Origin: Myxococcus hansupus
GTDB taxonomy: Bacteria > Myxococcota > Myxococcia > Myxococcales > Myxococcaceae
Direction: 5' to 3'
Assembly: GCF_000280925.3 (NCBI RefSeq)
Contig: NZ_CP012109.1
Coordinates: 3,802,501 to 3,866,500 of the forward strand
DNA: 64,000 nt
Below the pieces are notes generated by a model. That model was given only the letters and a program-made list of their open reading frames with translations, was not told the DNA's origin and did not search any database. How positions within the stretch are numbered: position 1 is the first letter of the stretch; each line of letters starts with the position of its first letter. Position numbers and translations under genes: made by a program. Shown piece by piece: positions 1-64,000 of this stretch.

Positions 1-1
1 G

Positions 2-553
2 CGCACCCATTCGCAGGAGCACCCGCTTCTCGCATGGGACCAGTCCGGTATGGCCTTCCGCAAAAGGAAGCCGGTGGACGTACACGCGCCCGTGAAGTTG
101 AAGCTGGCTGAACCGGTGCCACCCCATCCCGTGATGGCGGACCACCACGCTTTGCCGGCGCCCGTGGTGTCCACCCGCCTCATGGAGGTGTTCGCCAACG
201 CCAACCTGCATGGGGTCCAACTCGTTCCAGCGGACGTCCACGCGGGCAACTACGTCCTGCGGTACTGGCTGCTCCACGTCTGGCGGGCGATTGACTGCCT
301 CGACAGGGAGCGCTCGGTGTTTCAGGAGACAGCGACCGGACGGGTACTGATCGCGGTGGACCGCCTCGAGCTGGATACGGGGGTACTCGACGCCGTTCCG
401 CTCGAGGAGCGTTTGGCGTTTCGCCTGGAGGGGGCCGCCATTTTCCTCTTCCACCTCAGCGTGGTGAACCGAGCCCTTTCGCTGACGCCGCCTCCCGTAG
501 GCCTGCGCTTCATCCCCGTGGCGGAGTGGGGCGACGCGTCGGCGTTCCGCTGA
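2..553 (+). CDS. Imm11 (DUF1629)-like protein, 5' end outside the window
   Basis: The reading frame is open to the left edge, so the first in-frame ATG at 50 is probably internal and this is the C-terminal part of a longer protein. From ATG 50 there are 167 residues. The segment with VQLVPADV, then YWLLHVW, CLDRERS and a final GLRFIPVAEW follows the layout of the myxobacterial Imm11/DUF1629 family (MXAN_0049 type), cytosolic proteins predicted to be immunity proteins of polymorphic toxins. No toxin gene is visible downstream; the partner, if any, would lie upstream. The family call rests on the pattern of conserved blocks and is moderate. The role as immunity protein is inference. Confidence 0.6.
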   Translation, partial: RTHSQEHPLLAWDQSGMAFRKRKPVDVHAPVKLKLAEPVPPHPVMADHHALPAPVVSTRLMEVFANANLHGVQLVPADVHAGNYVLRYWLLHVWRAIDCLDRERSVFQETATGRVLIAVDRLELDTGVLDAVPLEERLAFRLEGAAIFLFHLSVVNRALSLTPPPVGLRFIPVAEWGDASAFR

Positions 554-734
554 CGAACGCAGCCGTTTGGACCGCAGTGCCTTGGAGATGGCTGCCCTGA
601 AGCGAGCCCGATGCCGGACGGCGCTCGCGGATGTTCGCCAGCATGTGCGCTCGTGCCTTCGAGGAGGACCCGGAGGGCCCGGCGCCTCGGCATACCGATG
701 GCCAGGGGAGGGGACGGTCCGTTAGGGTCTCGAC

Positions 735-1700
735 ATGGTGGTGAGGATCGCCTCGTGGGCGGAACCGGTGCGGCATCCCGAGTTGGGACGGCTCAGGGCG
801 TGGCACCTCGTATGTCCCTCGCAAGCGCTTCGTCCCGGGCAGGTGATGCGCTGGAGCCTGGGGGCACGCGAGTTGGTGCTCTTCCGGGGACAGAGCGGCG
901 CGGTGCATGCGTTGTCAGCGCATTGCGCGCACATGGGAGCGCATCTGGGGGGCGGCACCGTCGTGGGCGACCAACTGCGCTGCCCCCTGCATCATTGGCG
1001 CTTCGAAGGGAGCGGCGCCTGCGCGCGCAGCGGGCGTCCCGGGCAGCGGGCGTTTCCGGTGGTGGAGCGGCACGGCGCCATCCTCGTCTTCAACGGGCCG
1101 GTGGTCCTCTTCCCGCCGCCACGCGTGGGCGGAGATGACTGGCGATGGGGGCTCGCGCCCGCGTTCCGTGTGCGCTGCGACTGGCTCCCGGTGGTGGCGA
1201 ACGCATTCGACCTCGAGCACCTGCGCACAGTGCATCACCGCGCGTTGCGAGACGAGCCCATCGTTGAGCGCGAGGACCCCTTCACGCTGCGCGTCCGCTA
1301 CACGTCCCGCGTCACGGGGACGGGGATGAGCGACCGGGTGATGAAGTTCCTGTCGGGCGACCACATCCGCGTCACCTTGACGCTGCATGGCGGCACGCTC
1401 CTGTCCGTGGAGAGCGACCTGGGCCGCACGCGCAGCGCGTTGATGGCGGGACTCCAGCAGACCCCCGAGGGCCTCTTCGTCCGGCTCGCCTTCGCCACGC
1501 GGCGCTGCCGTATTCCCGGCGTGGAGGTGTTGAAGCTCGCGGTGGCGCGGTGGCTCTTCACGTCGTTCCTTCGGAGGGACCTCTCCGTGCTGGACGGCAT
1601 GCGCTTCAACCGGGCGGGGGCGGCGGAGGACCCGTTGTTGTTGCATGTGCTCGACTTCACCTCCAACCTTCCGGAGGCCGTTGATGACGAGCGCGCGTGA
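735..1700 (+). CDS. Rieske [2Fe-2S] non-heme iron oxygenase
   Basis: A 321-residue ring-hydroxylating-type oxygenase alpha subunit. The Rieske cluster ligands are visible as C64-x-H66 and C83-xx-H86 (CAHMG and CPLHHW). A mononuclear iron site follows at D159, H162 and H167 in NAFDLEHLRTVHH. This two-site layout is that of oxygenases that hydroxylate, demethylate or desaturate a hydrophobic substrate using electrons from a separate reductase. No ferredoxin or reductase gene is adjacent. The gene ends inside the start of the desaturase-like gene (17-bp overlap), and that gene overlaps the PAP2-prenyl synthase fusion, so the three should be co-translated and act in one pathway. The substrate is unknown; a terpenoid or lipid is inferred from the neighbours. 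Start ATG 735 has only a weak upstream GGG. Confidence 0.85.
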   Translation: MVVRIASWAEPVRHPELGRLRAWHLVCPSQALRPGQVMRWSLGARELVLFRGQSGAVHALSAHCAHMGAHLGGGTVVGDQLRCPLHHWRFEGSGACARSGRPGQRAFPVVERHGAILVFNGPVVLFPPPRVGGDDWRWGLAPAFRVRCDWLPVVANAFDLEHLRTVHHRALRDEPIVEREDPFTLRVRYTSRVTGTGMSDRVMKFLSGDHIRVTLTLHGGTLLSVESDLGRTRSALMAGLQQTPEGLFVRLAFATRRCRIPGVEVLKLAVARWLFTSFLRRDLSVLDGMRFNRAGAAEDPLLLHVLDFTSNLPEAVDDERA

Positions 1701-2610
1701 GGGCGCGGAGACGCCCATCCCCGCCACGCTCAATGTCGCGCTCCTCGCCTGCGCGATGTCCGCCGGTGCCGGCGCCCTGTGGCTGGCGTCGCGCGCGGAG
1801 ACGTGGCCGGTCCGGCTGCTCGCGGCCGGAGTGTTCTCGTTCGTCAACAACACCGTCTTCTCCCTGCTGCACGAGGCGACGCACGGGGTGCTGCATCCCC
1901 AGCGAAAGGTGAACGACTGGCTCGGGCGCGTGGCAGCGACGTTCTTTCCCACGTCCTTCACCATGCAGCGGGCCTTCCACCTCAATCACCACCGCAACAA
2001 CCGGACGGCGCTGGAGCAGTTCGATTACTTCCGTCCCGGAGACAACCGCTTCCTCAAGCGCGCGCAGTGGTACTCCATCCTCACGGGGATCTATTGGTTC
2101 TTCGTGCCCGTGGGCGCGGTGCTGTTCGCGCTGTTCCCCGGCTTGCTGCACCGGCTGCGCGGGACGGGCACGCGCTACGGCGAGCAGACGGGCGCGGACG
2201 CCTATCTGGGACGGCTGGAAGCGGCTCCGGGGGGCGCCATTCGCGGAGAGGTGCTGCTCGCCGCGCTGGTGCAGGCCGGGCTCGTGGTGGGGCTGGACCT
2301 GTCCGTGACGGGGTGGGGCGTGTGCTACGCGGCCTTCGCGGTCAACTGGAGCGCGCTCCAGTACGCGGACCATGCGTGGTCCCCGCTGCACGTACGGGAT
2401 GGCGCGTGGGATTTGCGCGTGGCCGCGCCGGTCCGCTGGCTGTTCCTCAACTACCACTACCACCGCGCCCACCACCGGCATCCGCACGTGCCCTGGCTCT
2501 ACCTGGGCCGGTACGTACAGCCGGACGTCGAGCGGCCATCCTTCCTGCGCGTCTGGTTGTCCATGTGGCGCGGACCTCGGCCGCTGCCGGTCTCCGTGGA
2601 GGAACGATGA
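1684..2610 (+). CDS. Fatty acid desaturase-like membrane di-iron enzyme
   Basis: About 308 residues from ATG 1684, chosen over the ATG at 1645 because a GGAGG sits just upstream of 1684. The three histidine boxes of membrane di-iron desaturases/hydroxylases are present: HEATH at 63-67, HLNHH at 99-103, and an HxxHH box within YHYHRAHHRHPH near 258-265. Hydrophobic stretches between the boxes suit a four-helix membrane enzyme. The family includes acyl desaturases and carotenoid or sterol hydroxylases and ketolases, so the substrate cannot be read from the boxes alone. It overlaps the Rieske oxygenase gene upstream, and its TGA overlaps the next ATG (ATGA), so translation is coupled to the PAP2-prenyl synthase fusion. 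Confidence 0.85.
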   Translation: MTSAREGAETPIPATLNVALLACAMSAGAGALWLASRAETWPVRLLAAGVFSFVNNTVFSLLHEATHGVLHPQRKVNDWLGRVAATFFPTSFTMQRAFHLNHHRNNRTALEQFDYFRPGDNRFLKRAQWYSILTGIYWFFVPVGAVLFALFPGLLHRLRGTGTRYGEQTGADAYLGRLEAAPGGAIRGEVLLAALVQAGLVVGLDLSVTGWGVCYAAFAVNWSALQYADHAWSPLHVRDGAWDLRVAAPVRWLFLNYHYHRAHHRHPHVPWLYLGRYVQPDVERPSFLRVWLSMWRGPRPLPVSVEER

Positions 2611-4106
2611 ACCCGCGCCCCGCGCTCTTCGGCTGGCCGCGTCGGGAGGAGCTGGCGCGCACCAGCGCCATGGCGGTCGGCTTCGCGTGTCTCTTCGTCG
2701 GAGTCTACGGCGGCGCGAGCTGGGTGACGGGCTTCTATCCGGGAGGCATCCGGGTGGACCTTCCGTACGAGCTTCACATCCCGTTCATCCCGGCCTGGGC
2801 ACTCGTGTACGTCAGCATGGACGTGCTGCTCTTGCTCTCGCTGCTCGTCTTCCGGACGTGGCGGGACATGGTGCCGTTCGCGCTGGCGCTCAGCGTGGAG
2901 ACGGTGGTGGGCGCGCTGTGCTTCCTCGTGCTGCCCGTCGAGGTGTCTTGGCCGCCTCGCTTCGTCGAGGGCCCCTGGGCGGGGGTGTTCCAACTGGCCG
3001 ACACGATGAACCTGGAGCGAAACTACCTGCCATCCCTCCACGTGGCCTTCGCCTGCACGGCGGCGCTGGCGTACGCGGAGCGAGCGGGGTGGCTCGCGCG
3101 GACCTTCTTCGCACTCTGGGCCGCAGCCATCGCGGCGTCGACCCTGCTCATCCATGAGCACCATGTGGTGGACGTCGTGGCGGGAGCCGCGCTGGCGTGG
3201 GGCACCTGGCGGCTCGTGGCGCCGTGGGCGCGCCGTGAGTCCGTGTTGCACACCCTGCAGGTCGAAGCCCTGTGTGCACGGGAGCTGGTCCGCTTCACCC
3301 GCCGCCACATCCGCTACGGGCTGATTGCCTCGGGGCTCTATGTGTATTCGGTGAGCCGGTGGTGGCGTCAGGCCCATACGGCGCGGGTGGGCTTCTGCTT
3401 CCTCCAACTCGTCGATGACGTCCTGGATGGAGACCGCACGGTGGAAGGCGAGCCGCTCGATTGGGTGGACCGGCTCCTCGTCGAATTGGAGTCCGGGAGC
3501 AATCAGGACACCGGGACGGCGGCCACGCTGGGGCTCACGCTGCTGTCGCGCCTGGAGGGCGACGCGGCGCGGGCCGAGGTGTTCACGCTCATGCGGACGA
3601 TGCGCAAGGACCGCGAGCGGGTAAAGGACGGACAGTGGTGGAGCGAGGACGCGCTGCGTGCCCAGCAGCGAGAAACCTTCCGCCTGTCCGTGAACCTGAT
3701 GCTGAGCGTCGCCGGTGCGGAGCTGCGCGCGCACGACGCCCCCGCGTTGCTGGATGCGTTTGGCTGGTGTTCGGCGATGCGAGATCTCCGGGAAGACCTC
3801 GCACAGGGGCTCTACAACGTGCCAGAGGAGGTGGCTGCTGCTGTCCGCACGGAGGGCGGGGAACCGGCGACGCTGGAGGGGCTCGTGGGCACGGCCACGG
3901 GCCGAGCGTGGATGACCGCGGAACACGCGCGGGCCCGAGTCCTGCTGGAGGCTTCAGGAAGGCAATTGGCCGCGCTCGAGGGACGCTCGGGGTTGCCGCT
4001 GCTCCGGCTGTTCCACCGGTCCATCGAGTCGTTCTGGGCCCGGCGTCTGCCCCGGCGGCATCCCTTCCTTCGCGAGGCCGCCGCGGTCCGGCTTCAAGAC
4101 GCCTGA
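2607..4106 (+). CDS. PAP2-type membrane phosphatase fused to squalene/phytoene synthase-like domain
   Basis: A 499-residue two-domain protein. Residues 20-205 are a multi-pass PAP2 domain with PSLH at 142-145 and the HxxxD motif H185/D189 (EHHVVDV); the N-terminal KX6RP motif is not obvious, as in Aur1/inositol-phosphotransferase-like members. Residues about 215-490 look like a class I all-alpha prenyl synthase: aspartate-rich DDVLDGD at D270-D276, and RDLREDLAQGLYNVP at 392-406, close to the second squalene/phytoene synthase signature (RDxxED...G..Y.P). The N-terminal domain could hydrolyse or transfer a diphosphate while the C-terminal domain condenses or ionises an isoprenoid diphosphate. 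The start is ATG 2607, coupled to the desaturase stop. The end overlaps the convergent NTF2-like gene by 13 bp. Domain calls are firm; the chemistry is inference. Confidence 0.85.
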   Translation: MNPRPALFGWPRREELARTSAMAVGFACLFVGVYGGASWVTGFYPGGIRVDLPYELHIPFIPAWALVYVSMDVLLLLSLLVFRTWRDMVPFALALSVETVVGALCFLVLPVEVSWPPRFVEGPWAGVFQLADTMNLERNYLPSLHVAFACTAALAYAERAGWLARTFFALWAAAIAASTLLIHEHHVVDVVAGAALAWGTWRLVAPWARRESVLHTLQVEALCARELVRFTRRHIRYGLIASGLYVYSVSRWWRQAHTARVGFCFLQLVDDVLDGDRTVEGEPLDWVDRLLVELESGSNQDTGTAATLGLTLLSRLEGDAARAEVFTLMRTMRKDRERVKDGQWWSEDALRAQQRETFRLSVNLMLSVAGAELRAHDAPALLDAFGWCSAMRDLREDLAQGLYNVPEEVAAAVRTEGGEPATLEGLVGTATGRAWMTAEHARARVLLEASGRQLAALEGRSGLPLLRLFHRSIESFWARRLPRRHPFLREAAAVRLQDA

Positions 4107-4714
4107 GCGCCTGACGCGGCCTGCCTTCGCCGTGACCTGCGTCCCAGGACGGCGCCCACCACCAGCGCGCCCAGCCCCGTGACGGTCACCGCCGCCAGGG
4201 CCAGGTGCTTCAGGCGCGTGAGCAGCGGGTTGTCGAAGACGTTGGTGGAGTAGTGGAACGCGGCGATCATCCATCGGTCTCCCTCCCGCACCAGCGTGCA
4301 GGTCCACCGGCCATGGATGACGACGTCCGTGCCGTCGGTCAGCACGTAATGGTCCCGGGAGGAGCCCCGCGCGATGCCGGTGTCGCCGTAGAGCCGCGTC
4401 AGGTCATCCACCTCGAACTTCGCCTGGATGCGGTCCACGACCTTGTTGGGACCGTTCATCATCTCGTCGTAGTACGCGCGGATGGCGTCCTTCCCCACGC
4501 GCACGTCATTGTTCATGGTGGTGAAGGACACGTCCGGGTGCAGGTGCTGAAGCAGCCCGTCCAGGTCCTGGGCGTTGAGAGCGTCCTCCATCTGCTGCTT
4601 GAGGACGCGCAAGGCGTCATGGGTGGCGTCGTCGCCGGAGGCGGGCTGGGCCAGGGCCGCGGTCGGGAGGAGGGCGATCAGCAGCGCCACCAGACAGCCA
4701 GACTTGCGAGTCAT
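4094..4714 (-). CDS. Exported SnoaL/NTF2-like protein with C-terminal membrane anchor
   Basis: A 206-residue protein with a signal peptide (residues 1-22, ending in TAALA before QP) and an NTF2-like domain (about 30-160). The domain starts with the helix typical of DUF4440/SnoaL proteins (MEDALNAQDLDGLLQHLHPD) and ends in a strand before DRWMIAAFHYS. A hydrophobic helix at about 170-192 is followed by an Arg-rich tail, giving a periplasmic domain anchored by a C-terminal helix. Such folds are small-molecule pockets or enzymes; catalytic activity cannot be judged here. It converges on the PAP2-prenyl synthase gene with a 13-bp overlap, so it is not part of that operon. Confidence 0.7.
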   Translation of the reverse strand: MTRKSGCLVALLIALLPTAALAQPASGDDATHDALRVLKQQMEDALNAQDLDGLLQHLHPDVSFTTMNNDVRVGKDAIRAYYDEMMNGPNKVVDRIQAKFEVDDLTRLYGDTGIARGSSRDHYVLTDGTDVVIHGRWTCTLVREGDRWMIAAFHYSTNVFDNPLLTRLKHLALAAVTVTGLGALVVGAVLGRRSRRRQAASGAQAS

Positions 4715-4788
4715 CGAGGCTCCACAGGGGTGAAGGCGCCCATCCTAGGCCATCCGGGGGCAACGGTACGTCGCGAGGCGCCCCCCAT

Positions 4789-5235
4789 TCAGCCTCCCTG
4801 GCCGTGTTTGCCGAAGGTCTCCGCGGTGACCGTCTTGAGCGAGGCGCGGAGGATGCCGGTGAGCACCGCGAGGTCGACCTTCGAGAGGTCCTTGATGTAC
4901 AGGCACCCGGTGCCGCCCGAGTGCGGACCGAGCCTCGCGAGCGCAGCGGCGTGAGCTTCAAGGCCGTCCGCGAGGTAGACGACGGTCGCCGCTTTGCGCG
5001 GGGAGAAGCTCGCGGCGGGGGCGATGCCGCTGTGGCCACTCGCGTACTGGTACGCGTACTCCCCGAACCCGAGGATGGAGGGACCGAACATCCTCGGCTC
5101 GAGCCCGGTCACCTCGCGCATCAAGTCAAGAAGCGTCTGGGCGTCGCGACGGCGCCCTGCGGGCGTCACCTTGGCGAGGAACGTCAACGGATCGGCATCG
5201 GTCCACGTGGTTGGCATCGCGGCCATTGTGTTCAC
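4789..5235 (-). CDS. DUF1801 (YdhG-like) domain protein
   Basis: A protein of 141-148 residues; starts at 5235, 5223 and 5214 are all possible and I cannot choose firmly. The segment with RRRDAQTLLDLMREVTG, GFGEYAYQYASGHSG and FSPRKAATVVYL is characteristic of the DUF1801 fold, a small cytosolic alpha/beta domain of unknown function. The C-terminal part (TGCLYIKDLSKVDLAVLTGI) also matches the family. It is divergent from the patatin gene, with about 170 bp between them. Confidence 0.75.
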   Translation of the reverse strand: MNTMAAMPTTWTDADPLTFLAKVTPAGRRRDAQTLLDLMREVTGLEPRMFGPSILGFGEYAYQYASGHSGIAPAASFSPRKAATVVYLADGLEAHAAALARLGPHSGGTGCLYIKDLSKVDLAVLTGILRASLKTVTAETFGKHGQGG

Positions 5236-5405
5236 CGGTGGAAGGAAACGTCCACGGCCGCCATCACGTCCTTCGACGCGCGCGTCGTGGCGCCCGCGGT
5301 GGGCAGCGCATGGAAGTCACCATTCGAGGTGTCCCCGGGGTGATACCTGCGCCCTTGGCACGCCCCTATCCATCTGCGCCAGGTTCGTTTCCCAGGAGGG
5401 GTGCC

Positions 5406-6350
5406 ATGATGGATCGTCCCGCAACGCTCGTGCTCTCCGGCGGAGGGGCCAAGGGTGCCTTCCAGGTGGGTGCCGAGCGCGTCCTCCGGGAGGTGCATGG
5501 CTTCCAGTGGGAGCGCGTCTTCGGCGTGTCCGTGGGCGCCCTCAACGCGGCGCTCGTGGCGCAGCAGGCCTACCGGGAGATGAATGACATCTGGTTGAAC
5601 ATCCGCGAGGCGGACCTGTACCGGAAGCTGCCCTGGCCGCTGGTCGCGCTCCGCGTGGGGCTGTTCCGCAAGCTGGGCCTCTACGACAACACGCCCATGC
5701 GGGAGCTCATCCAGCGGCACCTCGCGGGCCGCGCCTTCCGGGTCCCCGCGCACGTGGGGCGCGTGTCCCTGGTGACCGGCAACTACGAGCTGGTGCCCAG
5801 CGACGACAAGGGCTTCCTGGACGCCGTCTGGCAGAGCGCGACGTTGCCCATCCTCTGGGAGCCCGTGGGGGCGACGGCCCTGGTGGATGGCGGCCTGCGC
5901 AACGCCACGCCCCTGGGGGACGCGCTGGAGTTCGGCCCCACGGAGATTGTCGTGATCGCCTGCTCACCGTCGAAAATCGAGCGGGCGCGCCCGCCGGCCA
6001 ACCTGCTGGAGGTGGCCACGCGGAGCCTCACGGACATCACCCTCAACGAAATCCTGCTCAACGACGTGGATGCCTTCGTGCGCATCAACGACATCGTTCG
6101 TCAGGCCTATGACGCGGGGCTCACGGTCCGGCGCCCAGACGGCATTCCCTACCGGTATTGCCGCATCACCGTCATCGAGCCCGGGCGGCCCATGGGCGAC
6201 ATGCTCGACTTCTCGCCGGAGGTCATCCGCATGCGCTTGCGGCATGGGGAAGAGGTGGCCCGCGCCGTCTCGCTGCCCACGGGCGTGGGCCCTGGCGAGC
6301 GGGTGCAGCGCCGGGTGGAGCTCTTCCCGGAACCGCCCATGCACGCCTAG
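5406..6350 (+). CDS. Patatin-like phospholipase
   Basis: A 314-residue patatin-family acyl hydrolase. The oxyanion-hole glycines are at 12-14 (SGGGAKG), the nucleophile is S42 in GVSVG, and the catalytic aspartate is D161 in VDGG, the complete Ser-Asp dyad in the usual order. There is no signal peptide, so it is likely a cytosolic or peripheral lipase acting on phospholipids or related esters. Two ATGs (5406, 5409) follow the strong ribosome binding site CAGGAGGGG, which rules out the far upstream ATG at 5211. It converges on the TVP38 gene with a 2-bp gap. Confidence 0.85.
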   Translation: MMDRPATLVLSGGGAKGAFQVGAERVLREVHGFQWERVFGVSVGALNAALVAQQAYREMNDIWLNIREADLYRKLPWPLVALRVGLFRKLGLYDNTPMRELIQRHLAGRAFRVPAHVGRVSLVTGNYELVPSDDKGFLDAVWQSATLPILWEPVGATALVDGGLRNATPLGDALEFGPTEIVVIACSPSKIERARPPANLLEVATRSLTDITLNEILLNDVDAFVRINDIVRQAYDAGLTVRRPDGIPYRYCRITVIEPGRPMGDMLDFSPEVIRMRLRHGEEVARAVSLPTGVGPGERVQRRVELFPEPPMHA

Positions 6351-6352
6351 CG

Positions 6353-7123
6353 CTAGAGCGCCGCGGGCTTGGCCGTTTCATGCGTGCCCAGCCCGTGCGG
6401 CGGCGGAGAGGTCGGCGTTGGCGCGGGAGCCGCGGGCGGCGTCACGTGATCCGGAGGCGCTGGCGGCGTGTCGTTGATCTCCTTGTAGAAGCGCCGCCCG
6501 ACGAACACGCCCAGCACCAGTGACAGCACCAGTCCCACGGCGGACACGCCCGTCATCACCGTGCGCCCCTGCGCCAGGCCGCTGCCGAGCTGCGCGGTGA
6601 GGAAGGTGCCCGGGATGGTGCCCAACATCACGCCGGCCACCGTGGGCCCCAGCCTCGCGCCGCTGGCCGCCGCCGCGGCGATCATCACATCCGTGGGGCA
6701 GAGCGGATTGATGCAGGCTGAAAACGCGAAGAGGAAATCGTTGCGCCGAGCCGCCCGCACGAGTGCGGGGTACTTGCTGCCAGCCAGGCGCTTCATCAGT
6801 CCCGTGCCCAGCTTGCGCGCCCCCGCGAAAAGCAGGAGGCCCGACAGCAAGCTGCCCGTTAGTGAATAGAGGGTCGCTGCGAGCGTACCGAACATCATGC
6901 CGCCCACGGCGGTCAGCAGTTGACCCGGAAGCAACGTCAGGGGGCGGATGGCGAGGAAGCCGATGTATGCAATGGGCGCCCAGTTCCCCAGGGGCTCCAG
7001 CCAGCCCGCGAGCCGCTGCTGGTCCACGACGTCCGGCCCCAGGAGCCGGAGCGCGACGAGACCTCCTACGGACGCGAGCATCGGGGCCAATACCCGAAGC
7101 CAGGTCTTCACCGACTGCGCCAC
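6353..7123 (-). CDS. TVP38/TMEM64 (VTT/DedA-like) membrane protein
   Basis: A 256-residue inner-membrane protein with about five or six hydrophobic segments. The central segment with AIRPLTLLPGQLLTAVGG, MMFGTLAATLYSLTGS and the later CINPLCPTDVM and LGTIPGTFL follow the VTT domain shared by TVP38/TMEM64 and DedA proteins, which are implicated in lipid scrambling or membrane homeostasis. The last 45 residues are a Pro-rich cytoplasmic tail. The gene is transcribed divergently from the KGG-repeat gene across a 308-bp gap. Confidence 0.8.
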   Translation of the reverse strand: MAQSVKTWLRVLAPMLASVGGLVALRLLGPDVVDQQRLAGWLEPLGNWAPIAYIGFLAIRPLTLLPGQLLTAVGGMMFGTLAATLYSLTGSLLSGLLLFAGARKLGTGLMKRLAGSKYPALVRAARRNDFLFAFSACINPLCPTDVMIAAAAASGARLGPTVAGVMLGTIPGTFLTAQLGSGLAQGRTVMTGVSAVGLVLSLVLGVFVGRRFYKEINDTPPAPPDHVTPPAAPAPTPTSPPPHGLGTHETAKPAAL

Positions 7124-7431
7124 GCCATGCCTCCCCGCGGCCCCACTTCCGCCGCGCCGTGGGCCTGAAAGTGAAGGTGGTTTCGGGAATCCGCAATGTG
7201 CAGTGGGGTGTTTCCAACATGAAAGCGTCCGACCGGGCAGCCCGCCGCCCGGTCCGAATGCTCGGCAGGCGTTGCCAAATGCACGGAATTACAGGTGTTT
7301 TCGTGCGACGTAGCAGGCGTGAACGGCTGGCGGTGTACGGAGCTTGCTTGCATCGGGGCGCTTCCGTCCCAAGGTTTCAGGCAAGGGGCACTGAGGCGAG
7401 GGCTGGGGAAGTCACGAGAGGAGATGGCGAA
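7124..7431. other. 308-bp divergent intergenic region, no recognised element
   Basis: This stretch separates the TVP38 gene from the KGG-repeat gene and must hold both promoters. The only clear local signal is the GAGAGGAG ribosome binding site just before 7432. I see no convincing -10/-35 pair, sigma-54 site or strong hairpin and no plausible small gene. Confidence 0.4.
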
Positions 7432-7887
7432 ATGTCGGACAAGGACAACAAGGGCAGCATGACGGTGGCCGAAGCGGGTCGGAAGGGTGGCGAAACGGTC
7501 CGGAACGAGCGCGGCCGCGAGTTCTACGAGACGATCGGCCGCAAGGGCGGCGCGACGGTCAAGGCCGAGCGCGGTCGTTCCTTCTACGAGGAGATCGGAC
7601 GAAAAGGCGGCGAGACGGTGAAGGCCGAGCGCGGCGCCAAGTTCTACGAGGAGATCGGCAAGAAGGGTGGCGATCGCGTCAAGGCCACCCGCGGACCGAA
7701 CTTCTACGAGGAGATTGGCCGCAAGGGTGGGCAGAAGGTGAAGAAGCTCATCGAAGAGGGCAAGCGCGCCGCGCGTGCCGCGATGGCGGCCCAGGAAGGG
7801 GCGGCGGGTGGAGCCCAGCCGCAAGAGGGGGCTTCTCAGGCTCCCGCGCCTTCTGGGGAGCCGGCGGGTCCGAACCAGAATGAGTAG
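7432..7887 (+). CDS. KGG-motif tandem-repeat stress-type protein
   Basis: A 151-residue very hydrophilic protein. Five consecutive 20-residue repeats (about residues 13-112) follow the pattern EEIGRKGGETVKAERGxxFY, each carrying the KGG motif of the YciG/GsiB-type family of general-stress and desiccation-related small proteins. The tail is rich in Ala, Gln, Gly and Pro and probably disordered. ATG 7432 is chosen over the longer upstream frame because of the GAGAGGAG ribosome binding site and because the repeats start right after it. The repeats are also visible in the DNA as 60-bp units. A cytosolic protective role is inferred from the family. Confidence 0.8.
   Translation: MSDKDNKGSMTVAEAGRKGGETVRNERGREFYETIGRKGGATVKAERGRSFYEEIGRKGGETVKAERGAKFYEEIGKKGGDRVKATRGPNFYEEIGRKGGQKVKKLIEEGKRAARAAMAAQEGAAGGAQPQEGASQAPAPSGEPAGPNQNE
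7468..7767 (+). repeat. Five 60-bp coding repeats (KGG units)
   Basis: Five in-frame units of 60 bp start near 7468, 7528, 7588, 7648 and 7708. The DNA around TTCTACGAGGAGAT is nearly the same from copy to copy, while the KGG codons vary at third positions. The last unit diverges in its second half (KKLIEEGKR). Confidence 0.75.
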
Positions 7888-7936
7888 GCTCTCGCGGAGC
7901 GTGGCACCAGGAGCGCGGACCGGCTAAGAGGGCCGC

Positions 7937-8275
7937 GTGTACCTGGTCATCACGTTCCTCGAACAGATGGAAGCAACTGAGCGGGCCATCCGCCGGCTCC
8001 GGGAGTTCGGCATCCCGGAGCCGTGGGTGATCCGGGCACGAAGCGCGGCGGCGGCGTTGTCCGCCGAGGTGCCCGTGTTCGCGGGCCTTCGCAGCCTGGC
8101 GCTGGGCGCGGACGATGATCGCGTCCTCCTGGTGAGCCTGTTACCGGGGCTTCCCGCGGAGGAGATGGAGCGGCTGGTCCAGCGCGTCCAACTGGAAATG
8201 GACGCGGACGATCCACCCATGGGCCGTTTGGTTGCCATGCCAGTGATTTCAGCGCCCACGCAGCGCCGTTCGTGA
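7937..8275 (+). CDS. Small PII-like (ferredoxin-like fold) protein
   Basis: A 112-residue protein from GTG 7937. A beta strand (YLVITFLEQ), a helix (AIRRLREFGIPEPWVI), a segment resembling the T-loop region of PII-like proteins (ARSAAAALSAEVPVFAGLRSL) and a second strand (RVLLVSLLPG) give the beta-alpha-beta layout of PII and related ferredoxin-like signalling domains. The tyrosine of the classical GlnB T-loop is absent. It lies 32 bp upstream of two cation/proton antiporter genes in the same direction. PII-like proteins commonly regulate membrane transporters encoded beside them, so control of these antiporters is a reasonable inference. The fold assignment is tentative. Confidence 0.5.
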   Translation: MYLVITFLEQMEATERAIRRLREFGIPEPWVIRARSAAAALSAEVPVFAGLRSLALGADDDRVLLVSLLPGLPAEEMERLVQRVQLEMDADDPPMGRLVAMPVISAPTQRRS

Positions 8276-8307
8276 CGGGGAGCCTCCCGTCGGTATAAGC
8301 ACGGCCT

Positions 8308-9528
8308 GTGCAAGCGCTGCTCGTCTTTCTTTCCATTGCGGCGCTGTCGCTGCTCGCCTCCAGCCGCGCGCTGGACCCGGGGCGCTTCCCAGCGCTGGCG
8401 AGACTGGCGGCCAGCGGCTTTCTCTTCGTCCTGCTCGGGATTCTCCTGGGGCCCTCGGTCTCCGGGCTGCTCTCCGAACGGAACCTGGAGGCGTTGCGGC
8501 CGGTGATGGCGCTGGGCCTGGGCACCGCGGGCGTGCTGCTGGGCCTCAACCTGGAGCCTCGGCTGCTGCGGTCGCTGCCGCGGCCCGTCTACCTGTCCGC
8601 CATGGCCCATTCGGGCACGGCCTTCTTCTTCGTGGCCCTGCCGCTGTGGGTGCCGCTCATCTTCACGTCCGTGCGGGGCTGGGTGGGCGCGCTCGGCGCG
8701 GCGGCGATGTTGGGCGCGGCGGCCAGCCTGTCGTCGGGCCACTCGGCCGTGCTCGCGTACCGGGCGGGGCGCTTGGATCGCGCGCGCGGCCTGGGCGTGG
8801 CGGTGCTGACGATGTTGGACGACGCGGTGGGGTTGGGCGTGCTGGCGCTGGCCTTGATGATCGGCTCCGCCGACAACGTGGGCGAAGGCCTGGGCCTCGT
8901 CTGTCTGGCCCTGCTGCTGGGCGTGATGTGCGGCGCGCTGCTGGCCTTCCTCACGCACTCCCTGAAGGACCTGGCGGAGCTGACCACGGTGACGCTGGGC
9001 GGCGTGGCGCTCGTCGGTGGCGCCGCGGCGTACCTGCGCGTATCGCCGCTGCTGGCCGGCGTGGCCTGTGGAGCGACGCTGGCGGTGGTGGGCGGCCGGG
9101 TCGCGGAGCGGGTGTCGCGCGCGCTGGGGCGGGTGGAGCGGCCCGTGTTCCTGGTGCTGGTGTTCCTGGTCGGGTGCTCGGTGCACGCGCGGGAGTACTG
9201 GGCGTGGGTGCTGATGCCCGCGTTCGTGGGCCTGCGCTTCCTGGGGAAGATGGTGGGCGGTCGGCTCGCGGGGCGGCTGGCGCAGTCCGCGCTCGTGCTG
9301 CCGCCCCGGCTCGGGTACGCGCTGATCGCCCAGGGTGGCCTGGCGCTGTGCCTGGTGGCGGAGTACGGCATGCTCGTTCCGGGCGTGCTGGCCCGGCGCG
9401 TCCTGGATGTGGTGGTGATGGGCGCGGTGGTGAACGAGCTGCTGGCCGGACAGGCCTTCCAGTACGTCGTGGACCCCTCCAAGGGTGTCATGCCGTCCAC
9501 GGCCCCTGACACGAAGGTGGCCGCATGA
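8308..9528 (+). CDS. CPA2-type cation/proton antiporter 1
   Basis: A 406-residue protein of about twelve hydrophobic segments starting at GTG 8308. The core has the double aspartate in TMLDDAVGLG at about residues 171-172, the ion-binding pair of electrogenic CPA2 antiporters. There is no C-terminal RCK/TrkA-N nucleotide-binding domain. It exchanges Na+ or K+ for protons at the inner membrane by family knowledge; the ion is not readable from sequence. Its stop overlaps the start of a second antiporter (ATGA at 9525), so the two are translated together and might form a heteromeric unit with the PII-like protein. Confidence 0.75.
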   Translation: MQALLVFLSIAALSLLASSRALDPGRFPALARLAASGFLFVLLGILLGPSVSGLLSERNLEALRPVMALGLGTAGVLLGLNLEPRLLRSLPRPVYLSAMAHSGTAFFFVALPLWVPLIFTSVRGWVGALGAAAMLGAAASLSSGHSAVLAYRAGRLDRARGLGVAVLTMLDDAVGLGVLALALMIGSADNVGEGLGLVCLALLLGVMCGALLAFLTHSLKDLAELTTVTLGGVALVGGAAAYLRVSPLLAGVACGATLAVVGGRVAERVSRALGRVERPVFLVLVFLVGCSVHAREYWAWVLMPAFVGLRFLGKMVGGRLAGRLAQSALVLPPRLGYALIAQGGLALCLVAEYGMLVPGVLARRVLDVVVMGAVVNELLAGQAFQYVVDPSKGVMPSTAPDTKVAA

Positions 9529-10823
9529 GGGGGGCCGTCGTCCGCCTGCTGTTGCTGATGGTGCTGCTGGCCATCATCAGCCGGGCGCAGGTGCTGCGCG
9601 CGGACTCGGGGACGCCGGTGATGCTGGCTGCGGGCGCGCTGCTGCTGTGCGGCCTGTTCGCGGGAAAGGTGGCCAAGGGCCTGGGGCTGCCCCGCCTCAC
9701 CGGCTACCTGCTGGTGGGCGTGGCGGTGGGGCCTTACGCGCTGGGCTTCATCCCCAACGCGGGGGTGAAGGGGCTGGAGCTGGTGAAGGGGCTGGCGGTG
9801 AGCCTCATCGCCCTGGTGGCCGGCACGGAGCTGCGGCTGGGGCTCATCCGGCGCGTGGGCGCGCGGGTGGCGCTGCTGTGCGCGGGCGTGTGCGGCGCCA
9901 CGTTCCTGGTGTGCTTCGCGGCCACCTTCGCGCTCAAGCCGTTGCTGCCGTTCCTCGCGGACCTGACGATGCCGCAGGCCCTGGCGGTCAGCGCGCTGCT
10001 CTCCACCGTGGTGGTGTCGTTCTCGCCCACCGTCACCATCGCCATCGTCCAGGAGACGAGCGCCCGGGGCACCTTCACCGAGTTCTTAATGGCCCTGGTC
10101 ATCATCGGCGACCTGCTGGTGATGGTGGCCTTCGCGTTGGCCGCGGGGTTGACGAAGGCGAGCTTCGGCGGCGGCCTGGACGTGACGGAGCTGCTCGGCG
10201 GGGTGGGGTGGGAGCTGTTCGGTTCGGTGGTGGTGGGGTTGGTGTTGGCGGTGGGAATGCTCGTCTACATGCGTGGGGTGAACCGCGAGCTGCCGCTGTT
10301 CCTGGTGGGCCTGTGCTTCGCGGCGGCGGAAGGGGGCACGCGCCTGCACCTGTCCCCGCTGCTGGTGTCGCTGGCGGCCGGGGCGCTGATCGCCAACCTG
10401 GACGAGCACGCCGGTGAGCGCATCCACCACGCCATCCAGCAAGCGGGCCTGCCGGTGTTCGCGCTCTTCTTCGCCGCGGCGGGCGCCGGGTTGAAGCTGG
10501 ACACCCTGATGACGGTGGGGCCCGCGGCGCTGCTGCTGGTGGCCTTGCGAGGCGCCGCCATCTGGTTCTCCTGCCGCCGCTTCGCCCCCGTCGAGGATCC
10601 CCGGATGCGGCGCTACCTCTGGATGGGGCTCATCTCCCAGGCGGGCGTCACCTTCGGCCTGGCGGCGCTGGTGTCCAGGACGTTTCCGACCTTTGGTCCC
10701 CAGGTGGAAGTGCTCATCGTGGCCATGATCACCGCCCACGAACTGGTGGGGCCGGTGCTCACGCGGCGGGCCCTGGCCGCCTCCGGAGAGATCCGCGCGG
10801 ACGACGCCCAGGGAACGGCATAG
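9525..10823 (+). CDS. CPA2-type cation/proton antiporter 2
   Basis: A 432-residue multi-pass protein. After an N-terminal hydrophobic helix (perhaps a signal anchor), the segment GLPRLTGYLLVGVAVGPYALGF is characteristic of KefB/GerN-type CPA2 transporters. The core helix carries a single acidic residue (IIGDLLVMVAFAL), as in electroneutral members, unlike the DD pair of the preceding gene. The C-terminal part ends without an RCK domain. Translation is coupled to antiporter 1 by a 4-bp overlap. A pair of unequal antiporters in one operon suggests division of labour or a heterodimer, which is inference. Confidence 0.8.
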   Translation: MRGAVVRLLLLMVLLAIISRAQVLRADSGTPVMLAAGALLLCGLFAGKVAKGLGLPRLTGYLLVGVAVGPYALGFIPNAGVKGLELVKGLAVSLIALVAGTELRLGLIRRVGARVALLCAGVCGATFLVCFAATFALKPLLPFLADLTMPQALAVSALLSTVVVSFSPTVTIAIVQETSARGTFTEFLMALVIIGDLLVMVAFALAAGLTKASFGGGLDVTELLGGVGWELFGSVVVGLVLAVGMLVYMRGVNRELPLFLVGLCFAAAEGGTRLHLSPLLVSLAAGALIANLDEHAGERIHHAIQQAGLPVFALFFAAAGAGLKLDTLMTVGPAALLLVALRGAAIWFSCRRFAPVEDPRMRRYLWMGLISQAGVTFGLAALVSRTFPTFGPQVEVLIVAMITAHELVGPVLTRRALAASGEIRADDAQGTA

Positions 10824-10877
10824 GCTGTCAGGCATCCAACCTGGCAGTACCGTTACTCAGGAGGCACGGAGGACATC

Positions 10878-11489
10878 ATGGCCGCACCCATCCTCGAGGT
10901 GGACATGGAGCACCCGTCACCCCGCCATCTCCAGCGCGCGGTGGAGGTGCTGGAGCGCGGCGGCTTGCTGGCCTACCCGACGGACACGTACTTCGGGCTC
11001 GGCTGTGATTTGAGTTCCAAGAAGGGCATCGAGCGCCTCTATCAACTCAAGGGCCGCGACAAGAAGAAGCCGCTGTCCTTCCTGTGCCCGGACCTGTCGG
11101 ATGTGGCCCGTTACGCCCACGTGAGCAATTTCGCGTACCGGACGATGAAGGGGCTCACTCCGGGTGCGTTCACCTTCATCCTGGAAGCCACGCGCCTGGT
11201 GCCCGATTTGATGATGTCGAAGCAGAAGCAGGTAGGCATCCGGGTGCCTGACTCACCGCTCGTCCGCGAACTGGCCCGCGCACTCGGCCGCCCTCTGGTG
11301 ACCACCTCCGCCACCAACACGGAGGGTGAGCCCCTCACGGACGCAAAGGATATCAAGGCCGAGCTGGGACACGGCCTGGACCTCATCCTTGACGGGGGTG
11401 TCACGCTCAACGAGCCGTCGACGGTGATTTCACTCATCGGCGATTCACTTGAAATCCTACGGCAAGGCAAGGGTAGGCTGGAGGACTAG
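10878..11489 (+). CDS. yciO: YciO-type Sua5/YrdC domain protein
   Basis: A 203-residue protein of the YrdC/Sua5 superfamily, whose better-known members make threonylcarbamoyl-AMP for tRNA t6A. YAYPTDTYFGLGC-like residues near 32-42 (read as LLAYPTDTYFGLGC), KKKPLSFLC, MKGLTPGAFTFIL and the late LILDGG and PSTVI motifs are all present. MKxxTPGxxTFIL together with the KKKPLSF pattern fits the YciO subgroup rather than TsaC. Members of that subgroup are active-site-like but their physiological role is less certain. A good ribosome binding site (CAGGAGGC) precedes ATG 10878. It is a single-domain cytosolic protein. Confidence 0.8.
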   Translation: MAAPILEVDMEHPSPRHLQRAVEVLERGGLLAYPTDTYFGLGCDLSSKKGIERLYQLKGRDKKKPLSFLCPDLSDVARYAHVSNFAYRTMKGLTPGAFTFILEATRLVPDLMMSKQKQVGIRVPDSPLVRELARALGRPLVTTSATNTEGEPLTDAKDIKAELGHGLDLILDGGVTLNEPSTVISLIGDSLEILRQGKGRLED

Positions 11490-11511
11490 AACCCGAGAAT
11501 AGGGGGATTTC

Positions 11512-12492
11512 TTGGCACAGGGGGGAACACGGCCGAGCTCCGTGGATGTACCGGAGCAGGTCCCAGGGCTGCTCAAGTTGTTACTGTTGCTACTCTTTCG
11601 GCCGGTGGATCTGCATTACCGGCTCCGGGCCGCGGGCATTGCCTTGCCGGGCGCCCGGCACGCGACGCTGAATCACGCCGCTTCGGAGGGCCATCGGGCC
11701 ACGGCCCTTTATGTCCGGCGAATGCTGCTGCTCCTGCTCGTCGCGTCTCCGGTGGTCACGGAGCTGTTGGGGATGGCGCTGATGAGCGCGGGGCTTCCGC
11801 TGGAGCGGGGCTGGGTGCTGTCGGCGTTGTTCTGCTCTGTCGCGGGCCTGGTGGTCGCGCAGGTGCTGGGGTTGTCCGCGGGGGTGCTGCTCGGCTCGTT
11901 GTCCGGCCTGTCCACGCTGTTGGGCTTGCACGCCACGAAGGCGGACGCATTCGGGCCCAGCCTGAGCGGAGCGGCCGGCATGGTGGTGGGCCTGTGCCTG
12001 GGCGCGGTGGCGGGCCTGGCGTGTGGCAGCATCAGCGGCATCTCCATTGGCCGGGGCCCCACGGTGGTCCGGGTCCAGATGGCGGCCATCGTCACCGGCC
12101 TGATGCCCATGGTGGTGTGGAGCGGAACGACGAACACGTCCTATGCGGGCGCGGTGGCGGCCAGCGCGTTGGTGGCCTTCATCATCAGCGCGTTCCGCCT
12201 GCCGCTGTACGCGGTGGAGGTCCTGGCCTCCGCGCTGGCGTACGCGGTGGAGCGCTGGACGGGGCGGCCCACGCTGGGCTGGGTGCCGGTGCGCCACCAC
12301 AACCTGAGCTATCTGCCGCACCCCTTCCTGGGGCGGCACCTGGCGCTGGCGGTGCGCTCGCGGCCCGCGGAGGTGCTGGCCGTCGCGGATGCCTGCCTGC
12401 GCTCTCCGGGGAACATCGTGGTGGGCTGGCCCTGGGTGGTCCAGGCGCTGGAGTCGGCGCCGTCCGAGGGAGCAGGGGAGCCGCGCGCGTGA
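11512..12492 (+). CDS. Hypothetical polytopic membrane protein
   Basis: A 326-residue protein from a TTG at 11512, preceded by AGGGGGA. About six hydrophobic segments lie between residues 70 and 240, many Gly-rich (GLSAGVLLGSLSGLSTLLGL; GLACGSISGISIGRGP). A soluble N-terminal part contains LFRPVDLHYRLRAAGI, and the C-terminal 80 residues are soluble (HHNLSYLPHPFLGRHL). The N-terminal block resembles a motif I associate with membrane modules of large myxobacterial and cyanobacterial proteins, but I cannot name a family. It lies between yciO and xerD in the same direction. Function unknown. Confidence 0.6.
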   Translation: MAQGGTRPSSVDVPEQVPGLLKLLLLLLFRPVDLHYRLRAAGIALPGARHATLNHAASEGHRATALYVRRMLLLLLVASPVVTELLGMALMSAGLPLERGWVLSALFCSVAGLVVAQVLGLSAGVLLGSLSGLSTLLGLHATKADAFGPSLSGAAGMVVGLCLGAVAGLACGSISGISIGRGPTVVRVQMAAIVTGLMPMVVWSGTTNTSYAGAVAASALVAFIISAFRLPLYAVEVLASALAYAVERWTGRPTLGWVPVRHHNLSYLPHPFLGRHLALAVRSRPAEVLAVADACLRSPGNIVVGWPWVVQALESAPSEGAGEPRA

Positions 12493-12537
12493 GCCACTGA
12501 ATTGCCTCGCCGCGCGCCTCCGGTAGCCTGCGCGGCG

Positions 12538-13473
12538 ATGGAAGGAATGCTCGACGCGTTCATCGCCTTTGTCCGCGCGGAGCGCGGGTTGTCCGGCAAG
12601 ACGGTGGACGCCTACGCGGCGGACATCACCGTCTACTTCGAGGACCTGCGCTCGCGCGGGGTCTCCGATGTGACGCAGGCGCGGCAGGAAGACGTGTCCG
12701 CGCACATGGTCGCGCTGGGCAAGCGGGGGTTGGGAAAGCGCAGTCAGGCCCGGCATCTCGCGGCGCTGCGCGGCTTCCACCGCTTCCTCGTCGCCGAGCG
12801 CATGGCGGACAAGGACCCCACGGAGGACCTGGACACGCCCCGCTCGGCGCGGAAGCTGCCCATCTTCCTGACGCTGGAGGAAGTGGAGCAGCTCCTGGCC
12901 GCCCCGGACGAGCGCACGTCCACGGGCGTCCGCGACAAGGCCATGCTGGAGGTGCTGTACGCCACCGGCCTGCGCGTGAGCGAGCTGTGCGGCCTGGGCA
13001 TCAACGACGTGCAGTTGACCGCGGGCTACCTGGTGGCGAAGGGCAAGGGCGCGAAGGAGCGGCTCGTCCCGCTGGGCAGCGTGGCCATCGAGAAGGTCCA
13101 GACGTACCTGGCCGAGGCCCGGCCCGCGACGCTGGGCAAGCGCAAGTCGCAGGCGCTGTTCGTCACGCCGCGCGGCTCGGGCTTCACGCGGCAGGGCTTC
13201 TGGAAGCTGCTCAAGCGCTATGCGTTGAAGGCGGGCATCCTGAAGCCGCTGTCGCCGCACAAGCTGCGGCACTCGTTCGCCACGCACCTGGTGGAGCGCG
13301 GCGCGGACCTGCGAGCCGTCCAGCAGATGCTGGGGCACGCGGACCTCGCCACGACGCAAATCTACACGCACGTGAACGCGGCCCGGCTCCGGTCCGTGTA
13401 CGACGAGTTCCACCCGCGCAGCGACGTCTTCGTCCCCAAGGCGAAGAAGAAGCGGGCGGCGGCCGCGCGGTGA
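12538..13473 (+). CDS. xerD: Tyrosine recombinase XerD
   Basis: A 311-residue tyrosine recombinase of normal XerC/D length. The N-terminal SAM-like DNA-binding domain occupies residues 1-95. The catalytic residues are R146 (TGLRVSEL), K170 (AKGKGAKER), H241 and R244 (HKLRHSFATHL), H267 (LGHADLATT) and the nucleophile Y276 (IYTHVN). It resolves chromosome dimers at dif with its partner at septation. Its position near scpAB and its strict housekeeping architecture argue against a mobile-element integrase. ATG 12538 is preferred over the TTG at 12502 because homologous alignments begin near LDAFIAF. The short Lys/Ala-rich tail is ordinary. Confidence 0.88.
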   Translation: MEGMLDAFIAFVRAERGLSGKTVDAYAADITVYFEDLRSRGVSDVTQARQEDVSAHMVALGKRGLGKRSQARHLAALRGFHRFLVAERMADKDPTEDLDTPRSARKLPIFLTLEEVEQLLAAPDERTSTGVRDKAMLEVLYATGLRVSELCGLGINDVQLTAGYLVAKGKGAKERLVPLGSVAIEKVQTYLAEARPATLGKRKSQALFVTPRGSGFTRQGFWKLLKRYALKAGILKPLSPHKLRHSFATHLVERGADLRAVQQMLGHADLATTQIYTHVNAARLRSVYDEFHPRSDVFVPKAKKKRAAAAR

Positions 13474-13485
13474 GGGCCCGGGCGC

Positions 13486-14658
13486 TCAGCCGCCCAGGTT
13501 GTGGACGGGGAGGCCAAACGGGTCCGTGTGGGCCCGCCGTGGCTCGCTCCCCGGCAGCGGCGCCACGCGAATCAGCCCACAGGCCATGAGCCGGTGCACC
13601 GAGCGCGACGCCGCCAGCTCCCCCATGGCCGCCGTGCGCAGCGCCTGCCGGATGCTCCGGCTGCCGCGCAGCTTCGAGTACAGATAGAGGTCGTCCGCCG
13701 TCAGGTCGGGCGGGGTGGGGCGCGGAATCGGCTCGAAGACGAGGCGGCCGTCCAGGGCGAAGAGCTCGTCACTGAGGGCCAGCGTCAGGCGGATCTCCGC
13801 CTCCCGGTACAGCGCGTGGGCCTCGGGCACGGGGCCCCGCTCCAGCACCTGCGCGGCCAGGGCCACGGCGTGGTCGTACTTGCCGGCCTCCAGGAAGCGC
13901 TTCACCAGGGTGAGGAGCTCCGCCAGCTCGGCGGCTTCGCCCAGCTTGGGGCCACCGGCCTTGCGCGGAGCCAGGGCGCCCCGGCGGTAGAGGTGGAGCA
14001 CCCAGCGCGCGGCGAACAGCGGGGCCTCCCGGGCGCTGGCCAGCATCTCGCCCAGCGTGGCGCCGCTCGCCGCGAGGTCCAGGAGGACGTCCTCCTCCTC
14101 GGAGTACGTCTCCACGGCGAACTCACGGAACACGCGGAACGTCATGTCCATGCGCGGGAAGATGTCGCGGAACATGGTCCATTCGCGCTGCCGCGTCACC
14201 GCGTCGCGGTGGAGCGTCGACAGCGACAGCTTGAGCCCCACCGCCCGGCCCGCGGGCGGCAGGCCGGGCGTGAACTCCACCTCGCCCGACTCCCAGGCGT
14301 AGCAGTCGAAGAGGGACTCGCGCGCCTTGTGCTCCAGCGCCTCGATGAGGCGGGGCAGCTCCACGAAGCAGCGCTGCACCAGGAAGGTGCCGTAGGGCAT
14401 GCCGGCGCCCTCGGCCGCCTCGAAGGCCGCCGCGGCCCGGGGCGCGTCCAGGATGCGGAGGTTCACCAGGACCTGGGACAGGTGCTCACGCGGATCATTC
14501 GAACTCTCGCCCACCAGGTAGCCGTCCTTCACGTGGAAGCAACGCCGGACCGCGCCGCGTTCCACCCTCAGCACCCCTTCGACCCCGGGCGCGCTGAACA
14601 GCGGCGGCATCACCATCTGCAGTCGGTAGCTGGCGAGACTTCCGTTGAAAGGCTCCAT
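13486..14658 (-). CDS. DUF4388 (PATAN-type) regulatory protein
   Basis: A 390-residue cytosolic protein from ATG 14658, where GGAGG lies about 10 bases upstream; the longer frame to 14871 has no support. The N-terminal 120 residues (LFSAPGVEGVLRVERG, KDGYLVGESSNDP, LESLFDCYAWESGEVEF-type elements) follow the DUF4388 domain, abundant in myxobacteria and often fused to signalling modules. The middle and C-terminal parts are helical, with a TPR-like stretch (KYDHAVALAAQVLERGPVPEAHALYREAEI). It converges on xerD with a 12-bp gap. A role in motility or developmental signalling would be a guess. Confidence 0.7.
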   Translation of the reverse strand: MEPFNGSLASYRLQMVMPPLFSAPGVEGVLRVERGAVRRCFHVKDGYLVGESSNDPREHLSQVLVNLRILDAPRAAAAFEAAEGAGMPYGTFLVQRCFVELPRLIEALEHKARESLFDCYAWESGEVEFTPGLPPAGRAVGLKLSLSTLHRDAVTRQREWTMFRDIFPRMDMTFRVFREFAVETYSEEEDVLLDLAASGATLGEMLASAREAPLFAARWVLHLYRRGALAPRKAGGPKLGEAAELAELLTLVKRFLEAGKYDHAVALAAQVLERGPVPEAHALYREAEIRLTLALSDELFALDGRLVFEPIPRPTPPDLTADDLYLYSKLRGSRSIRQALRTAAMGELAASRSVHRLMACGLIRVAPLPGSEPRRAHTDPFGLPVHNLGG

Positions 14659-14921
14659 GCAGGTGCGTCCTCCAAGATGGGTTTCCCGCGTGTGGAAACC
14701 CCAGGGTACCGGCGCACCCGGATGTGATTCAATTGCAAGTCCCTGGATTTGCTCGGGATTTCCTGGCGGAGCGCAAAGTTCCAGGGAGAGTCCATCTTGA
14801 CTTCCACTACCGAACGGACGCCCTGCGGGGTCAACGGACGGTTGCAGGGCCGCGTCGGGTATGCGAACCACCCGCGTCAGGTAGCAGACCCCCGAATTCA
14901 GACTTCAGGTTCGAAACCGAT

Positions 14922-15968
14922 ATGCGGATTCTCTCAGGAGTGCAGTCGTCCGGCAGGCTGCACCTCGGCAACTACTACGGTGCGCTTCGCCAGTTCGTGC
15001 AGCTCCAGGACGAGGGCGAGGGCTACTACTTCATCGCCAACCTCCACGCGCTCACCACGGTGCGGGATCCGAAGGCGGCGCTGGACCTGACGCGCGAGGC
15101 CGCGATGGCCTACCTGGCGCTGGGGCTGGATCCGAAGAAGGCCGTCCTGTTCCGCCAGAGTGATGTTCGCGAGGTCCTGGAACTCTACTGGATCCTCGGC
15201 TCGGTGACGCCGCATGCGCACCTGGAGCGGGCTCACAGCTACAAGGACAAGGTCGCCAAGGGCATCAGCCCGGACTTCGGCCTCTTCGCGTACCCGGTGC
15301 TCATGGCCGCGGACATCCTGCTCTACAGCGCGGACTTCGTCCCGGTGGGCAAGGACCAGATCCAGCACATCGAGTTCGCGCGCGACTGGGCCGTGAAGTT
15401 CAACACCCAGTACGTCCCGGGCTACGACCCGGCGGACCCGGAAGGGAAGGAGCGGGGGCACTCGCGCGGCATCCTGAAGCTGCCCGAGGCGCGCATCCAG
15501 GAGGCCACCCAGACGGTGCCCGGCGTGGACGGACAGAAGATGTCCAAGTCCTACGGGAACACCATCGAGCTGTTCGGGGACGAGAAGGAAATCAAGAAGC
15601 GCATCATGTCCATCAAGACGGACTCGACGCCGGTGGACGCGCCCAAGCCGGTGCCCCAGCAGCCGGCGACGACCCCGGGGCTCGTCAGCGATGCGCCCCT
15701 CTACGACTTGCTGAAGCTGATGCTGCCCGAGTCCGACTTCGCCGAGGTGGACGCCACCTGGAAGGCGGGCGGGAAGGGCTACGGCGACTACAAGAAGAAG
15801 CTCCTGGAGGCCTACCACGCGACCTTCGGACCGGCCCGTCAGCGGTACGCCGAGCTGGCGGCCGACCCGGGCGAGGTGGAGCGCATCCTCCAGGACGGCG
15901 CCAACCGGGCTCGCGCCGAGGCCTCCCGGCTCATGACGCAGGTTCGCAAGGCCGTGGGAATCCCCTGA
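14922..15968 (+). CDS. trpS: Tryptophan--tRNA ligase
   Basis: A 348-residue class Ic aminoacyl-tRNA synthetase of the usual bacterial TrpS length. The HIGH-equivalent HLGN is at 14-17 and KMSKS at 206-210. The tryptophan-pocket region (FRQSDV, SYKDKVAKG, PVLMAADILLYSADFVPVGKDQ) is intact. It charges tRNA-Trp in the cytosol. The ATG at 14922 is right because the Rossmann fold begins immediately with MRILSGVQSSGRLHLGN; the upstream extension of the frame is noise. It stands alone, 263 bp from the divergent DUF4388 gene and 163 bp from scpA. Confidence 0.95.
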   Translation: MRILSGVQSSGRLHLGNYYGALRQFVQLQDEGEGYYFIANLHALTTVRDPKAALDLTREAAMAYLALGLDPKKAVLFRQSDVREVLELYWILGSVTPHAHLERAHSYKDKVAKGISPDFGLFAYPVLMAADILLYSADFVPVGKDQIQHIEFARDWAVKFNTQYVPGYDPADPEGKERGHSRGILKLPEARIQEATQTVPGVDGQKMSKSYGNTIELFGDEKEIKKRIMSIKTDSTPVDAPKPVPQQPATTPGLVSDAPLYDLLKLMLPESDFAEVDATWKAGGKGYGDYKKKLLEAYHATFGPARQRYAELAADPGEVERILQDGANRARAEASRLMTQVRKAVGIP

Positions 15969-16004
15969 GTCGGGGTGCCTGAACAAGCTTTCACTGCCGA
16001 TTGT

Positions 16005-16033
16005 TTGACCCACCTAGGGGGCACTGGTATGGG
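16005..16033 (+). promoter_or_regulatory. Possible sigma-70-type promoter of the scpA operon
   Basis: TTGACC (16005-16010) and TATGGG (16028-16033) are separated by 17 bp, about 100 bp before the scpA start. The -35 matches five of six consensus bases but the -10 only three, so this is a candidate only. Confidence 0.3.
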
Positions 16034-16131
16034 TGTGTGTCCTCCAGGCTCGTGCCCGCTGCCTAAGAAAGTCGGGCCCTTACGCGACACCGCGCCCCCA
16101 CCCATACCGTTGACGCCATCCAGGACATCCG

Positions 16132-17004
16132 GTGAGTGAGGAACGTCGCTCGCCGGCCGATGAGGCCCTTCGTGAAGGGGAGTTGCCGCGAAGTCCGAGC
16201 GACAACTTCCGCATCGCGCTGCCCAATTTCGAAGGTCCGCTGGACCTGTTGCTCCATCTCATCAAGGAGCACCGGGTCGACATCTTCGACATTCCGCTGG
16301 CGCTGATCACGGAGAAGTACCTCGAGCACCTGGACCGGATGCGGGAGATCAACCTCGACATCGCCGGGGAGTTCCTGGTGATGGCCTCCACGCTGGCGCA
16401 CCTGAAGAGCCGCATGCTCCTGCCCCGTCAGGACGCCGTCGCGGTGCAGGAGGCGGGGGAGGTCCTGGGCTCCGTCTCCGAGGAGGCCGAGGACCCTCGC
16501 GCGGAGCTGGTGCGGCGCCTGCTCGAGTACCAGAAGTACAAGGACGCCTCCGAGCAGCTCGCCACGCAGGACCTGCTCGGCCGCGACGTCTTCACCCGCA
16601 ACGTGCCGGTGGAGGCCGTCCCCATCCCGGATGACGAGGTGGGGCTCCAGGAGTTCAGCGTCCTCAAGCTGGTGGAGGCGCTCGACCGGGTGCTGGAACG
16701 GTTGCAGCCCAAACTACAGCACGAGGTGGTCCGCGAGCGCGTGACGCTGTCCGAGGCCATCCTCCGCGTAGTAGAGCGCCTGCGCCCGGATGGACAGGTT
16801 CTCTTCGAGAGCCTGTTCACGGAAGAGGAAACCCCGTCGCGACAGGAGGTGGTCATCACCTTCCTGGCCATCCTGGAGATGGTGAAGCGGCGGCTCATCC
16901 GGGTGGTGCAGGACGAGCCGATGGGGCCCATCCTGCTTCTGCCCAATGGGGACGCGTTGGCGAAGCTGGCCCCCTCGGAGGTCGACGACAGTGACTACCG
17001 GTAG
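16132..17004 (+). CDS. scpA: Segregation and condensation protein A
   Basis: A 290-residue kleisin that bridges the heads of the SMC dimer in the bacterial condensin complex. FEGPLDLLLHLIKEHRVDI at about 33-51, then EYLVMA-type text (GEFLVMASTLAHLKSRMLLP) and the C-terminal winged-helix region (EVVITFLAILEMVKRRLI) are the family landmarks. The start is GTG 16132, after CAGGACATCC. It overlaps scpB by 14 bp, and rluB follows 24 bp after scpB, the widely conserved scpA-scpB-rluB order. No smc gene is in the window. Confidence 0.92.
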   Translation: MSEERRSPADEALREGELPRSPSDNFRIALPNFEGPLDLLLHLIKEHRVDIFDIPLALITEKYLEHLDRMREINLDIAGEFLVMASTLAHLKSRMLLPRQDAVAVQEAGEVLGSVSEEAEDPRAELVRRLLEYQKYKDASEQLATQDLLGRDVFTRNVPVEAVPIPDDEVGLQEFSVLKLVEALDRVLERLQPKLQHEVVRERVTLSEAILRVVERLRPDGQVLFESLFTEEETPSRQEVVITFLAILEMVKRRLIRVVQDEPMGPILLLPNGDALAKLAPSEVDDSDYR

Positions 17005-17983
17005 CAACGGACCGCAGGACGAGACTCCCGAACCGGGCACCCCCGGCGGCCCCGGCCCGTTCTCCGAAGAGGAAATCGCCGCCGTCACGGGTCCAGGCCC
17101 CGCGGACGAGCTGGACGAGCTGGAGGCCGCGTCCATCGAAGAGGACTCGGACGAGGCACCTCCGGATTTGGAGACGTCGTTCGAGAAGCTCGTCTCCAAG
17201 AGCCGTAAGTTGTCCACGGACCGCATCCGCACCGTCATCGAGAGCGTGCTCTTCGTGTCGGAGCGGCCGCTGTCCGTGGAGGAGCTGTACATGGCCACCG
17301 GCATCGAGCGGGAGCTCATCGCCGAGGCCCTCAACCAGCTCTCCGGCATCCACCGAGACGGCATCAGCGGCATCGTGCTGTACGAGGTGGCGGGTGGGTG
17401 GCAGTTCCGGACGGACCCGCACTCCGCGGAGTACGTGCGGCGCTACCTGCGCGTGAAGCCGCAACGCCTCACCCGCGCGGCGGTGGAGACGCTGGCCATC
17501 ATCGCGTACCGCCAACCGGTGACGCGCCCGGAGATTGAAGACATCCGTGGCGTGGATTGTGGCGCGGTCATCAAGGCCCTGATGGACCGCAAGCTGGTGA
17601 AGATCCTGGGCAAGCGCGAAGAGGTGGGGCGGCCCATCCTCTATGGCACCGCGCGCGAGTTCCTGGAGTTCTTCGCCCTGAAGGATCTGTCGGCCCTGCC
17701 CACGCTACGTGAGTTCCACGAGCTGACGCAGGAGCACCGGGAGATCGTGGAGAAGGAAGAGAAGCCGGCACCGACGGCATCGGGCACGGTGGAAGCCCTG
17801 TCGGACCCTGCTTTCACGAAGCGGATGGAGAAGAGCGCGGCGGCCAGTGAAGCCGCGCTGGAGGACCTGGAGGAGGCCATGGCGGCCGCGGACCGGACAC
17901 ACAAGGTCAGCTCCAGCGTCCTGGACACGACGCCCCCAAAACCCGAGACGGGTGATGATACGACGGGGCCCAAGCCCGAGTGA
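16991..17983 (+). CDS. scpB: Segregation and condensation protein B
   Basis: About 330 residues from GTG 16991, which has GGAGG 9 bases upstream inside scpA; the ATG at 16946 would give an out-of-place N-terminus. An acidic disordered N-terminal stretch of about 70 residues precedes two winged-helix domains (IRTVIESVLFVSERPLSVEEL; TRAAVETLAIIAYRQPVTRPEI; RGVDCGAVIKALMDRKLVKI; GRPILYGTAREFLEFF). A charged disordered tail of roughly 100 residues follows. Both extensions make it much longer than the roughly 200-residue minimal ScpB. It acts with ScpA on SMC. Confidence 0.92.
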   Translation: MTTGSNGPQDETPEPGTPGGPGPFSEEEIAAVTGPGPADELDELEAASIEEDSDEAPPDLETSFEKLVSKSRKLSTDRIRTVIESVLFVSERPLSVEELYMATGIERELIAEALNQLSGIHRDGISGIVLYEVAGGWQFRTDPHSAEYVRRYLRVKPQRLTRAAVETLAIIAYRQPVTRPEIEDIRGVDCGAVIKALMDRKLVKILGKREEVGRPILYGTAREFLEFFALKDLSALPTLREFHELTQEHREIVEKEEKPAPTASGTVEALSDPAFTKRMEKSAAASEAALEDLEEAMAAADRTHKVSSSVLDTTPPKPETGDDTTGPKPE

Positions 17984-18007
17984 CGGGCAGCATGGAAGAA
18001 GGATGGT

Positions 18008-20392
18008 ATGGCGGCCGAACGACTACAGAAGTACCTGGCCCGCGCGGGAGTTGCTTCGCGCCGGCACGCAGAAGAGCTGATCACCGCGGGCCGCGTGGCG
18101 GTGAACAACAAGACGGTGACGGAGCTGGGCAGCCGGGTGGAGCCCGGCACGGACCTGGTGACGGTGGACGGGACGCTCGTCACGCCTCCGGATGAATCCT
18201 CCTACTTCCTGCTCTACAAGCCCGTGGGCGTCGTGACGACGCTGTCGGATCCGCAGGGCCGGCCCACGGTGGCCAACTACGTGGAAGAGACGGGCAAGCG
18301 CCTGTTCCCGGTGGGCCGCCTGGACTACGACGCCGAGGGCGCGCTGCTGTTCACGGACGATGGGGCGCTGGCGCACAAGCTGACGCACCCCAGCTTCCAG
18401 GTTCCGCGCACGTACCTGGCGAAGGTGAAGGGCGCGCCGGACGCGGCCACGCTGGACAAGCTGCGCGGCGGCGTGCGGCTGGAGGACGGCATGGCCACGC
18501 CCGTGTCGGTGGGCGTGTTCGAGGCCGCCGAGCGGAACACGTGGTTGAAGATTGTCGTCGCGGAAGGCCGCCCGCACCTCATCAAGCGGCTGTGCGCCGC
18601 GGTGGGGCACCCGGTGGTTCGCCTGTTCCGCCCGGCCTACGCGGGCGTTGGCGTGGAGGGCCTGCGTCCCGGTGAGCTTCGGCCGCTGAAGACCAGCGAG
18701 GTCGAGCTGTTGAACGCCGTTTCGGATGGCAAGGCCACTCCGCCGACGGCTGCGCTGAAGCTGCCTCCGCGCCGGCATGGCCGCGCGGCGCCTGGTTTTG
18801 ACTCGGACGACGAAGAGGAGCTGTCCATGGATGACGATTCCCCTGTGACCGCCAAGCCCGCCCGCAAGGCGCCGGCCCGTGCGGCGAAGTCCGAAGGTGG
18901 TTCGGGTCTGGCCCGGTTCGGCCGCGCGCCGAAGTCCGCGGCCGAGGGCAAGCCCGCGCGCCGTTCCTTTGGCGGTGATGAGGGCGGTGCTCCGCGCGGT
19001 CGTTCTTTCGGTGGCGAGGGTGGCGCTCGCGGCCGTTCGTCCGCGGCGGGTGGCGCTGGCCGCCGCTCCTTCGGTGGTGACGAGGGTGGGGCTCCGCGCA
19101 GCCGTGGCGCGGGGCGCTCGTTCGGTGGCGATGAGGGGGGAGCCCCTCGGAGCCGTGGCGCGGGTCGTCCCGAGCGCCGTGAGTGGAGCGCGGGTGGCGA
19201 CGCCGCGCCGCGTGGCCGGGGTCCGGGTGCCGGCCGTACCTTTGGCGGTGCCGAGGGCAAGCCCGCGCGCCGGTCGTTCGGTGGAGACGAGGGCGGTGCT
19301 CCGCGCAGCCGTGGTGCCGGCCGTACCTTTGGCGGTGCCGAGGGCAAGCCCGCGCGCCGTTCGTTCGGTGGAGACGAGGGCGGTGCTCCTCGCAGCCGTG
19401 GCGCCGGCCGTACCTTTGGCGGTGCCGAGGGCAAGCCCGCGCGCCGTTCGTTCGGTGGTGATGAGGGCGGCGCGCCTCGCAGCCGTGGTGCCGGTCGTGC
19501 CGAGGGCGGTGCTGCTGGTGGCCGCCGCTCCTTTGGTGGTGACGAGGGCGGCGCTCCGCGCGGTCGTACTTTCGGAGGTGCCGCGGGCCGCGCTCCCGGT
19601 GGCCGTCGCGCCTTTGGTGGCGACGAGGGTGCTGCGCCTCGGAGCCGTGGCGCGGGTCGCTCCTTCGGTGGTGACGAAGGTGGGGCTCCCCGGAGCCGTG
19701 GCGCGGGTCGCTCCTTCGGTGGTGACGAGGGTGGGGCTCCTCGGAGCCGTGGCGCCGGTCGCACCTTCGGAGGTGCCGAGGGTGGTGCGCCGCGTGGTGG
19801 CGCAGGCCGTGCGTTTGGCGGAGCTTCGGGCGCCCGCCGTTCCTTCGGTGGTGACGAGGGTGGGGCTCCGCGCAGCCGGGGTGCTGGCGCGGGCCGTCCC
19901 GAGCGCCGTGAGTGGAGCGCCGGCGGTGACGCGCCTCGCTCGCGGGGACCTCGCGCCGGTGGTGAAGGTCGTTCCTTCTCCCCGCGTGGCGGTGCCGCGG
20001 GTGGTGCCAGCCGTGCGCCGCGCGGTGAAGGCCGTTCCTTCTCCCCTCGGGGTGCTGGCGCGGGTGCCGGTCGTCCGGAGCGCCGTGAGTGGAAGCCGTC
20101 GGGTGACGCGGACAGCGGTCCTCGGGGCCGGGGTGGTCCTCGCCGCGAGGGTCCGGCGGGCGGCCGTGGCGCATCGCGTTCGACCTGGACGCCCACCGAC
20201 GAAAGCGGGAATCCCCGTGAACGCGTCGTCCGGGCGGGCGCGCGCAAGGGACCTCCCTCCGAGAAGTCCTCGGGATTCCAGGACTGGGGCAAGAAGAAGG
20301 AGCGGGACAGCGCCCCGCGCTGGAGCAGCAATGAGCGGCCCAAGGGTGGCGCGGGCCGGCCTCCTCCTCGGGGGCCCCGTCGTCCGCGTTGA
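18008..20392 (+). CDS. rluB: RluB-type pseudouridine synthase with giant Arg/Gly-rich repeat tail
   Basis: A 794-residue protein. Residues 1-60 are an S4 RNA-binding domain (RLQKYLARAGVASRRHAEEL). Residues about 65-235 are an RsuA/RluB catalytic domain with KPVGVVTT at 71 and the catalytic D106 in VGRLDYDAEG. It would isomerise a uridine in 23S rRNA. From about 245 to the end, roughly 550 residues are Gly/Arg/Ser/Ala-rich low-complexity sequence with repeated SFGGDEGGAPRSRGAGR-like units, an arrangement resembling eukaryotic RGG boxes. Normal RluB proteins end near 240-300 residues. The tail stays in frame with no stops and ends in PPPRGPRRPR. It probably binds RNA or drives assembly, which is inference. 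It is the third gene after scpA and scpB. Confidence 0.88.
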   Translation: MAAERLQKYLARAGVASRRHAEELITAGRVAVNNKTVTELGSRVEPGTDLVTVDGTLVTPPDESSYFLLYKPVGVVTTLSDPQGRPTVANYVEETGKRLFPVGRLDYDAEGALLFTDDGALAHKLTHPSFQVPRTYLAKVKGAPDAATLDKLRGGVRLEDGMATPVSVGVFEAAERNTWLKIVVAEGRPHLIKRLCAAVGHPVVRLFRPAYAGVGVEGLRPGELRPLKTSEVELLNAVSDGKATPPTAALKLPPRRHGRAAPGFDSDDEEELSMDDDSPVTAKPARKAPARAAKSEGGSGLARFGRAPKSAAEGKPARRSFGGDEGGAPRGRSFGGEGGARGRSSAAGGAGRRSFGGDEGGAPRSRGAGRSFGGDEGGAPRSRGAGRPERREWSAGGDAAPRGRGPGAGRTFGGAEGKPARRSFGGDEGGAPRSRGAGRTFGGAEGKPARRSFGGDEGGAPRSRGAGRTFGGAEGKPARRSFGGDEGGAPRSRGAGRAEGGAAGGRRSFGGDEGGAPRGRTFGGAAGRAPGGRRAFGGDEGAAPRSRGAGRSFGGDEGGAPRSRGAGRSFGGDEGGAPRSRGAGRTFGGAEGGAPRGGAGRAFGGASGARRSFGGDEGGAPRSRGAGAGRPERREWSAGGDAPRSRGPRAGGEGRSFSPRGGAAGGASRAPRGEGRSFSPRGAGAGAGRPERREWKPSGDADSGPRGRGGPRREGPAGGRGASRSTWTPTDESGNPRERVVRAGARKGPPSEKSSGFQDWGKKKERDSAPRWSSNERPKGGAGRPPPRGPRRPR
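19235..19495 (+). repeat. Three tandem 87-bp (29-residue) repeats in rluB tail
   Basis: Copies start at 19235, 19322 and 19409, exactly 87 bp apart, each encoding RTFGGAEGKPARRSFG followed by GDEGGAPRSRGAG. The copies are nearly identical in DNA, so the array is recent or actively homogenised. Looser SFGGDEGGAPRSRGAGR-type units extend over about 18958-20160. Confidence 0.9.
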
Positions 20393-20408
20393 TACATGAC
20401 GCGGTGGA

Positions 20409-20438
20409 TTGGGCGGGAATCGAGGGGATTGATATAAC
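20409..20438 (+). promoter_or_regulatory. Possible promoter of the HEAT-repeat lipoprotein gene
   Basis: TTGGGC (20409-20414) and TATAAC (20433-20438) are 18 bp apart in the 85-bp gap before the gene at 20478. The -10 matches five of six consensus bases. Candidate only. Confidence 0.3.
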
Positions 20439-20477
20439 CGGCGCCGACTCCTACACCGTTTCCCTCACCGGAGACCG

Positions 20478-22604
20478 ATGCGAACCGGCGCGCGCCCCCT
20501 CATTCTCGCACTAGCCCTGCTTCTTGGCTGCAACGGCAGCAGGGATCAGCTCCTCGCCGACCTCCAGAGTCCTCGTCCGGAGGTCCGCGCTCTCGCTGTG
20601 AAGAAGCTGGCGGGGCAGGGCAATCCGGACGACCTCGTCCTGTTCACCCGCGCGGCCAAGGACTTCGCCGCCATTGTCCGGGCCGAGGCCGCTGTCGCGC
20701 TGGGCGAAAGTCAGGACGCCCGCGTGGTGGACCTGCTGGGCGAGCTGCTCGAGGACCAGGACGAAGAGGTCCAGGGCCGCGCCGCCATGGCGCTGTCCAA
20801 GGTGAACAACGAAAAGGCGAAGGCGTACCTCACGCTCCAGTACGGGCGGCGAGGTCGCGCCACGCGTCAGATCATCGTCCAGGCGCTCAAGAACGCCAAC
20901 GTCCCCGGCGCCATGACCGAGGTCGTGTCCGCCGAGGCGCGCACCCAGTGGGATCGCAATCAGCTCGCGCTCACCGAAGGCGCGCTGCCCGAGCGCGTGG
21001 GCGCCGCCGAGGAGCTGGGCAAGAGCGGCCGTCCCGATGCCGTCAACCGGCTGCTGCCCATGGTGCGAGACAGCCAGGTCATCCTGGCCGCCGCCGCGGT
21101 GCGCGGGCTGGGGGACGCGGGTGACAAGCGCGCGGTGGGTCCCATCGCGCTGCTGCTCGAAGAGAACTTCCCCGAACTGCGTGAGTCCGCCATCCACGCG
21201 CTGATGAAGCTGCAGGACCCGGTGGCGACGCAGCGACTCCAACTGGTGGCGGTGGAGAAGAGCGCCGTCAGCCCGTTGGCCATCGACGCCATCGTGGCCT
21301 TCGCCCGGACGCCGCAGACGGATGCTTCGCTGTGCGCCATCGTCCTCGAGGGCGCGCCCGCCGAGGCGCTCGTCGCTGGCCGGAGCATGCGCACGCGCGG
21401 CGGTTGCCCGGTGGACCCGATTGGAGAGCGGCTGGCCCGTCCGGCCACGGCCGCCAGTGGCCTCCAGGCCATCACGGGGCTGGGGCCCACGGCGCAGCCG
21501 TTGCTCGCCAAGGTCGTTCCGTGGCTCAGCCACCCCGACACCGCGCTGCGGCTGCTCGCCGTGGAGGCCGTGGCGGAGATCGGCGACGCCTCGGTCGTCC
21601 CCGTCGTGCAGAAGCTCTACGAGCAGGAGACCAAGGGCCTCGAGGCGCTGCGCGCCGACTGGGTGACGGAGGCACTGCCCCAGAAGTTCGGCGTGGGCTT
21701 CGACCCTTCGACGACGCCGCCTTCCGCCGCGGTGGCCGAGCTGAAGGATGAGCGGCCCGCCCGTCACGCGGACCTGCTGGGACGCGTGAAGGAGCTCAAC
21801 GCGGCCCGCGCGCGTGAGACGGGCAGGGACGTGGTGCGGCACCGCGTCCCCACGGAGCTGTATGACGACGTGGCGCCGGAGCGGCTGGTGCCGCTCGCGA
21901 CGCTGCTGAGGGCGCTCGGTGCGCTGAAGGCGCCCGGAGCCCTGGAGTTGCTCACGGGCTACACGCAGGACCCCAGCTCCGTGCTTCGCGTGGCGGCCCT
22001 GGTGGGCCTGACGAAGCTGGGCCCCGACGGCGTGAAGGTGGCCAAGGCCGGCCTCATCGAGCCCGACCGTGACTTGCAGAAGGCCCTGGCCCAGGCGCTG
22101 GCGGAAGCCGGCGAGCCGGGGCAGGCCGCGCTCCTCGAGTTGTTCCCGAAGATGGGCAACGAGAAGCTGCTCGCGCTGGACGCGCTCACCCGGGCTGGCG
22201 GCGTGGTGGCGGCCTCGGCTTCGGAGTCCCTCCAGGCGGTGGTTCGCGAGGGCGGTCCCGAGGCGGCGCTCGCGGCGGCGCTGCTCGGCCGCATGCAGGC
22301 GAAGGATGCCGTGCCCACGCTCGTGAAGGCCCTGGACGAGAACAACAGCGTGGCCCGCCGGGACGTGTTGCTGGCGCTCGGGACCATTGGCGACGCCCAG
22401 GCGGCGGACGCGGTGGCCAAGGACCTGTTCCACGACCTGCCGGAGATTCGCGCGGCGGCCGCGTCGTCGCTTCGGAAGCTGGGGGCCTCGGCGTACGCCG
22501 ACCAGTTGGAAGCCCTCAAGGCGGACTACTTCCGCACGGTGCGTGAGGCGGCGGGAGCCCCCGCGCCGGCACCGGCGAGCACGGCCGCGGAGGGTGCTCC
22601 CTGA
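20478..22604 (+). CDS. HEAT-repeat lipoprotein
   Basis: A 708-residue lipoprotein with a short signal peptide ending in the lipobox LLLGC (C18). The rest consists of helical pairs of HEAT/PBS-lyase type, such as DLLGELLEDQDEEVQGRAAMALSKV, LLEENFPELRESAIHALMKL and LVKALDENNSVARRDVLLALGTIGD, spread from about 25 to 690. HEAT solenoids are protein-protein scaffolds. This one should sit in the periplasm on the inner or outer membrane. Its stop overlaps the start of the CNB/TPR gene (TGATG), so the two are translated together. The specific partner is unknown. Confidence 0.85.
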   Translation: MRTGARPLILALALLLGCNGSRDQLLADLQSPRPEVRALAVKKLAGQGNPDDLVLFTRAAKDFAAIVRAEAAVALGESQDARVVDLLGELLEDQDEEVQGRAAMALSKVNNEKAKAYLTLQYGRRGRATRQIIVQALKNANVPGAMTEVVSAEARTQWDRNQLALTEGALPERVGAAEELGKSGRPDAVNRLLPMVRDSQVILAAAAVRGLGDAGDKRAVGPIALLLEENFPELRESAIHALMKLQDPVATQRLQLVAVEKSAVSPLAIDAIVAFARTPQTDASLCAIVLEGAPAEALVAGRSMRTRGGCPVDPIGERLARPATAASGLQAITGLGPTAQPLLAKVVPWLSHPDTALRLLAVEAVAEIGDASVVPVVQKLYEQETKGLEALRADWVTEALPQKFGVGFDPSTTPPSAAVAELKDERPARHADLLGRVKELNAARARETGRDVVRHRVPTELYDDVAPERLVPLATLLRALGALKAPGALELLTGYTQDPSSVLRVAALVGLTKLGPDGVKVAKAGLIEPDRDLQKALAQALAEAGEPGQAALLELFPKMGNEKLLALDALTRAGGVVAASASESLQAVVREGGPEAALAAALLGRMQAKDAVPTLVKALDENNSVARRDVLLALGTIGDAQAADAVAKDLFHDLPEIRAAAASSLRKLGASAYADQLEALKADYFRTVREAAGAPAPAPASTAAEGAP

Positions 22605-24751
22605 TGGAGCTGCGCATCCTCAAGGACAAGGCGTCCGAGGCATTCTCCAAGGGACGCTTTTCCAAGGCCGCGGAGCTTTACGAGGACTACTGCCGGGCGG
22701 AACCGAAGGACCACCAGTCGCGTCTCCGCACCGGGGACGCGTGGGTGAAGGCAGGGCAGAAGGGCCGCGCGATCTCGGCCTACCAGTCCGCGGCCGAGGG
22801 CTTCGCGCGCGAGGGCTTCCTTCCCCGGGCCATCGCCGCGAGCAAGCTCATCCTCGAGCTCGATCCAGCGCATCGCGGCGTGCAGCAGATGCTCGCGGAC
22901 CTGTACGCGCGCCGAGGCACGCCCGTGGGCCCTCGGGCTCGCGGGCCCCTGAGCAATGGCTCCTCCGTGTCGAGCCCGCCGCCCGCGTCGCCGCCGCCGA
23001 ACATGCCCGCCGTGGCGGACGCGAATCCCGTGGCGGACGCCATGCCCGCGTCCCCCGTGGCGGACGCAAAGCCCGTGGCGGACGCCATGCCCGCGTCCCC
23101 CGTGGCAGACGCGAAGCCCGTGGCGGACGCCATGCCCTCATCGCCCGTGGCGGACGCGAATCCCGCGTTTCTGGACGGGGAGGGCGCTGGTCTCGACCTG
23201 TCGGCGGAGCTGCCTCCGGAGCTCGCAATCTCCCTGGGCGCGGAAGACTCCAGCCAGGGCCGCGAGGAGGTCGTCCACTCGGTCCACATGGGCCTGCCTC
23301 ACGAAGCAGGGGCGTCCGAGCACGAGTTCACGTTGGACATCGAGTCGGCCGCGGAGGCGGCGCCGGTGGTGCAGGGCCAGTTGCTCCCGGCCGCGGTCTC
23401 GGAGGACGCCCGCGTCACGGCCCCCGAGCCAGTGCCCACGCGCATGGCTGTTCGCGAACCCGCGAGCCCTCCGGTCGCGGCCCGAATCCCCGCGGTGCAA
23501 CCCGGCGGTGCACGGCCGGCGACCAGCGCACTGCCACCGGGCCTCGCGCCCCGGTCGTCGCAGAAGGTGCCCTCCGTGGGGACAGGCCGCTCCGTGTCCA
23601 ACAGCGGCAGGTGGCAGGCCTTGTCCTCGCCCATTGGCGATCAGTCACCCGCGAGCCCCGCCCCCGTGCCGGCACCGTTGCCGCCCCCTGCCGAAGCTCA
23701 AGACGCGGCGGGCGCCCGGGTGCTTCCGGGCCATGACCTGACGTCAGCGCTCGGTGCCTCGCTCCGGACGCCGCAGAGCCGCTCCGCGTTCACTGAGTTG
23801 GAGCTCGAAGCCGACTCCCTGCTGCACGCGGTGGAGCTGGCCGCGCAAGCAGGCCTGGGCTTCGAGGACGCCGAGGAAGAGGTCTTCAGCCTGACGGAAG
23901 AGGTCCCTCCGGGCTCCGCCGCGTTGGAGACGCTCCCCACGATTCCGCTCTTCTCGGACCTGCCCCGCGACGCGTTCATCGAGCTGTTCGAACGATGCCC
24001 GCTGCGGCGCTTCGGCCCCGGCGAGCGCATCATCGAGCAGGGCAGCCACGGCGATGCGTTCTACGTCATCTGTGAAGGCGCGGTCCGCGTCTTCCGGACG
24101 GACGAAGGCCAGCGCCAGGACCTCGCGACGCTGGAGGGCGGCACCTTTTTCGGTGAGATGGCGTTGCTCTCCGGCGCGGCGCGAACGGCGTCCGTCGAGT
24201 CCGCCTCCGAGGACACGCAGCTCCTGGAGATCTCCGCCAGCGTGCTGGCCGAGCTGTCCCGGAGCCATCCGCAGGTGGCCCGAGCGCTCAAGAAGTTCTG
24301 CCGCCAGCGCATGCTCACCAACGTGCTGAACACGTCGGAGCTGTTCAAGCTCTTCGGCCGCAAGGACCGGCGCGAGCTGGTGGAGCGCTTCCGTTCCCGG
24401 GACGTCGAGCGCGACGCCGTCATCATTCGCGACGGCGACGTCACGGACGGGCTCTACGTGGTGCTGTCCGGCGAGGTCGAGGTGCGCAAGGACGGCCACC
24501 TGCTGACGATGCTCAAGGAGGGGGACGTCTTCGGAGAGATTTCCCTGCTCCAGAAGACGCCGGCCACGGCGACCGTGACGGCGACGCGTCACACCACGCT
24601 GCTGCGGTTGCCCCGCGCGGACTTCGACACGCTGATGTCGAGCCACCCGCAGATCCTGGCCATGATTTCAGACCTGAGCGACGAGCGGCTCCGGCGCACC
24701 CAGCGCGTCCTCACCGAAGCGGGCGTCGAAGAGGACATCATCCTCGTCTGA
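22604..24751 (+). CDS. TPR protein with two cyclic-nucleotide-binding domains
   Basis: A 715-residue cytosolic protein. Residues 1-100 contain TPR-like helices (KASEAFSKGRFSKAAELYEDY; AISAYQSAAEGFAREGF). A long Pro/Ala-rich linker of about 320 residues includes three 15-residue VADAMPASPVADAKP repeats. Two CNB beta-rolls follow: about 443-560 (GERIIEQGSHGDAFYVI, GGTFFGEMALLSGAARTASV) and about 582-700 (GDVTDGLYVVLSGEVEV, EGDVFGEISLLQKTPATATV). FGEM(A/I)L plus RTA in the first domain matches the nucleotide-phosphate-binding cassette; in the second, the Arg is replaced (TPATATV), so it may not bind cAMP or cGMP. There is no output domain. It is coupled to the HEAT lipoprotein. Confidence 0.85.
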   Translation: MELRILKDKASEAFSKGRFSKAAELYEDYCRAEPKDHQSRLRTGDAWVKAGQKGRAISAYQSAAEGFAREGFLPRAIAASKLILELDPAHRGVQQMLADLYARRGTPVGPRARGPLSNGSSVSSPPPASPPPNMPAVADANPVADAMPASPVADAKPVADAMPASPVADAKPVADAMPSSPVADANPAFLDGEGAGLDLSAELPPELAISLGAEDSSQGREEVVHSVHMGLPHEAGASEHEFTLDIESAAEAAPVVQGQLLPAAVSEDARVTAPEPVPTRMAVREPASPPVAARIPAVQPGGARPATSALPPGLAPRSSQKVPSVGTGRSVSNSGRWQALSSPIGDQSPASPAPVPAPLPPPAEAQDAAGARVLPGHDLTSALGASLRTPQSRSAFTELELEADSLLHAVELAAQAGLGFEDAEEEVFSLTEEVPPGSAALETLPTIPLFSDLPRDAFIELFERCPLRRFGPGERIIEQGSHGDAFYVICEGAVRVFRTDEGQRQDLATLEGGTFFGEMALLSGAARTASVESASEDTQLLEISASVLAELSRSHPQVARALKKFCRQRMLTNVLNTSELFKLFGRKDRRELVERFRSRDVERDAVIIRDGDVTDGLYVVLSGEVEVRKDGHLLTMLKEGDVFGEISLLQKTPATATVTATRHTTLLRLPRADFDTLMSSHPQILAMISDLSDERLRRTQRVLTEAGVEEDIILV
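23030..23164 (+). repeat. Three 45-bp coding repeats in the linker
   Basis: Units start at 23030, 23075 and 23120 and encode VADAMPASPVADAKP with minor changes (last copy SSP and ANP). They lie in the disordered linker between the TPR and CNB parts. Confidence 0.85.
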
Positions 24752-24753
24752 GG

Positions 24754-25524
24754 TCAGCGCACCTTGGCGAGGTAGTCATCCCGGGTGACGAGGCCCCGGG
24801 TCTCCAGCAGCTCCAGCATGGCCCGAAGGGAACGGGCCTGCTGGGCCACCATCCGCTCCAGCCCGGCCACCTGCTGCGTCAGCGCCTCCACTCGCTGGGA
24901 CAGCTCGTTCTCACGGGCGGCCTGGGCCATGGGCGAAGCCGAGGCGGGGCGCAGGGGCACGGGCGTTGACGCGGACTCGGCGGGTGGCGCCAGCTCGAAC
25001 GTGGGCTCGTCCATGCCGAAGGCCAGCGGCGTCGCCGTCGCGGAGGTGACCTCTCCGTGGTAGTGGCGGCGGATGGCGCGCTCGATGGACGACGCGCTCG
25101 CGACGACCACCTGGAGCCGCTGGCCGCTGTGGAACGCCAGCTCCTGGAAGGACTCCACGTTGGTGGGGTCGGCGGTGGCGACCGTGAGCGACTTGGTGGC
25201 CGGGTCCGCGGCGGTGGGGAAGACGGTGTAGCGCTCGGCGATGTCCGCCCGGAGCGCCTGGAGGGCCACCGCGGACGGAGTGTGGTTCTCCAGGTCCACC
25301 GTGGGAATGGAGAGCTGCCGCGACAGGGCGTGCACCATGGAGCTTTCGTCCACGAAGCCCATCTGCACCAGCGTGAGGCCCAGCTTGCCGCCCCACTTGC
25401 GTTGCTCGGCGAGGGCGGAGCGGAGCTCGGTCTCCGACAGGAGGCCAGCGTCCATGAGAATCTCACCCAGCCGGCGCTTGCGGCCAGGGAGTGAGGCAGA
25501 GGGTGCGACGGGCGGCTGTTTCAC
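24754..25524 (-). CDS. Lone MshEN (GspE N-terminal) domain protein
   Basis: About 256 residues from GTG 25524; the longer frame to 25659 has no similarity upstream. Residues about 10-150 contain the GspE/PilB N-terminal domain pattern: RLGEILMDAGLLSETELRSAL, KLGLTLVQMGFVDESSMVHAL, then LSIPTVDLENHTPSAVALQAL and AERYTVFPTA. MshEN domains in ATPases bind cyclic di-GMP. A Pro-rich linker and a C-terminal coiled coil (ENELSQRVEALTQQVAGLERM) follow. No ATPase domain is present, so it is a stand-alone sensor or adaptor. Family knowledge suggests control of pili, secretion or signalling by c-di-GMP; binding was not tested. It ends 2 bp from the convergent CNB gene. Confidence 0.75.
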   Translation of the reverse strand: MKQPPVAPSASLPGRKRRLGEILMDAGLLSETELRSALAEQRKWGGKLGLTLVQMGFVDESSMVHALSRQLSIPTVDLENHTPSAVALQALRADIAERYTVFPTAADPATKSLTVATADPTNVESFQELAFHSGQRLQVVVASASSIERAIRRHYHGEVTSATATPLAFGMDEPTFELAPPAESASTPVPLRPASASPMAQAARENELSQRVEALTQQVAGLERMVAQQARSLRAMLELLETRGLVTRDDYLAKVR

Positions 25525-25628
25525 GGCCGCGCAGCATAGCAGCCTGTCACGCGGTGTCCGAGGCCAGGCAGGCGGGGTGGGGCCGAGGAGGAGCGTGAGC
25601 GCCGGGAATGGGGTAGAACCCCTGTCAC

Positions 25629-26462
25629 ATGACGCGACGGATTCTGCCGTTTCTCGCACTGGTGCTTGTATCGGGCTGTGCGTCGCAGCGCCTGGCTGGC
25701 GCGGACCTGGACCGCGTCCGGCGTCCGGCCTTCATCTCTCGCATCGAGGACGGGGCGGGCCCCAAGAGCCTCGTGTTCCGGGAGGACTCGGCGTACCGGA
25801 ACAAACTCAAGAAGCTGGAGCCCGTGGAGGCCGACCGCCGGCTGACGGTGAAGCTGCTCCAGGCCGTGACGCGCTTCGAGGTCTCCGAGCGCCTGCGGGT
25901 GACGACCCTGTCGCAACTGCCGCGCGAGTTCCCGTGGACGCACGTGGTGGACCCGGCGCGGGTGGCGTCGGTGCTGGAGAGCTTCCTCGTGGAGGAGGTC
26001 CCCGCCAACGCGCCCGACTACGACCTGGTGGCCTCGCTGGGCGCGGACACCATCGTCGAGTTCGTCATCGTGGACTACGGCATGCGCAGCGATGACGGCC
26101 GCGCGGGCGCGTACCTGCGGGGCTATGGCCGCATGTTCACCTTGGACGGGCGCACGGAGGTGTGGCGCCGGCCCTTCGCCCTGGACCAGGTGGAACAGGG
26201 CAAGGCGCATCTGGATCCATTCAAGGTGGGGAAGGACCCGTCGCTCTTCCGCGCGGCGATGACCTCCCTGCTGGACGAGGTGGCGCGCACGTTCGTGCAG
26301 GACCTGACGCCCAGGGATCGCGGCGGGGCGCCGCCCGTGGCCCGAGGCGGCTCGGTGGGTTCGGACGTCGTTCCCGGCAAGGCGGGGGCCCCCGCGCCCG
26401 TCATGACGCCGGTGCCCGAGGACGGCCTGGCGCCGGGCGAGCTGCCCGACCCGGACCCCTGA
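25629..26462 (+). CDS. Hypothetical lipoprotein
   Basis: A 277-residue lipoprotein with signal peptide and lipobox VSGC (C17). The mature part is mixed alpha/beta with VADPARVASVLESFLVEEV- and ADTIVEFVIVDYGMRSDD-like segments (the first reads HVVDPARVASVLESFLV), reminiscent of periplasmic lipoproteins that report or assemble envelope structures. I do not recognise a family. The last 50 residues are Pro/Gly-rich and likely disordered. It is divergent from the MshEN gene (104 bp) and converges on the DASS transporter (12 bp). Confidence 0.7.
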   Translation: MTRRILPFLALVLVSGCASQRLAGADLDRVRRPAFISRIEDGAGPKSLVFREDSAYRNKLKKLEPVEADRRLTVKLLQAVTRFEVSERLRVTTLSQLPREFPWTHVVDPARVASVLESFLVEEVPANAPDYDLVASLGADTIVEFVIVDYGMRSDDGRAGAYLRGYGRMFTLDGRTEVWRRPFALDQVEQGKAHLDPFKVGKDPSLFRAAMTSLLDEVARTFVQDLTPRDRGGAPPVARGGSVGSDVVPGKAGAPAPVMTPVPEDGLAPGELPDPDP

Positions 26463-26474
26463 GCGCGGGGCTTC

Positions 26475-27722
26475 TCAGAACAGCGCGTGCTCCACGAGCA
26501 GCACGGTCAGCCCCACCACGAAGCTGACCAGCGTCACGGGGACTCCCACGCGGAGGAATCTGACGAAGCCCATGTCGACCTTGCCGCGCGCGGCCTCGAA
26601 GACGATGAGGTTGGCCACGCTGCCCACCAGGGTGAGGTTGCCCGCCAGCGTGGAGCCGAGCGCGAGCACGTGCCACCCCAACTCCGCGTCATGCAGCGTG
26701 GGCACCCAGGTCCGCGCCAGCATGACGAAGGGCACGTTGCTGAAGAGGTTGGACGCCACCAGCGTCAGCCCGGCGAAGCCCAACATCTCGGACAAGGGCG
26801 GGCCCGCCATGAGGGGGGCGAACAGCACCCGGATGTCCTCCGCGTAGCCGTGCTTGTTCACGCCGTAGACGACCACGAACAGGCTGGCGAAGAAGAGCAG
26901 CAGCACCCAGTCCACGCGCTCCAGCGCCTCGCGAGGCTCCCGCCGGGCCAGGGCCATCACCAACGCCGCGCCCGCCAGCGCGCTCCAGCTCATGGGCATG
27001 CCGGAGAAGAAGGCCACCACCACGCCGGCCAGCACCCCCAGCGTGAGAATCAGGAGGCTCAGGTCCACCGGCGGTGGTGGTGGATTGGGCGCGAAGCGAT
27101 GGTCTGGCAGCTCATTCCGGAAGAGGTAGAGCAACCCCGCGGCAACGACGATTGTCGAGAGCAGGGCGGGCAGGGCCATGTACGCGGCGAAGCTGGCGTA
27201 GGACAGGCCGGACGCGCCCTGGATGAGCATGTTCTGCGGGTTGCCGGTGAACGTGGCCACCGAGCCGCTGTTGCTCCCCATGCAGACGGCCAGCAGGTAC
27301 GGCGCGGGCGGCAGGCGCGCAGCCTCCACGGTGGCCAACACCAGCGGCGTGAGCATCAAACACACGGTGTCATTCACCAGGAACGCGGACAGCCCGGCCG
27401 AGATGAACGTCACCGCGAGCAAGAGCTTCCGGGGCGTGTGGGCGTGTTTCACGGCCCAGGCCCCCGCGGTGCGGAAGACGGCCGCCTGCGACATGTAGGC
27501 GGCCAGCAACATCATGCCCAGCAGCAGGACGATGGTGTCCGCGTCGATGGCGTGCCGCTCTGGATTGTCGCTGTAGTTGTAGACCTCGTCGGACGTGACG
27601 ACGCCGCAGACGACCATGAGCACGGCGCCCAACAGCGCGCCGCCGGGGCGGTCCAGCTTCAGGTACGGAAGACGCGCACCGGCGATGAAGACGTAGGTGA
27701 ACAGGAAGATGGCGAGGGCCAC
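26475..27722 (-). CDS. DASS/ArsB-superfamily ion transporter
   Basis: A 415-residue membrane protein with about eleven hydrophobic segments, starting at GTG 27722. FLVNDTVCLMLTPLVLA and GSNSGSVATFTGNPQNMLI are the paired hairpin motifs of the ion-transporter superfamily that includes CitM, NhaD, ArsB and DASS carriers. A second matching half contains NLFSNVPFVMLA and LAGNLTLVGSVANLIVFE. The substrate could be an anion (dicarboxylate, arsenite, sulfate) or Na+; the sequence does not decide. There is no soluble regulatory domain. It is transcribed divergently from mrfA with 122 bp between starts. Confidence 0.8.
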   Translation of the reverse strand: MALAIFLFTYVFIAGARLPYLKLDRPGGALLGAVLMVVCGVVTSDEVYNYSDNPERHAIDADTIVLLLGMMLLAAYMSQAAVFRTAGAWAVKHAHTPRKLLLAVTFISAGLSAFLVNDTVCLMLTPLVLATVEAARLPPAPYLLAVCMGSNSGSVATFTGNPQNMLIQGASGLSYASFAAYMALPALLSTIVVAAGLLYLFRNELPDHRFAPNPPPPPVDLSLLILTLGVLAGVVVAFFSGMPMSWSALAGAALVMALARREPREALERVDWVLLLFFASLFVVVYGVNKHGYAEDIRVLFAPLMAGPPLSEMLGFAGLTLVASNLFSNVPFVMLARTWVPTLHDAELGWHVLALGSTLAGNLTLVGSVANLIVFEAARGKVDMGFVRFLRVGVPVTLVSFVVGLTVLLVEHALF

Positions 27723-27844
27723 GGCGCGGCACAGTAGTGCAGGACCTTCCAGGCCGCCCCGTCATGTTTTTCGCTGGAGGTCAAACAAATGAACAGCGCT
27801 CTCGCGTTGTTTGGTCCGGTACACGTCTGTACAGTGCCCGCCCC

Positions 27845-30262
27845 ATGAAGCCAGAGAAGGAACCGGGCGCTTTCGGAGGGGCCCGCCGCACGCCGTGGAA
27901 CGCCCCCAGTGGACTGGACTCCGTCCTGGACGGATGGAAGGCGGACCGGCGGCTCTGGTCCTGCTTCGCGTTGGACGAGAAGACCCCCGCGCGCCCCGGC
28001 GCCTTCGCGCCCATTCCGGAGGAAGTGGCGCCGCAGGTGCGCGAGGCGCTCCACCAGCGCGGCATCACCCAGCTCTTCTCCCATCAAGCGGAGGCGTACC
28101 GGCTGGTGCGTGACGGGCGCAGCATCGTCATCGCCACGCCCACCGCCTCGGGAAAGAGCCTCTGCTACAACCTGCCGCTGCTGGACCGCTTCGCCCACGA
28201 GCCCCAGGCCCGGGCCCTGTACCTGTTTCCCACCAAGGCCCTGTCGCGCGACCAGGAGGAGTCCCTCCGCGCGTTCATGCGCGAGGCGGGGCTGTCCCAT
28301 GGCGCCATCACCTTCGACGGTGACACGCCCGCGGATGCGCGGCGGGCGGCCCGGGAGCGCAGCGGGGTGCTGCTCACCAACCCGGACATGCTGCACACGG
28401 GCATCCTCCCGCACCACGCGAGCTGGGCGCGATTGTTCTCCAACCTGCGCTACGTCGTCATCGACGAGCTGCACACGTACCGCGGCGTCTTCGGCTCGCA
28501 CCTGGCCAACGTGCTGCGCCGGCTCCAGCGGGTGGCGCGTTTCCATGGCGCGGACCCGGTGTTCATCGCGGCGTCCGCCACCATCGGCAACCCGGAGGCG
28601 CACGCGCGGCGGATGCTCGGGCGCGAGGTGTCGCTGGTGTCGGAGAGCGGCGCGCCTTCGGGCGAGCGGCGCGTGATGGTGTTCAACCCGCCCGTGTTGA
28701 ATCCCGAGCTGGGCATCCGCGCCAGCTACCTGAAGACGGCGGTGCGGCTGACGGCGGACCTGGTGCGCGCGGGCGTGTCCACGCTGCTGTTCGGCCAGTC
28801 GCGCAACAACATCGAGGTGATGCTCAAGTACCTCCGCGACCGCTTCGTCGAGGAGAAGCTGGACCCGTCCCTCATCCAGGGCTACCGCGGCGGCTACCTG
28901 CCGGGCACGCGACGCGCGACGGAGGCGGCGCTGCGCGCGGGCGAGGTCCGGTGCGTGGTGGCGACCAACGCGTTGGAGCTGGGCATCGACATCGGCTCGC
29001 TGGACGCGGTGGTGTGCGCGGGCTACCCGGGCTCCGTGGCCGCGCTGATGCAGCGCTTCGGTCGGGCAGGGCGCCGGGGTGCGGGCAGCCTGGCGTTGCT
29101 CGTGACGTCGAGCGCGCCGTTGGACCAGTACCTCGCTGGAGACCCGCGCTTCCTCGTGGGCTCACCGGTGGAGCACGCGCGCATCGACCCGGACAACGTG
29201 GAGATTCTCGTTCAGCACCTCAAGTGCGCGTCGTTCGAGCTGCCCTTCGAAGAGGGGGAGCCTTTCGGGGATGTGCCACCCGAGTCGACCGCAGAGGCGC
29301 TGGGCTTCCTCGCGCAGCACGAGGTGGTGCATCCGACCATCGGCGAGACGGGCCGCCGCGTGTTTCATTGGTCCACGGATGCGTACCCGGCGAACCACGT
29401 GTCCCTGCGCAGCGTGGGCTGGGACAACGTGGTCATCATCGAGAAGGGGACGGATAGGACCTTGGCGGAGATGGACTTCCGCTCGGCGCACACGATGCTG
29501 CACGAGCAGGCCATCTACCAACACGAGGCCGAGCAGTATCAAGTCGAACGCTTCGACTACGAGAACCACAAGGCCTACGTGCGGAAGGTGGCGCCGGACT
29601 ACTTCACCGACGCGATGACCTACGTGCGGGTCCACGCCATCCAGGAGGACCATTCCGCGCCCATGGGGCCCGACCTGCAGGCGGGCATGGGCGAGGTGAG
29701 CGTCATCGAGAAGGTCGTGGGGTACAAGAAGATCAAGTACCACACCCATGAGAACGTCGGTTACGGCGAGGTGGCGCTGCCGGAGATGCAGATGCACACC
29801 GCCGCGCTCTGGTTGACGGTGCCGGAGGCGGTGGTTCGGTCGATGCGCGCGCCGCGCCCCGCGGTCATCGACGCGCTTCGTGGCATCACCACGGCGCTGC
29901 GGACGGTGGCGTGCGTGGGGCTGATGATCGACCCCAGGGACTTGGGCAAGACGCTCGGCAGCCGGGACGACGCGGAGGGACCGCCGCGCAAGGACGGGGG
30001 CGTGGGCTTCGACCCCACCATCTTCCTGTACGACAACGTGCCCGGCGGCGTGGGGCTGGCGGCACGGCTGTATGACCAGCGCGACGAACTGCTGAACCGC
30101 GCGCGCCGGCTGCTGGAGTCGTGCGCGTGCGAGGACGGATGCCCCGCGTGCATCGGCCCCGCGACGGGCACGTTGCCGGGACAGGCGCCCGTGGACCCGC
30201 ATCCGCGCAAGCGGCTGGGGCTCGAAGTCCTGTCGGCATTGGGCATCGCGGGGATGCAGTAG
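27845..30262 (+). CDS. mrfA: MrfA-type DEAD/DEAH-box helicase with DUF1998 zinc domain
   Basis: An 805-residue superfamily 2 helicase. Residues 80-450 contain the Q-like HQAEAYRL, the Walker A ATPTASGKSL at about 98-107, DELH near 206-209, SATIGN, the helicase-C block ATNALELGIDIG and the arginine finger QRFGRAGRRG. The C-terminal region is DUF1998-like, ending in the Cys cluster CACEDGCPAC near 760-770, the presumed zinc site. This is the layout of Bacillus MrfA (YprA), a 3'-5' helicase for mitomycin-type DNA damage. The next gene, 15 bp downstream, encodes the nuclease MrfB, which strongly supports the assignment. ATG 27845 is taken as start. Confidence 0.85.
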   Translation: MKPEKEPGAFGGARRTPWNAPSGLDSVLDGWKADRRLWSCFALDEKTPARPGAFAPIPEEVAPQVREALHQRGITQLFSHQAEAYRLVRDGRSIVIATPTASGKSLCYNLPLLDRFAHEPQARALYLFPTKALSRDQEESLRAFMREAGLSHGAITFDGDTPADARRAARERSGVLLTNPDMLHTGILPHHASWARLFSNLRYVVIDELHTYRGVFGSHLANVLRRLQRVARFHGADPVFIAASATIGNPEAHARRMLGREVSLVSESGAPSGERRVMVFNPPVLNPELGIRASYLKTAVRLTADLVRAGVSTLLFGQSRNNIEVMLKYLRDRFVEEKLDPSLIQGYRGGYLPGTRRATEAALRAGEVRCVVATNALELGIDIGSLDAVVCAGYPGSVAALMQRFGRAGRRGAGSLALLVTSSAPLDQYLAGDPRFLVGSPVEHARIDPDNVEILVQHLKCASFELPFEEGEPFGDVPPESTAEALGFLAQHEVVHPTIGETGRRVFHWSTDAYPANHVSLRSVGWDNVVIIEKGTDRTLAEMDFRSAHTMLHEQAIYQHEAEQYQVERFDYENHKAYVRKVAPDYFTDAMTYVRVHAIQEDHSAPMGPDLQAGMGEVSVIEKVVGYKKIKYHTHENVGYGEVALPEMQMHTAALWLTVPEAVVRSMRAPRPAVIDALRGITTALRTVACVGLMIDPRDLGKTLGSRDDAEGPPRKDGGVGFDPTIFLYDNVPGGVGLAARLYDQRDELLNRARRLLESCACEDGCPACIGPATGTLPGQAPVDPHPRKRLGLEVLSALGIAGMQ

Positions 30263-30277
30263 CAGGGAGGCGCGGTC

Positions 30278-31996
30278 GTGGACCTGAAGCGCAAGCTGTC
30301 GCGCCTGACGAGCGTGGGACCTGGGGGCAAGGCCCCCTCGCGCCCCGCCGTGCCCGCACCCACGTCCGAGCCCGCCGCTGGCACGTCATCGGTCGCGGGC
30401 GAACCATCTTCGCTTCGAGCCCAGACCTCCTTGGATGAAGCGGGGCAGCGGGCGCCATCGGAATCCGGCAGCCATGGCGGCGAAGGCGCGGAGAACCTGC
30501 GCCCAACGGACGCCGCCCCCCACGGCACGGCCGCACGGAACGTGGCACAGGGGGCCGGCCTCGTCGGGAACCCCTTCGCAACGCAGACGCTCGAGGGCAC
30601 GGCGCCCCTCCGTGTGCCTTCAAGCGCGGAGACCTCGCCCGAAGTTTCCCAGAGCCGGGACGCGGCGCTCCGTGCGTCGACGTCGGCGGCCCTCGAAGCG
30701 ACGCCGTCCTCACCGGCAGCGCGCGACCCACGGGTCGATGCCCTGCGCCGGATGCTGTCGGACTGGTCCGAGCGCCAGGAGCTCGCGGCGGCACGCAGGG
30801 GCGCCACGCCCGCGCCGCCCCGGGGACCGCTGCCCGTGGAGGCGCGGACCACGACGTACGGGACGGTCCACGTCTCCGAGCGCATCCATCCGCCCGACCA
30901 CCGCCACGGCTCCGCGCCCGTGGCGGCTGCGCTGGACGTGGAGGGCTCGCTCGTGGCGAGCCTCGCGCTGCACGCCGACCTGGCCGGCGTGGACTACCAG
31001 CGGATGCTCTTCCTCGACACGGAGACCACGGGGCTCGCGGGCGGCACGGGCACGGTGCCGTTCCTCGTGGGCCTGGCCTGGTTCGAGGGGCGCTCGCTCA
31101 AGGTGCACCAGCTCTTCCTGCGGCGCCTGGGGGAAGAGGGGCCCATGCTCCGGGCGCTCGCCGAGCGCATGGCGGCCTCCTCCTGCCTCGTCACGTTCAA
31201 CGGCAAGAGCTTCGACTGGCCGCTGCTGCGAACGCGCTTCGTCCTCAACCGCGTCGCCGCGCCCGCGGAGCTGCCGCACCTGGACCTGCTCCACTGCGCC
31301 CGCCGCGTCTTCAAACACCGGGGCGCCGGAACCCGGCTGGTCCACCTGGAGGACCAGGTCCTGGGCTTCCGCCGGGTGGACGACGTGGACGGCTCGCAGA
31401 TTCCGGAGCTGTATTTCCGCTACCTGCGCGGCGGTGACGGCTCGGCGCTGACGCCGGTGCTGGAGCACAACATCAACGACCTGTTGCTCCTGGCGGCCCT
31501 GCTCGGCGAGCTGGTGCGCCGCTTCCGGGCCGGGGGCGAGGGGGCGGCCGTTCCCCGGAGCGAGGACCCTCGGGACCTGCTGGGCTTCGCGGGCGTGGCG
31601 CTCCGGGCACGCGACTACGAACGGGCCCAGGCCTTTGCCCGGGCCGCTGCGGCGGGGGACCGCGGCGCGGTGGGCATCGAGGCGCTGGCGCTGGCCTCCC
31701 GGCTGTCCCGCAAGGCGGGGGATGCCCCGTCCGCGGCCACGCACCTGCACCGGGCGCTCGAGGCGGCCCGGGGCTTCCAGGCAGCGACCCTGCACCTCGA
31801 CCTCTCCAAGCTGTACGAGCACGCCCTCAAGGACCTCGCGAAGGCGCTGCACCACGCGAAGCTGTCCAAGGCGGCGGAGACACCCCCGGACCATCAGCGC
31901 CGCGTCGTCCGGCTGGAGGCGCGAATCGCCCGGAGCACCCGGACGCCCGCGCTGGACCTGCGAATGGGGCTGGGCAGCCCCCGGTCGGGGACCTGA
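30278..31996 (+). CDS. mrfB: MrfB-type exonuclease (YprB, RNase H-like) with TPR tail
   Basis: A 572-residue protein from GTG 30278. The first ~190 residues are a Pro/Ala-rich, probably disordered extension. An RNase H-like DEDD-type 3'-5' exonuclease domain follows with LFLDTETTGLAGGTG (D about 247, E about 249), LVTFNGKSFDWPLLRTRF and, near residue 400, HNINDLLLLAALLGEL. The C-terminal 150 residues are TPR-like helices. MrfB works with the MrfA helicase in non-UvrABC repair of mitomycin lesions in Bacillus. The operon arrangement here is the same, with the two open reading frames 15 bp apart. The long N-terminal extension is unusual for the family. Confidence 0.82.
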   Translation: MDLKRKLSRLTSVGPGGKAPSRPAVPAPTSEPAAGTSSVAGEPSSLRAQTSLDEAGQRAPSESGSHGGEGAENLRPTDAAPHGTAARNVAQGAGLVGNPFATQTLEGTAPLRVPSSAETSPEVSQSRDAALRASTSAALEATPSSPAARDPRVDALRRMLSDWSERQELAAARRGATPAPPRGPLPVEARTTTYGTVHVSERIHPPDHRHGSAPVAAALDVEGSLVASLALHADLAGVDYQRMLFLDTETTGLAGGTGTVPFLVGLAWFEGRSLKVHQLFLRRLGEEGPMLRALAERMAASSCLVTFNGKSFDWPLLRTRFVLNRVAAPAELPHLDLLHCARRVFKHRGAGTRLVHLEDQVLGFRRVDDVDGSQIPELYFRYLRGGDGSALTPVLEHNINDLLLLAALLGELVRRFRAGGEGAAVPRSEDPRDLLGFAGVALRARDYERAQAFARAAAAGDRGAVGIEALALASRLSRKAGDAPSAATHLHRALEAARGFQAATLHLDLSKLYEHALKDLAKALHHAKLSKAAETPPDHQRRVVRLEARIARSTRTPALDLRMGLGSPRSGT

Positions 31997-32114
31997 GCGT
32001 TCCGGGTTGCCACCTCCCTGGAATCGGACAGTCGGGCAGGGCGGGCTGCTCGCTCCATTGTCAGACGGGCACAACATTGAGGCATGCGCCACGGCCGTGC
32101 GCTATGAGGGCCCC

Positions 32115-32603
32115 ATGAAAATTACCAAGGACAGCGTTGTCTCCATCGATTACCGCCTGCACCTCGGCGACGGCGAGGCCGTGGACGAGAGCGACCCGGG
32201 AGAGCCGCTCGTCTATCTGCAGGGCCATGACGAAATCGTTCCCGGCCTGGAGAAGGCCCTCGAGGGCAAGGCGCGTGGCGACACCCTCAAGGTGACGGTG
32301 ACCCCGGACGAGGGCTACGGCGACTACGACCCGGAAGGCATCGAGGAAGTTCCCAAGACGGAGTTCCCCGAGGGCCTGGAGATGGTCGCCGGCGGCGTGC
32401 TCAGCGCCACGGACCCGGACGGCGACGAGGTGGACTTCATCATCAAGGAAGTGAAGGCCGACACGGTGATGGTGGACTTCAACCACCCGCTGGCGGGCAA
32501 GACGCTCCACTTCGAGGTCACCGTGCGCGACGTGCGCGAGGCGACGAAGGAAGAGCTGGAGCACGGCCACGCCCACGGTCCGCACGACGACCACGAACAC
32601 TGA
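32115..32603 (+). CDS. slyD: FKBP-type peptidyl-prolyl isomerase, SlyD-like
   Basis: A 162-residue cytosolic protein from ATG 32115. The FKBP part (VVSIDYRLHLGDGEAVDES, VPGLEKALEGKARGD) is interrupted by an insert-in-flap chaperone domain (DEGYGDYDPEGIEEVPKTEF), and it then resumes with VMVDFNHPLAGKTLHFEVTV. This order is diagnostic of SlyD. The tail HGHAHGPHDDHEH is His-rich and should bind nickel or zinc, fitting a role in folding and hydrogenase or metal handling. It is a single gene between mrfB and a convergent outer-membrane protein gene, followed by a double hairpin. Confidence 0.9.
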   Translation: MKITKDSVVSIDYRLHLGDGEAVDESDPGEPLVYLQGHDEIVPGLEKALEGKARGDTLKVTVTPDEGYGDYDPEGIEEVPKTEFPEGLEMVAGGVLSATDPDGDEVDFIIKEVKADTVMVDFNHPLAGKTLHFEVTVRDVREATKEELEHGHAHGPHDDHEH

Positions 32604-32615
32604 GTCCCGTAGCGT

Positions 32616-32688
32616 AGGCGGGCCCTGACTCGGGGCCTGCCTCGCGGTTCCTCGCCGGGCGGGGCGGTGTTCAGCCCGCCGCCCGGCG
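32616..32688. terminator. Double hairpin between convergent genes
   Basis: Two stem-loops lie in the 95-bp gap between slyD and the convergent outer-membrane protein gene. The first is 32616-32642 with a 10-bp stem AGGCGGGCCC/GGGCCTGCCT (one G-U pair) and a 7-base loop. The second is 32653-32688 with a perfect 10-bp stem CGCCGGGCGG/CCGCCCGGCG. No T tract follows either, so a bidirectional terminator is inferred from position and stability only. Confidence 0.55.
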
Positions 32689-32698
32689 ACCCCCACGG

Positions 32699-33685
32699 CT
32701 ATCCGCCGAGGATGTCGGACGTGAAGGCGAAGCCCGCGATCATGTAGGGCACCAGGCCCACCCGGTTCGGGTGCTTCAGGTACCAGGACGCGTGCACCAG
32801 CAGCGTGGGCTTGTTGAACGCGGTGCCCTCGCGCGTGGTGAAGGCGTAGGCGAGCAGGGGCCCCACGCGCATGTGGCTGTTGTCCACCTCCGCCGCGCCC
32901 GGGCCCATGCGGTCCGTGTAGCGAGGCCACACCGCGCTGAAGCGAGCGCCCACCGTGAGCTGCGGGGTGGCCAGCATCAGCAGGTCGCTGTCGTTGGTGA
33001 AGACCCAGCCCCGCCCAGGCACGAGGGTGTCGAGCAGCGGGTCATAGAACGTCGCGGCGCTGCCCTCGCGCAGGTCCATGTTCCAGTACTCGACGGACGC
33101 CTTGGAGCGCACCACGATGGAGCCGAACTTCGCCTGGAGCGTGGGCTCCACGATGTAGTGGTGGCCCGACGTGCTGTACGAGCGGCCCTCCGTGAGGCTT
33201 CGCGCGTCGTCCGAGAAGTCCATCCGCGGGTCGCCGTACGACTGGAGAAACCCCATGGTCCCCATGAAGCGCACGTACTCGTAGGTCGCGCGCAGGTTGA
33301 GGATGGCCAGCGGCTGGAACTCCACCACGGGCCCCACCTTCAGCGCCGCCGGGTTGGCCTTGAGCGAAACACCCCCGTTGACGAAGTTGTCCCGCGTCAG
33401 CAGGGACTGACCTTCGTACAGGCGCTTCTGGAGGATGAGGCGGTTCTGGGACTCCAGGCCCAGCGGGTTCCAGCGGAACACGTTGAAGGTGGTGAAGTAG
33501 AGGCGCACGTCCGGGCCCAGGGGCGGGAGCGTGGCCGCGTTCGGCGTGTCACTGGGGTCGGGCGTGGTCTGCGGCGTCTCCGGCACGGCGGAGCGCTCTT
33601 CCTGGGCCGAGGAAGCGGCGGCGGGCGCGGCGGCCCCCAGGCAGAGCGACAGCGAAAGCGCGGACAGCGTTCGACGCAGCGTCAT
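32699..33685 (-). CDS. Putative outer-membrane beta-barrel protein
   Basis: A 328-residue protein with a signal peptide (MTLRRTLSALSLSLCLGAAA, cleaved near AAAS). The mature chain has alternating amphipathic strands and many aromatic residues (VRLYFTTFNVFRWNPLGL; LRATYEYVRFMGTMGFLQ), typical of outer-membrane barrels. It ends abruptly in LGG rather than an aromatic residue. I do not recognise the family. Its start overlaps the stop of the preceding carrier gene (TGATG), so carrier and barrel are co-translated and may handle one substrate across both membranes. Confidence 0.65.
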   Translation of the reverse strand: MTLRRTLSALSLSLCLGAAAPAAASSAQEERSAVPETPQTTPDPSDTPNAATLPPLGPDVRLYFTTFNVFRWNPLGLESQNRLILQKRLYEGQSLLTRDNFVNGGVSLKANPAALKVGPVVEFQPLAILNLRATYEYVRFMGTMGFLQSYGDPRMDFSDDARSLTEGRSYSTSGHHYIVEPTLQAKFGSIVVRSKASVEYWNMDLREGSAATFYDPLLDTLVPGRGWVFTNDSDLLMLATPQLTVGARFSAVWPRYTDRMGPGAAEVDNSHMRVGPLLAYAFTTREGTAFNKPTLLVHASWYLKHPNRVGLVPYMIAGFAFTSDILGG

Positions 33686-34608
33686 CAAGACACCTTCTCG
33701 GAGAGGGACGTGGGGGTGTGGGGAACGGCGGGAGCGTTCGGCTCGTCCGGGAGGCGCCGGCTGACGTAGAAGCCGAACGCCGCGGCGGTGAAGTACATGA
33801 TGAGGCTGTAGATGGCCGGCGGAATGGCCATGGTGGAGTTGGCCAGCAGCGTGGGGCTGAGCGCGATGGCGATGGCCAGCATCCCGTTGTGGATGCCGAT
33901 CTCCATGCCAATGGCAATCGCCTGACGCTTGGGCAGACGCAGCAGCATGGGCACGAAGTAGCCCACGCCCAGGCTGACCAGGTTGAAGGCCAGCGCCGCC
34001 GGGCCCACCTGCCGGAAGAAGCTGAGGGCGTTCGCGCGCTCCGTGTAGACGGACGCGCCGATGACCGCGAGGAGGAACACCGTGGACAAGAGCCGGATGG
34101 GCTTGTCCATGCGCTGCGCCAGGGCCGTGCTGCGCGAGCGGATGAACATGCCCACGCTCACCGGCACCAGCACGATGAGCACCACCTGGACGATTTTCGC
34201 GAACTGCATGGGCACCGCGCGCGAGTCGTCCATGAAGTGCGCGAGCGACAGGTTGATGATGAGGGGCAGGGTGACGAGCGACAGCGCGCTGTTCACCGCC
34301 GTCAGCGTGATGTTGAGCGCCACGTCCCCGCGCGCCAGGTGGCTGAAGAGGTTCGCCGTGGCCCCGCCAGGCGACGCCGCCAGCAGCATCAACCCCACCG
34401 CCAGCTCCGGCGGCAGCCCGAAGGCATGGGCGATGAGCGCGCACGCCACGGGCAGCAGCAACATCTGACAGACAAGCCCCACCAGGATGGCCCGGGGATA
34501 GACGATGACGCGTTTGAAGTCCGCGACCGTCAGCGCCAGTCCGAGCCCCAGCATGATGATTGCCAGCGCCAGCGGCATGAGCACCGCCGTGAATACATTC
34601 GACTGCAT
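33685..34608 (-). CDS. Bile acid:sodium symporter (SLC10)-family transporter
   Basis: A 307-residue carrier with about nine or ten hydrophobic segments, starting at ATG 34608 after GGGGGGCGC. LLLAASPGGATANLFSHLARGDVALNITLTAVNS contains the PGG(A/x)xSN-like signature of the bacterial ASBT/PanS family (here in the piece SPGGATANLFSHLA). IGMEIGIHNGMLAIAIA carries the second conserved ExxxxN-like motif (E and N in a Na+-binding arrangement). Substrates in this family include organic acids and pantoate. It lies in an operon with a beta-barrel protein; its upstream region is divergent from tesB. Confidence 0.8.
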   Translation of the reverse strand: MQSNVFTAVLMPLALAIIMLGLGLALTVADFKRVIVYPRAILVGLVCQMLLLPVACALIAHAFGLPPELAVGLMLLAASPGGATANLFSHLARGDVALNITLTAVNSALSLVTLPLIINLSLAHFMDDSRAVPMQFAKIVQVVLIVLVPVSVGMFIRSRSTALAQRMDKPIRLLSTVFLLAVIGASVYTERANALSFFRQVGPAALAFNLVSLGVGYFVPMLLRLPKRQAIAIGMEIGIHNGMLAIAIALSPTLLANSTMAIPPAIYSLIMYFTAAAFGFYVSRRLPDEPNAPAVPHTPTSLSEKVS

Positions 34609-34862
34609 GCGCCCCCCAAATGGAGTGTCTTGCGTTGAGCAGGAGCGTCGCGCAGGAGGGCAGGGTGCTTCAAGCCTCCTGCTCCAAAAGGTTGCGTGGA
34701 CGCCGCGCAACCTATGACGCTGTATGTCATTGATGCAGTGCGGCGCGGCGACTTGAAACGTGTAATTCAAGGATGAAACATGCGGGCGGAGGTCCGGGGC
34801 GGGACGCTTTCCGGGTGCTCGGCGCCCGAGACAGGGGGGCCGGGGTCGGTTAGGAGAGGGCC

Positions 34863-35732
34863 ATGAGCCGAGTCCTGAACGAGCTGTTGGAGCTCCTGAA
34901 GCTGGAGAAAATCGAGGAGAACCTGTTTCGCGGCAGGAGCCAGGACCTGGGGTTCCGCCAGCTCTTCGGCGGCCAGGTGCTGGGACAGGCGCTGTCCGCG
35001 GGCAGCCAGACGGTGCCGGCTGGGCGCCACGTCCACTCCCTGCACGGGTACTTCCTTCGTCCGGGGGATGCGTCCCTCCCCGTGGTCTACACGGTGGACC
35101 GGGTCCGGGACGGCGGCAGCATCACGACCCGCCGCGTCGTGGCCGTCCAGAAGGGGGAGCCCATCTTGACGATGATCGCCTCGTTCCACGGGGATGAGGA
35201 CGGCTTCGCCCACCACGCGCCCATGCCCGAGGTCCCCGGTCCGGAGGGGCTGGCCACCGAGCAGGAGCTGCTCGGGCAACTGGCGGACCGCATCCCTCCG
35301 GCGCTGCGCGAGAAGTTCCTGGGCGAGAAGCCCATTGAGATTCGCCCCGTGGCGCCGGTGGATCCGTTCAATCCGGTGGCCAAGGCGCCCATCAAGCACG
35401 TGTGGTTCCGGGCCAACGGGGACCTCCCGGAGGACCCACAGGTGCACCGGTACGTGCTGGCCTACGCGTCCGACTTCAACCTCATCAGCACCGCGCTCCA
35501 GCCGCACGGGGCCAGCTTCTTCCAGCCCCACATCCTGGGGGCCAGCCTGGATCACGCCCTGTGGTTCCACGGGGACCTGAAGGTGAGCGACTGGCTGCTG
35601 TACTCCATGGACAGCCCCTGGGCGGGCAATGCGCGCGGGCTCTCACGGGGCAGCGTCTACACGCGTGACGGCCGGCTCGTGGCCTCGGTGGCCCAGGAAG
35701 GGCTGCTGCGCATCAAGAAGGCCAAGGCCTGA
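34863..35732 (+). CDS. tesB: Acyl-CoA thioesterase II
   Basis: A 289-residue double-hotdog thioesterase. The N-terminal half contains FGGQVLGQALSAGSQTV and VHSLHGYFLRPGD, and the C-terminal half HGASFFQPHILGASLDHALW, HGDLKVSDWLLYSMDSPWAG and RGSVYTRDGRLVASVAQEGL, all hallmarks of TesB. The catalytic set in E. coli (Asp, Thr/Ser, Gln) matches the LDHALWFH, (S)(P/T) and AQEG areas. It cleaves medium- and long-chain acyl-CoA in the cytosol. It stands alone and ends just before a strong hairpin. Confidence 0.92.
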   Translation: MSRVLNELLELLKLEKIEENLFRGRSQDLGFRQLFGGQVLGQALSAGSQTVPAGRHVHSLHGYFLRPGDASLPVVYTVDRVRDGGSITTRRVVAVQKGEPILTMIASFHGDEDGFAHHAPMPEVPGPEGLATEQELLGQLADRIPPALREKFLGEKPIEIRPVAPVDPFNPVAKAPIKHVWFRANGDLPEDPQVHRYVLAYASDFNLISTALQPHGASFFQPHILGASLDHALWFHGDLKVSDWLLYSMDSPWAGNARGLSRGSVYTRDGRLVASVAQEGLLRIKKAKA

Positions 35733-35744
35733 GCGTCGAGGTCG

Positions 35745-35770
35745 CCGCCCCACACCCAGGTGTGGGGCGG
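35745..35770. terminator. 12-bp perfect inverted repeat after tesB
   Basis: CCGCCCCACACC (35745-35756) is matched perfectly by GGTGTGGGGCGG (35759-35770), giving a very stable GC-rich hairpin. It lies 13 bp after the tesB stop and about 43 bp before the end of the convergent lipoprotein gene. There is no T tract; a bidirectional terminator is likely from position. Confidence 0.55.
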
Positions 35771-35812
35771 AACTCACCCTCACGGGCGTGCAGAGACCGG
35801 CGTGGGTGCCGA

Positions 35813-36484
35813 TCAAGGGTTGTGGTCCTCGGATGGAACGACGTCAAACTCGAGGTCGGCGCGAGCCTGACGTATCGGACACGGGCCGGCCGCTTGCCCG
35901 GACATCTCGATGACGAGGCGGCCCGACACCCGCTCCAAGGTATTGAGTCGAAATTCGATGCTGCCTTTTATGTCCTGCTGAGCGGTTTCTTCGAAATAGA
36001 TCTCACCGCCACAACTGGCACGGACCCATGCCCGTTGCACCCTCGCGGAATGGCTCCCACGAGGTACGAAGGTGGGCGGGGGCAGATTGTCATTGCCTGC
36101 AACAGAAACCCCGATTTGTCCGTCGATGACCAAGGTTGTTGGGCCCGAGCCTAAAACAGTCTTGTCCAGGTGCAGGTCGAAGACCAACGCATCGGTCGTC
36201 CCAGGACCACTCGACGAGACTCTCACACTGGTGAATCCGCCGAGGGCAAAGCGATGCACGTCCGACGGAAAGCGTCGTCCCAAGGTGTCGAAGCGTTGGC
36301 CCAAGGGGTCGTAGGCTTCCCACTCGCCGTTGTACTCCACCTGAAGATTGCCATGCAGACCCGTGGGTACATCACGACGGGGCACATCATCAGAGGAGTC
36401 TGAGGGACCGCAGGCGATAATCGACAGCGCGCAGAGGCCCATCGGCAGGGCACGGACAAAACTCAGCAGGGCAGACGTGTGCAT
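35813..36484 (-). CDS. Hypothetical lipoprotein, lower GC
   Basis: About 223 residues from ATG 36484. The signal peptide ends in a lipobox-like IIAC (C about 26) followed by GPSDSSDD, an Asp/Ser-rich linker. The mature domain has beta-rich text (GLHGNLQVEYNGEWEAYDPLG; HRFALGGFTSVRVSSSGPG) and two late cysteines. No family is recognised. The DNA is visibly less GC-rich than the neighbours, with AT-rich patches and third-position A/T (for example around 35935-36000), which suggests a transferred or lineage-specific gene. It has no operon partner. Confidence 0.6.
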   Translation of the reverse strand: MHTSALLSFVRALPMGLCALSIIACGPSDSSDDVPRRDVPTGLHGNLQVEYNGEWEAYDPLGQRFDTLGRRFPSDVHRFALGGFTSVRVSSSGPGTTDALVFDLHLDKTVLGSGPTTLVIDGQIGVSVAGNDNLPPPTFVPRGSHSARVQRAWVRASCGGEIYFEETAQQDIKGSIEFRLNTLERVSGRLVIEMSGQAAGPCPIRQARADLEFDVVPSEDHNP

Positions 36485-36689
36485 GGCTGGCGCTGCATAG
36501 CACGCGCCTTCTTCCACCCGTCAACGTTGGCCCTCGGGCATCGGACTGCACACATTCCACCGGCGGCGCCGGCGCGTCAGGTTCGGCGAGCGCCACGGGC
36601 GGAGTCGATCACACATGTCGTGAATACGGCGGCGTGACGGCCGTCGGGAGCAGACAGGCAGCTTCTTCCTGCTCCCGAAAGGTCCCGCG

Positions 36690-36962
36690 ATGCGTTCCCG
36701 ATTCTTGCTGGCCGTGGTTTCCGTCTTCGCGCTGGCGTCGAGCGCCTGTGTCATGGCTCCGCTGGAACAGGGTTACACCGACTGCGGCAGCTTCCTGGAC
36801 GCGGAGCCCTGTCATCCCGGGCAGTACTGCGCGGAGTCCACCCTCAGCCGTTGTGAGCTCGGCTGCACCAGTGATGAGAACTGCGCTCGCAACCAGTCCT
36901 GCGTGAAGGAATCCGGGCGACAGGTCGGCATCTGCCTCAACAAGTGCCCGTCGTGCACCTAG
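36690..36962 (+). CDS. Small Cys-rich lipoprotein
   Basis: A 90-residue protein with a signal peptide ending in a lipobox (ASSAC, C20). The mature part of about 70 residues has ten more cysteines (CGSF, EPCHPGQYCAE, CELGCTSDENCARNQSCV, CLNKCPSCT), consistent with five disulfide bonds. Such small disulfide-rich surface proteins resemble Dickkopf/EGF-like modules found repeatedly in myxobacterial lipoproteins. The amidotransferase gene begins one base after its stop, though that gene probably starts at 37009. Function unknown. Confidence 0.65.
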   Translation: MRSRFLLAVVSVFALASSACVMAPLEQGYTDCGSFLDAEPCHPGQYCAESTLSRCELGCTSDENCARNQSCVKESGRQVGICLNKCPSCT

Positions 36963-37008
36963 GATGACTCCCGAGGGCCCCGGGCCCGTCGTTCGGGAGG
37001 TGACGTCG

Positions 37009-37710
37009 ATGCGCGCGGTGGTGTTCCAGCACGAAGAGCATGAGGGGCCGGGCCTGTTGGCGCCGGCACTACAGGCGGCGGGATTCACGCTGGTGCCGCG
37101 CTTCCGCGCCGTGCGCCGGGAGGACGTGGACGCGGAGCTGCTCGTGGTCATGGGTGGCCGCATGGCCGTCTACGAGTCGGACCAGCACCCCTTCCTGCGC
37201 CAGGAACTCGGCATCCTGATGGAGCGGCTCGCCTACGAGCGCCCCTGCCTGGGCTTCTGCCTGGGCGCGCAGATGCTCGCGGCGGCGGCGGGTTCGGAGG
37301 TGTCCGCCGGGAAGAACGGCTTCGAGGTGGGCGTGGGCCCCGTGCGCTGGACCGCCGCCGCGCAGCAGGACCCGGTGCTGTCGGGGGCGAAGCCGCGCAC
37401 GGTGGTCGCGCACTGGCATGGTGACACCTATGCGCCAGTGCCCGATGCAACGCTGCTGGCCTCCACGGACCGGTACACCCAACAGGCCTTCCGGCTGGGC
37501 GCGTCCTATGGCTTCCAGTTCCATCTGGAGCTGACGGCGACGGAGATGGGGCGATGGCTCGACATCGAGGCGGAAAGTCTTCAGCAGCGGGGGAAGAACC
37601 TTCAGGAGTTGAAGGCACAGCTCCCCAAGCTGAAGGCGGCCGAGGCGGACAACACCGAGGTGCTGCACCGTCTGGCGAACCACTTCGCGCGCGTGGCGGC
37701 GGGCCGCTGA
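37009..37710 (+). CDS. Class I glutamine amidotransferase-like protein
   Basis: A 233-residue GATase1-fold protein. ATG 37009 follows GGGAGG at the right distance and removes 15 unlikely residues of the longer frame. The nucleophile Cys is in LGFCLGAQML at about residues 81-90, and the later H-x-E pair is in FQFHLELT, so the triad is complete. The length and the HWHGDTYAPVPDATLLAST segment match the GMP-synthase-like stand-alone amidotransferases. The ammonia acceptor is unknown because no synthetase domain is fused or adjacent. It ends 13 bp from a convergent pseudopilin gene. Confidence 0.82.
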   Translation: MRAVVFQHEEHEGPGLLAPALQAAGFTLVPRFRAVRREDVDAELLVVMGGRMAVYESDQHPFLRQELGILMERLAYERPCLGFCLGAQMLAAAAGSEVSAGKNGFEVGVGPVRWTAAAQQDPVLSGAKPRTVVAHWHGDTYAPVPDATLLASTDRYTQQAFRLGASYGFQFHLELTATEMGRWLDIEAESLQQRGKNLQELKAQLPKLKAAEADNTEVLHRLANHFARVAAGR

Positions 37711-37723
37711 ATCAGCGTGATGG

Positions 37724-38149
37724 TCAAGGGGCCACGTGCTGCACGACTTTCACCACGATATCCGCATCGTGCCCCTGGCCCCCCGCGACACCGTCAGCCC
37801 CATATGACAGGACGAACGGAGCATCGCCTTCGTTGACGTACACGTAATCCCGGCCCCAGGGGTCCGTGAGAAGCACATCGAGCGTGCCTGACCGCACGAT
37901 CTCCGCAAATGCGGAGGACGTGGTCGGGTATTGCCCCGTCTTCGTGTCGTGGCGCTTGAGTGCCGCTGCAAGGCCATGGAGGTCCAGGCTGGCTCGGTCC
38001 CTCCTCGCTGCTTGCAGCTTGGGGTGAATCACGACCACGAACATGGCCGTGACGACGAGACCGAAAATGAGGAGGATGATCATGTACTCGCATGCGGTTC
38101 CGCCACGCGCGCGACGGTGCCGCGAGTCCACCTTCTGGGTGAGCTTCAT
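37724..38149 (-). CDS. GspG-like pseudopilin, atypical leader
   Basis: A 141-residue protein. The C-terminal half (LTDPWGRDYVYVNEGDAPFV, then GADGVAGGQGHDADI) is the conserved end of the major type II secretion pseudopilin GspG, including the calcium-site region. The N-terminus has RARGGTACEYMIILLIFGLVV instead of GFTLIE: if cleavage is after the first Gly of GG, Glu is at +5 as required, but the FTLI consensus is lost. It lies 73 bp downstream of a second GspG-like gene, with no other secretion gene nearby. Confidence 0.75.
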   Translation of the reverse strand: MKLTQKVDSRHRRARGGTACEYMIILLIFGLVVTAMFVVVIHPKLQAARRDRASLDLHGLAAALKRHDTKTGQYPTTSSAFAEIVRSGTLDVLLTDPWGRDYVYVNEGDAPFVLSYGADGVAGGQGHDADIVVKVVQHVAP

Positions 38150-38222
38150 CTTTGAATTTCAACCTCCTGTGATGGGATGACTTCGAGCTGCGCGCGGAGA
38201 CAGGGCGAAGCTGCCTGCCGAT

Positions 38223-38669
38223 TCAGGGGGCGCAGTGCGGACCGTCGCGAGGGCGCGGGACACGAGGCGCCACCTTGATGGTGACGTCCTGGCCTGACCC
38301 GGTTCCGCCCGCGACGCCTTCCTCGCCATGGCTCATCACGACCGGGTGGCCGTCATCATTGACGTACACGTAGCGATGACCCCAGGGATCCAATGGGGGC
38401 TGTTCGAGCACCCCTGATTGCTCCAGGGCCGCCAACCCTGTGTCGGTGTCTGGGAAGCTTCCTGTCCTGCATTGGTGAAGCTCGAGGCCTAGCGCGATGA
38501 TCGTGAGATCGGTCCTCGCCCGGCTTGGCTTCGCCATGTCCCTGTGGACCGCGAGCGTGATCGATCCCGCGATCGCGGCGATGAGGCCCATGATCGCGAA
38601 GATGACCATGAACTCGATCAACGTTACGCCCGGAGGGGAACGGCGCCGCGGCTTCTGAGTGGGTCTCAT
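38223..38669 (-). CDS. GspG-like pseudopilin
   Basis: A 148-residue protein with a canonical prepilin site (PPG, then VTLIEFMVIFAIMGL, Glu at +5) and the GspG C-terminal block PPLDPWGHRYVYVNDDGHPV, GEEGVAGGTGSGQDVTIK. The mature N-terminal helix would assemble into a pseudopilus after cleavage by a prepilin peptidase. It is about 73 bp upstream of a paralogue with an altered leader, both transcribed leftward. No GspE, F, D or other minor pseudopilin genes are visible here, so they are orphans or accessory subunits of a system elsewhere. Confidence 0.8.
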   Translation of the reverse strand: MRPTQKPRRRSPPGVTLIEFMVIFAIMGLIAAIAGSITLAVHRDMAKPSRARTDLTIIALGLELHQCRTGSFPDTDTGLAALEQSGVLEQPPLDPWGHRYVYVNDDGHPVVMSHGEEGVAGGTGSGQDVTIKVAPRVPRPRDGPHCAP

Positions 38670-38963
38670 CGCTGAGTCGTGACCTCGTGTGACGTTGTGT
38701 CAGTCGCGTGCGCCGCCGCCGTGCCGCCATGTCTGCCGTTGCCAGGGCGTTGCACGCGCCTCCGGCAGGGCTGAGCCAAGACATCCGGCTCGCCCCAGGC
38801 GCAGTGCAGCCGGCGTGCCCGATACGCGCCCCTGCGCGTGAAACAGCGAAATCAAGGGGTTGGCACCGCTCGGTGTGTGGAGGTCGAAGGATCAGACCCT
38901 CGTGCGTTAATAGGATGGCAGTTGAAACCTGCCCTTGGGGGACGGGTCGAGACGAGGGGGAAC
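38670..38963. other. 294-bp divergent intergenic region, no firm element
   Basis: This separates the leftward pseudopilin genes from the GMC oxidoreductase operon. I see no hairpin, sigma-54 site or plausible small gene, and no -10/-35 pair I would defend; GGGGGAAC before 38964 is the only clear signal, a ribosome binding site. Confidence 0.4.
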
Positions 38964-41330
38964 ATGGCGCCGACGTACGACGCGCTGGTGATTGGCACCG
39001 GCTTCGGGGGAGCGGTGGCCGCCTGCCGTCTGGCGCAGGCGGGCCTGTCCGTGCGCGTCCTGGAGCGGGGCCTGCGTTACCCGAAGGGGAGTTTCCCCCG
39101 CGACTGGAGCAACCCCTTCAACGGTTGGCTGTGGCAGTACGGCCAGGGCCTCTTCGACATCAAGCTGCTGCCCGGCATGAGCATCGTCCAATCCGCGGGG
39201 TACGGCGGCGGCTCGCTCATCTACGCCAACGTCCACCTCCGACCGCCCCCGGAGACCTTCGATTCGGACTGGCCAGCGGGCTACAGCCGCGCCGCGCTGG
39301 ACCCGTATTACGACCTGGTCGCGTACATGCTGGACCTCCAGCCCATCACCGCGTCCGCCCGGGGCCTGCCCACCAAGGCGAAGCGGATGCGGGAAGCGGC
39401 GCGTCAGCTCGGCCGCGAGCCCCAGTTCTTCTATCCGGACCTCGCAGTGCGCTTCGCCCCCAGCGGCGAGCCGATGCCCAACAAGTTCGGCGTCGCGCAG
39501 GAAGGCTGCAACTACTGCGGCGAGTGTGACATCGGCTGCAACGTCCGAGCGAAGAACACCCTGGACCTGAACTACCTGGCCGTCGCCGAGCAACGCGGCG
39601 CGGAGATGACCACCCAGGCCGAGGCCACCCGCATCGAGCCGCTGTCACCCGAAGGCTACCGCGTCACGTACACCGACCACGCCGAGGGCGGGGCCGCGCG
39701 CACCGTGGACGCCAGACGCGTGTTCCTCTGCGCGGGCACCGTGAACACCACCGAGCTGCTGCTGCGCTGCCGCGACACGTTCGGCACGTTGCCGCGCATC
39801 AGCGACCGGCTGGGGCACCGCTACTCGGCCAACGGTGACTTCCTCGCCTTCGCCTTCGAGACCCGTGACACGTGGGACCCGTCCGAAGGTCCCACCATCA
39901 CCACCAGCTTCGTGGTGGACGAGGGGCAGGGGAAGGACAAGACGTGGTTCCTGTTCCAGGAGGGCGGCCACCCAGGGCAGGCGGCGGGCTTCCTTCAGGT
40001 GATTGACCTCCTGGGCCGGGACGTCCGCGTCCCCTCGGACCTTCTCCAGAAGGAGCTGGTACAGGCCCTGCGAAGCCGCGCGGGCACCGCGTCCGCCATC
40101 GAGAAACAGCGCGGCCGCTTCCAGGCCGTGTTCCTGGCCATGGGGAGGGATCGCTCCAACGGCCGTCTCTCGCTGAGCCCCTTGTCGAAGAGCCTGGAGC
40201 TGCGCTGGGACGTGCCCGCCAACCTGGCGCTGTACCGGACGCAGGAGCAGCTCTGCCAGGACATCGCGAGGGCGCTGGGCGCGCGCAGTGTCTACAACCC
40301 GCTCTGGGACCGGCTGCACATCCCCGTGTCCGTGCACAACCTGGGGGGCTGCGCCATGGCGGAGGAGCCGGCTTACGGCGTCCTCACGCCCGAGGGTGAA
40401 GTGCACGGCCACCCTGGCCTGTACGTCCTGGACGGCGCCGCGCTGCCCGCGAGCACGGGCGTCAATCCGTCCTCCACCATCGCCGCGGTGGCGGAGCGCA
40501 ACGTCGAGCTCGCCATCCGAAATGCGCTGGGACACCCGGCCTGGACGGCGCCGGAGCGCGCGGGGACGCCCGCGGGCCGGAGCGCGGTGGAACCTTTCCG
40601 AGCGTCGATGCGGATGTCCATGGAAGTGGCACCCACGCGGGTGGTGCCCAGGGAGGACCCGATGCGGAGTGTGGTGATTCCAGAGGGGGGAACGGTGTTG
40701 TCGCCAACGCCCGTGGTGGGCCTGCGCTTCACCGAACGGATGCGGGGTTTCATCACGTCGGCCCATGTCCCGGAGACGGACTTCCAGGGCGCGGAGGAGG
40801 AGGGGAAGGCGGAGGGCCACGTCGCCGAGTTCACCGTCACCATCACCTTGCCCAACCTGGACCGCTTCCTCGCGGAGAAGGCGCACACGGGCATCGTTCA
40901 GGGCACGCTCCATGCCCACGGCTTCACGTCTCCCGGGGGCGCCAAGGTGGAGCGCGGCGTGTTCAACCTCTTCGTGGACACGGACAGCTACTACGAGCGG
41001 CGGATGCTCTACCTGCTGCCCTTCACCGGCCTGGATGGGCGCCAGTACCTGCTGGACGGCTACAAACACGTCCGCGACGACGACGGCTTCGACATGTGGA
41101 GCGACACGTCCACGCTCCACACCGTCATCCGCCGGGGCGAGGACCGAGAGGCCCCCGTGGTGGCCACCGGAATCATCCGCCTGGGCATGCCGGACTTCCT
41201 CCAGCAGCTCACCACCTTCACCGTGCTGGGCACGTCGTCACCGCTGGCGAAGGCAAACGCGCTGAGGCGGTTTGGCAACATGTTCATGGGCAACCTCTGG
41301 GACGTCTTCGCGCGCACCAAGCTGGAATAG
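38964..41330 (+). CDS. GMC/cholesterol-oxidase-like FAD oxidoreductase with C-terminal extension
   Basis: A 788-residue protein. The FAD-binding Rossmann motif is at 11-16 (IGTGFGGAVAACRLAQAG). A four-cysteine cluster CNYCGECDIGC lies at 182-192, followed by KNTLDLNYL, as in bacterial cholesterol-oxidase-like GMC enzymes where it may hold an Fe-S or zinc centre. The C-terminal FAD block (VHNLGGCAM; GVNPSSTIAAVAERN) is near 455-515. A further 240 residues after it form a beta-rich domain of unknown function. It probably oxidises a sterol-like or long-chain alcohol. ATG 38964 has GGGGG upstream. It is the first gene of a three-gene operon with a paralogue 12 bp downstream. Confidence 0.8.
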   Translation: MAPTYDALVIGTGFGGAVAACRLAQAGLSVRVLERGLRYPKGSFPRDWSNPFNGWLWQYGQGLFDIKLLPGMSIVQSAGYGGGSLIYANVHLRPPPETFDSDWPAGYSRAALDPYYDLVAYMLDLQPITASARGLPTKAKRMREAARQLGREPQFFYPDLAVRFAPSGEPMPNKFGVAQEGCNYCGECDIGCNVRAKNTLDLNYLAVAEQRGAEMTTQAEATRIEPLSPEGYRVTYTDHAEGGAARTVDARRVFLCAGTVNTTELLLRCRDTFGTLPRISDRLGHRYSANGDFLAFAFETRDTWDPSEGPTITTSFVVDEGQGKDKTWFLFQEGGHPGQAAGFLQVIDLLGRDVRVPSDLLQKELVQALRSRAGTASAIEKQRGRFQAVFLAMGRDRSNGRLSLSPLSKSLELRWDVPANLALYRTQEQLCQDIARALGARSVYNPLWDRLHIPVSVHNLGGCAMAEEPAYGVLTPEGEVHGHPGLYVLDGAALPASTGVNPSSTIAAVAERNVELAIRNALGHPAWTAPERAGTPAGRSAVEPFRASMRMSMEVAPTRVVPREDPMRSVVIPEGGTVLSPTPVVGLRFTERMRGFITSAHVPETDFQGAEEEGKAEGHVAEFTVTITLPNLDRFLAEKAHTGIVQGTLHAHGFTSPGGAKVERGVFNLFVDTDSYYERRMLYLLPFTGLDGRQYLLDGYKHVRDDDGFDMWSDTSTLHTVIRRGEDREAPVVATGIIRLGMPDFLQQLTTFTVLGTSSPLAKANALRRFGNMFMGNLWDVFARTKLE

Positions 41331-41342
41331 GGGAGGCCCACC

Positions 41343-42890
41343 GTGCCGAAGACACCGCGGTATGACGTCGTCATCGTGGGCTCGGGGTTCGGGGGCTCCA
41401 TCAATGCGCTGCGCTTGTCCCAGGCGGGCAAGTCGGTGGTCGTCCTGGAGCGCGGCAAGCGCTACCGGCCCGGAGGCTTCCCTCGGGACGTGACGCGCGC
41501 GGACGAGCTGCTCTGGCAACAGCCTTCGAGGCATCAGGCCCAGGGCCTCTTCGACGTGCGCTTCCTGTCCGGCATCGGCACGGTGACGGCGAGCGGCGTG
41601 GGGGGCGGCTCGCTCATCTACGCCAACGTTCACGTGCGCCCGGACGCGGAGGTGTTCGAGGACCCTCGCTGGCCCGCCTCGTACCGCCGCGACACCCTGG
41701 AGCCATACTTCGACCGCGTGGCCCACGAGCTGCGGCTCAACCCGGTGCCTCCCGAGCTGCCCCTGCGCAAGCGGGACCTCTTCCTGCGCGCCGCGCGGGG
41801 CATGGGCCGCGAGACGTTCGACCCACCGGTGGCGGTGGCCTTCAAGGAGCCGCCAGGACCAAACCGCCGCGTGTGCCAGCTCTGCGCGGAATGCGAGTTC
41901 GGCTGCCAGCACGGCGCGAAGAACACCCTGGACCTGACGTACCTGGCGCGAGCCGAGGCGCTGGGCGCCCACGTGCTGGCCCGCACGCTGGTGACGCACG
42001 TCGCGCCGGTGCGTGACGGCTATCGCGTCTACTGCCAGGACCTGGTGTCGGGGGAGAAGCACGTCATCGATGGCTCGCGCGTGGTGCTGGCGGCGGGGAC
42101 GCTGGGGTCGGTGGAGCTCCTCCTGCGAAGCCGCGACGTGGCGCGCACGTTGCCCCGGGTGAGCCGGAGGCTGGGCCACGGCTATTCGGGCAACGGTGAC
42201 TTCCTGGCGTCCATGCAGGGCGCTCGCGAGGACATCCAGCCCTGGGTGGGCCCCGACGTGTCCACGGTGATGCGCTTCACCGATTCGAAGCCGCGCTTCA
42301 CGCTGGTGACGGCCACGTTCAACCGCCCCGCGACGGAGGTGCTCGCGGGGATGGGCCAACCGGACGCCGGCCCCTTCCAAGGGTGGGGTGCTCCGATGTG
42401 GACCTGCCTGGGCCCGGTGGTCCACAAGGCGTTCGCGAAGGGGCTGATGAGCCGGCCGTTGCGCAAGGACGTGGACGCCGCGCGCACGTCGAACCTCTTT
42501 GGCATCGGGCAGGACAACGCCAACGGACGCATGCACCTGAAGGGGGGCGAGCTGGACGTGGCGTGGGACTTCGCGGGCGAGAACGCGGAGCTGGTGCGCC
42601 GGATGTCCCAGGCGATGCGCGAGCTGGCGGCGCAGTACGGCGCCACGTTTTCACCGCTGATTACCTGGCAGCTCTTCAAGCGGCCTTTCACGGTGCATTC
42701 GCTGGGCGGCGCCCACCTGGCGGAGACTCCCGACGGGGGCGTGGTGTCAGCAGAGGGCGAGGTCTTTCACTATCCCGGGCTGCATGTGGCGGACGGAGCC
42801 GTCATCCCGACCGCCATCGGGTTCCACCCGGTGATGACCATCAGCGCCGTGGCCGAGCGAATCGCCGAGGCCGTGGTGCACGGTTTCTGA
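41343..42890 (+). CDS. GMC-family FAD oxidoreductase
   Basis: A 515-residue paralogue of the preceding gene, from GTG 41343 after GGGGAGG. FAD motif VGSGFGGSINALRLSQAG at 12-29, the matching cysteine set CQLCAECEFGC followed by KNTLDLTYL, GGGSLIYANVHVRP and the C-terminal pair HSLGGAHLAE and TAIGFHPVMTISAVAERI. It lacks the extra C-terminal domain and is of ordinary cholesterol-oxidase-like length. The two GMC enzymes plus the hydrolase 24 bp downstream make one transcription unit. A shared pathway on a hydrophobic alcohol or ester is inferred. Confidence 0.82.
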   Translation: MPKTPRYDVVIVGSGFGGSINALRLSQAGKSVVVLERGKRYRPGGFPRDVTRADELLWQQPSRHQAQGLFDVRFLSGIGTVTASGVGGGSLIYANVHVRPDAEVFEDPRWPASYRRDTLEPYFDRVAHELRLNPVPPELPLRKRDLFLRAARGMGRETFDPPVAVAFKEPPGPNRRVCQLCAECEFGCQHGAKNTLDLTYLARAEALGAHVLARTLVTHVAPVRDGYRVYCQDLVSGEKHVIDGSRVVLAAGTLGSVELLLRSRDVARTLPRVSRRLGHGYSGNGDFLASMQGAREDIQPWVGPDVSTVMRFTDSKPRFTLVTATFNRPATEVLAGMGQPDAGPFQGWGAPMWTCLGPVVHKAFAKGLMSRPLRKDVDAARTSNLFGIGQDNANGRMHLKGGELDVAWDFAGENAELVRRMSQAMRELAAQYGATFSPLITWQLFKRPFTVHSLGGAHLAETPDGGVVSAEGEVFHYPGLHVADGAVIPTAIGFHPVMTISAVAERIAEAVVHGF

Positions 42891-42914
42891 ACGAAGGCAC
42901 ACGAGGCACATTCC

Positions 42915-43958
42915 ATGGACAGCTTTCCAGCCGCCGAGCGGCACGACTTTCCCGCGGGCGACGGCGTTCCGTTGCAGCTCACCCGTTACCAGGGAGGGTC
43001 GAAAGGGCCGGTCCTGCTCGTCCACGGCGCGGGGGTCTGGAGCGGCATGTTCATGCTGCCCACGGTGCGGGAGAACTTCGTCCAGTTCCTCGTGCGCCAC
43101 GGCTACGACACGTGGCTGCTGGACTGGCGTGCCAGCGTGGAGCTACCGGTGCGTCAGTTCACCCTGGACGAGGCGGCCCTGCACGACATGCCCGCCGCCG
43201 TGCGACAGGTGCGCGAGCGCACCGGCGCGAAGTCCGTCCAGGCGGTGGCCCACTGCGCGGGCTCGGCGACGTTCTTCATGTCCATGGCGGCGGGACACCT
43301 GCCCGACGTGCACAGCGTGGTCGCCTCCCAGGTGGCGCTGCACCACATCGTCCCGCCCTCCACGCACCTCAAGGCCATGCTGCGGGTGCCGGACGTGTTG
43401 GACATCACCCGCGACTACCTCACGCCCGACGAGGACCCTCGCAGCCCGCTGTTCCAGGCGGCCTTCGGCACGCTGGTGGACCTGTTCCGGCACGAATGCG
43501 ACAGCACCGTGTGCAAGCGGCTGACGTTCATGTACGGGCAGCTCTTCCGGCACGCGCGCATCAACCGGGAGACGCATGACCGGCTCGACGAGCAGTTCGG
43601 CCCCTGCAACATGCTGACGTTCCGCCACCTGGCGCAGATGGCGCGAGCGGGCTACGCGCTGAGCTTCGACTACGGCCGCGAGGAGAACCGCCGGCGCTAT
43701 GGCCGCGAGAAGCCTCCGTCCTATCTCCGCGCGGAGCACCTGAAGCGTCCCATCACCTTCGTGTCCGGCGAGCAGAACGGCACGTACATGCCGGCGTCCA
43801 CGGAGCTCACCTACGAGTGGCTCCGCGAGGAGAACGGCGCGTCGTACTACCAACGCAAGGTGCTCGCGGACTACGGCCACCTGGACACCTTCATGGGAAG
43901 CACCGCGTCACGGGACACGTACCCGGTGCTGCTCGACGCGCTGGAGGCCATGGCCTGA
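42915..43958 (+). CDS. Alpha/beta hydrolase with Cys nucleophile
   Basis: A 347-residue alpha/beta hydrolase fold protein. LLVHGAGVWSG at 34-44 forms the oxyanion-hole strand, and the nucleophile elbow reads VAHCAGS with C114 in place of serine, as in PHA synthases and dienelactone hydrolases. The His is H322 (DYGHLDTFMG) near the C-terminus. There is no signal peptide. It follows the GMC genes by 24 bp, so it probably acts on their product, for example cleaving or transferring an acyl or lactone group. A Cys nucleophile in a hydrolase-length protein suggests transferase or lactonase activity; the substrate is unknown. Confidence 0.8.
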   Translation: MDSFPAAERHDFPAGDGVPLQLTRYQGGSKGPVLLVHGAGVWSGMFMLPTVRENFVQFLVRHGYDTWLLDWRASVELPVRQFTLDEAALHDMPAAVRQVRERTGAKSVQAVAHCAGSATFFMSMAAGHLPDVHSVVASQVALHHIVPPSTHLKAMLRVPDVLDITRDYLTPDEDPRSPLFQAAFGTLVDLFRHECDSTVCKRLTFMYGQLFRHARINRETHDRLDEQFGPCNMLTFRHLAQMARAGYALSFDYGREENRRRYGREKPPSYLRAEHLKRPITFVSGEQNGTYMPASTELTYEWLREENGASYYQRKVLADYGHLDTFMGSTASRDTYPVLLDALEAMA

Positions 43959-43993
43959 GCCGGGGCGGCGGGTTACCGTCCGGGGCAAGGCCC

Positions 43994-45283
43994 ATGGACA
44001 CGTCCTCTCCTTCAACGGCGCAGTCGACGGCCGGTGCTCCTCCCGCTGGCTTGGGGTTGATGGCCCGCTTCGGGCCCGGAATGCTCGTCGCGGCCACGGG
44101 CGTGGGCGCGGGCGATCTGCTCACCGCGAGCCTGGGCGGGTCGGCGGTGGGGATGAGCATCCTCTGGGCCGCCGTCGTGGGCGCGGTGCTGAAGGGCTTC
44201 CTCAACGAAGGCATCGCCCGGTGGCAGCTCGCCACGGGGACGACGGTGCTGGAAGGCTGGGCCCGCTTCGGCGCCTGGCTGCGCTACGCGTTCTTCCTCT
44301 ACCTGCTCGGCTGGAGCTTCTTCACGGGGGGCGCGCTCATCTCCGCCTGCGGCGCGGCGGGCGACGCGCTGTGGCCGCTGTCGGAGGACCCGGAGACGTC
44401 TCGCCGCATCTGGGGCGTGCTGCACTCGCTGCTGGGCCTGGGGCTCGTGTGGGCGGGAGGCTTCCGCTTCTTCGAGCGGCTGATGGCCGTCTGCATCGGG
44501 GTGATGTTCGTCACGGTGATTGTCACGGCCGTGGCCTCGGGGCCGGACTGGAGCGCCGCGGCCCGTGGGCTCGTGATTCCGAAGATGCCGGAAGGGGGCA
44601 CGGCGTGGGTGCTCGGCCTGTTGGGTGGCGTGGGCGGCACGGTGACGGTGCTGTCCTATGGCTACTGGATTCGAGAGCGGGGCCGTGAGGGCACCGGCTG
44701 GCTCCGCACGTGTCAGGCCGACCTCGCGGTGGGCTACTCGCTGACGGCGCTGTTCGGCATCGCGATGGTCGTCATCGGCTCCACGGTGCAGCTCCAGGGC
44801 AGCGGGCTGCGCGTGGCCATGCTGCTGGCGCAGCGCCTGGGCGATGTGGTGGGCCCGCTCGGGTACTGGCTCTTCCTGTGGGGCTTCTGGGCCGCCGTGT
44901 TCTCCAGCCTGCTGGGCGTCTGGGAAGGGATTCCGTACCTCTTCGCGGACTTCCTCCGCGTCCACCGCGAGGAGCCCGTGGCGAAGGTCCCCTTGCGTGA
45001 GACGCGGGAGTGGCGCTGGTACCTGGTGGCGCTGGCGGTGGTGCCCCTGCCTTTGCTGTGGCTGCCTTTGCAGCGCGCACAGCTCGCGTATGCGGTCATG
45101 GGCTCGCTGTTCATGCCGCTGCTCGCCGCGACGCTGCTGTGGATGAACAACCGCCGCGACTGGGTGGGCGGCCTGCGCAACGGCTGGCTCGTCAATGCCG
45201 CGCTCGTCGCCACGCTGCTGCTGTTCCTCGGCGTGGGCGCGAGCGAAGCATTGGACGCGGTCCTCAAGCTGATGGAGCGCTGA
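43994..45283 (+). CDS. NRAMP-family metal transporter
   Basis: A 429-residue inner-membrane protein from ATG 43994 with about eleven hydrophobic segments. FGPGMLVAATGVGAGDLLTASLGGSAVGM is the first-helix region of NRAMP carriers; the canonical DPGN metal motif is here GVGAGDL, which is weakened. MSILWAAVVGAVLKGFLNEGIARWQLATG matches the second helix. Divergence at the metal site raises doubt about Mn2+/Fe2+ transport; members without DPGN include magnesium or other solute carriers. It follows the GMC-hydrolase operon by 35 bp and may be co-transcribed. Confidence 0.75.
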   Translation: MDTSSPSTAQSTAGAPPAGLGLMARFGPGMLVAATGVGAGDLLTASLGGSAVGMSILWAAVVGAVLKGFLNEGIARWQLATGTTVLEGWARFGAWLRYAFFLYLLGWSFFTGGALISACGAAGDALWPLSEDPETSRRIWGVLHSLLGLGLVWAGGFRFFERLMAVCIGVMFVTVIVTAVASGPDWSAAARGLVIPKMPEGGTAWVLGLLGGVGGTVTVLSYGYWIRERGREGTGWLRTCQADLAVGYSLTALFGIAMVVIGSTVQLQGSGLRVAMLLAQRLGDVVGPLGYWLFLWGFWAAVFSSLLGVWEGIPYLFADFLRVHREEPVAKVPLRETREWRWYLVALAVVPLPLLWLPLQRAQLAYAVMGSLFMPLLAATLLWMNNRRDWVGGLRNGWLVNAALVATLLLFLGVGASEALDAVLKLMER

Positions 45284-45308
45284 GGGACATCAGGCTCCGC
45301 TCGCGATG

Positions 45309-45353
45309 TTCCTCGACGTGGGCGCGAACGAGGCACTGAACGCGGTTCGCAAG
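45309..45353 (+). pseudogene. Decayed duplicate of the NRAMP gene 3' end
   Basis: Positions 45309-45353 match the 45 nt at 45224-45268 inside the NRAMP gene with 37 of 45 identities and keep the reading frame: FLGVGASEALDAVLK in the gene against FLDVGANEALNAVRK here. The copy lies 25 bp after the NRAMP stop and no longer belongs to any gene. It is either the remnant of a tandem duplicate or a second former gene end; the upstream part is missing. Confidence 0.7.
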
Positions 45354-45373
45354 GGGAGGGGTGCCTGCGAGCG

Positions 45374-46447
45374 TCAGGCGCCCCTGGCGATGGAGGGCGC
45401 CGCCGCGCCCGGGTCCGCGAGAGACGTCTCGTCCCAGCCGATGTAGCGCACCCCCTCCATGGGCTCGGGAGCGTGGAACTCGAGGGCGCCCACCGTGGAC
45501 GTCAGCCGGCCCGCCGGACGCCACGCCGCGAAGGGGTGGGGACGGGTGAAGCGCTCCAACTCGCAGGTGGCCACGTCACTCTGGGCCACGTGGACATCCC
45601 AGCCCGTGGGGTCGCGGTACACGTAACCGACGAGCGTGCGAGGCTCACACCACGCTCGGCCCTTCACCGCCACGGTGGCCGAGCCCGCATGGAATGTCAG
45701 CACGCCCGCGCGGGGTACGGACATGTTCGTGAAGAGGAGGTTCGGAGCCTCGTGGAAGGCGTGCTCCGTCTGCCCGGTCCGCAGGTAGATGGGCGTCAGC
45801 CGCGGACTGAGGACGGAGCGCCGAGGCCGCACGGAGAGGGCCTCCAGCCGCGCGTCCGGGTCCTCCTGGAAGCGCGGCACGTAGAGCCACGTCAGCTCCT
45901 CCAGCCGCCGGTGGCCCCAGAGGTGCTTCTGCAGGCCGGGCGCGCCCTGGACCTCGTACCGGTGTCCGTCCACCGTGACGGTGCCGGTGAAGCACATGTC
46001 GTCCTGGGAATGGGCCACTTGCGTGGGCAGCGGCAGCAGGTTCGCCCCGCGTGGGGTGCGGCGCACGGCCTGGCCCGCCTCGGGCGTGTAGCGCAGGTCC
46101 CACGCGATGGCGTGCCCTCCGGACTCGACGTGGCCGTTGCACCGCCCGGGGGCCAGCTCCGCATCGCCAATCCGAATGCCGAAGCGCCCCGAGGATTCGG
46201 TGACGAAGTGGGAGAGGGGATGGATGGCTTTGAGTCCCAGCGCGGGCGAGGGAGACGCGGCGTCGAAGGCCGCGGCCCACAGCATGGCGCGGGGCTCGCC
46301 CGGCGCTCCCGGCGCGGGGGTGAAGCGGGTGTAGCGGAACCACCAGGCGCGCTCACCGCCCGGGTCGAGCACGCACAAGAACCAGATTTCGAAACAGCCC
46401 TGCTGCCCCTTCCAACGCGGCAGATTGGCGCGCTCGCTCGAAGGCAT
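45374..46447 (-). CDS. CrtC/AttH-like lipocalin-fold protein, tentative
   Basis: A 357-residue protein from ATG 46447, downstream of a GGGGGGAC ribosome binding site. FEIWFLCVLDPGGERAWWFRYTRF, then NGHVESGGHAIAWDLRYTPE and QKHLWGHRRLEELTWLYVPRF have the Trp-rich beta-barrel look of CrtC (hydroxyneurosporene synthase), AttH and tocopherol-cyclase-like proteins, which act on hydrophobic substrates. There is no signal peptide. The assignment is by pattern only. It is the second gene after DUF2378 on this strand, 80 bp downstream. Confidence 0.5.
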   Translation of the reverse strand: MPSSERANLPRWKGQQGCFEIWFLCVLDPGGERAWWFRYTRFTPAPGAPGEPRAMLWAAAFDAASPSPALGLKAIHPLSHFVTESSGRFGIRIGDAELAPGRCNGHVESGGHAIAWDLRYTPEAGQAVRRTPRGANLLPLPTQVAHSQDDMCFTGTVTVDGHRYEVQGAPGLQKHLWGHRRLEELTWLYVPRFQEDPDARLEALSVRPRRSVLSPRLTPIYLRTGQTEHAFHEAPNLLFTNMSVPRAGVLTFHAGSATVAVKGRAWCEPRTLVGYVYRDPTGWDVHVAQSDVATCELERFTRPHPFAAWRPAGRLTSTVGALEFHAPEPMEGVRYIGWDETSLADPGAAAPSIARGA

Positions 46448-46527
46448 GTCGTCCCCCCTCAACGGTGGCGCCGGCACGCCACCCGGGGACTAACGTCGCA
46501 GACGGGCGGGCCCGAGAGCAAGCTGGC

Positions 46528-47130
46528 TCAGCGGGCAGCGTCCTTCCAGGAGACGCGGTACGTGACGCAGTGGTCATCGAACACGCGCACATCCACCGTC
46601 GTGGATGCGCCGCCCGCGGCCCGCGACATGGCGAGCATCACGCCCTGCTTGAAGTAGCGCAGCATGCCGGGCTCGTTGAGCCAGACCTCGGCTTCCGTCG
46701 GGCCCGTCTCGGTGATGCGGACCTCGGTGTAGTTGTTGCTCGTGCGAAAGCCGTGCTGGGCCTTGGACAACATCCGCCACGGGCCCAGCAGCTTCATCAC
46801 CCCGAGCAGCGCGCGGCCCATCAACGTGTCCCGGTAGCCGTCAATCATTCGCTCACCGAGCATCCGCCACGCCACCTCGTCGGACTCGCCGGGGTGCAGC
46901 GCCTTCGCGGTGAGCGCGACGCAGCGAATCCACGTCTCCAGCGAGTAGGCGGGGAGCAGGGGCCGGTCCAAATCCAAGCCCTCGCTGCGCAATTGCTGCC
47001 GGAGCAGGGGCGTCACCCGTCCCGACAGGCCCCGGACGAAGAGCCCTTCGACGATGGGCGGAAACACGAGTCGGTCGGCGGGAGCCGCCTGGGCGGATGG
47101 GACCCCAGGGGCTCGGAGTGGCTCGGGCAT
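46528..47130 (-). CDS. DUF2378 (TIGR02265) Myxococcales-restricted protein
   Basis: About 200 residues from ATG 47130. The family layout is visible: GLFVRGL near the N-terminus, LLPAYSLETWIRCV, ALHPGESDEVAWRMLGERMIDGYRDTLMGRALL, a GPWRMLSKAQHGFRTSNN block, TETGPTEAEVWLNEP and a final AAGGAST/YRVSWKD. TIGR02265 proteins occur in large numbers in myxobacteria and their function is unknown; they are predicted cytosolic and lack known catalytic motifs. It may share a transcript with the CrtC/AttH-like gene. An earlier ATG at 47151 is possible. Confidence 0.85.
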   Translation of the reverse strand: MPEPLRAPGVPSAQAAPADRLVFPPIVEGLFVRGLSGRVTPLLRQQLRSEGLDLDRPLLPAYSLETWIRCVALTAKALHPGESDEVAWRMLGERMIDGYRDTLMGRALLGVMKLLGPWRMLSKAQHGFRTSNNYTEVRITETGPTEAEVWLNEPGMLRYFKQGVMLAMSRAAGGASTTVDVRVFDDHCVTYRVSWKDAAR

Positions 47131-47202
47131 ACGTTTCCGCGCACCTATCACAGACTCCAGGGAAAGGCGCTTGTCCCTGGGACTGACGCGGCGCGCCTGC
47201 CC

Positions 47203-48207
47203 CTACGTATTGGGTTGCATCGGGCGCTTGGCGTAGCGCTCCGCCAGCAGCGAGCACACCAGCAACTGGGCCTGGTGGTAGAACATGAGGGGTAGGACGA
47301 TGAGCCCCAGTGCGGGGTTGGCCCCAAAGAGCAGACGCGCCATGGGCACCCCCGACGCCAGCGTCTTCTTGGACCCACAAAAGACCACAGTGATTTCGTC
47401 TTCCTTGGAGAACCCCAGGGCCCGGGCGACGCGCGTCGTCGAGGCCAACACGATGGCGAGGATGACCACCGCGCCCACGAAGGCCATGGCCAACACCTCC
47501 CAGCCGTAGTCCGTGAACAGCCCCGACGCGATGGAGTCGCAGAACGAGGCATAGACGAGCAGCAGGATGACCGCCCTGTCGAAGGCATTGGTGTAGGGCC
47601 GGTAGCGCGCGAACCAGGCCCCCAGGAGCGGGCGCAGCAACTGCCCCAGCGCCAGTGGCAGCAACAAGAGTGTCGCGAGCTTCAGGACCGCCTCGCCCAT
47701 GGACAGCGATTGGCCCGTGGCGCTGGCGAACACAGCGATGATGACGGGCGTCAGCACGATGCCCAGCAGGCTGGACAGGCTGGCGTTGAAGATGGCCGCG
47801 GGCACGTTGCCTCGCGCCAACCCCGTCATCGCCACGGACGAGGAGATGGTGGACGGGACCGCGCACAGGTAGAGCAGGCCCAGGGACAAGTCCGGCGGCA
47901 GCCAGTGCCCCAGCGACAGGTCGCTGAGCCACCACAGCAGGGGGAACACGCCGAAGGTGAAGGCCTGCACCACCAAGTGAACCCGCCACTGCACCACGCC
48001 CGCGCGGAGCTGGGCCGCGGGCAGTCCCAGTCCGTGCAGCAGGAACACGGCGAAGATGCCCACGTCCGCCACCACGTCCGCGTGCAGCGGGCCTCCCGAG
48101 GCACCGAAGGAGGGGAAGAGGGCGGCCAGGATGACGGCGGCCAGCATCCCCAGCAGGAACCAGTCCCGGGCGAGTCGTTTGAGGAGGCGCAGGGGCATGT
48201 CCGCCAC
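47203..48207 (-). CDS. SLC10A7/YfeH-like putative sodium/organic anion symporter
   Basis: A 334-residue carrier with about ten hydrophobic segments from GTG 48207 (GGAG upstream). LGLLYLCAVPSTISSSVAMTGLARGNVPAAIFNASLSS (in pieces: CAVPSTISSSVAMT, GNVPAAIFNASLSS) and VFCGSKKTLASGVPMARLLF are characteristic of the SLC10A7/YfeH branch of the bile acid symporter superfamily. Family members include calcium- or anion-handling proteins of uncertain substrate. The gene is divergent from the 3-hydroxybutyrate dehydrogenase gene with a 118-bp gap. Confidence 0.85.
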   Translation of the reverse strand: MADMPLRLLKRLARDWFLLGMLAAVILAALFPSFGASGGPLHADVVADVGIFAVFLLHGLGLPAAQLRAGVVQWRVHLVVQAFTFGVFPLLWWLSDLSLGHWLPPDLSLGLLYLCAVPSTISSSVAMTGLARGNVPAAIFNASLSSLLGIVLTPVIIAVFASATGQSLSMGEAVLKLATLLLLPLALGQLLRPLLGAWFARYRPYTNAFDRAVILLLVYASFCDSIASGLFTDYGWEVLAMAFVGAVVILAIVLASTTRVARALGFSKEDEITVVFCGSKKTLASGVPMARLLFGANPALGLIVLPLMFYHQAQLLVCSLLAERYAKRPMQPNT

Positions 48208-48325
48208 CCCTTACTCCGGGTGGCGTCCGACCTCCACCGCGAATGGGACGTGTAGGACATTCGTCCGCCGCGCCCGGTCACCGGAATCGTTGCTGACGGA
48301 AGGCCCTTGCTCCACGATTACCGCC

Positions 48326-49102
48326 ATGAACATGAATTCACCTTCAGGTCGATGTGCGGTCGTCACGGGTGCGGCGCACGGGATTGGCCTCGCGGTGGCG
48401 GAGGCGCTGACGGCGCAGGGCGTGCGGGTGCTGCTGGCGGACCTGGACGAAGCGGCCGGCGTGGCGGCGGCCCGGCGGCTGGAGGGCGCCCGGTTCCAGC
48501 GGGCGGACGTGTCCTCCCGGGAGGACTGCCAGGCGCTGGTGGCCACCGCCGAACGGGAGTGGGGGCGGCTGGACATCCTGGTCAACAACGCCGGGGTGCA
48601 GCACGTCGCGCCGGTGGAGGAGTTCCCGGAGGACCGCTGGGAGCAACTCATCCGCATCATGCTGGTGGGGCCGTTCCTGCTGACACGGTACGCGCTGCCG
48701 CTGATGTATGCCCGCAAGTGGGGGCGCATCATCAACGTCTCGTCGCTGCACGGGCTGGTGGCCTCGCCGTACAAGTCCGCCTACGTGTCCGCCAAGCACG
48801 GCTTGATGGGACTCACGAAGACGGTGGCGCTGGAGGCCGCGGACAAGGGCGTGACGGTCAACGCCGTCTGCCCCGCCTACGTGCGCACGCCGCTGGTGGA
48901 GAAGCAGATCGCCGACCAGGCCCGTGTCCACGGCATCAGCGAGGCCGAGGTCGTGGAGCGAATCATGCTCGCTCCCGCGGCCGTGAAGCGGCTGCTCGAA
49001 CCCTCCGAGGTCGCCGCCTACATCACCTTCCTGTGCTCGGAGGCCGCGGCGGGAATCACCGGGGCGGCGCAGGTGATGGACTGTGGCTGGACGGCGCGCT
49101 GA
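48326..49102 (+). CDS. bdhA: 3-hydroxybutyrate dehydrogenase
   Basis: A 258-residue short-chain dehydrogenase. The NAD motif is TGAAHGIG at 14-21, the catalytic residues are S140 (NVSSLHG), Y153 and K157 (YVSAK). The C-terminal block CPAYVRTPLVEKQIADQARVHG and ITGAAQVMDCGWTAR is a close match to 3-hydroxybutyrate dehydrogenases, which reversibly make acetoacetate. It acts in the cytosol, for example to use PHB monomers. Starts at 48326 or 48332 are both possible. Its end overlaps the convergent MHS transporter gene by 47 bp. Confidence 0.88.
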   Translation: MNMNSPSGRCAVVTGAAHGIGLAVAEALTAQGVRVLLADLDEAAGVAAARRLEGARFQRADVSSREDCQALVATAEREWGRLDILVNNAGVQHVAPVEEFPEDRWEQLIRIMLVGPFLLTRYALPLMYARKWGRIINVSSLHGLVASPYKSAYVSAKHGLMGLTKTVALEAADKGVTVNAVCPAYVRTPLVEKQIADQARVHGISEAEVVERIMLAPAAVKRLLEPSEVAAYITFLCSEAAAGITGAAQVMDCGWTAR

Positions 49103-50408
49103 CGCCCTCCGGGCCAGGCGCTTCCGTGAGCCGCTCCCGGAACGTCTCGGCCGACAGATAGACGGACACCAGGGTGACGGCGGCCAGGGCCAGCATGTAG
49201 AGCGACACTGGCCAGGCCTGCCCGCCGGACTGGGCGAGCAGCGCGGTGGCAATCACGGGGGACAGGCCGCCCGCGAACACGGACGCGAGCTGGTACCCCA
49301 GTGACGCGCCGCTGTAGCGCACGCGCGTGCCGAACAGCTCGGAGAAGAAGCTGGCCTGCGGGCCATACATGGCCGCGTGCGCGATGATGCCCAGCACGAT
49401 GGCCAGCCAGATGAGCCCGGTCGCCTTCGTGTCGATGAGCCAGAAGAAGGGGAAGGCCATCAACGCGCAGCCCACCGCGCCCGCCAGGTACACCGGACGC
49501 CGGCCGAAGATGTCGGACGCGGCGCCGAAGGCGGGAATCGCCACCAGGTGGACGGCCGTGGCCACCAGCACGCCGTTGAGCAGGGTGGAGCGGGGCAGGC
49601 CCAGGCGCTCGGTGCCGTAGGAGAGAACGAACGTGGTGATGATGTAGAAGAAGCCGTTCTCCGCGAAGCGCGCGCCCATGGCCAGGAGGATCTGCTTCGG
49701 GTACGTGCGCAGCGCCTCCATCACGGGGAGGCCGGGCGGCTGTTTCTCCTGCTGCCGCTGCTCGAAGACGGGGGACTCCGCCACGCGCAGCCGGATGAAC
49801 ACCCCCATGCCAATCAGCAGCGCGCTCATCAGGAAGGGGATGCGCCAACCCCAGGCGAGGAACTCCGCCTCGGGCAGCCGGGAGAAGTACGAGAACACCG
49901 CCGTGGCGACCAGGAGCCCCGCGGGCGCGCCCATCTGCGGCCAGCTTCCGTAGAAGCCCCGGCGGTTCGCGGGAGCGTGCTCGACGGCCATCAGCACCGC
50001 GCCGCCCCATTCACCGCCCAGCCCGAAGCCCTGGATGAGGCGCAGGAGCACCAGCAGCGCCGGCGCCCACGGGCCAATCGTCTCGTAGGTGGGCAGCAGC
50101 CCCACGGCGAAGGTCGCAAGTCCCATCAACATCAGGGTGGCGCTGAGCATCGCCTTGCGGCCAATCCGGTCGCCGTAGTGGCCAAACACCACGCCGCCCA
50201 GGGGACGGGCGATGAAGCCCACGGCGAAGGTGCCGAAGGCCGCCATCGTCCCCGTCAGCGGATCGAACGAGGGGAAGAACAGGCGGTTGAACACGAGCGC
50301 CGCCGCCGTTCCATAGAGGAAGAAGTCGTACCATTCGATGGCGGTGCCAATGAAGCTGGCCACCGCCACCTTGAGAATGGAGTCCTGCGTTCCCTGCGTA
50401 CCAGCCAT
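49056..50408 (-). CDS. MFS transporter, metabolite:H+ symporter (MHS) family
   Basis: A 450-residue twelve-helix carrier. FIGTAIEWYDFFLYGTAAAL at the N-terminus, GALFGHYGDRIGRK-type loop (VVFGHYGDRIGRKAML) and ADIFGRRPVYL in the second half are MHS hallmarks; relatives move proline/betaine, citrate, alpha-ketoglutarate and shikimate. ATG 50408 is preceded by GGGAGGGG. It converges on bdhA and follows the porin gene by 47 bp, so import of a small acid used by the dehydrogenase is plausible but inferred. Confidence 0.85.
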   Translation of the reverse strand: MAGTQGTQDSILKVAVASFIGTAIEWYDFFLYGTAAALVFNRLFFPSFDPLTGTMAAFGTFAVGFIARPLGGVVFGHYGDRIGRKAMLSATLMLMGLATFAVGLLPTYETIGPWAPALLVLLRLIQGFGLGGEWGGAVLMAVEHAPANRRGFYGSWPQMGAPAGLLVATAVFSYFSRLPEAEFLAWGWRIPFLMSALLIGMGVFIRLRVAESPVFEQRQQEKQPPGLPVMEALRTYPKQILLAMGARFAENGFFYIITTFVLSYGTERLGLPRSTLLNGVLVATAVHLVAIPAFGAASDIFGRRPVYLAGAVGCALMAFPFFWLIDTKATGLIWLAIVLGIIAHAAMYGPQASFFSELFGTRVRYSGASLGYQLASVFAGGLSPVIATALLAQSGGQAWPVSLYMLALAAVTLVSVYLSAETFRERLTEAPGPEGVSAPSSHSPSPAPPR

Positions 50409-50455
50409 GCCATCCCCTCCCGGGAGCAACCCAACCTGCGCAACCGCCGTCGACG

Positions 50456-51895
50456 TTAGAGGACCAGCCGCAGCGTCGCGAAGTATGACGCGTCAATCTC
50501 GTCGCGCAGGCCGTCCTGCTTCTTCTGGTAGCGCGCGTAGCGGACGCCCAGGGCCACGTCCTCGGTGAGCCAGTAGGTGCCGCCAATGTTGAGGTACGTC
50601 TGGAGCGTGCGGGTGATGGGCTCCCGCGCGGGCGTCTCGCCCGTGGGCGCCACGAAGCCCGGCGAGCGGTCGGAGACGCGGGCGAACTGGAAGCCGATGC
50701 CCGAGCGGCCGTGGAGGTTGATGTCCATGCCGGCGGAGACGGTGGTCGCCGTGTAGCGGGTGTTCAGGAGCTGGTCCGCGAACCCCGGCGCGCTGTTGAC
50801 GACGTCGTTCTGCACCCGCGCGATGTTGAAGAAGGGCGTGATGAACAGGGGGATGCCCACGTTCGCGTGCAGCTTCAGCATCACGTTGCCGCGCAGGTTG
50901 TTGCCGCGCAGCAGCGGGTCGGTGCGTGACGAGGTCTGGTAGTTCACGTCGAACACCTGCGCCATCGCCTTGAGCTCGACCAGGTCGTTCGCGTACGTGA
51001 GGGACGGGCTGAGGATCTGGAAGTGCAGGTCGTCATCGGGCTGGCCATTGCGGAAGTTGGCCAGGGGCCGCTCCCAGAACCGGCTGCCGCCGCCGAACGA
51101 GCCGCCCACCTGGTAGGAGGCGGAGGTGCTCAGCGGGTTGGCGGCGGTGAACCCCAGACCCACGCGGAAGCCGTTCCATTCATAGGCCGCCTGGGCGCCC
51201 TGGCCGCGGTTGAATCCGCTATAGAGCAGCGGGTCCCGCGTGTACTTGTCCGCGATCAGCGTGTCCGCCACGTGCGTGGAGATGAAGTCCACGCTCGCGG
51301 GGTCCAGGACGATGCCCGCCTCCAGGACGGCGTTCCACCGCTGAAGGCGGATCACCTGTTCGCGGACGCTGAAGGAGGCGGTGCCTTCCCAGACGCCGGA
51401 GCCGTGCGCCTTGATGTTGCGCTCGAACTCGCTCCGGAAGGCGATGTACTCGCCCAGCCGTCCCTCGAAGCCGAAGCGCGTCAGCGCCAGCGTCGTCGCG
51501 CGGCTCTCGCGGTTGGGGTTGAGCGTCTGGATGAGGTTCTCCACGTGGATGCCACCCGCGATGGCCAGCACGGGCTTCACGTAGAACGTCTCGTTGCCCA
51601 CGGCGATGCGAGGCCGGATGGCCGGAGGCGGCCGGGCGTCGACCACCTCGGTGGTGCCCGCCATCTCCTCGGCCGTGGCGGGCGGCGCCACGTCTTGGGG
51701 CGGCGGCGTCACGGCCCCGGCCCGCGGGGCCTGGGAAACGGGCTCGCTCGCGGGAGGCTGCGATGCCGCCGCGGGCTCGGGCTGGGTGGGGACATCGGAC
51801 GTCGCGGGCTCGGACGTCTGGGCCCAGGCAGCGGGCGAGACACCCAGTGCAACCGCGCACAGGGGCGCGAGGACGGGAAGTCGCTTCAGCTTCAT
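50456..51895 (-). CDS. Putative outer-membrane porin
   Basis: A 479-residue protein with a signal peptide (cleavage after PAAWA), a disordered Pro/Ala/Gln linker to about residue 85, and a long barrel domain rich in alternating strands (RFGFEGRLGEYIAFRSEFER; VALGVRYARYQKKQDGLRDE) ending in SYFATLRLVL. The long Pro-rich linker and the strand pattern match phosphate-selective-porin-like or alginate-type proteins (DUF-type porins of deltaproteobacteria). It lies between a secreted lipase-like protein and an MHS importer on the same strand (gaps of 112 and 47 bp), suggesting passage of the hydrolysed product across the outer membrane. Confidence 0.75.
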   Translation of the reverse strand: MKLKRLPVLAPLCAVALGVSPAAWAQTSEPATSDVPTQPEPAAASQPPASEPVSQAPRAGAVTPPPQDVAPPATAEEMAGTTEVVDARPPPAIRPRIAVGNETFYVKPVLAIAGGIHVENLIQTLNPNRESRATTLALTRFGFEGRLGEYIAFRSEFERNIKAHGSGVWEGTASFSVREQVIRLQRWNAVLEAGIVLDPASVDFISTHVADTLIADKYTRDPLLYSGFNRGQGAQAAYEWNGFRVGLGFTAANPLSTSASYQVGGSFGGGSRFWERPLANFRNGQPDDDLHFQILSPSLTYANDLVELKAMAQVFDVNYQTSSRTDPLLRGNNLRGNVMLKLHANVGIPLFITPFFNIARVQNDVVNSAPGFADQLLNTRYTATTVSAGMDINLHGRSGIGFQFARVSDRSPGFVAPTGETPAREPITRTLQTYLNIGGTYWLTEDVALGVRYARYQKKQDGLRDEIDASYFATLRLVL

Positions 51896-52007
51896 GGCGA
51901 GGCTCGAGGAGAAGTCTCAGGGATGGAAGGGTCCACCGCCGCCGGCCCGCAAGGGAGGGGAGGGGAGCGCGGGCCGGCGGCGGGGACCGAAGGGGAGGAG
52001 CGGGGCG

Positions 52008-53447
52008 TTACTCGGCCAGGTAGCGCATCACCAGGTCCATGCCCGCGTTGGAGCGCATGGAGCCGAAGTGGTTCGCGATGAAGCCCTTGTTGAAGTAGCC
52101 GCTCGTGTCGTAGTCGTTCAGCGTGGTGAGCGTGTTCGCCACGCAGCCGTTCATCTCGATGCGGGAGGCCGCCTCGGACACGTAGAGGTCCTGGTAGTTC
52201 CGGCCCTGCTCCTTGTCCGTCATCGTGATGGTGTAGTAGCGCACCACGTTGCCCCCGCACTGGCCCGTCTTGCCGAACGCGTAGTCACCATCCGCGCAAG
52301 GCGTGCTGAAGAGGTCGCGAGGCCCGTTGAGCGGCTTGTGGAAGTACGTCTGCACGTAGTTGGACCGGCTGCCCATCTCGCAGACGATGGTCCCGCGCAT
52401 CGTCGGGTTGCGGAAGCACAGCTCGCCCAGCGCCGGGTCATACGTGGACACGCCGTGGTTCGCGCCCGAGCCCAGGATGACGTGGCTGACCTGGGTGAAG
52501 GGGTTGAAGCTGTCCGCGCGGCCCTGGCTCCACTCGACGTAGAGGCGCCGCAGGGCGTCCCGCGCCACCGTCACGCCCAGCGAGTGGCCAATGAGCGCCA
52601 CCTTCCGCTGGGGGTTGTTCCGCATGACGGCCTTCACCAGCGACTGGAGGATGGGCGTGGACCAGCCGTGGTCGATGTTGCCCGACGAGTTCTGCGTCTG
52701 GCTGTTCTCCGCGGGGTCGACGTTGGTGACGATGTCGGTGCGGAAGTCGACCGCGATGACGCGGTAGCGCTGGGCGATGAGCCGCTCGGCCAACTGCTCC
52801 CGGGCGGAGCTGTCCGCGGTGAACTGCACCTGCTCATAGGCGGTGTCCACCGTCGTCCCGGCGGGGAGCTGGAACTTCTCCCAGGTGTGCGGCCGCGTGG
52901 AGTTGCCGTGGACGAGGATGACGATGGGCTTGGACGTGTCCTCGTTGTCCTGCGTGTACTCCTTGGCCGCGCAGGGGAAGCCCTCGATGACCGCCCGCTG
53001 GCCGCGGATGAAGCCGGTGGCGGCGTTGGGGCCGCCGAAGGCGGTGTTGCCCGTCCACTTGCCGTCGTTGTTCCCGTCGACGTACGGCGTGGAGCCCGTG
53101 GTGTTGGCCCGGTCGTAATAGAGGTTGTCGACGGTGCAGCCAGGGTGGTTGGTCAGCGGCCGGTAGTGGCCGTCATAGTCCTGGTAGTTGTCCCGGGTCT
53201 GCGGAACCGTGGTGGTGATCTCCGTCATCTCCGGAGCGTCGGTGATGGGCCACGCGGAGATGTCGATGCCCGCGGCGTTGACCTCGGCCGTCTTCGCGGC
53301 GATGCGCTCCCGGCAGGCTTCGATACTGACGGTCTGCGAATCCGTGGGTAGGGGTTCGTCACCGCCCGAATCCTGGTTCTGGCACGCCAGTCCAAACAGG
53401 CCGATCACCGCAGCCACAGACCGCACATGCATGCGACGTGTTGCCAT
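52008..53447 (-). CDS. Secreted alpha/beta hydrolase lipoprotein (lipase/esterase-like)
   Basis: A 479-residue protein from ATG 53447 (GGAG upstream). The signal peptide ends in a lipobox-like LAC (C about 22). The alpha/beta hydrolase core has VILVHGNSTRPHTWEK and the nucleophile serine in ALIGHSLGVTVARDAL at about residue 287. The His is probably in the C-terminal half (DHGW or ANHFGSM region). A 130-residue N-terminal region and several Cys pairs suit extracellular exposure. It could be an ester, PHB or lipid hydrolase at the outer surface. The next genes encode a porin and an MHS importer. Confidence 0.78.
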   Translation of the reverse strand: MATRRMHVRSVAAVIGLFGLACQNQDSGGDEPLPTDSQTVSIEACRERIAAKTAEVNAAGIDISAWPITDAPEMTEITTTVPQTRDNYQDYDGHYRPLTNHPGCTVDNLYYDRANTTGSTPYVDGNNDGKWTGNTAFGGPNAATGFIRGQRAVIEGFPCAAKEYTQDNEDTSKPIVILVHGNSTRPHTWEKFQLPAGTTVDTAYEQVQFTADSSAREQLAERLIAQRYRVIAVDFRTDIVTNVDPAENSQTQNSSGNIDHGWSTPILQSLVKAVMRNNPQRKVALIGHSLGVTVARDALRRLYVEWSQGRADSFNPFTQVSHVILGSGANHGVSTYDPALGELCFRNPTMRGTIVCEMGSRSNYVQTYFHKPLNGPRDLFSTPCADGDYAFGKTGQCGGNVVRYYTITMTDKEQGRNYQDLYVSEAASRIEMNGCVANTLTTLNDYDTSGYFNKGFIANHFGSMRSNAGMDLVMRYLAE

Positions 53448-53520
53448 TTGCTCGCTCCGTTTCAATCGCTGACAGGGGTGGCGATCCGTACCAAACGTGA
53501 AGCCAATGAATCAAATCGGA

Positions 53521-53601
53521 GTTGAAGGGTGATTCACCTTTCGGCGCGTCGAGAGGAATCCGTGCTCATGCGCGGCGCGTCATGAGTTGAATGGTGATTC
53601 A
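53521..53601. promoter_or_regulatory. Repeat/palindrome cluster in divergent promoter region
   Basis: The 276-bp gap between the lipase and the PLP enzyme genes contains a 16-bp direct repeat, GTTGAA(G/T)GGTGATTCA, at 53521-53536 and 53586-53601 (one mismatch, 65 bp apart). The first copy extends into a near-palindrome, AAGGGTGATTCACCTTT. Between the copies lies CTCATG-N10-CATGAG (53565-53586). Spaced sites of this kind in a divergent promoter suggest an operator; the regulator is unknown. Confidence 0.5.
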
Positions 53602-53615
53602 GGATTCCACTGTAT

Positions 53616-53630
53616 CGACCCATTGGGTCG
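53616..53630. promoter_or_regulatory. 15-bp palindrome CGACCCATTGGGTCG
   Basis: A perfect dyad with 7-bp arms (CGACCCA/TGGGTCG) around one central base, about 95 bp before the PLP enzyme gene start. Possible operator for that gene; not the same sequence as the neighbouring repeat. Confidence 0.45.
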
Positions 53631-53723
53631 CTGTTGCGCATTGCGTCGCGACAGGGATTGAGCCGGTTTCCACCGGCGTTGCGGCGCGTCACGTCGCATG
53701 GAGCTGCGGTAGGCTCGTATCCC

Positions 53724-54959
53724 ATGAGTCCGCGCCACCTCAGTCGAAGCGAGTTCCTGGCCCTCACCGGGCTGCTCTCCGGAGCCACCTTGTGGCCTCG
53801 CGGGGCCTCGGCCGCGACGCCCTCCACCACGCCTGTGCCCACGGGGAAGCCGGCCACCGTCACGCCGAAGCCGTCACCCGTGTCCACCGCGGCCTTGCGG
53901 CGAAGCTGCCGGGCGGCGCTGGCTCCCGGCGCTCCCGTGGACCCTGGCGCCGAGCTCATCCGCATTGGCGAGTGGATACAGAGCCGCGGACTGGAGCAGG
54001 ACTTCTATGGGAACAGCGCGTTCATCGAGGAGTTCGAGGCGCGCCTCGCGAAGCTGCTCGGGGCCGAGGACGCGTGTTTCATGCCCACGGGCACCATGGG
54101 GCAGCTCATCGCGCTGCGCATCTACGCGGACGCCAGTGGGAACCGGAACGTGGGCATGCACCCGTCGTCCCACCACGTGCTGCACGAGAACAACAGCCAC
54201 GAGGTGCTCCACGGGCTCCGTGACGTCCTCATCGCGCCATGGAACCGGCCGGTGCTGGGCTCGGACGTTCGCGGAGCCCGGGAGTCGCTGGGGACGGTGA
54301 GCGTGGAGCTGCCGGTCCGCTGGCTGGGCGGTCAGCTTCCGACGTGGGCACAGCTCGAGGACCTCAAGCGGACGTGCCGCTCACGAGGCGTGAAGCTTCA
54401 CATGGATGGAGCGCGGCTGTGGGAGTGCCAGCCCTATTACCAGCGCTCCTACGCGGACATCTGCCGCGGCTTCGACTCCGTCTATGTGTCCTTCTACAAG
54501 ACGGTGGGGGCCCTGGGCGGCGCCGTGCTCGCCGGCAAGCGCGACTTCATCCGGAGCGCGCGCATGTGGCGGCACCGGCACGGGGGCAACGTGTTCCAGA
54601 TGCTTCCGTACGTGGCCTCCGCCGCGATGCGCCTCGACGACGCCCTGGCGCGAATCCCCGAGCAGGTCCGGCGGGCGAAGCTGCTCGCGGAGGCGCTGGC
54701 CGCGGATGAGCGCCTCACGGTGCTGCCCCGGCCGCCTCCGACGAACATGTTCCGCGTCTACCTTCGGGGAGACCCCGCCGAGCTCTCGGCCCGGAGGGAC
54801 CTCATCGCCCGGGAGGACAAGGTCTGGGTGGCCAACGGCTTCGGTCCCACGCGCGTTCCGGGCGTCTCGGAGACGGAACTGCAGGTGAGCGACGAGCTGG
54901 GGGACGTGTCGGAGGAGGCCGCCGCCCAGGCGTTCCGGAAGCTGCTGAGCCCCGCCTGA
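53724..54959 (+). CDS. Threonine-aldolase-like PLP enzyme with apparent export signal
   Basis: A 411-residue fold-type I PLP enzyme of the threonine aldolase/beta-eliminating lyase group. The PLP lysine is K259 (SFYKTVGALGG), the ring-N aspartate D228 (HMDGARLWE), and FMPTGTMGQL at 119-128 is the phosphate-cup loop. From ATG 53724 the N-terminus reads RHLSRSEFLALTGLLSG, then a Pro/Thr-rich stretch: this is Tat-like (RSEFLALTG with one Arg of the twin pair) and about 60 residues longer than cytosolic threonine aldolases. Export of a PLP enzyme is unusual. It is divergent from the lipase gene. Confidence 0.75.
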   Translation: MSPRHLSRSEFLALTGLLSGATLWPRGASAATPSTTPVPTGKPATVTPKPSPVSTAALRRSCRAALAPGAPVDPGAELIRIGEWIQSRGLEQDFYGNSAFIEEFEARLAKLLGAEDACFMPTGTMGQLIALRIYADASGNRNVGMHPSSHHVLHENNSHEVLHGLRDVLIAPWNRPVLGSDVRGARESLGTVSVELPVRWLGGQLPTWAQLEDLKRTCRSRGVKLHMDGARLWECQPYYQRSYADICRGFDSVYVSFYKTVGALGGAVLAGKRDFIRSARMWRHRHGGNVFQMLPYVASAAMRLDDALARIPEQVRRAKLLAEALAADERLTVLPRPPPTNMFRVYLRGDPAELSARRDLIAREDKVWVANGFGPTRVPGVSETELQVSDELGDVSEEAAAQAFRKLLSPA

Positions 54960-55055
54960 GCGCGGAGCAGGCAGGCAGCCGGGCCCTGGGCGGAGGTTGC
55001 GAGAACACGCTCGGCGGGCGGCTTGCGGCGGGGCACGGACGCGTTAAGTCAAAGC

Positions 55056-55250
55056 ATGACCGAAGTGAACGCAACCTCCCGTGACTACACGATTCCCGAG
55101 GGGTGCCCCGTGTGCTCGGCGGATCTGCCGGTGCGCGTCACCTCTTCAGGCCCCAGCGCGGTGTGCAGGCGCTGTGGGTGGCTGGGCCGGCCGCTCATCA
55201 CGATGACCCACCGCGGCCTGCGCGTCAGCTACGACGGCGCGCAGGCCTGA
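55056..55250 (+). CDS. Small zinc-ribbon protein
   Basis: A 64-residue protein from ATG 55056. Two knuckles, CPVC (about 17-20) and CRRC (about 38-41), form a CX2C-X17-CX2C zinc ribbon, followed by GWLGRPLITMTHRGLRV. Many such proteins occur in myxobacteria; function unknown. It lies 96 bp after the PLP enzyme gene and ends just before the convergent MFS gene. The upstream extension to 55023 is unlikely. Confidence 0.6.
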   Translation: MTEVNATSRDYTIPEGCPVCSADLPVRVTSSGPSAVCRRCGWLGRPLITMTHRGLRVSYDGAQA

Positions 55251-55254
55251 GCCT

Positions 55255-56517
55255 TCAGCCCGCGGGGGTCGCGGGCTGCTTCTTCGCGAAGGACTCCAGG
55301 CGGTCCACGTCGCGCAGCTCGGGGAAGGCCCAGGCCCAGATGGCCACCACGGCCAGCGTCCCCACGGCGCCCGCGACCACCGCGGGCACGGCGCCCGCGA
55401 ATTCGGCGAGCCCGCCGGCGCGGAACTCGCCCAGCTCGTTCGATGCGCCGATGCACATCATGTTCACCGAGCCCACCCGGCCGCGCATGTCGTCCGGCGT
55501 GGCCATCAGCTCCAGCGTGTGACGGACGACGACGCTGATCATGTCCGCGGCGCCGGCCACCGCGAGCGCCAACAGGGAGAGGGGCAGGGAGCGGCTCATC
55601 CCGAAGACGAGCGTGGCCGCGCCGAAGATGGCGACCGCGATGAACATCTTCCGTCCGCTGTTGCCGCCCATCGGGCGCAGGGCCAGAAAGACGGCCACCG
55701 CCGCCGCGCCCGCCGCTGGCGCGCACCGCAGCAGCCCCAGGCCCCAGGGCCCCGCGTGGAGGATGTCCCGCGCGTAGATGGGCAGCAGCGCCACCGCGCC
55801 ACCGAAGAGCACGGCGAACAGGTCCAAGGTGATGCTGCCCAGCAGCAGGCGCTGGCGGCGCACGAAGCCCAGGCCCGCGACCAGCGTGGACAGGGACAGG
55901 GGCTCGGCGGATGCGCGTCCGGTGCGCACCTTGAGCATGAGAATCCAGACGACCGACAGCGCGCACAGCGTCGCGGAGGCCGCGTACGCCCCAGTGGCGC
56001 CCGCCCAGCCATAGAGGATGCCACCCACAGCCGGGCCGCCAATGGTGGCCACCTGCCACGTGGTGGAGTTGATGGCCACCGCGCGCGTCAGGTGCTCCGG
56101 CGGCACCAGGTGTGGCGTGAGGGCTGAACCGGCGGGTGCGTGGAACGCGCGCGCGGCGCCGAACAGCACCAACACGCCGTAGACGAACCGGATGTCACTC
56201 ACGTGGCCCAGCGTGAAGGCGAGCAACAACAGGCTGCACAGCAGCATCACGGTCTGGCACACCGCCAGGATGGCGCGCCGGTCCACGCGGTCCGCGACCT
56301 GCCCACCGAAGAGACACAGGCCAACGAAGGGGATGAACTGCGCCAGCCCCGTGTACCCGAGCGCGAGCGCGCTGTCGGTGCGCTCGTAGACCTGCCAGCC
56401 GATGGCCACCGATTCGATCTGCACCGCCAGCACCGCGCACAGGCGCGACAGCAGGTAGAAGCGAAAGTCCCGGTGGTGGAAAACGCCGCGAGCGGGGACG
56501 ACATCCCGATGAGTCAT
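55255..56517 (-). CDS. MFS exporter, EntS-like
   Basis: A 420-residue carrier with about twelve hydrophobic segments from ATG 56517. FRFYLLSRLCAVLAVQIESVAIGWQVYE at the N-terminus, FGGQVADRVDRRAIL between helices 2 and 3, and MRGRVGSVNMMCIGASNELGEFRAG in the second half are characteristic of the EntS/MFS_3 drug- and siderophore-exporter group. The substrate is not evident. It is divergent from the membrane protein gene at 56632 with 114 bp between starts. Confidence 0.85.
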   Translation of the reverse strand: MTHRDVVPARGVFHHRDFRFYLLSRLCAVLAVQIESVAIGWQVYERTDSALALGYTGLAQFIPFVGLCLFGGQVADRVDRRAILAVCQTVMLLCSLLLLAFTLGHVSDIRFVYGVLVLFGAARAFHAPAGSALTPHLVPPEHLTRAVAINSTTWQVATIGGPAVGGILYGWAGATGAYAASATLCALSVVWILMLKVRTGRASAEPLSLSTLVAGLGFVRRQRLLLGSITLDLFAVLFGGAVALLPIYARDILHAGPWGLGLLRCAPAAGAAAVAVFLALRPMGGNSGRKMFIAVAIFGAATLVFGMSRSLPLSLLALAVAGAADMISVVVRHTLELMATPDDMRGRVGSVNMMCIGASNELGEFRAGGLAEFAGAVPAVVAGAVGTLAVVAIWAWAFPELRDVDRLESFAKKQPATPAG

Positions 56518-56631
56518 GCTGGCGCCGCTGTAGTCCAGGGCCGCGCCGCGCGCCACAGCCGACGTGCTGCCGCCCTGGCTGACTGCCTGGACAGGGGTGT
56601 GCCCAGGTCGTCGTGATACCTTCCTTTCCCG

Positions 56632-57537
56632 ATGAGCACGGAATCGAAGGACGCGGCGACGGCGCACGGCTCGCGCCCGGTGCGGAAGGATGTGCTGCCG
56701 TTCGACGGGACCTTGAGCGAAACCGCTGTCGAGTTCATGGCGGGCTACGGCGCCCTGATGTTCCTTGTCGCCCAGCTCCTTCCCGCGTTGGACGGAAAAG
56801 CGCTCGACTTGAAGCGCGTGGCGTTGGCGGTGCTGGCGCTCCCGGTGGGCCTCTACTGCATCGCGTGGGGACGCGCGCGCCGACTGAAGCGGAAGCAGGA
56901 GCGCGCGGAAATCGAGGCCTCCATCCCGAAGGAGGACTGGATTCATGGAGACCCCCTGTCGGCGCTCTCGACCTCCATGATGGGCACCAGGCTGGCGGCG
57001 ATTCGCCAAGGCTTCGTCGAGTCAGTTCGAGCGCCGGATCAGCAGGGGGCGCCAGAGCGCTTCGACCGCGTCCAGTTCGTCCGCGACGGTGTCTCGATGG
57101 CGGCCTACGAGAGCCGCTACTCCTCGTGGTCGAACACCCCCTTGAACGAGCGGGGGCCGGACCTGGCCTTCCACCTCCATCCTTACTGGCGAGTGCGGGC
57201 CGAGGTCGCCTCGACGTCGACCTTCGCCATCCACGCCAAAGCGCCGCCCCTCACGTGGCACTTGAAGCCTGGGGAAGACCCCGTCCCGTCCTCATTCGAG
57301 GACACCTTCGAAATCCACGACGCGTCCGGGTGGGTGCGGAGCCATTTTCCAGAGGCGCTTCGTGCGCGGATGCTCCAGCGCCCCGCGTTCTATGTCCGGT
57401 GCCTCCATGGCCGGGTGGAATGCCTCTGGCCTCGGCATGTCGTGGGCGTCACGCACTCCCGTTTCGAGGACGCCGCGTTCATCGTCGCCACCCTCGTGCG
57501 CCTGCTGGAGAAGCTGCCGCGGGAGCAGGTGTCGTGA
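56632..57537 (+). CDS. Hypothetical membrane protein
   Basis: A 301-residue protein with two hydrophobic helices at about 33-55 and 63-85, after a basic N-terminal part. The remaining 210 residues form a soluble alpha/beta domain (FVRDGVSMAAYESRYSSWS; FEIHDASGWVRSHFPEALRARML) on one side of the membrane. I do not recognise a family. It ends 16 bp before the YdeI-like gene in the same direction, so the two may be co-transcribed. Confidence 0.6.
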   Translation: MSTESKDAATAHGSRPVRKDVLPFDGTLSETAVEFMAGYGALMFLVAQLLPALDGKALDLKRVALAVLALPVGLYCIAWGRARRLKRKQERAEIEASIPKEDWIHGDPLSALSTSMMGTRLAAIRQGFVESVRAPDQQGAPERFDRVQFVRDGVSMAAYESRYSSWSNTPLNERGPDLAFHLHPYWRVRAEVASTSTFAIHAKAPPLTWHLKPGEDPVPSSFEDTFEIHDASGWVRSHFPEALRARMLQRPAFYVRCLHGRVECLWPRHVVGVTHSRFEDAAFIVATLVRLLEKLPREQVS

Positions 57538-57553
57538 TACCTCGTGGCTCCCC

Positions 57554-58165
57554 ATGAGCCCGACGAAGAAAGCCCCCGCCAAGAAGGCGCCCGCCGCCGA
57601 GCTGCCCATCCTGGCCTTCGCCACCCCCGCGGATGTGTCCGCCTGGATGAAGAAGCACCACGCCTCCGAGCGTGGCTTCTGGCTCAAGCTCGCGAAGAAG
57701 GGCTCCGGCATCGACTCCGTCACCTATGCGGAGGCGCTCGACGTGGCGCTCGAATGGGGCTGGATTGACGGCCAGAAGCAGTCCTTCGACGACACCGCGT
57801 GGCTCCAGAAGTTCACGCCTCGGGGCCCGCGGAGCGTCTGGTCCAAGGTCAACTGCGCCAAGGTGGAAGCGCTCATCGCCGCGGGCCGGATGAAGCCGTC
57901 TGGAATGGCGGTCGTGGAGAAGGCCCGCGAGGACGGCCGCTGGGACGCCGCCTACGAATCCCAGAGCAAGGCCACCGTGCCGGAGGACCTGGCGCAGGCC
58001 CTGGCCGCCAATGCGAGGGCCGCCGAGTTCTTCTCCACGCTCAACGCGGCCAATCGCTACGCCATCCTGTGGCGCGTGCACACCGCGAAGAAGGCGGAGA
58101 CGCGGGCGCGGCGCATCGAGCAGTTCGTGGAGATGCTCGCCCGGCACGAGTCGCTTCACGCCTGA
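57554..58165 (+). CDS. YdeI/OmdA-like bacteriocin-protection protein
   Basis: A 203-residue protein from ATG 57554. FATPADVSAWMKKHHASERGFWLKLAKKG, then VTYAEALDVALEWGWIDGQKQ, FTPRGPRSVWSKVNCAKVEALIAAGRMKPSG and a C-terminal RARRIEQFVEMLARHE follow the YdeI-like family (often annotated bacteriocin-protection or OmdA). The N-terminus is Lys/Ala-rich. It is a small cytosolic protein; the protective role in the family name is thinly supported. It follows the membrane protein gene. Confidence 0.85.
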   Translation: MSPTKKAPAKKAPAAELPILAFATPADVSAWMKKHHASERGFWLKLAKKGSGIDSVTYAEALDVALEWGWIDGQKQSFDDTAWLQKFTPRGPRSVWSKVNCAKVEALIAAGRMKPSGMAVVEKAREDGRWDAAYESQSKATVPEDLAQALAANARAAEFFSTLNAANRYAILWRVHTAKKAETRARRIEQFVEMLARHESLHA

Positions 58166-58231
58166 GCCGGGTAGGGCTGGGTACGCCCCATGGCGACAGG
58201 CGTGGGTGTCGGTCCTCCGCGCGGTGGGCCC

Positions 58232-58265
58232 GCCGGAAATCCGGCACCCCCGCCGGATGCCCGGC
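58232..58265. promoter_or_regulatory. Two 14-bp dyads 20 bp apart, candidate sigma-54 enhancer
   Basis: GCCGGAAATCCGGC (58232-58245) and GCCGGATGCCCGGC (58252-58265) share GCCGGANNNCCGGC and start exactly 20 bp apart, i.e. on one face of the helix. They lie about 110-140 bp upstream of the sigma-54 promoter, the usual place for dimer sites of an NtrC-type activator. The alternative is terminator hairpins for the YdeI-like gene: a T tract (58281-58286) follows 15 bp after the second dyad. Confidence 0.55.
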
Positions 58266-58372
58266 GGCCGCGTCTTCATCTTTTTTCACGAGAAGGCGGC
58301 GTGGGGGGCGTGGCACGGTGCGTTTCGTCTCCAGTTGGGAGGAGACCTGCCCCGGAGGGTGGCCGGTTCCGG

Positions 58373-58388
58373 TGGCACTACCATTGCT
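58373..58388 (+). promoter_or_regulatory. Sigma-54 (-24/-12) promoter
   Basis: TGGCAC-N5-TTGCT at 58373-58388 is a perfect match to the -24/-12 consensus, with the GG and GC dinucleotides 10 bases apart. Transcription should start near 58399. Two dyads for an activator lie upstream, and the downstream genes include an NtrC-type activator with a GAFTGA loop, so the operon is likely autoregulated. Confidence 0.8.
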
Positions 58389-58439
58389 GAGTGCTGAGCA
58401 CGTTGAATCGCACAGCGCACGCCAAGGGGAAGGCACTCC

Positions 58440-58613
58440 ATGTTGCTCGACATGTACCTGTACTACGGTCTGCCGCTGCGGCCCGCGCCGCGTCGCGCCG
58501 CGACTGCCGCCACCCCTGTGAGGGAGGCTTCGAAGGAACGGACAGCCCGCAAGCCGGAGCGTGCGACTCAACTCCAACTCATCGAGGGAGGGCCCGCGGC
58601 GGACGCTCCCTGA
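58440..58613 (+). CDS. Small 57-residue protein, first gene of the sigma-54 operon
   Basis: An open frame of 57 codons starting at ATG 58440, about 40 bp after the predicted transcription start and right behind AAGGGGAAGG, a strong ribosome binding site. It begins MLLDMYLYYGLPLRPAPRR, continues with an Ala/Arg/Lys-rich middle and ends QLQLIEGGPAADAP. It has no known motif, signal peptide or membrane segment. The kinase gene starts 29 bp downstream of its stop. The ORF is short enough to be missed by length filters; promoter and ribosome binding site are the reasons to believe it. Function unknown; a regulator or target of the pair is speculation. Confidence 0.55.
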   Translation: MLLDMYLYYGLPLRPAPRRAATAATPVREASKERTARKPERATQLQLIEGGPAADAP

Positions 58614-58642
58614 GCAGGGCGGTTTCAGCGGAAGAGGCCGAC

Positions 58643-59980
58643 ATGGACTCACGGACCCAGGCCATCGTCGACGACCTCAAGCTGAAGCACTTCGGTCCGT
58701 TGTTCGGCCGGTTGATTCGCTACCGCCTGGGGATTCCTGTCGTGTTGTTGGTCTCCTCGGTGCTCGTCGCGCTCCTGGATGGGGCGCCCTGGCGTTGTGC
58801 CTTCATGGGATTGGTGGGGGTGGGGGCCTTCGCGCTCTTCTTCCATGAGTTCCGCCGCTACGAACGCGACGGCTTCAGCGCCCGGTCCATCCACGCCAAC
58901 CTCTGGGCAGGGCAGCTCATCCTCCAGTGCGTCATCGTGGGGACGGGTGGCATCGCGAGTCCCATCCTGGCCGCCGCGCTGCCCTTGGGCTTCCTGTCGA
59001 GCCTCGCGGCGTCACGCGAAGAGCGGCGGTGGCTGCTGGGCATGCAACTGGCGTGGCTGCTGCTGGTGTCCATCGTCCAGGTCTCCGGGCTGGTGCCCGG
59101 CCTGCCGCTGCGCTTCATGGGCACCCCCTCGTCCGCGCTGCTCGCCACTGGCGCGGTGGTGACGGCCCTGGCGCTCGTCGTCAGCACCGCCGCGGGCAGC
59201 GCCGTCCGGACCACGTTCGACAACATGATGACCGAGGTGTTCGCGGGCCGGGACGAGCTGCTCGCCACGCACCGCTCCTATGCCGGTGCCCTGGAGGCCA
59301 TGTCCGGTGAAATCGCCCACGAGCTGAAGAACCCACTGGCCACCGTGAAGGGGCTCACCCAGCTCATGGCCCGGGAAGCGGGGCGTCCACAGCCCGCCGA
59401 GCGCCTGCAGGTGCTCGCCGGAGAGGTGGTCCGGATGCAGGGCATCCTCGAGGAGTTCCTCAACTTCACCCGGCCCCTGGTGCCGTTGACGGTCAGCCGC
59501 GTGGACCTGGGGGAGCTGTGTGACGAAGCGTTGGTGCTGCACGAAGGGCTCGCGGCGGGGCAGGGGGTGCGGCTCGAACGCGTGGGCGCCGCGCACGTGG
59601 ACGCGGTGTGCGACCCACGCAAGGTGAAGCAAGTCATGATGAACCTGCTCCACAACGCCATCGAGGCGAGCCCGGCGCGAGGCCGCGTGACGGTGTCGGT
59701 GAGCGCGCCCCGGCCCGGCGAGGCCCACGTCGCCGTGCGCGACCATGGCCTGGGACTGGCGCTGGAGCTGGGCGGACGCGCCTTCGACGCGGGCGTCACG
59801 ACCAAGGCGAAGGGTTCGGGCCTGGGACTGACGGTGGCCCGCGCCCTCGCGCGGCAGCACGGAGGGGACGTCACGTTGGCGAACGCGTCGGGCGGGGGTT
59901 GCGAGGCGGTGATGATTCTCCCGCGAGAGCTGCCGGCGGAAGTTCTGAGCCCGGTGCACGGAGTCGCCCATGTGGGATGA
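58643..59980 (+). CDS. Sensor histidine kinase
   Basis: A 445-residue membrane histidine kinase from ATG 58643 (GAAGAGG upstream). About six hydrophobic helices occupy residues 30-190 with little periplasmic sequence, so sensing is probably in or at the membrane. The H box is SGEIAHELKNPLATVKG with H226. The HATPase has the N box MMNLLHNAIEASP, G1 DHGLGL and G2 GSGLGLTVARALARQHGG. The phosphoryl acceptor should be the NtrC-type regulator whose gene overlaps by 11 bp. HxxExKNPL is the NtrB/AtoS-like sort that partners sigma-54 activators. Confidence 0.9.
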   Translation: MDSRTQAIVDDLKLKHFGPLFGRLIRYRLGIPVVLLVSSVLVALLDGAPWRCAFMGLVGVGAFALFFHEFRRYERDGFSARSIHANLWAGQLILQCVIVGTGGIASPILAAALPLGFLSSLAASREERRWLLGMQLAWLLLVSIVQVSGLVPGLPLRFMGTPSSALLATGAVVTALALVVSTAAGSAVRTTFDNMMTEVFAGRDELLATHRSYAGALEAMSGEIAHELKNPLATVKGLTQLMAREAGRPQPAERLQVLAGEVVRMQGILEEFLNFTRPLVPLTVSRVDLGELCDEALVLHEGLAAGQGVRLERVGAAHVDAVCDPRKVKQVMMNLLHNAIEASPARGRVTVSVSAPRPGEAHVAVRDHGLGLALELGGRAFDAGVTTKAKGSGLGLTVARALARQHGGDVTLANASGGGCEAVMILPRELPAEVLSPVHGVAHVG

Positions 59981-61373
59981 GACGGCCGCGCCGGCCGCGC
60001 GCATCCTGGTGGTGGATGACGACGCGGGCGTCCGCTTCACGCTGCGGGAGCTGCTTCGGAGCCTGCCCGGCGTGGAGGTGAATGACGCGGTGGATGGCGA
60101 GGACGCGCTGGAGAAGCTGGCGGAGCGTCCCTGCGACCTCATCATCTCCGACCTGCGCATGCCTCGGATGGACGGGATGGCGCTGGTGCGGCGGCTGAGC
60201 ACGTTCCCCACCGCGCCGCGGGTCATCGTCATCACCGCGCATGGCTCGGAGCGCTTCGCGGTGGAGGCCATGAAGGCGGGGGCCTACGACTACTTCCGCA
60301 AGCCCTTCGACGTGGACGAGCTGCTGGCCGTGGTCACCCGCGCGCTGGAGTCGGTGCGGCTCCGCGAGGAGAACGCGCGGCTGTCCGGCGAGCTGAACCT
60401 GTCCCGCTCCATGGTGTTCAGCTCCGAGCCCATGGCCCGGCTCGCGCAGCTCGTGCAGCTCGCGGGCTCGCGCGACGTCACGGTGCTCATCTGCGGTGAG
60501 AGCGGTACGGGCAAGGAGCGGGTGGCGGACGCGCTCGTCCGGGCCTCGCCGCGCGCGGACCGGCCCTTCCTGCGCTTCAACTGCGCGGCCCTCACCGAGG
60601 AGCTGGCGGAGGCCGAGCTGTTCGGTCACGCCAAGGGGGCCTTCACGGGCGCGCACCGCACGCGCCTGGGGCTCTTCCGGGAGGCGGACGGAGGCACGCT
60701 GCTGTTGGACGAGGTGGGGGAGCTGGCGCCCACGCTCCAGGCCCGGCTGCTGCGGGTCCTCCAGGAAGGCGAGGTCCGCCCGGTGGGGGAGGACCGACCG
60801 GTGAAGGTGGACGTGCGCATCATCGCCGCCACCCACCGGGATTTGCGGCGCCTGGCGTCGGAAGGCGCGTTCCGGGAGGATCTCTTCTACCGGCTCAACG
60901 TGGTGCAGCTCCGGGTGCCGCCGCTGCGAGAGCGCCCCGAGGACATCCCCGTGCTGGCGCGCGTGTTCCTGGGCCGGTTCATCGACCGGTTCCACACCGG
61001 CCCGCTGAAGACGCCCGACGGCTTCTTCGAACGACTGCGCGCCCTGCCGTGGCCCGGCAATGTGCGCGAACTGGAGAACACGTTGGAGAGCCTGGTGGCC
61101 CTTTCGAGCGGCGGCGTGCTGAACCTGGAGCAACTGCCCTCGGCCGGCCCCGTGGCGGAGACCGCCCGGACCGCCGCGCCGCAAGAGGCCCCCCTGGGCG
61201 CGGGGCTCAAGGAGCGCGTGGAGGCCTACGAGCGGGGGCTCGTCCTGGACGCGCTGCGCATGGCGGCTGGGAACCGCAGTGAAGCGGCGCGGCGGCTGGG
61301 CATTGGACGGGCCACCCTGCATGACAAGCTGCGCAAGTACGGGCTGGACGACGGAGGGGAAGAGCGGATGTGA
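59970..61373 (+). CDS. NtrC-type sigma-54-dependent response regulator
   Basis: A 467-residue three-domain activator. Receiver domain 10-125 with the phospho-acceptor D61 (IISDLRMPRMDG) and acidic pocket VVDDD. AAA+ domain about 150-385 with Walker A GESGTGKE (about 174), the sigma-54 contact loop GAFTGA (about 224), LLLDEVGEL and the R-finger region FREDLFYRLNV. The C-terminal Fis-like helix-turn-helix reads GNRSEAARRLGIGRATLHDKL. Hence it can open sigma-54 promoters, including the one at 58373. The gene overlaps the kinase gene by 11 bp and should be phosphorylated by it. Confidence 0.95.
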   Translation: MWDETAAPAARILVVDDDAGVRFTLRELLRSLPGVEVNDAVDGEDALEKLAERPCDLIISDLRMPRMDGMALVRRLSTFPTAPRVIVITAHGSERFAVEAMKAGAYDYFRKPFDVDELLAVVTRALESVRLREENARLSGELNLSRSMVFSSEPMARLAQLVQLAGSRDVTVLICGESGTGKERVADALVRASPRADRPFLRFNCAALTEELAEAELFGHAKGAFTGAHRTRLGLFREADGGTLLLDEVGELAPTLQARLLRVLQEGEVRPVGEDRPVKVDVRIIAATHRDLRRLASEGAFREDLFYRLNVVQLRVPPLRERPEDIPVLARVFLGRFIDRFHTGPLKTPDGFFERLRALPWPGNVRELENTLESLVALSSGGVLNLEQLPSAGPVAETARTAAPQEAPLGAGLKERVEAYERGLVLDALRMAAGNRSEAARRLGIGRATLHDKLRKYGLDDGGEERM

Positions 61374-61442
61374 TTCCGGGAACAAGCAGGCGGCCAGGCT
61401 GTTGCGGGCCGGCTGTTCCGCATCCTCGTTCCTGGAGCGTTC

Positions 61443-63380
61443 ATGCATCCCGTGTCTCGACGCCTCGCGGCAGTCCTCCTGGCCTGCGCCACGGGCTCGG
61501 CGCAGGCCCAGTCCACCGCGCAGGCCCCGAAGCGTCCCGCAGGCCCGCCCCAAGAGCGGGTGGAGCGCGTCCGGTCGCAGTTCACCAAGTACGAGTACCG
61601 CATCCCCATGCGCGACGGAACGCGCCTCTTCACGTCTGTCTACGTGCCCGCGGATGCCTCGCCCGGGAAGCGTTACCCCATCCTGATGGTGCGCACGCCC
61701 TACACCGTCGCGCCGTATGGCGTGGACCGGTATCCGCAAGCGCTGGGGCCCACCGAGGCGTTCGAGAAGGAGGGCTTCATCTTCGCCTTCCAGGACGTGC
61801 GCGGCCGCCACATGTCGGAGGGCGAGTTCGTCAACGTCCGGCCCCACAAGGCGAAGAAGGCCGGCCCGAAGGACTTCGACGAGAGCACGGACACGTACGA
61901 CACCATCGAGTGGTTGGTGAAGCGCGTGGCGAACAACAACGGCCGCGTGGGGCAGTGGGGGATTTCGTACCCCGGCTTCTACGCGTCCGCGGGCGCCATC
62001 GACTCGCACCCGGCGCTCAAGGCGGTGTCCCCGCAGGCGCCCATCGCCGACTGGTTCTGGGACGACATGCACCGCAATGGTGCCTTCAACCTGTCGCTCG
62101 CGTTCGGCTTCTTCTCGACGTTCGGCAAGCCCCGGCCCAAGCCCACGGACAGCGAGGACTGGCAGCGCTTCGACCATGGCACGCCGGACGGCTACCAGTT
62201 CTTCCTGGACCTGGGCCCGCTGAGCAACGCGGACTCGAAGTACTTCAAGGGGGACGTCGCGTTCTGGAAGGAGGTCGCGGCGCATCCCAACTACGACGCG
62301 TTCTGGCAGGCGCGGAACCTGCTGCCACACCTGAAGAACATCAAGGCGGCCGTGCTCACGGTGGGCGGCTGGTACGACACCGAGGACCTGTACGGCCCGC
62401 TGCAGACGTACGCGGCCATCGAGAAGCAGAACCCGGGCATCTCCAACACCCTCATCATGGGCCCCTGGCCCCACGGCGGCTGGCAGCGCGGCGACGGTGA
62501 GTCCCTGGGCGACGCGGACTTCGGCTTCGCCACCAGCATGGCCTACCAGACGCTGGCCCTGGACTTCTTCAAGCACCACCTCAAGGGCGGCCCGAAGCCG
62601 GACGTGCCCGAGGCGATGGTGTTCGAGACGGGCGCCAACCGCTGGCGCCGCTTCGACACCTGGCCGCCCAAGGGCCTTCGCCAGACGAAGCTCTACTTCC
62701 AGCCCAAGGGCGGGCTGTCCACCCAGGCCCCCAAGGCGGCCGGCGCGGCCTTCGCCGAGTACGTGAGCGACCCGGACAAGCCCGTGCCGTACACGCAGGA
62801 GCTCACCACGGGCTGGAGCAAGAGCTACATGACGGAGGACCAGCGCTTCGCCGCGCGTCGGCCCGACGTGCTGGTGTTCGAGACCGAGCCCCTGGAGCAG
62901 GACCTCACCGTGGCCGGCCCGCTGGAGGCGGAGCTGTGGGTGTCCACCACGGGCACGGACGCGGACTGGGTGGTGAAGCTGGTGGACGTCAACCCGGGCA
63001 AGGTGCGCGGCTTTCGCAAGGGGGACGAGGAGAAGGGCGTGAAGAACCGCGGACATCAGCAGACGCTGGTGCGCGGGGAGCCCTTCCGCGGCCGGTTCCG
63101 CGACAGCTTCAGCGAGCCCAAGCCCTTCAAGGCCGGCGAGGTGACGAAGGTGCGCTTCGTCATCAACGACGTGTTCCACACCTTCCAGCGCGGCCACCGC
63201 GTGATGATTCAGGTCCAGTCGAGCTGGTTCCCGTTCATCGACCGCAATCCCCAGACGTACGTGCCCAACATCTTCGAGGCGAAGGAGGAGCACTTCATCC
63301 GCGCCTTCCACCGCGTCTATCACTCGGCCGCGAATCCGAGCTTCGTCCAGGTGGGCGTGCTGCCCGCGCTGGACGAGTAG
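61443..63380 (+). CDS. Exported CocE/NonD hydrolase, alpha-amino-acid ester hydrolase-like
   Basis: A 645-residue secreted or periplasmic serine hydrolase with a signal peptide (SAQAQ). The X-Pro dipeptidyl-peptidase/CocE fold is seen in FQDVRGR, the nucleophile S175 in WGISYPG, the catalytic aspartate in GGWYDTEDLYGP, the His in GPWPHGGW, and a jelly-roll domain in the last 220 residues. The acidic pair E-D after WYDT and DDMHRNGAF match the carboxylate cluster that binds the alpha-amino group in alpha-amino-acid ester hydrolases (beta-lactam acylases). So a substrate with a free alpha-amino group, such as an aminoacyl ester or amide, is likely. The gene follows the NtrC-type gene by 69 bp and could be controlled by it. 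Confidence 0.82.
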   Translation: MHPVSRRLAAVLLACATGSAQAQSTAQAPKRPAGPPQERVERVRSQFTKYEYRIPMRDGTRLFTSVYVPADASPGKRYPILMVRTPYTVAPYGVDRYPQALGPTEAFEKEGFIFAFQDVRGRHMSEGEFVNVRPHKAKKAGPKDFDESTDTYDTIEWLVKRVANNNGRVGQWGISYPGFYASAGAIDSHPALKAVSPQAPIADWFWDDMHRNGAFNLSLAFGFFSTFGKPRPKPTDSEDWQRFDHGTPDGYQFFLDLGPLSNADSKYFKGDVAFWKEVAAHPNYDAFWQARNLLPHLKNIKAAVLTVGGWYDTEDLYGPLQTYAAIEKQNPGISNTLIMGPWPHGGWQRGDGESLGDADFGFATSMAYQTLALDFFKHHLKGGPKPDVPEAMVFETGANRWRRFDTWPPKGLRQTKLYFQPKGGLSTQAPKAAGAAFAEYVSDPDKPVPYTQELTTGWSKSYMTEDQRFAARRPDVLVFETEPLEQDLTVAGPLEAELWVSTTGTDADWVVKLVDVNPGKVRGFRKGDEEKGVKNRGHQQTLVRGEPFRGRFRDSFSEPKPFKAGEVTKVRFVINDVFHTFQRGHRVMIQVQSSWFPFIDRNPQTYVPNIFEAKEEHFIRAFHRVYHSAANPSFVQVGVLPALDE

Positions 63381-63392
63381 GGCGGAGCACCG

Positions 63393-63421
63393 GGGGCGCG
63401 GCGGAATCCGCCGTGCGCCCC
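63393..63421. terminator. GC-rich hairpin after the CocE gene
   Basis: GGGGCGC and GGCGGA on the left pair with TCCGCC and GCGCCCC on the right (63393-63421), with a 2-base bulge. It begins 12 bp after the stop of the hydrolase gene. No T tract follows, so it is only a likely terminator. Confidence 0.4.
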
Positions 63422-63536
63422 GCCATCAGGGCTGCTTCTGTACAGCGGTGGTGAGAAGGGCGTTCTCGTGGGGGTGGGGGCCTCGTGTTCCTGCTACCCT
63501 GGGCCTTCACGCGGTGGAACCCGAAGCGGGAGGGGC

Positions 63537-64000
63537 ATGACTGGCACCGAGGGGCCCGGCACCGGGCTGGTGCGGCTGGATGGAGGTGAAGGCGAGGGCG
63601 GCGGACAGATTCTCCGCACGGCATTGTCGCTGTCGCTCATCACCGGCCGCCCGTTCCACATCACGCGCCTGCGCGAGCGACGTGATCCGCCCGGTCTGCG
63701 GCCCCAGCACCTGGCCTGCGTGCGCGGCGCCGAGGCCCTCTGCGGCGGCGGCGCCACCAGCGAGGGCGCCACGGTGGGCGCCTCGGAGCTGTCCTTCACG
63801 CCGGCCCCCGTGCGCGCGGGGGACTATCTGCTGGAGGTGGGGACCGCGGGCAGCACGCCGCTGCTCTTCCAGTGCCTCGTCTATCCGCTGGCACTGGCCG
63901 GGGGCGGACGACTCACGCTGCGCGGGGGCACGCACCTGCCGCACAGCCCCAGCTTCCACTACGTCGCCACCGTCTGGCAGCCCGTGGCGCATGCGTATGG
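63537..64000 (+). CDS. rtcA: RNA 3'-terminal phosphate cyclase, 3' end outside the window
   Basis: The first 154 codons of an RtcA gene, cut by the right edge. ATG 63537 follows GGGAGGGGC. LDGGEGEGGGQILRTALSLS at about 14-33, GLRPQHLACVRGAEAL, the later AGDYLLEVGTAGSTPLLFQCL and GGTHLPHSPSFHY are the landmarks of the RTC superfamily and of true RtcA (with the R, H and E residues of the AMP-binding part). It makes RNA 2',3'-cyclic phosphates from 3'-phosphates using ATP. No RtcB or RtcR is in view. It starts 156 bp after the CocE-like gene. Confidence 0.85.
   Translation, partial: MTGTEGPGTGLVRLDGGEGEGGGQILRTALSLSLITGRPFHITRLRERRDPPGLRPQHLACVRGAEALCGGGATSEGATVGASELSFTPAPVRAGDYLLEVGTAGSTPLLFQCLVYPLALAGGGRLTLRGGTHLPHSPSFHYVATVWQPVAHAY

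Follow-up and report, generated by a model that had tools for sequence, protein, structure and literature searches.

A small-protein gene at the head of a sigma-54 two-component operon in Myxococcus hansupus and its relatives

Gene layout at the locus

The window analyzed here is a stretch of 64,000 nucleotides of the Myxococcus hansupus genome. Near its end, a small open reading frame (ORF) of 57 amino acids, running from ATG to TGA, is followed on the same strand by genes for a membrane histidine kinase and an NtrC-type response regulator (Table 1). The initial annotation had described this ORF as the first gene of a sigma-54 two-component operon, and the layout agrees, with the promoter upstream and the two regulatory genes downstream. 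We could also confirm the details it gave: the frame has a purine-rich Shine-Dalgarno (SD)-like sequence, begins about 41 nt downstream of the predicted transcription start (near 58399), and ends with a gap of 29 nt before the kinase ATG (58643). Its statement that the product carries no known domain held up as well, in that searches of Pfam, NCBIfam, and PDB sequences returned no match for the small protein at the thresholds used. No paralogs were found in the same genome (the best other hits had E values of 0.25 and 1.0), and among the matches listed in the open-access literature no title concerned this protein.

TABLE 1 Features of the small-protein locus (positions in the window)
Feature	Position	Strand	Remarks
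Palindrome GCCGGAAATCCGGC	58232..58245	.	Probable response-regulator binding site
Second palindrome GCCGGATGCCCGGC	58252..58265	.	20 bp further; probable response-regulator binding site
Sigma-54 promoter (-24/-12) TGGCACTACCATTGCT	58373..58388	+	Found at 32 of the 33 homologous loci
SD-like, purine-rich sequence AAGGGGAAGG	58424..58433	+	Similar in relatives
Small-protein gene, 57 codons plus stop	58440..58613	+	N-terminal MLLDMYLYYGLPLRP, variable linker, C-terminal QLQLIEGG
First 14 codons of the small gene	58440..58481	+	Strong constraint (pN/pS); predicted helix at residues 2 to 9 (AlphaFold)
Membrane histidine kinase	58643..59980	+	HisKA and HATPase_c; TGGIASP motif in membrane part
NtrC-type response regulator	59970..61373	+	Receiver, sigma-54 activator AAA+, Fis-type HTH; overlaps kinase gene
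Peptidase_S15/PepX_C (CocE-like) hydrolase	61443..63380	+	Downstream; absent from some homologous loci in the stretches examined

The bare ORF is unremarkable in the window, where 153 ATG-started ORFs of 40 to 100 amino acids were counted on both strands, 45 of them with an SD-like motif; an antisense frame over the same stretch is free of stops in 27 of 32 homologs. As judged from the sequences, it is conservation at the codon level that raises this ORF above chance. We regard it as a genuine small-protein gene and infer that it is translated.

The kinase membrane domain has three to five hydrophobic spans in a crude scan of five kinases. The layout is similar to that of RegB/PrrB-type redox kinases, an assignment that we rejected on a score of 64.9 bits for NF033792 against a cutoff of 350. 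RegB/PrrB-type kinases carry a GGxxNPF heptapeptide; all 30 aligned kinases of our set have the motif GGxxSP, with Ser in place of the Asn.

The distance between the small ORF and the kinase was 26 to 32 nt in 13 of the 15 loci measured and 15 nt in the other two. In 11 genomes, 1.3 to 2.6 kb lie between the two genes, so calling the small ORF a kinase leader would be too simple. The genes inserted here (five loci: L084, L087, L088, L089, and L092) encode, as judged by eye, an MBL-fold hydrolase and in some cases also TetR-type and SDR-type proteins. In these loci the small gene retains the sigma-54 promoter, and the inserted genes would be extra outputs of that promoter. Because both the downstream hydrolase and the inserted genes are inconstant, the small protein is the sole nonregulatory gene at every locus, within the stretches examined. 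The record BNCN01000004.1 (L129), titled Comamonas sp. KCTC 72670, carries the locus with a kinase at 93% identity; the genome that appears to correspond to it, G024, is placed in the genus of the window, so the title looks wrong.

Conservation and anatomy of the small protein

A profile of the small protein (A3) was run on 145 genomes of the order (E ≤ 0.001) and matched 34 of them. One match with three stops (G096) was dropped, leaving 33 genomes, and among the 145 the ORF was found in the family only. Orthologs of the kinase (E ≤ 1e-110) were present in 31 of the 96 family genomes, and every one of these 31 carries the small ORF. The remaining two ORF-bearing genomes, G021 and G016, have kept the ORF and have the kinase and regulator deleted. 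In the neighborhoods taken from 30 genomes, a pattern search recovered the frame in 29 (all 27 examined genomes of the genus and two of another genus); the 30th, G040, has a divergent homolog that was seen by eye and by the profile.

We computed pN/pS in 16 close pairs as well as across groups. Among the close pairs, pN/pS was 0.13 over codons 1 to 14 (13 synonymous and 6 nonsynonymous changes), 0.64 for the linker, 0.48 for the C terminus, and 0.55 for the whole ORF. Across groups, the corresponding values were 0.25, 0.99 (near neutral), 0.65, and 0.79. This is purifying selection that depends on codon position, as in-frame coding would leave. Further, the protein takes 17 distinct lengths among 32 homologs with the C-terminal motif in frame in 30, and the lengths of the leader (28 loci) and of the spacer (15 loci) are spread over all three phases. 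Length changes within the ORF therefore preserve the frame outside Citreicoccus (2 genomes), a result that is favored by the homologs having been found by their frame. In Citreicoccus the C-terminal motif is absent and a neighboring frame still reads DGVP, which suggests a frameshift at the C terminus. Lost frames or frequent frameshifts in relatives had been named as grounds for discarding the gene; what we found is a frame intact in 33 genomes, with a C terminus that looks frameshifted in this one lineage.

The small protein consists of a hydrophobic N terminus, a freely evolving linker, and a C terminus of the type LRVIEGGRxG. The N terminus contains LDMYL or LDMFL in 29 homologs, among which D4, M5, L7, and L11 are invariant. 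In the genus it reads MLLDMYL(F/Y)(F/Y)xLP with few exceptions, and in Citreicoccus it reads MLDMFLFYGLAL. The four distant homologs (G040, G127, G128, and G129) have other hydrophobic sequence at this end, for instance MLTMLLFLYSPF. The linker is variable in length and rich in A, P, G, R, K, and S. Most lineages have a C terminus of the form L-(R/T)-V-(I/L/V)-(E/D)-G-G; of the four distant homologs, three retain (E/V)GGRAG(V/M)P.

The first 14 residues have a mean hydropathy of +0.56 to +1.64 (32 homologs), and with its roughly 13 residues the hydrophobic stretch is on the short side for crossing a membrane. The net charge ranges from +2 to +5 in the group of the window and from +12 to +19 outside it. 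AlphaFold gave a poor model, in which residues 2 to 9 form the only helix (mean pLDDT, 62; 83 over the first ten residues). By eye, there is no signal peptide of the exporter type. The initial annotation had proposed a signaling or target peptide. A real gene heading the operon supports this in part, with a signaling or target role as a candidate; in the sense of a secreted pheromone the proposal fares worse, as a hydrophobic N terminus followed by a mostly cationic tail fits better with a membrane-associated intracellular small protein.

Promoter, upstream palindromes, and genomes without the two-component genes

The sigma-54 site is a perfect TGGCAC-N5-TTGCT and the sole match with at most one mismatch in the window. 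When the window was shuffled, 84 of 100 shuffles yielded at least one match at this threshold. Since chance matches are this common, the argument rests on the conservation of the promoter: the core lies 59 to 72 nt upstream of the ATG in 32 of 33 loci and is lost in G016.

We scanned the 450 bp upstream for palindromes with the pattern G[CT]CGG-N3-5-CCG[AG]C (type, approximately GCCGG-N4-CCGGC). They were present at 30 of the 33 loci, with two at 26 loci and one at four (those of the four distant homologs). The three loci with no palindrome were those of G012, G021, and G016. For G012, the contig ends 260 bp upstream, and a matching palindrome pair was located on another contig, 34 bp from its end. 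G021 and G016 are the two genomes without the regulator; palindromes that are absent where the regulator was lost are what one would expect if the regulator binds them, although on two losses only. The upstream palindromes are thus probably the binding sites of the regulator. The 14-bp motif is not enriched in the genome of the window (37 hits at 31 positions, versus 68 for the backward control), and wider pattern searches also gave no enrichment over the backward control (61 versus 89; in G000, 9 versus 7). Two places in this genome have the motif in tandem. Only the promoter described here combines the tandem motif with a sigma-54 site that matches at 10 or more of 11 positions within 520 bp; the next best has 9 of 11.

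The other tandem palindrome (G000:C1:5035484; L250, about 1283 to 1316) has the same design; it follows the stop codon of a coiled-coil gene and stands about 540 bp upstream of a MoxR-type gene (gene names assigned by eye). At least one motif was found in the scanned stretch of 18 of 23 genomes; those without one were G016, G021, G020, G022, and G040, of which G022 has what looks by eye like a degenerate copy. In G127 the copy lies about 200 to 330 bp off the usual place. In the group nearest to the window the motif is present in seven of nine genomes, the two without it being again G016 and G021. Close to the MoxR-type gene, all 21 of the 23 genomes that were scanned there, G021 among them, have a weak sigma-54-like site (8 of 11). 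The regulator may thus have another target at this site, and we have softened the notion of the palindromes as a unique, single-target site on account of this second conserved tandem site.

A conserved block (58274 to 58322) lies between the palindromes and the sigma-54 site. It contains TTCATxCTTxTTCAC in 24 of 33 loci, with a one-base variant in the window, and about 35 bp past this motif TGGCAC(C/G)(T/G)TGC is found in 25 of 33 loci. The block is kept at least partly in both genomes that lack the two-component genes; since part of it survives there, it may be a second promoter or the site of another factor.

In these two genomes, no kinase match was found at an E value of 1e-60, and remnants of the last codons of the regulator remain. 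Over its first 20 codons, the small gene of G021 shows 0 nonsynonymous and 4 to 5 synonymous differences from five relatives, and 1 to 2 amino acid changes relative to G000 and G024. The regulator relic of G021 has two amino acid changes in HDKLRKYGLD, a segment that in 28 intact regulator genes varies at one place, in G040 only. A crude Poisson estimate from the relic gives about 0.02 for 20 unchanged codons, a value that rests on two changes and is not to be pressed. The last 11 codons of the G021 gene differ from the same five relatives by 4 to 5 amino acids and 2 to 3 synonymous changes, yet the resulting C terminus, VIEGGRAGVP, is one that also occurs in other lineages. The G016 assembly is a draft with about 1,010 contigs, and the small gene sits on one of 6 kb. 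Its promoter is lost, and Ser replaces a Pro kept by the other 26 genomes of the genus, which fits a decaying small ORF. Only a short piece of the downstream S15-type hydrolase, seemingly shortened internally, is present there (L097, about 358 to 756, reverse strand).

Possible roles of the small protein

The reading that we favor, tentatively, is that the small protein comes from a real gene, is made as the invariable product of a sigma-54 two-component operon that activates itself, and acts as the output of the system on an envelope or membrane target. A trigger on the membrane kinase would cause the NtrC-type regulator to bind the tandem palindromes (58232 to 58265) and to open the sigma-54 promoter, and the mRNA would then give the small protein first, followed by more kinase and regulator. 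The small protein would probably be held at the inner membrane through its N terminus, a short hydrophobic helix; its linker would form a disordered tether, and its C-terminal segment of the LRVIEGG type would dock a partner. From there the small protein would act on an envelope or membrane target, with feedback on the kinase as a close second. In favor of this reading are the frame kept in 33 genomes, the constraint on its first codons, its presence in all 31 genomes with the kinase ortholog, the palindromes missing where the regulator was lost, the single tandem motif with a strong sigma-54 site in the genome, the first 20 codons of G021 with no amino acid difference from five relatives, and its place as the only nonregulatory gene seen at every locus in the stretches examined. 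Against it stand the shortness of the hydrophobic stretch, the poor structural model, the C-terminal changes in G021 and its few N-terminal ones relative to G000 and G024, the signs of decay in G016, the lack of motif enrichment, the site near the MoxR-type gene, and the loss of the C-terminal motif in Citreicoccus.

A bolder possibility, less likely than not, is that the locus is a nearly private two-component system that makes one tiny protein as its own effector with a kinase-independent job. The tandem palindromes with a strong sigma-54 promoter, which occur once in the genome and in front of this gene, speak for such a system. Such a job is suggested by G021, which lacks sensor and regulator and keeps an unchanged N terminus and an ancestral-looking C terminus. 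The private system is made slightly less likely by the second tandem palindrome, since the gene that follows it has a weak sigma-54-like site nearby.

A possible alternative to the output role, which we take seriously, is an accessory or feedback protein that would bind the membrane domain of the kinase and tune its kinase/phosphatase balance, by analogy with MgrB-PhoQ or SaePQ-SaeS. The strict co-occurrence with this kinase ortholog, the shared and presumably self-activated operon, the hydrophobic N terminus, and the several hydrophobic spans of the kinase membrane domain would all suit such a partner. However, G021 and G016 retained the ORF after deletion of kinase and regulator, even if G016 seems to be decaying. 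Moreover, a two-component system that strongly targeted only its own genes and a feedback peptide would lack an output, unless the second palindrome or unseen sites are targets.

It is improbable that the ORF is a translational leader, in which translation rather than the product controls the kinase through coupling, attenuation, or ribosome stalling. Its first position, its close spacing to the kinase in most measured loci, and low synonymous change in the first 14 codons (pS of 0.093, versus 0.264 in the linker, in close pairs) are what a leader might show, but the long distance to the kinase in 11 genomes is not. The native start region shows no excess of structure over synonymous or shuffled versions of it (mean z of +0.30 and +0.39; 29 loci), and Rfam gave 0 matches at E values up to 1 in 58150 to 58700. 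RNAalifold, applied to 11 of the 29 loci (those on the plus strand), gave a hint of a hairpin over the SD sequence and start codon with almost no covariation. We rejected this hairpin because native sequences from 29 loci showed no added stability relative to synonymous or dinucleotide-shuffled versions and because the pairs hardly vary. Neither a conserved structure nor steady adjacency to a controlled gene, as a leader or cis-acting RNA would have, was found. The SecM arrest motif is RAGP, and the C-terminal GGRAGVP of several lineages resembles it. RAG-V/I-P is not retained in other lineages, and we rejected an arrest peptide as the shared mechanism because these end in ADIR, AGLR, and similar sequences. 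Finally, a chance ORF in GC-rich leader DNA, for which the many comparable ORFs in the window and the open antisense frame could be cited, is very unlikely in view of purifying selection at the codon level, length changes that keep the frame, and 33 genomes matching the profile.

Whether as output or as feedback protein, the small protein may work like small proteins made within two-component regulons, such as MgrB and SaePQ. MgrB (PMC8404706) inhibits PhoQ and is a membrane protein of 47 amino acids that belongs to the PhoP regulon; it is small, made within its own two-component regulon, and associated with a membrane kinase, as our protein probably is. Our protein differs in its hydrophobic part of about 13 residues and its mostly cationic, disordered tail, and its gene heads the kinase operon under sigma-54. 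The likeness is one of working, as the family searches gave no match to our protein. SaePQ activates the phosphatase of SaeS, according to a title cited in PMC12239555. SaeP and SaeQ are likewise accessory genes in a regulator-kinase operon (saePQRS); these are two Staphylococcus aureus proteins, and the comparison is by operon layout (PMC12239555, in part).

Two systems of M. xanthus share features with the operon. NmpR of NmpRSTU is, in excerpts of PMC11841059, PMC6211767, and PMC12753109, an NtrC-type regulator with paired palindromes upstream of its own sigma-54 operon and autoregulation. Its site is GCGCA-N5-TGCGC, whereas ours is GCCGG-N4-CCGGC, NmpS is a receiver-kinase hybrid, and the excerpts describe no such leader ORF. 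Nla28S/Nla28 is a kinase and NtrC-type regulator pair with a self-regulated sigma-54 operon, which, unlike ours, is described as a two-gene operon; its promoter is TGGAGCG-N4-CTGCT and its half-site CT(C/G)CG(C/G)AG (excerpts of PMC9765219). We rejected an assignment of the locus to Nla28 or NmpRSTU, as the binding sites, promoter, or operon makeup differ from those given in these excerpts.

Small proteins encoded in sensor operons tend to escape notice, although some of them determine how the sensor behaves. The protein described here makes a good candidate for a previously unstudied small regulator or output. The species in which its gene adjoins the kinase, lies apart from it, or occurs without it form a ready-made test set. 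In addition, the palindromes predict specific binding sites for an NtrC-type pair, and this pair matches neither Nla28 nor NmpRSTU of M. xanthus as these appear in the excerpts cited.
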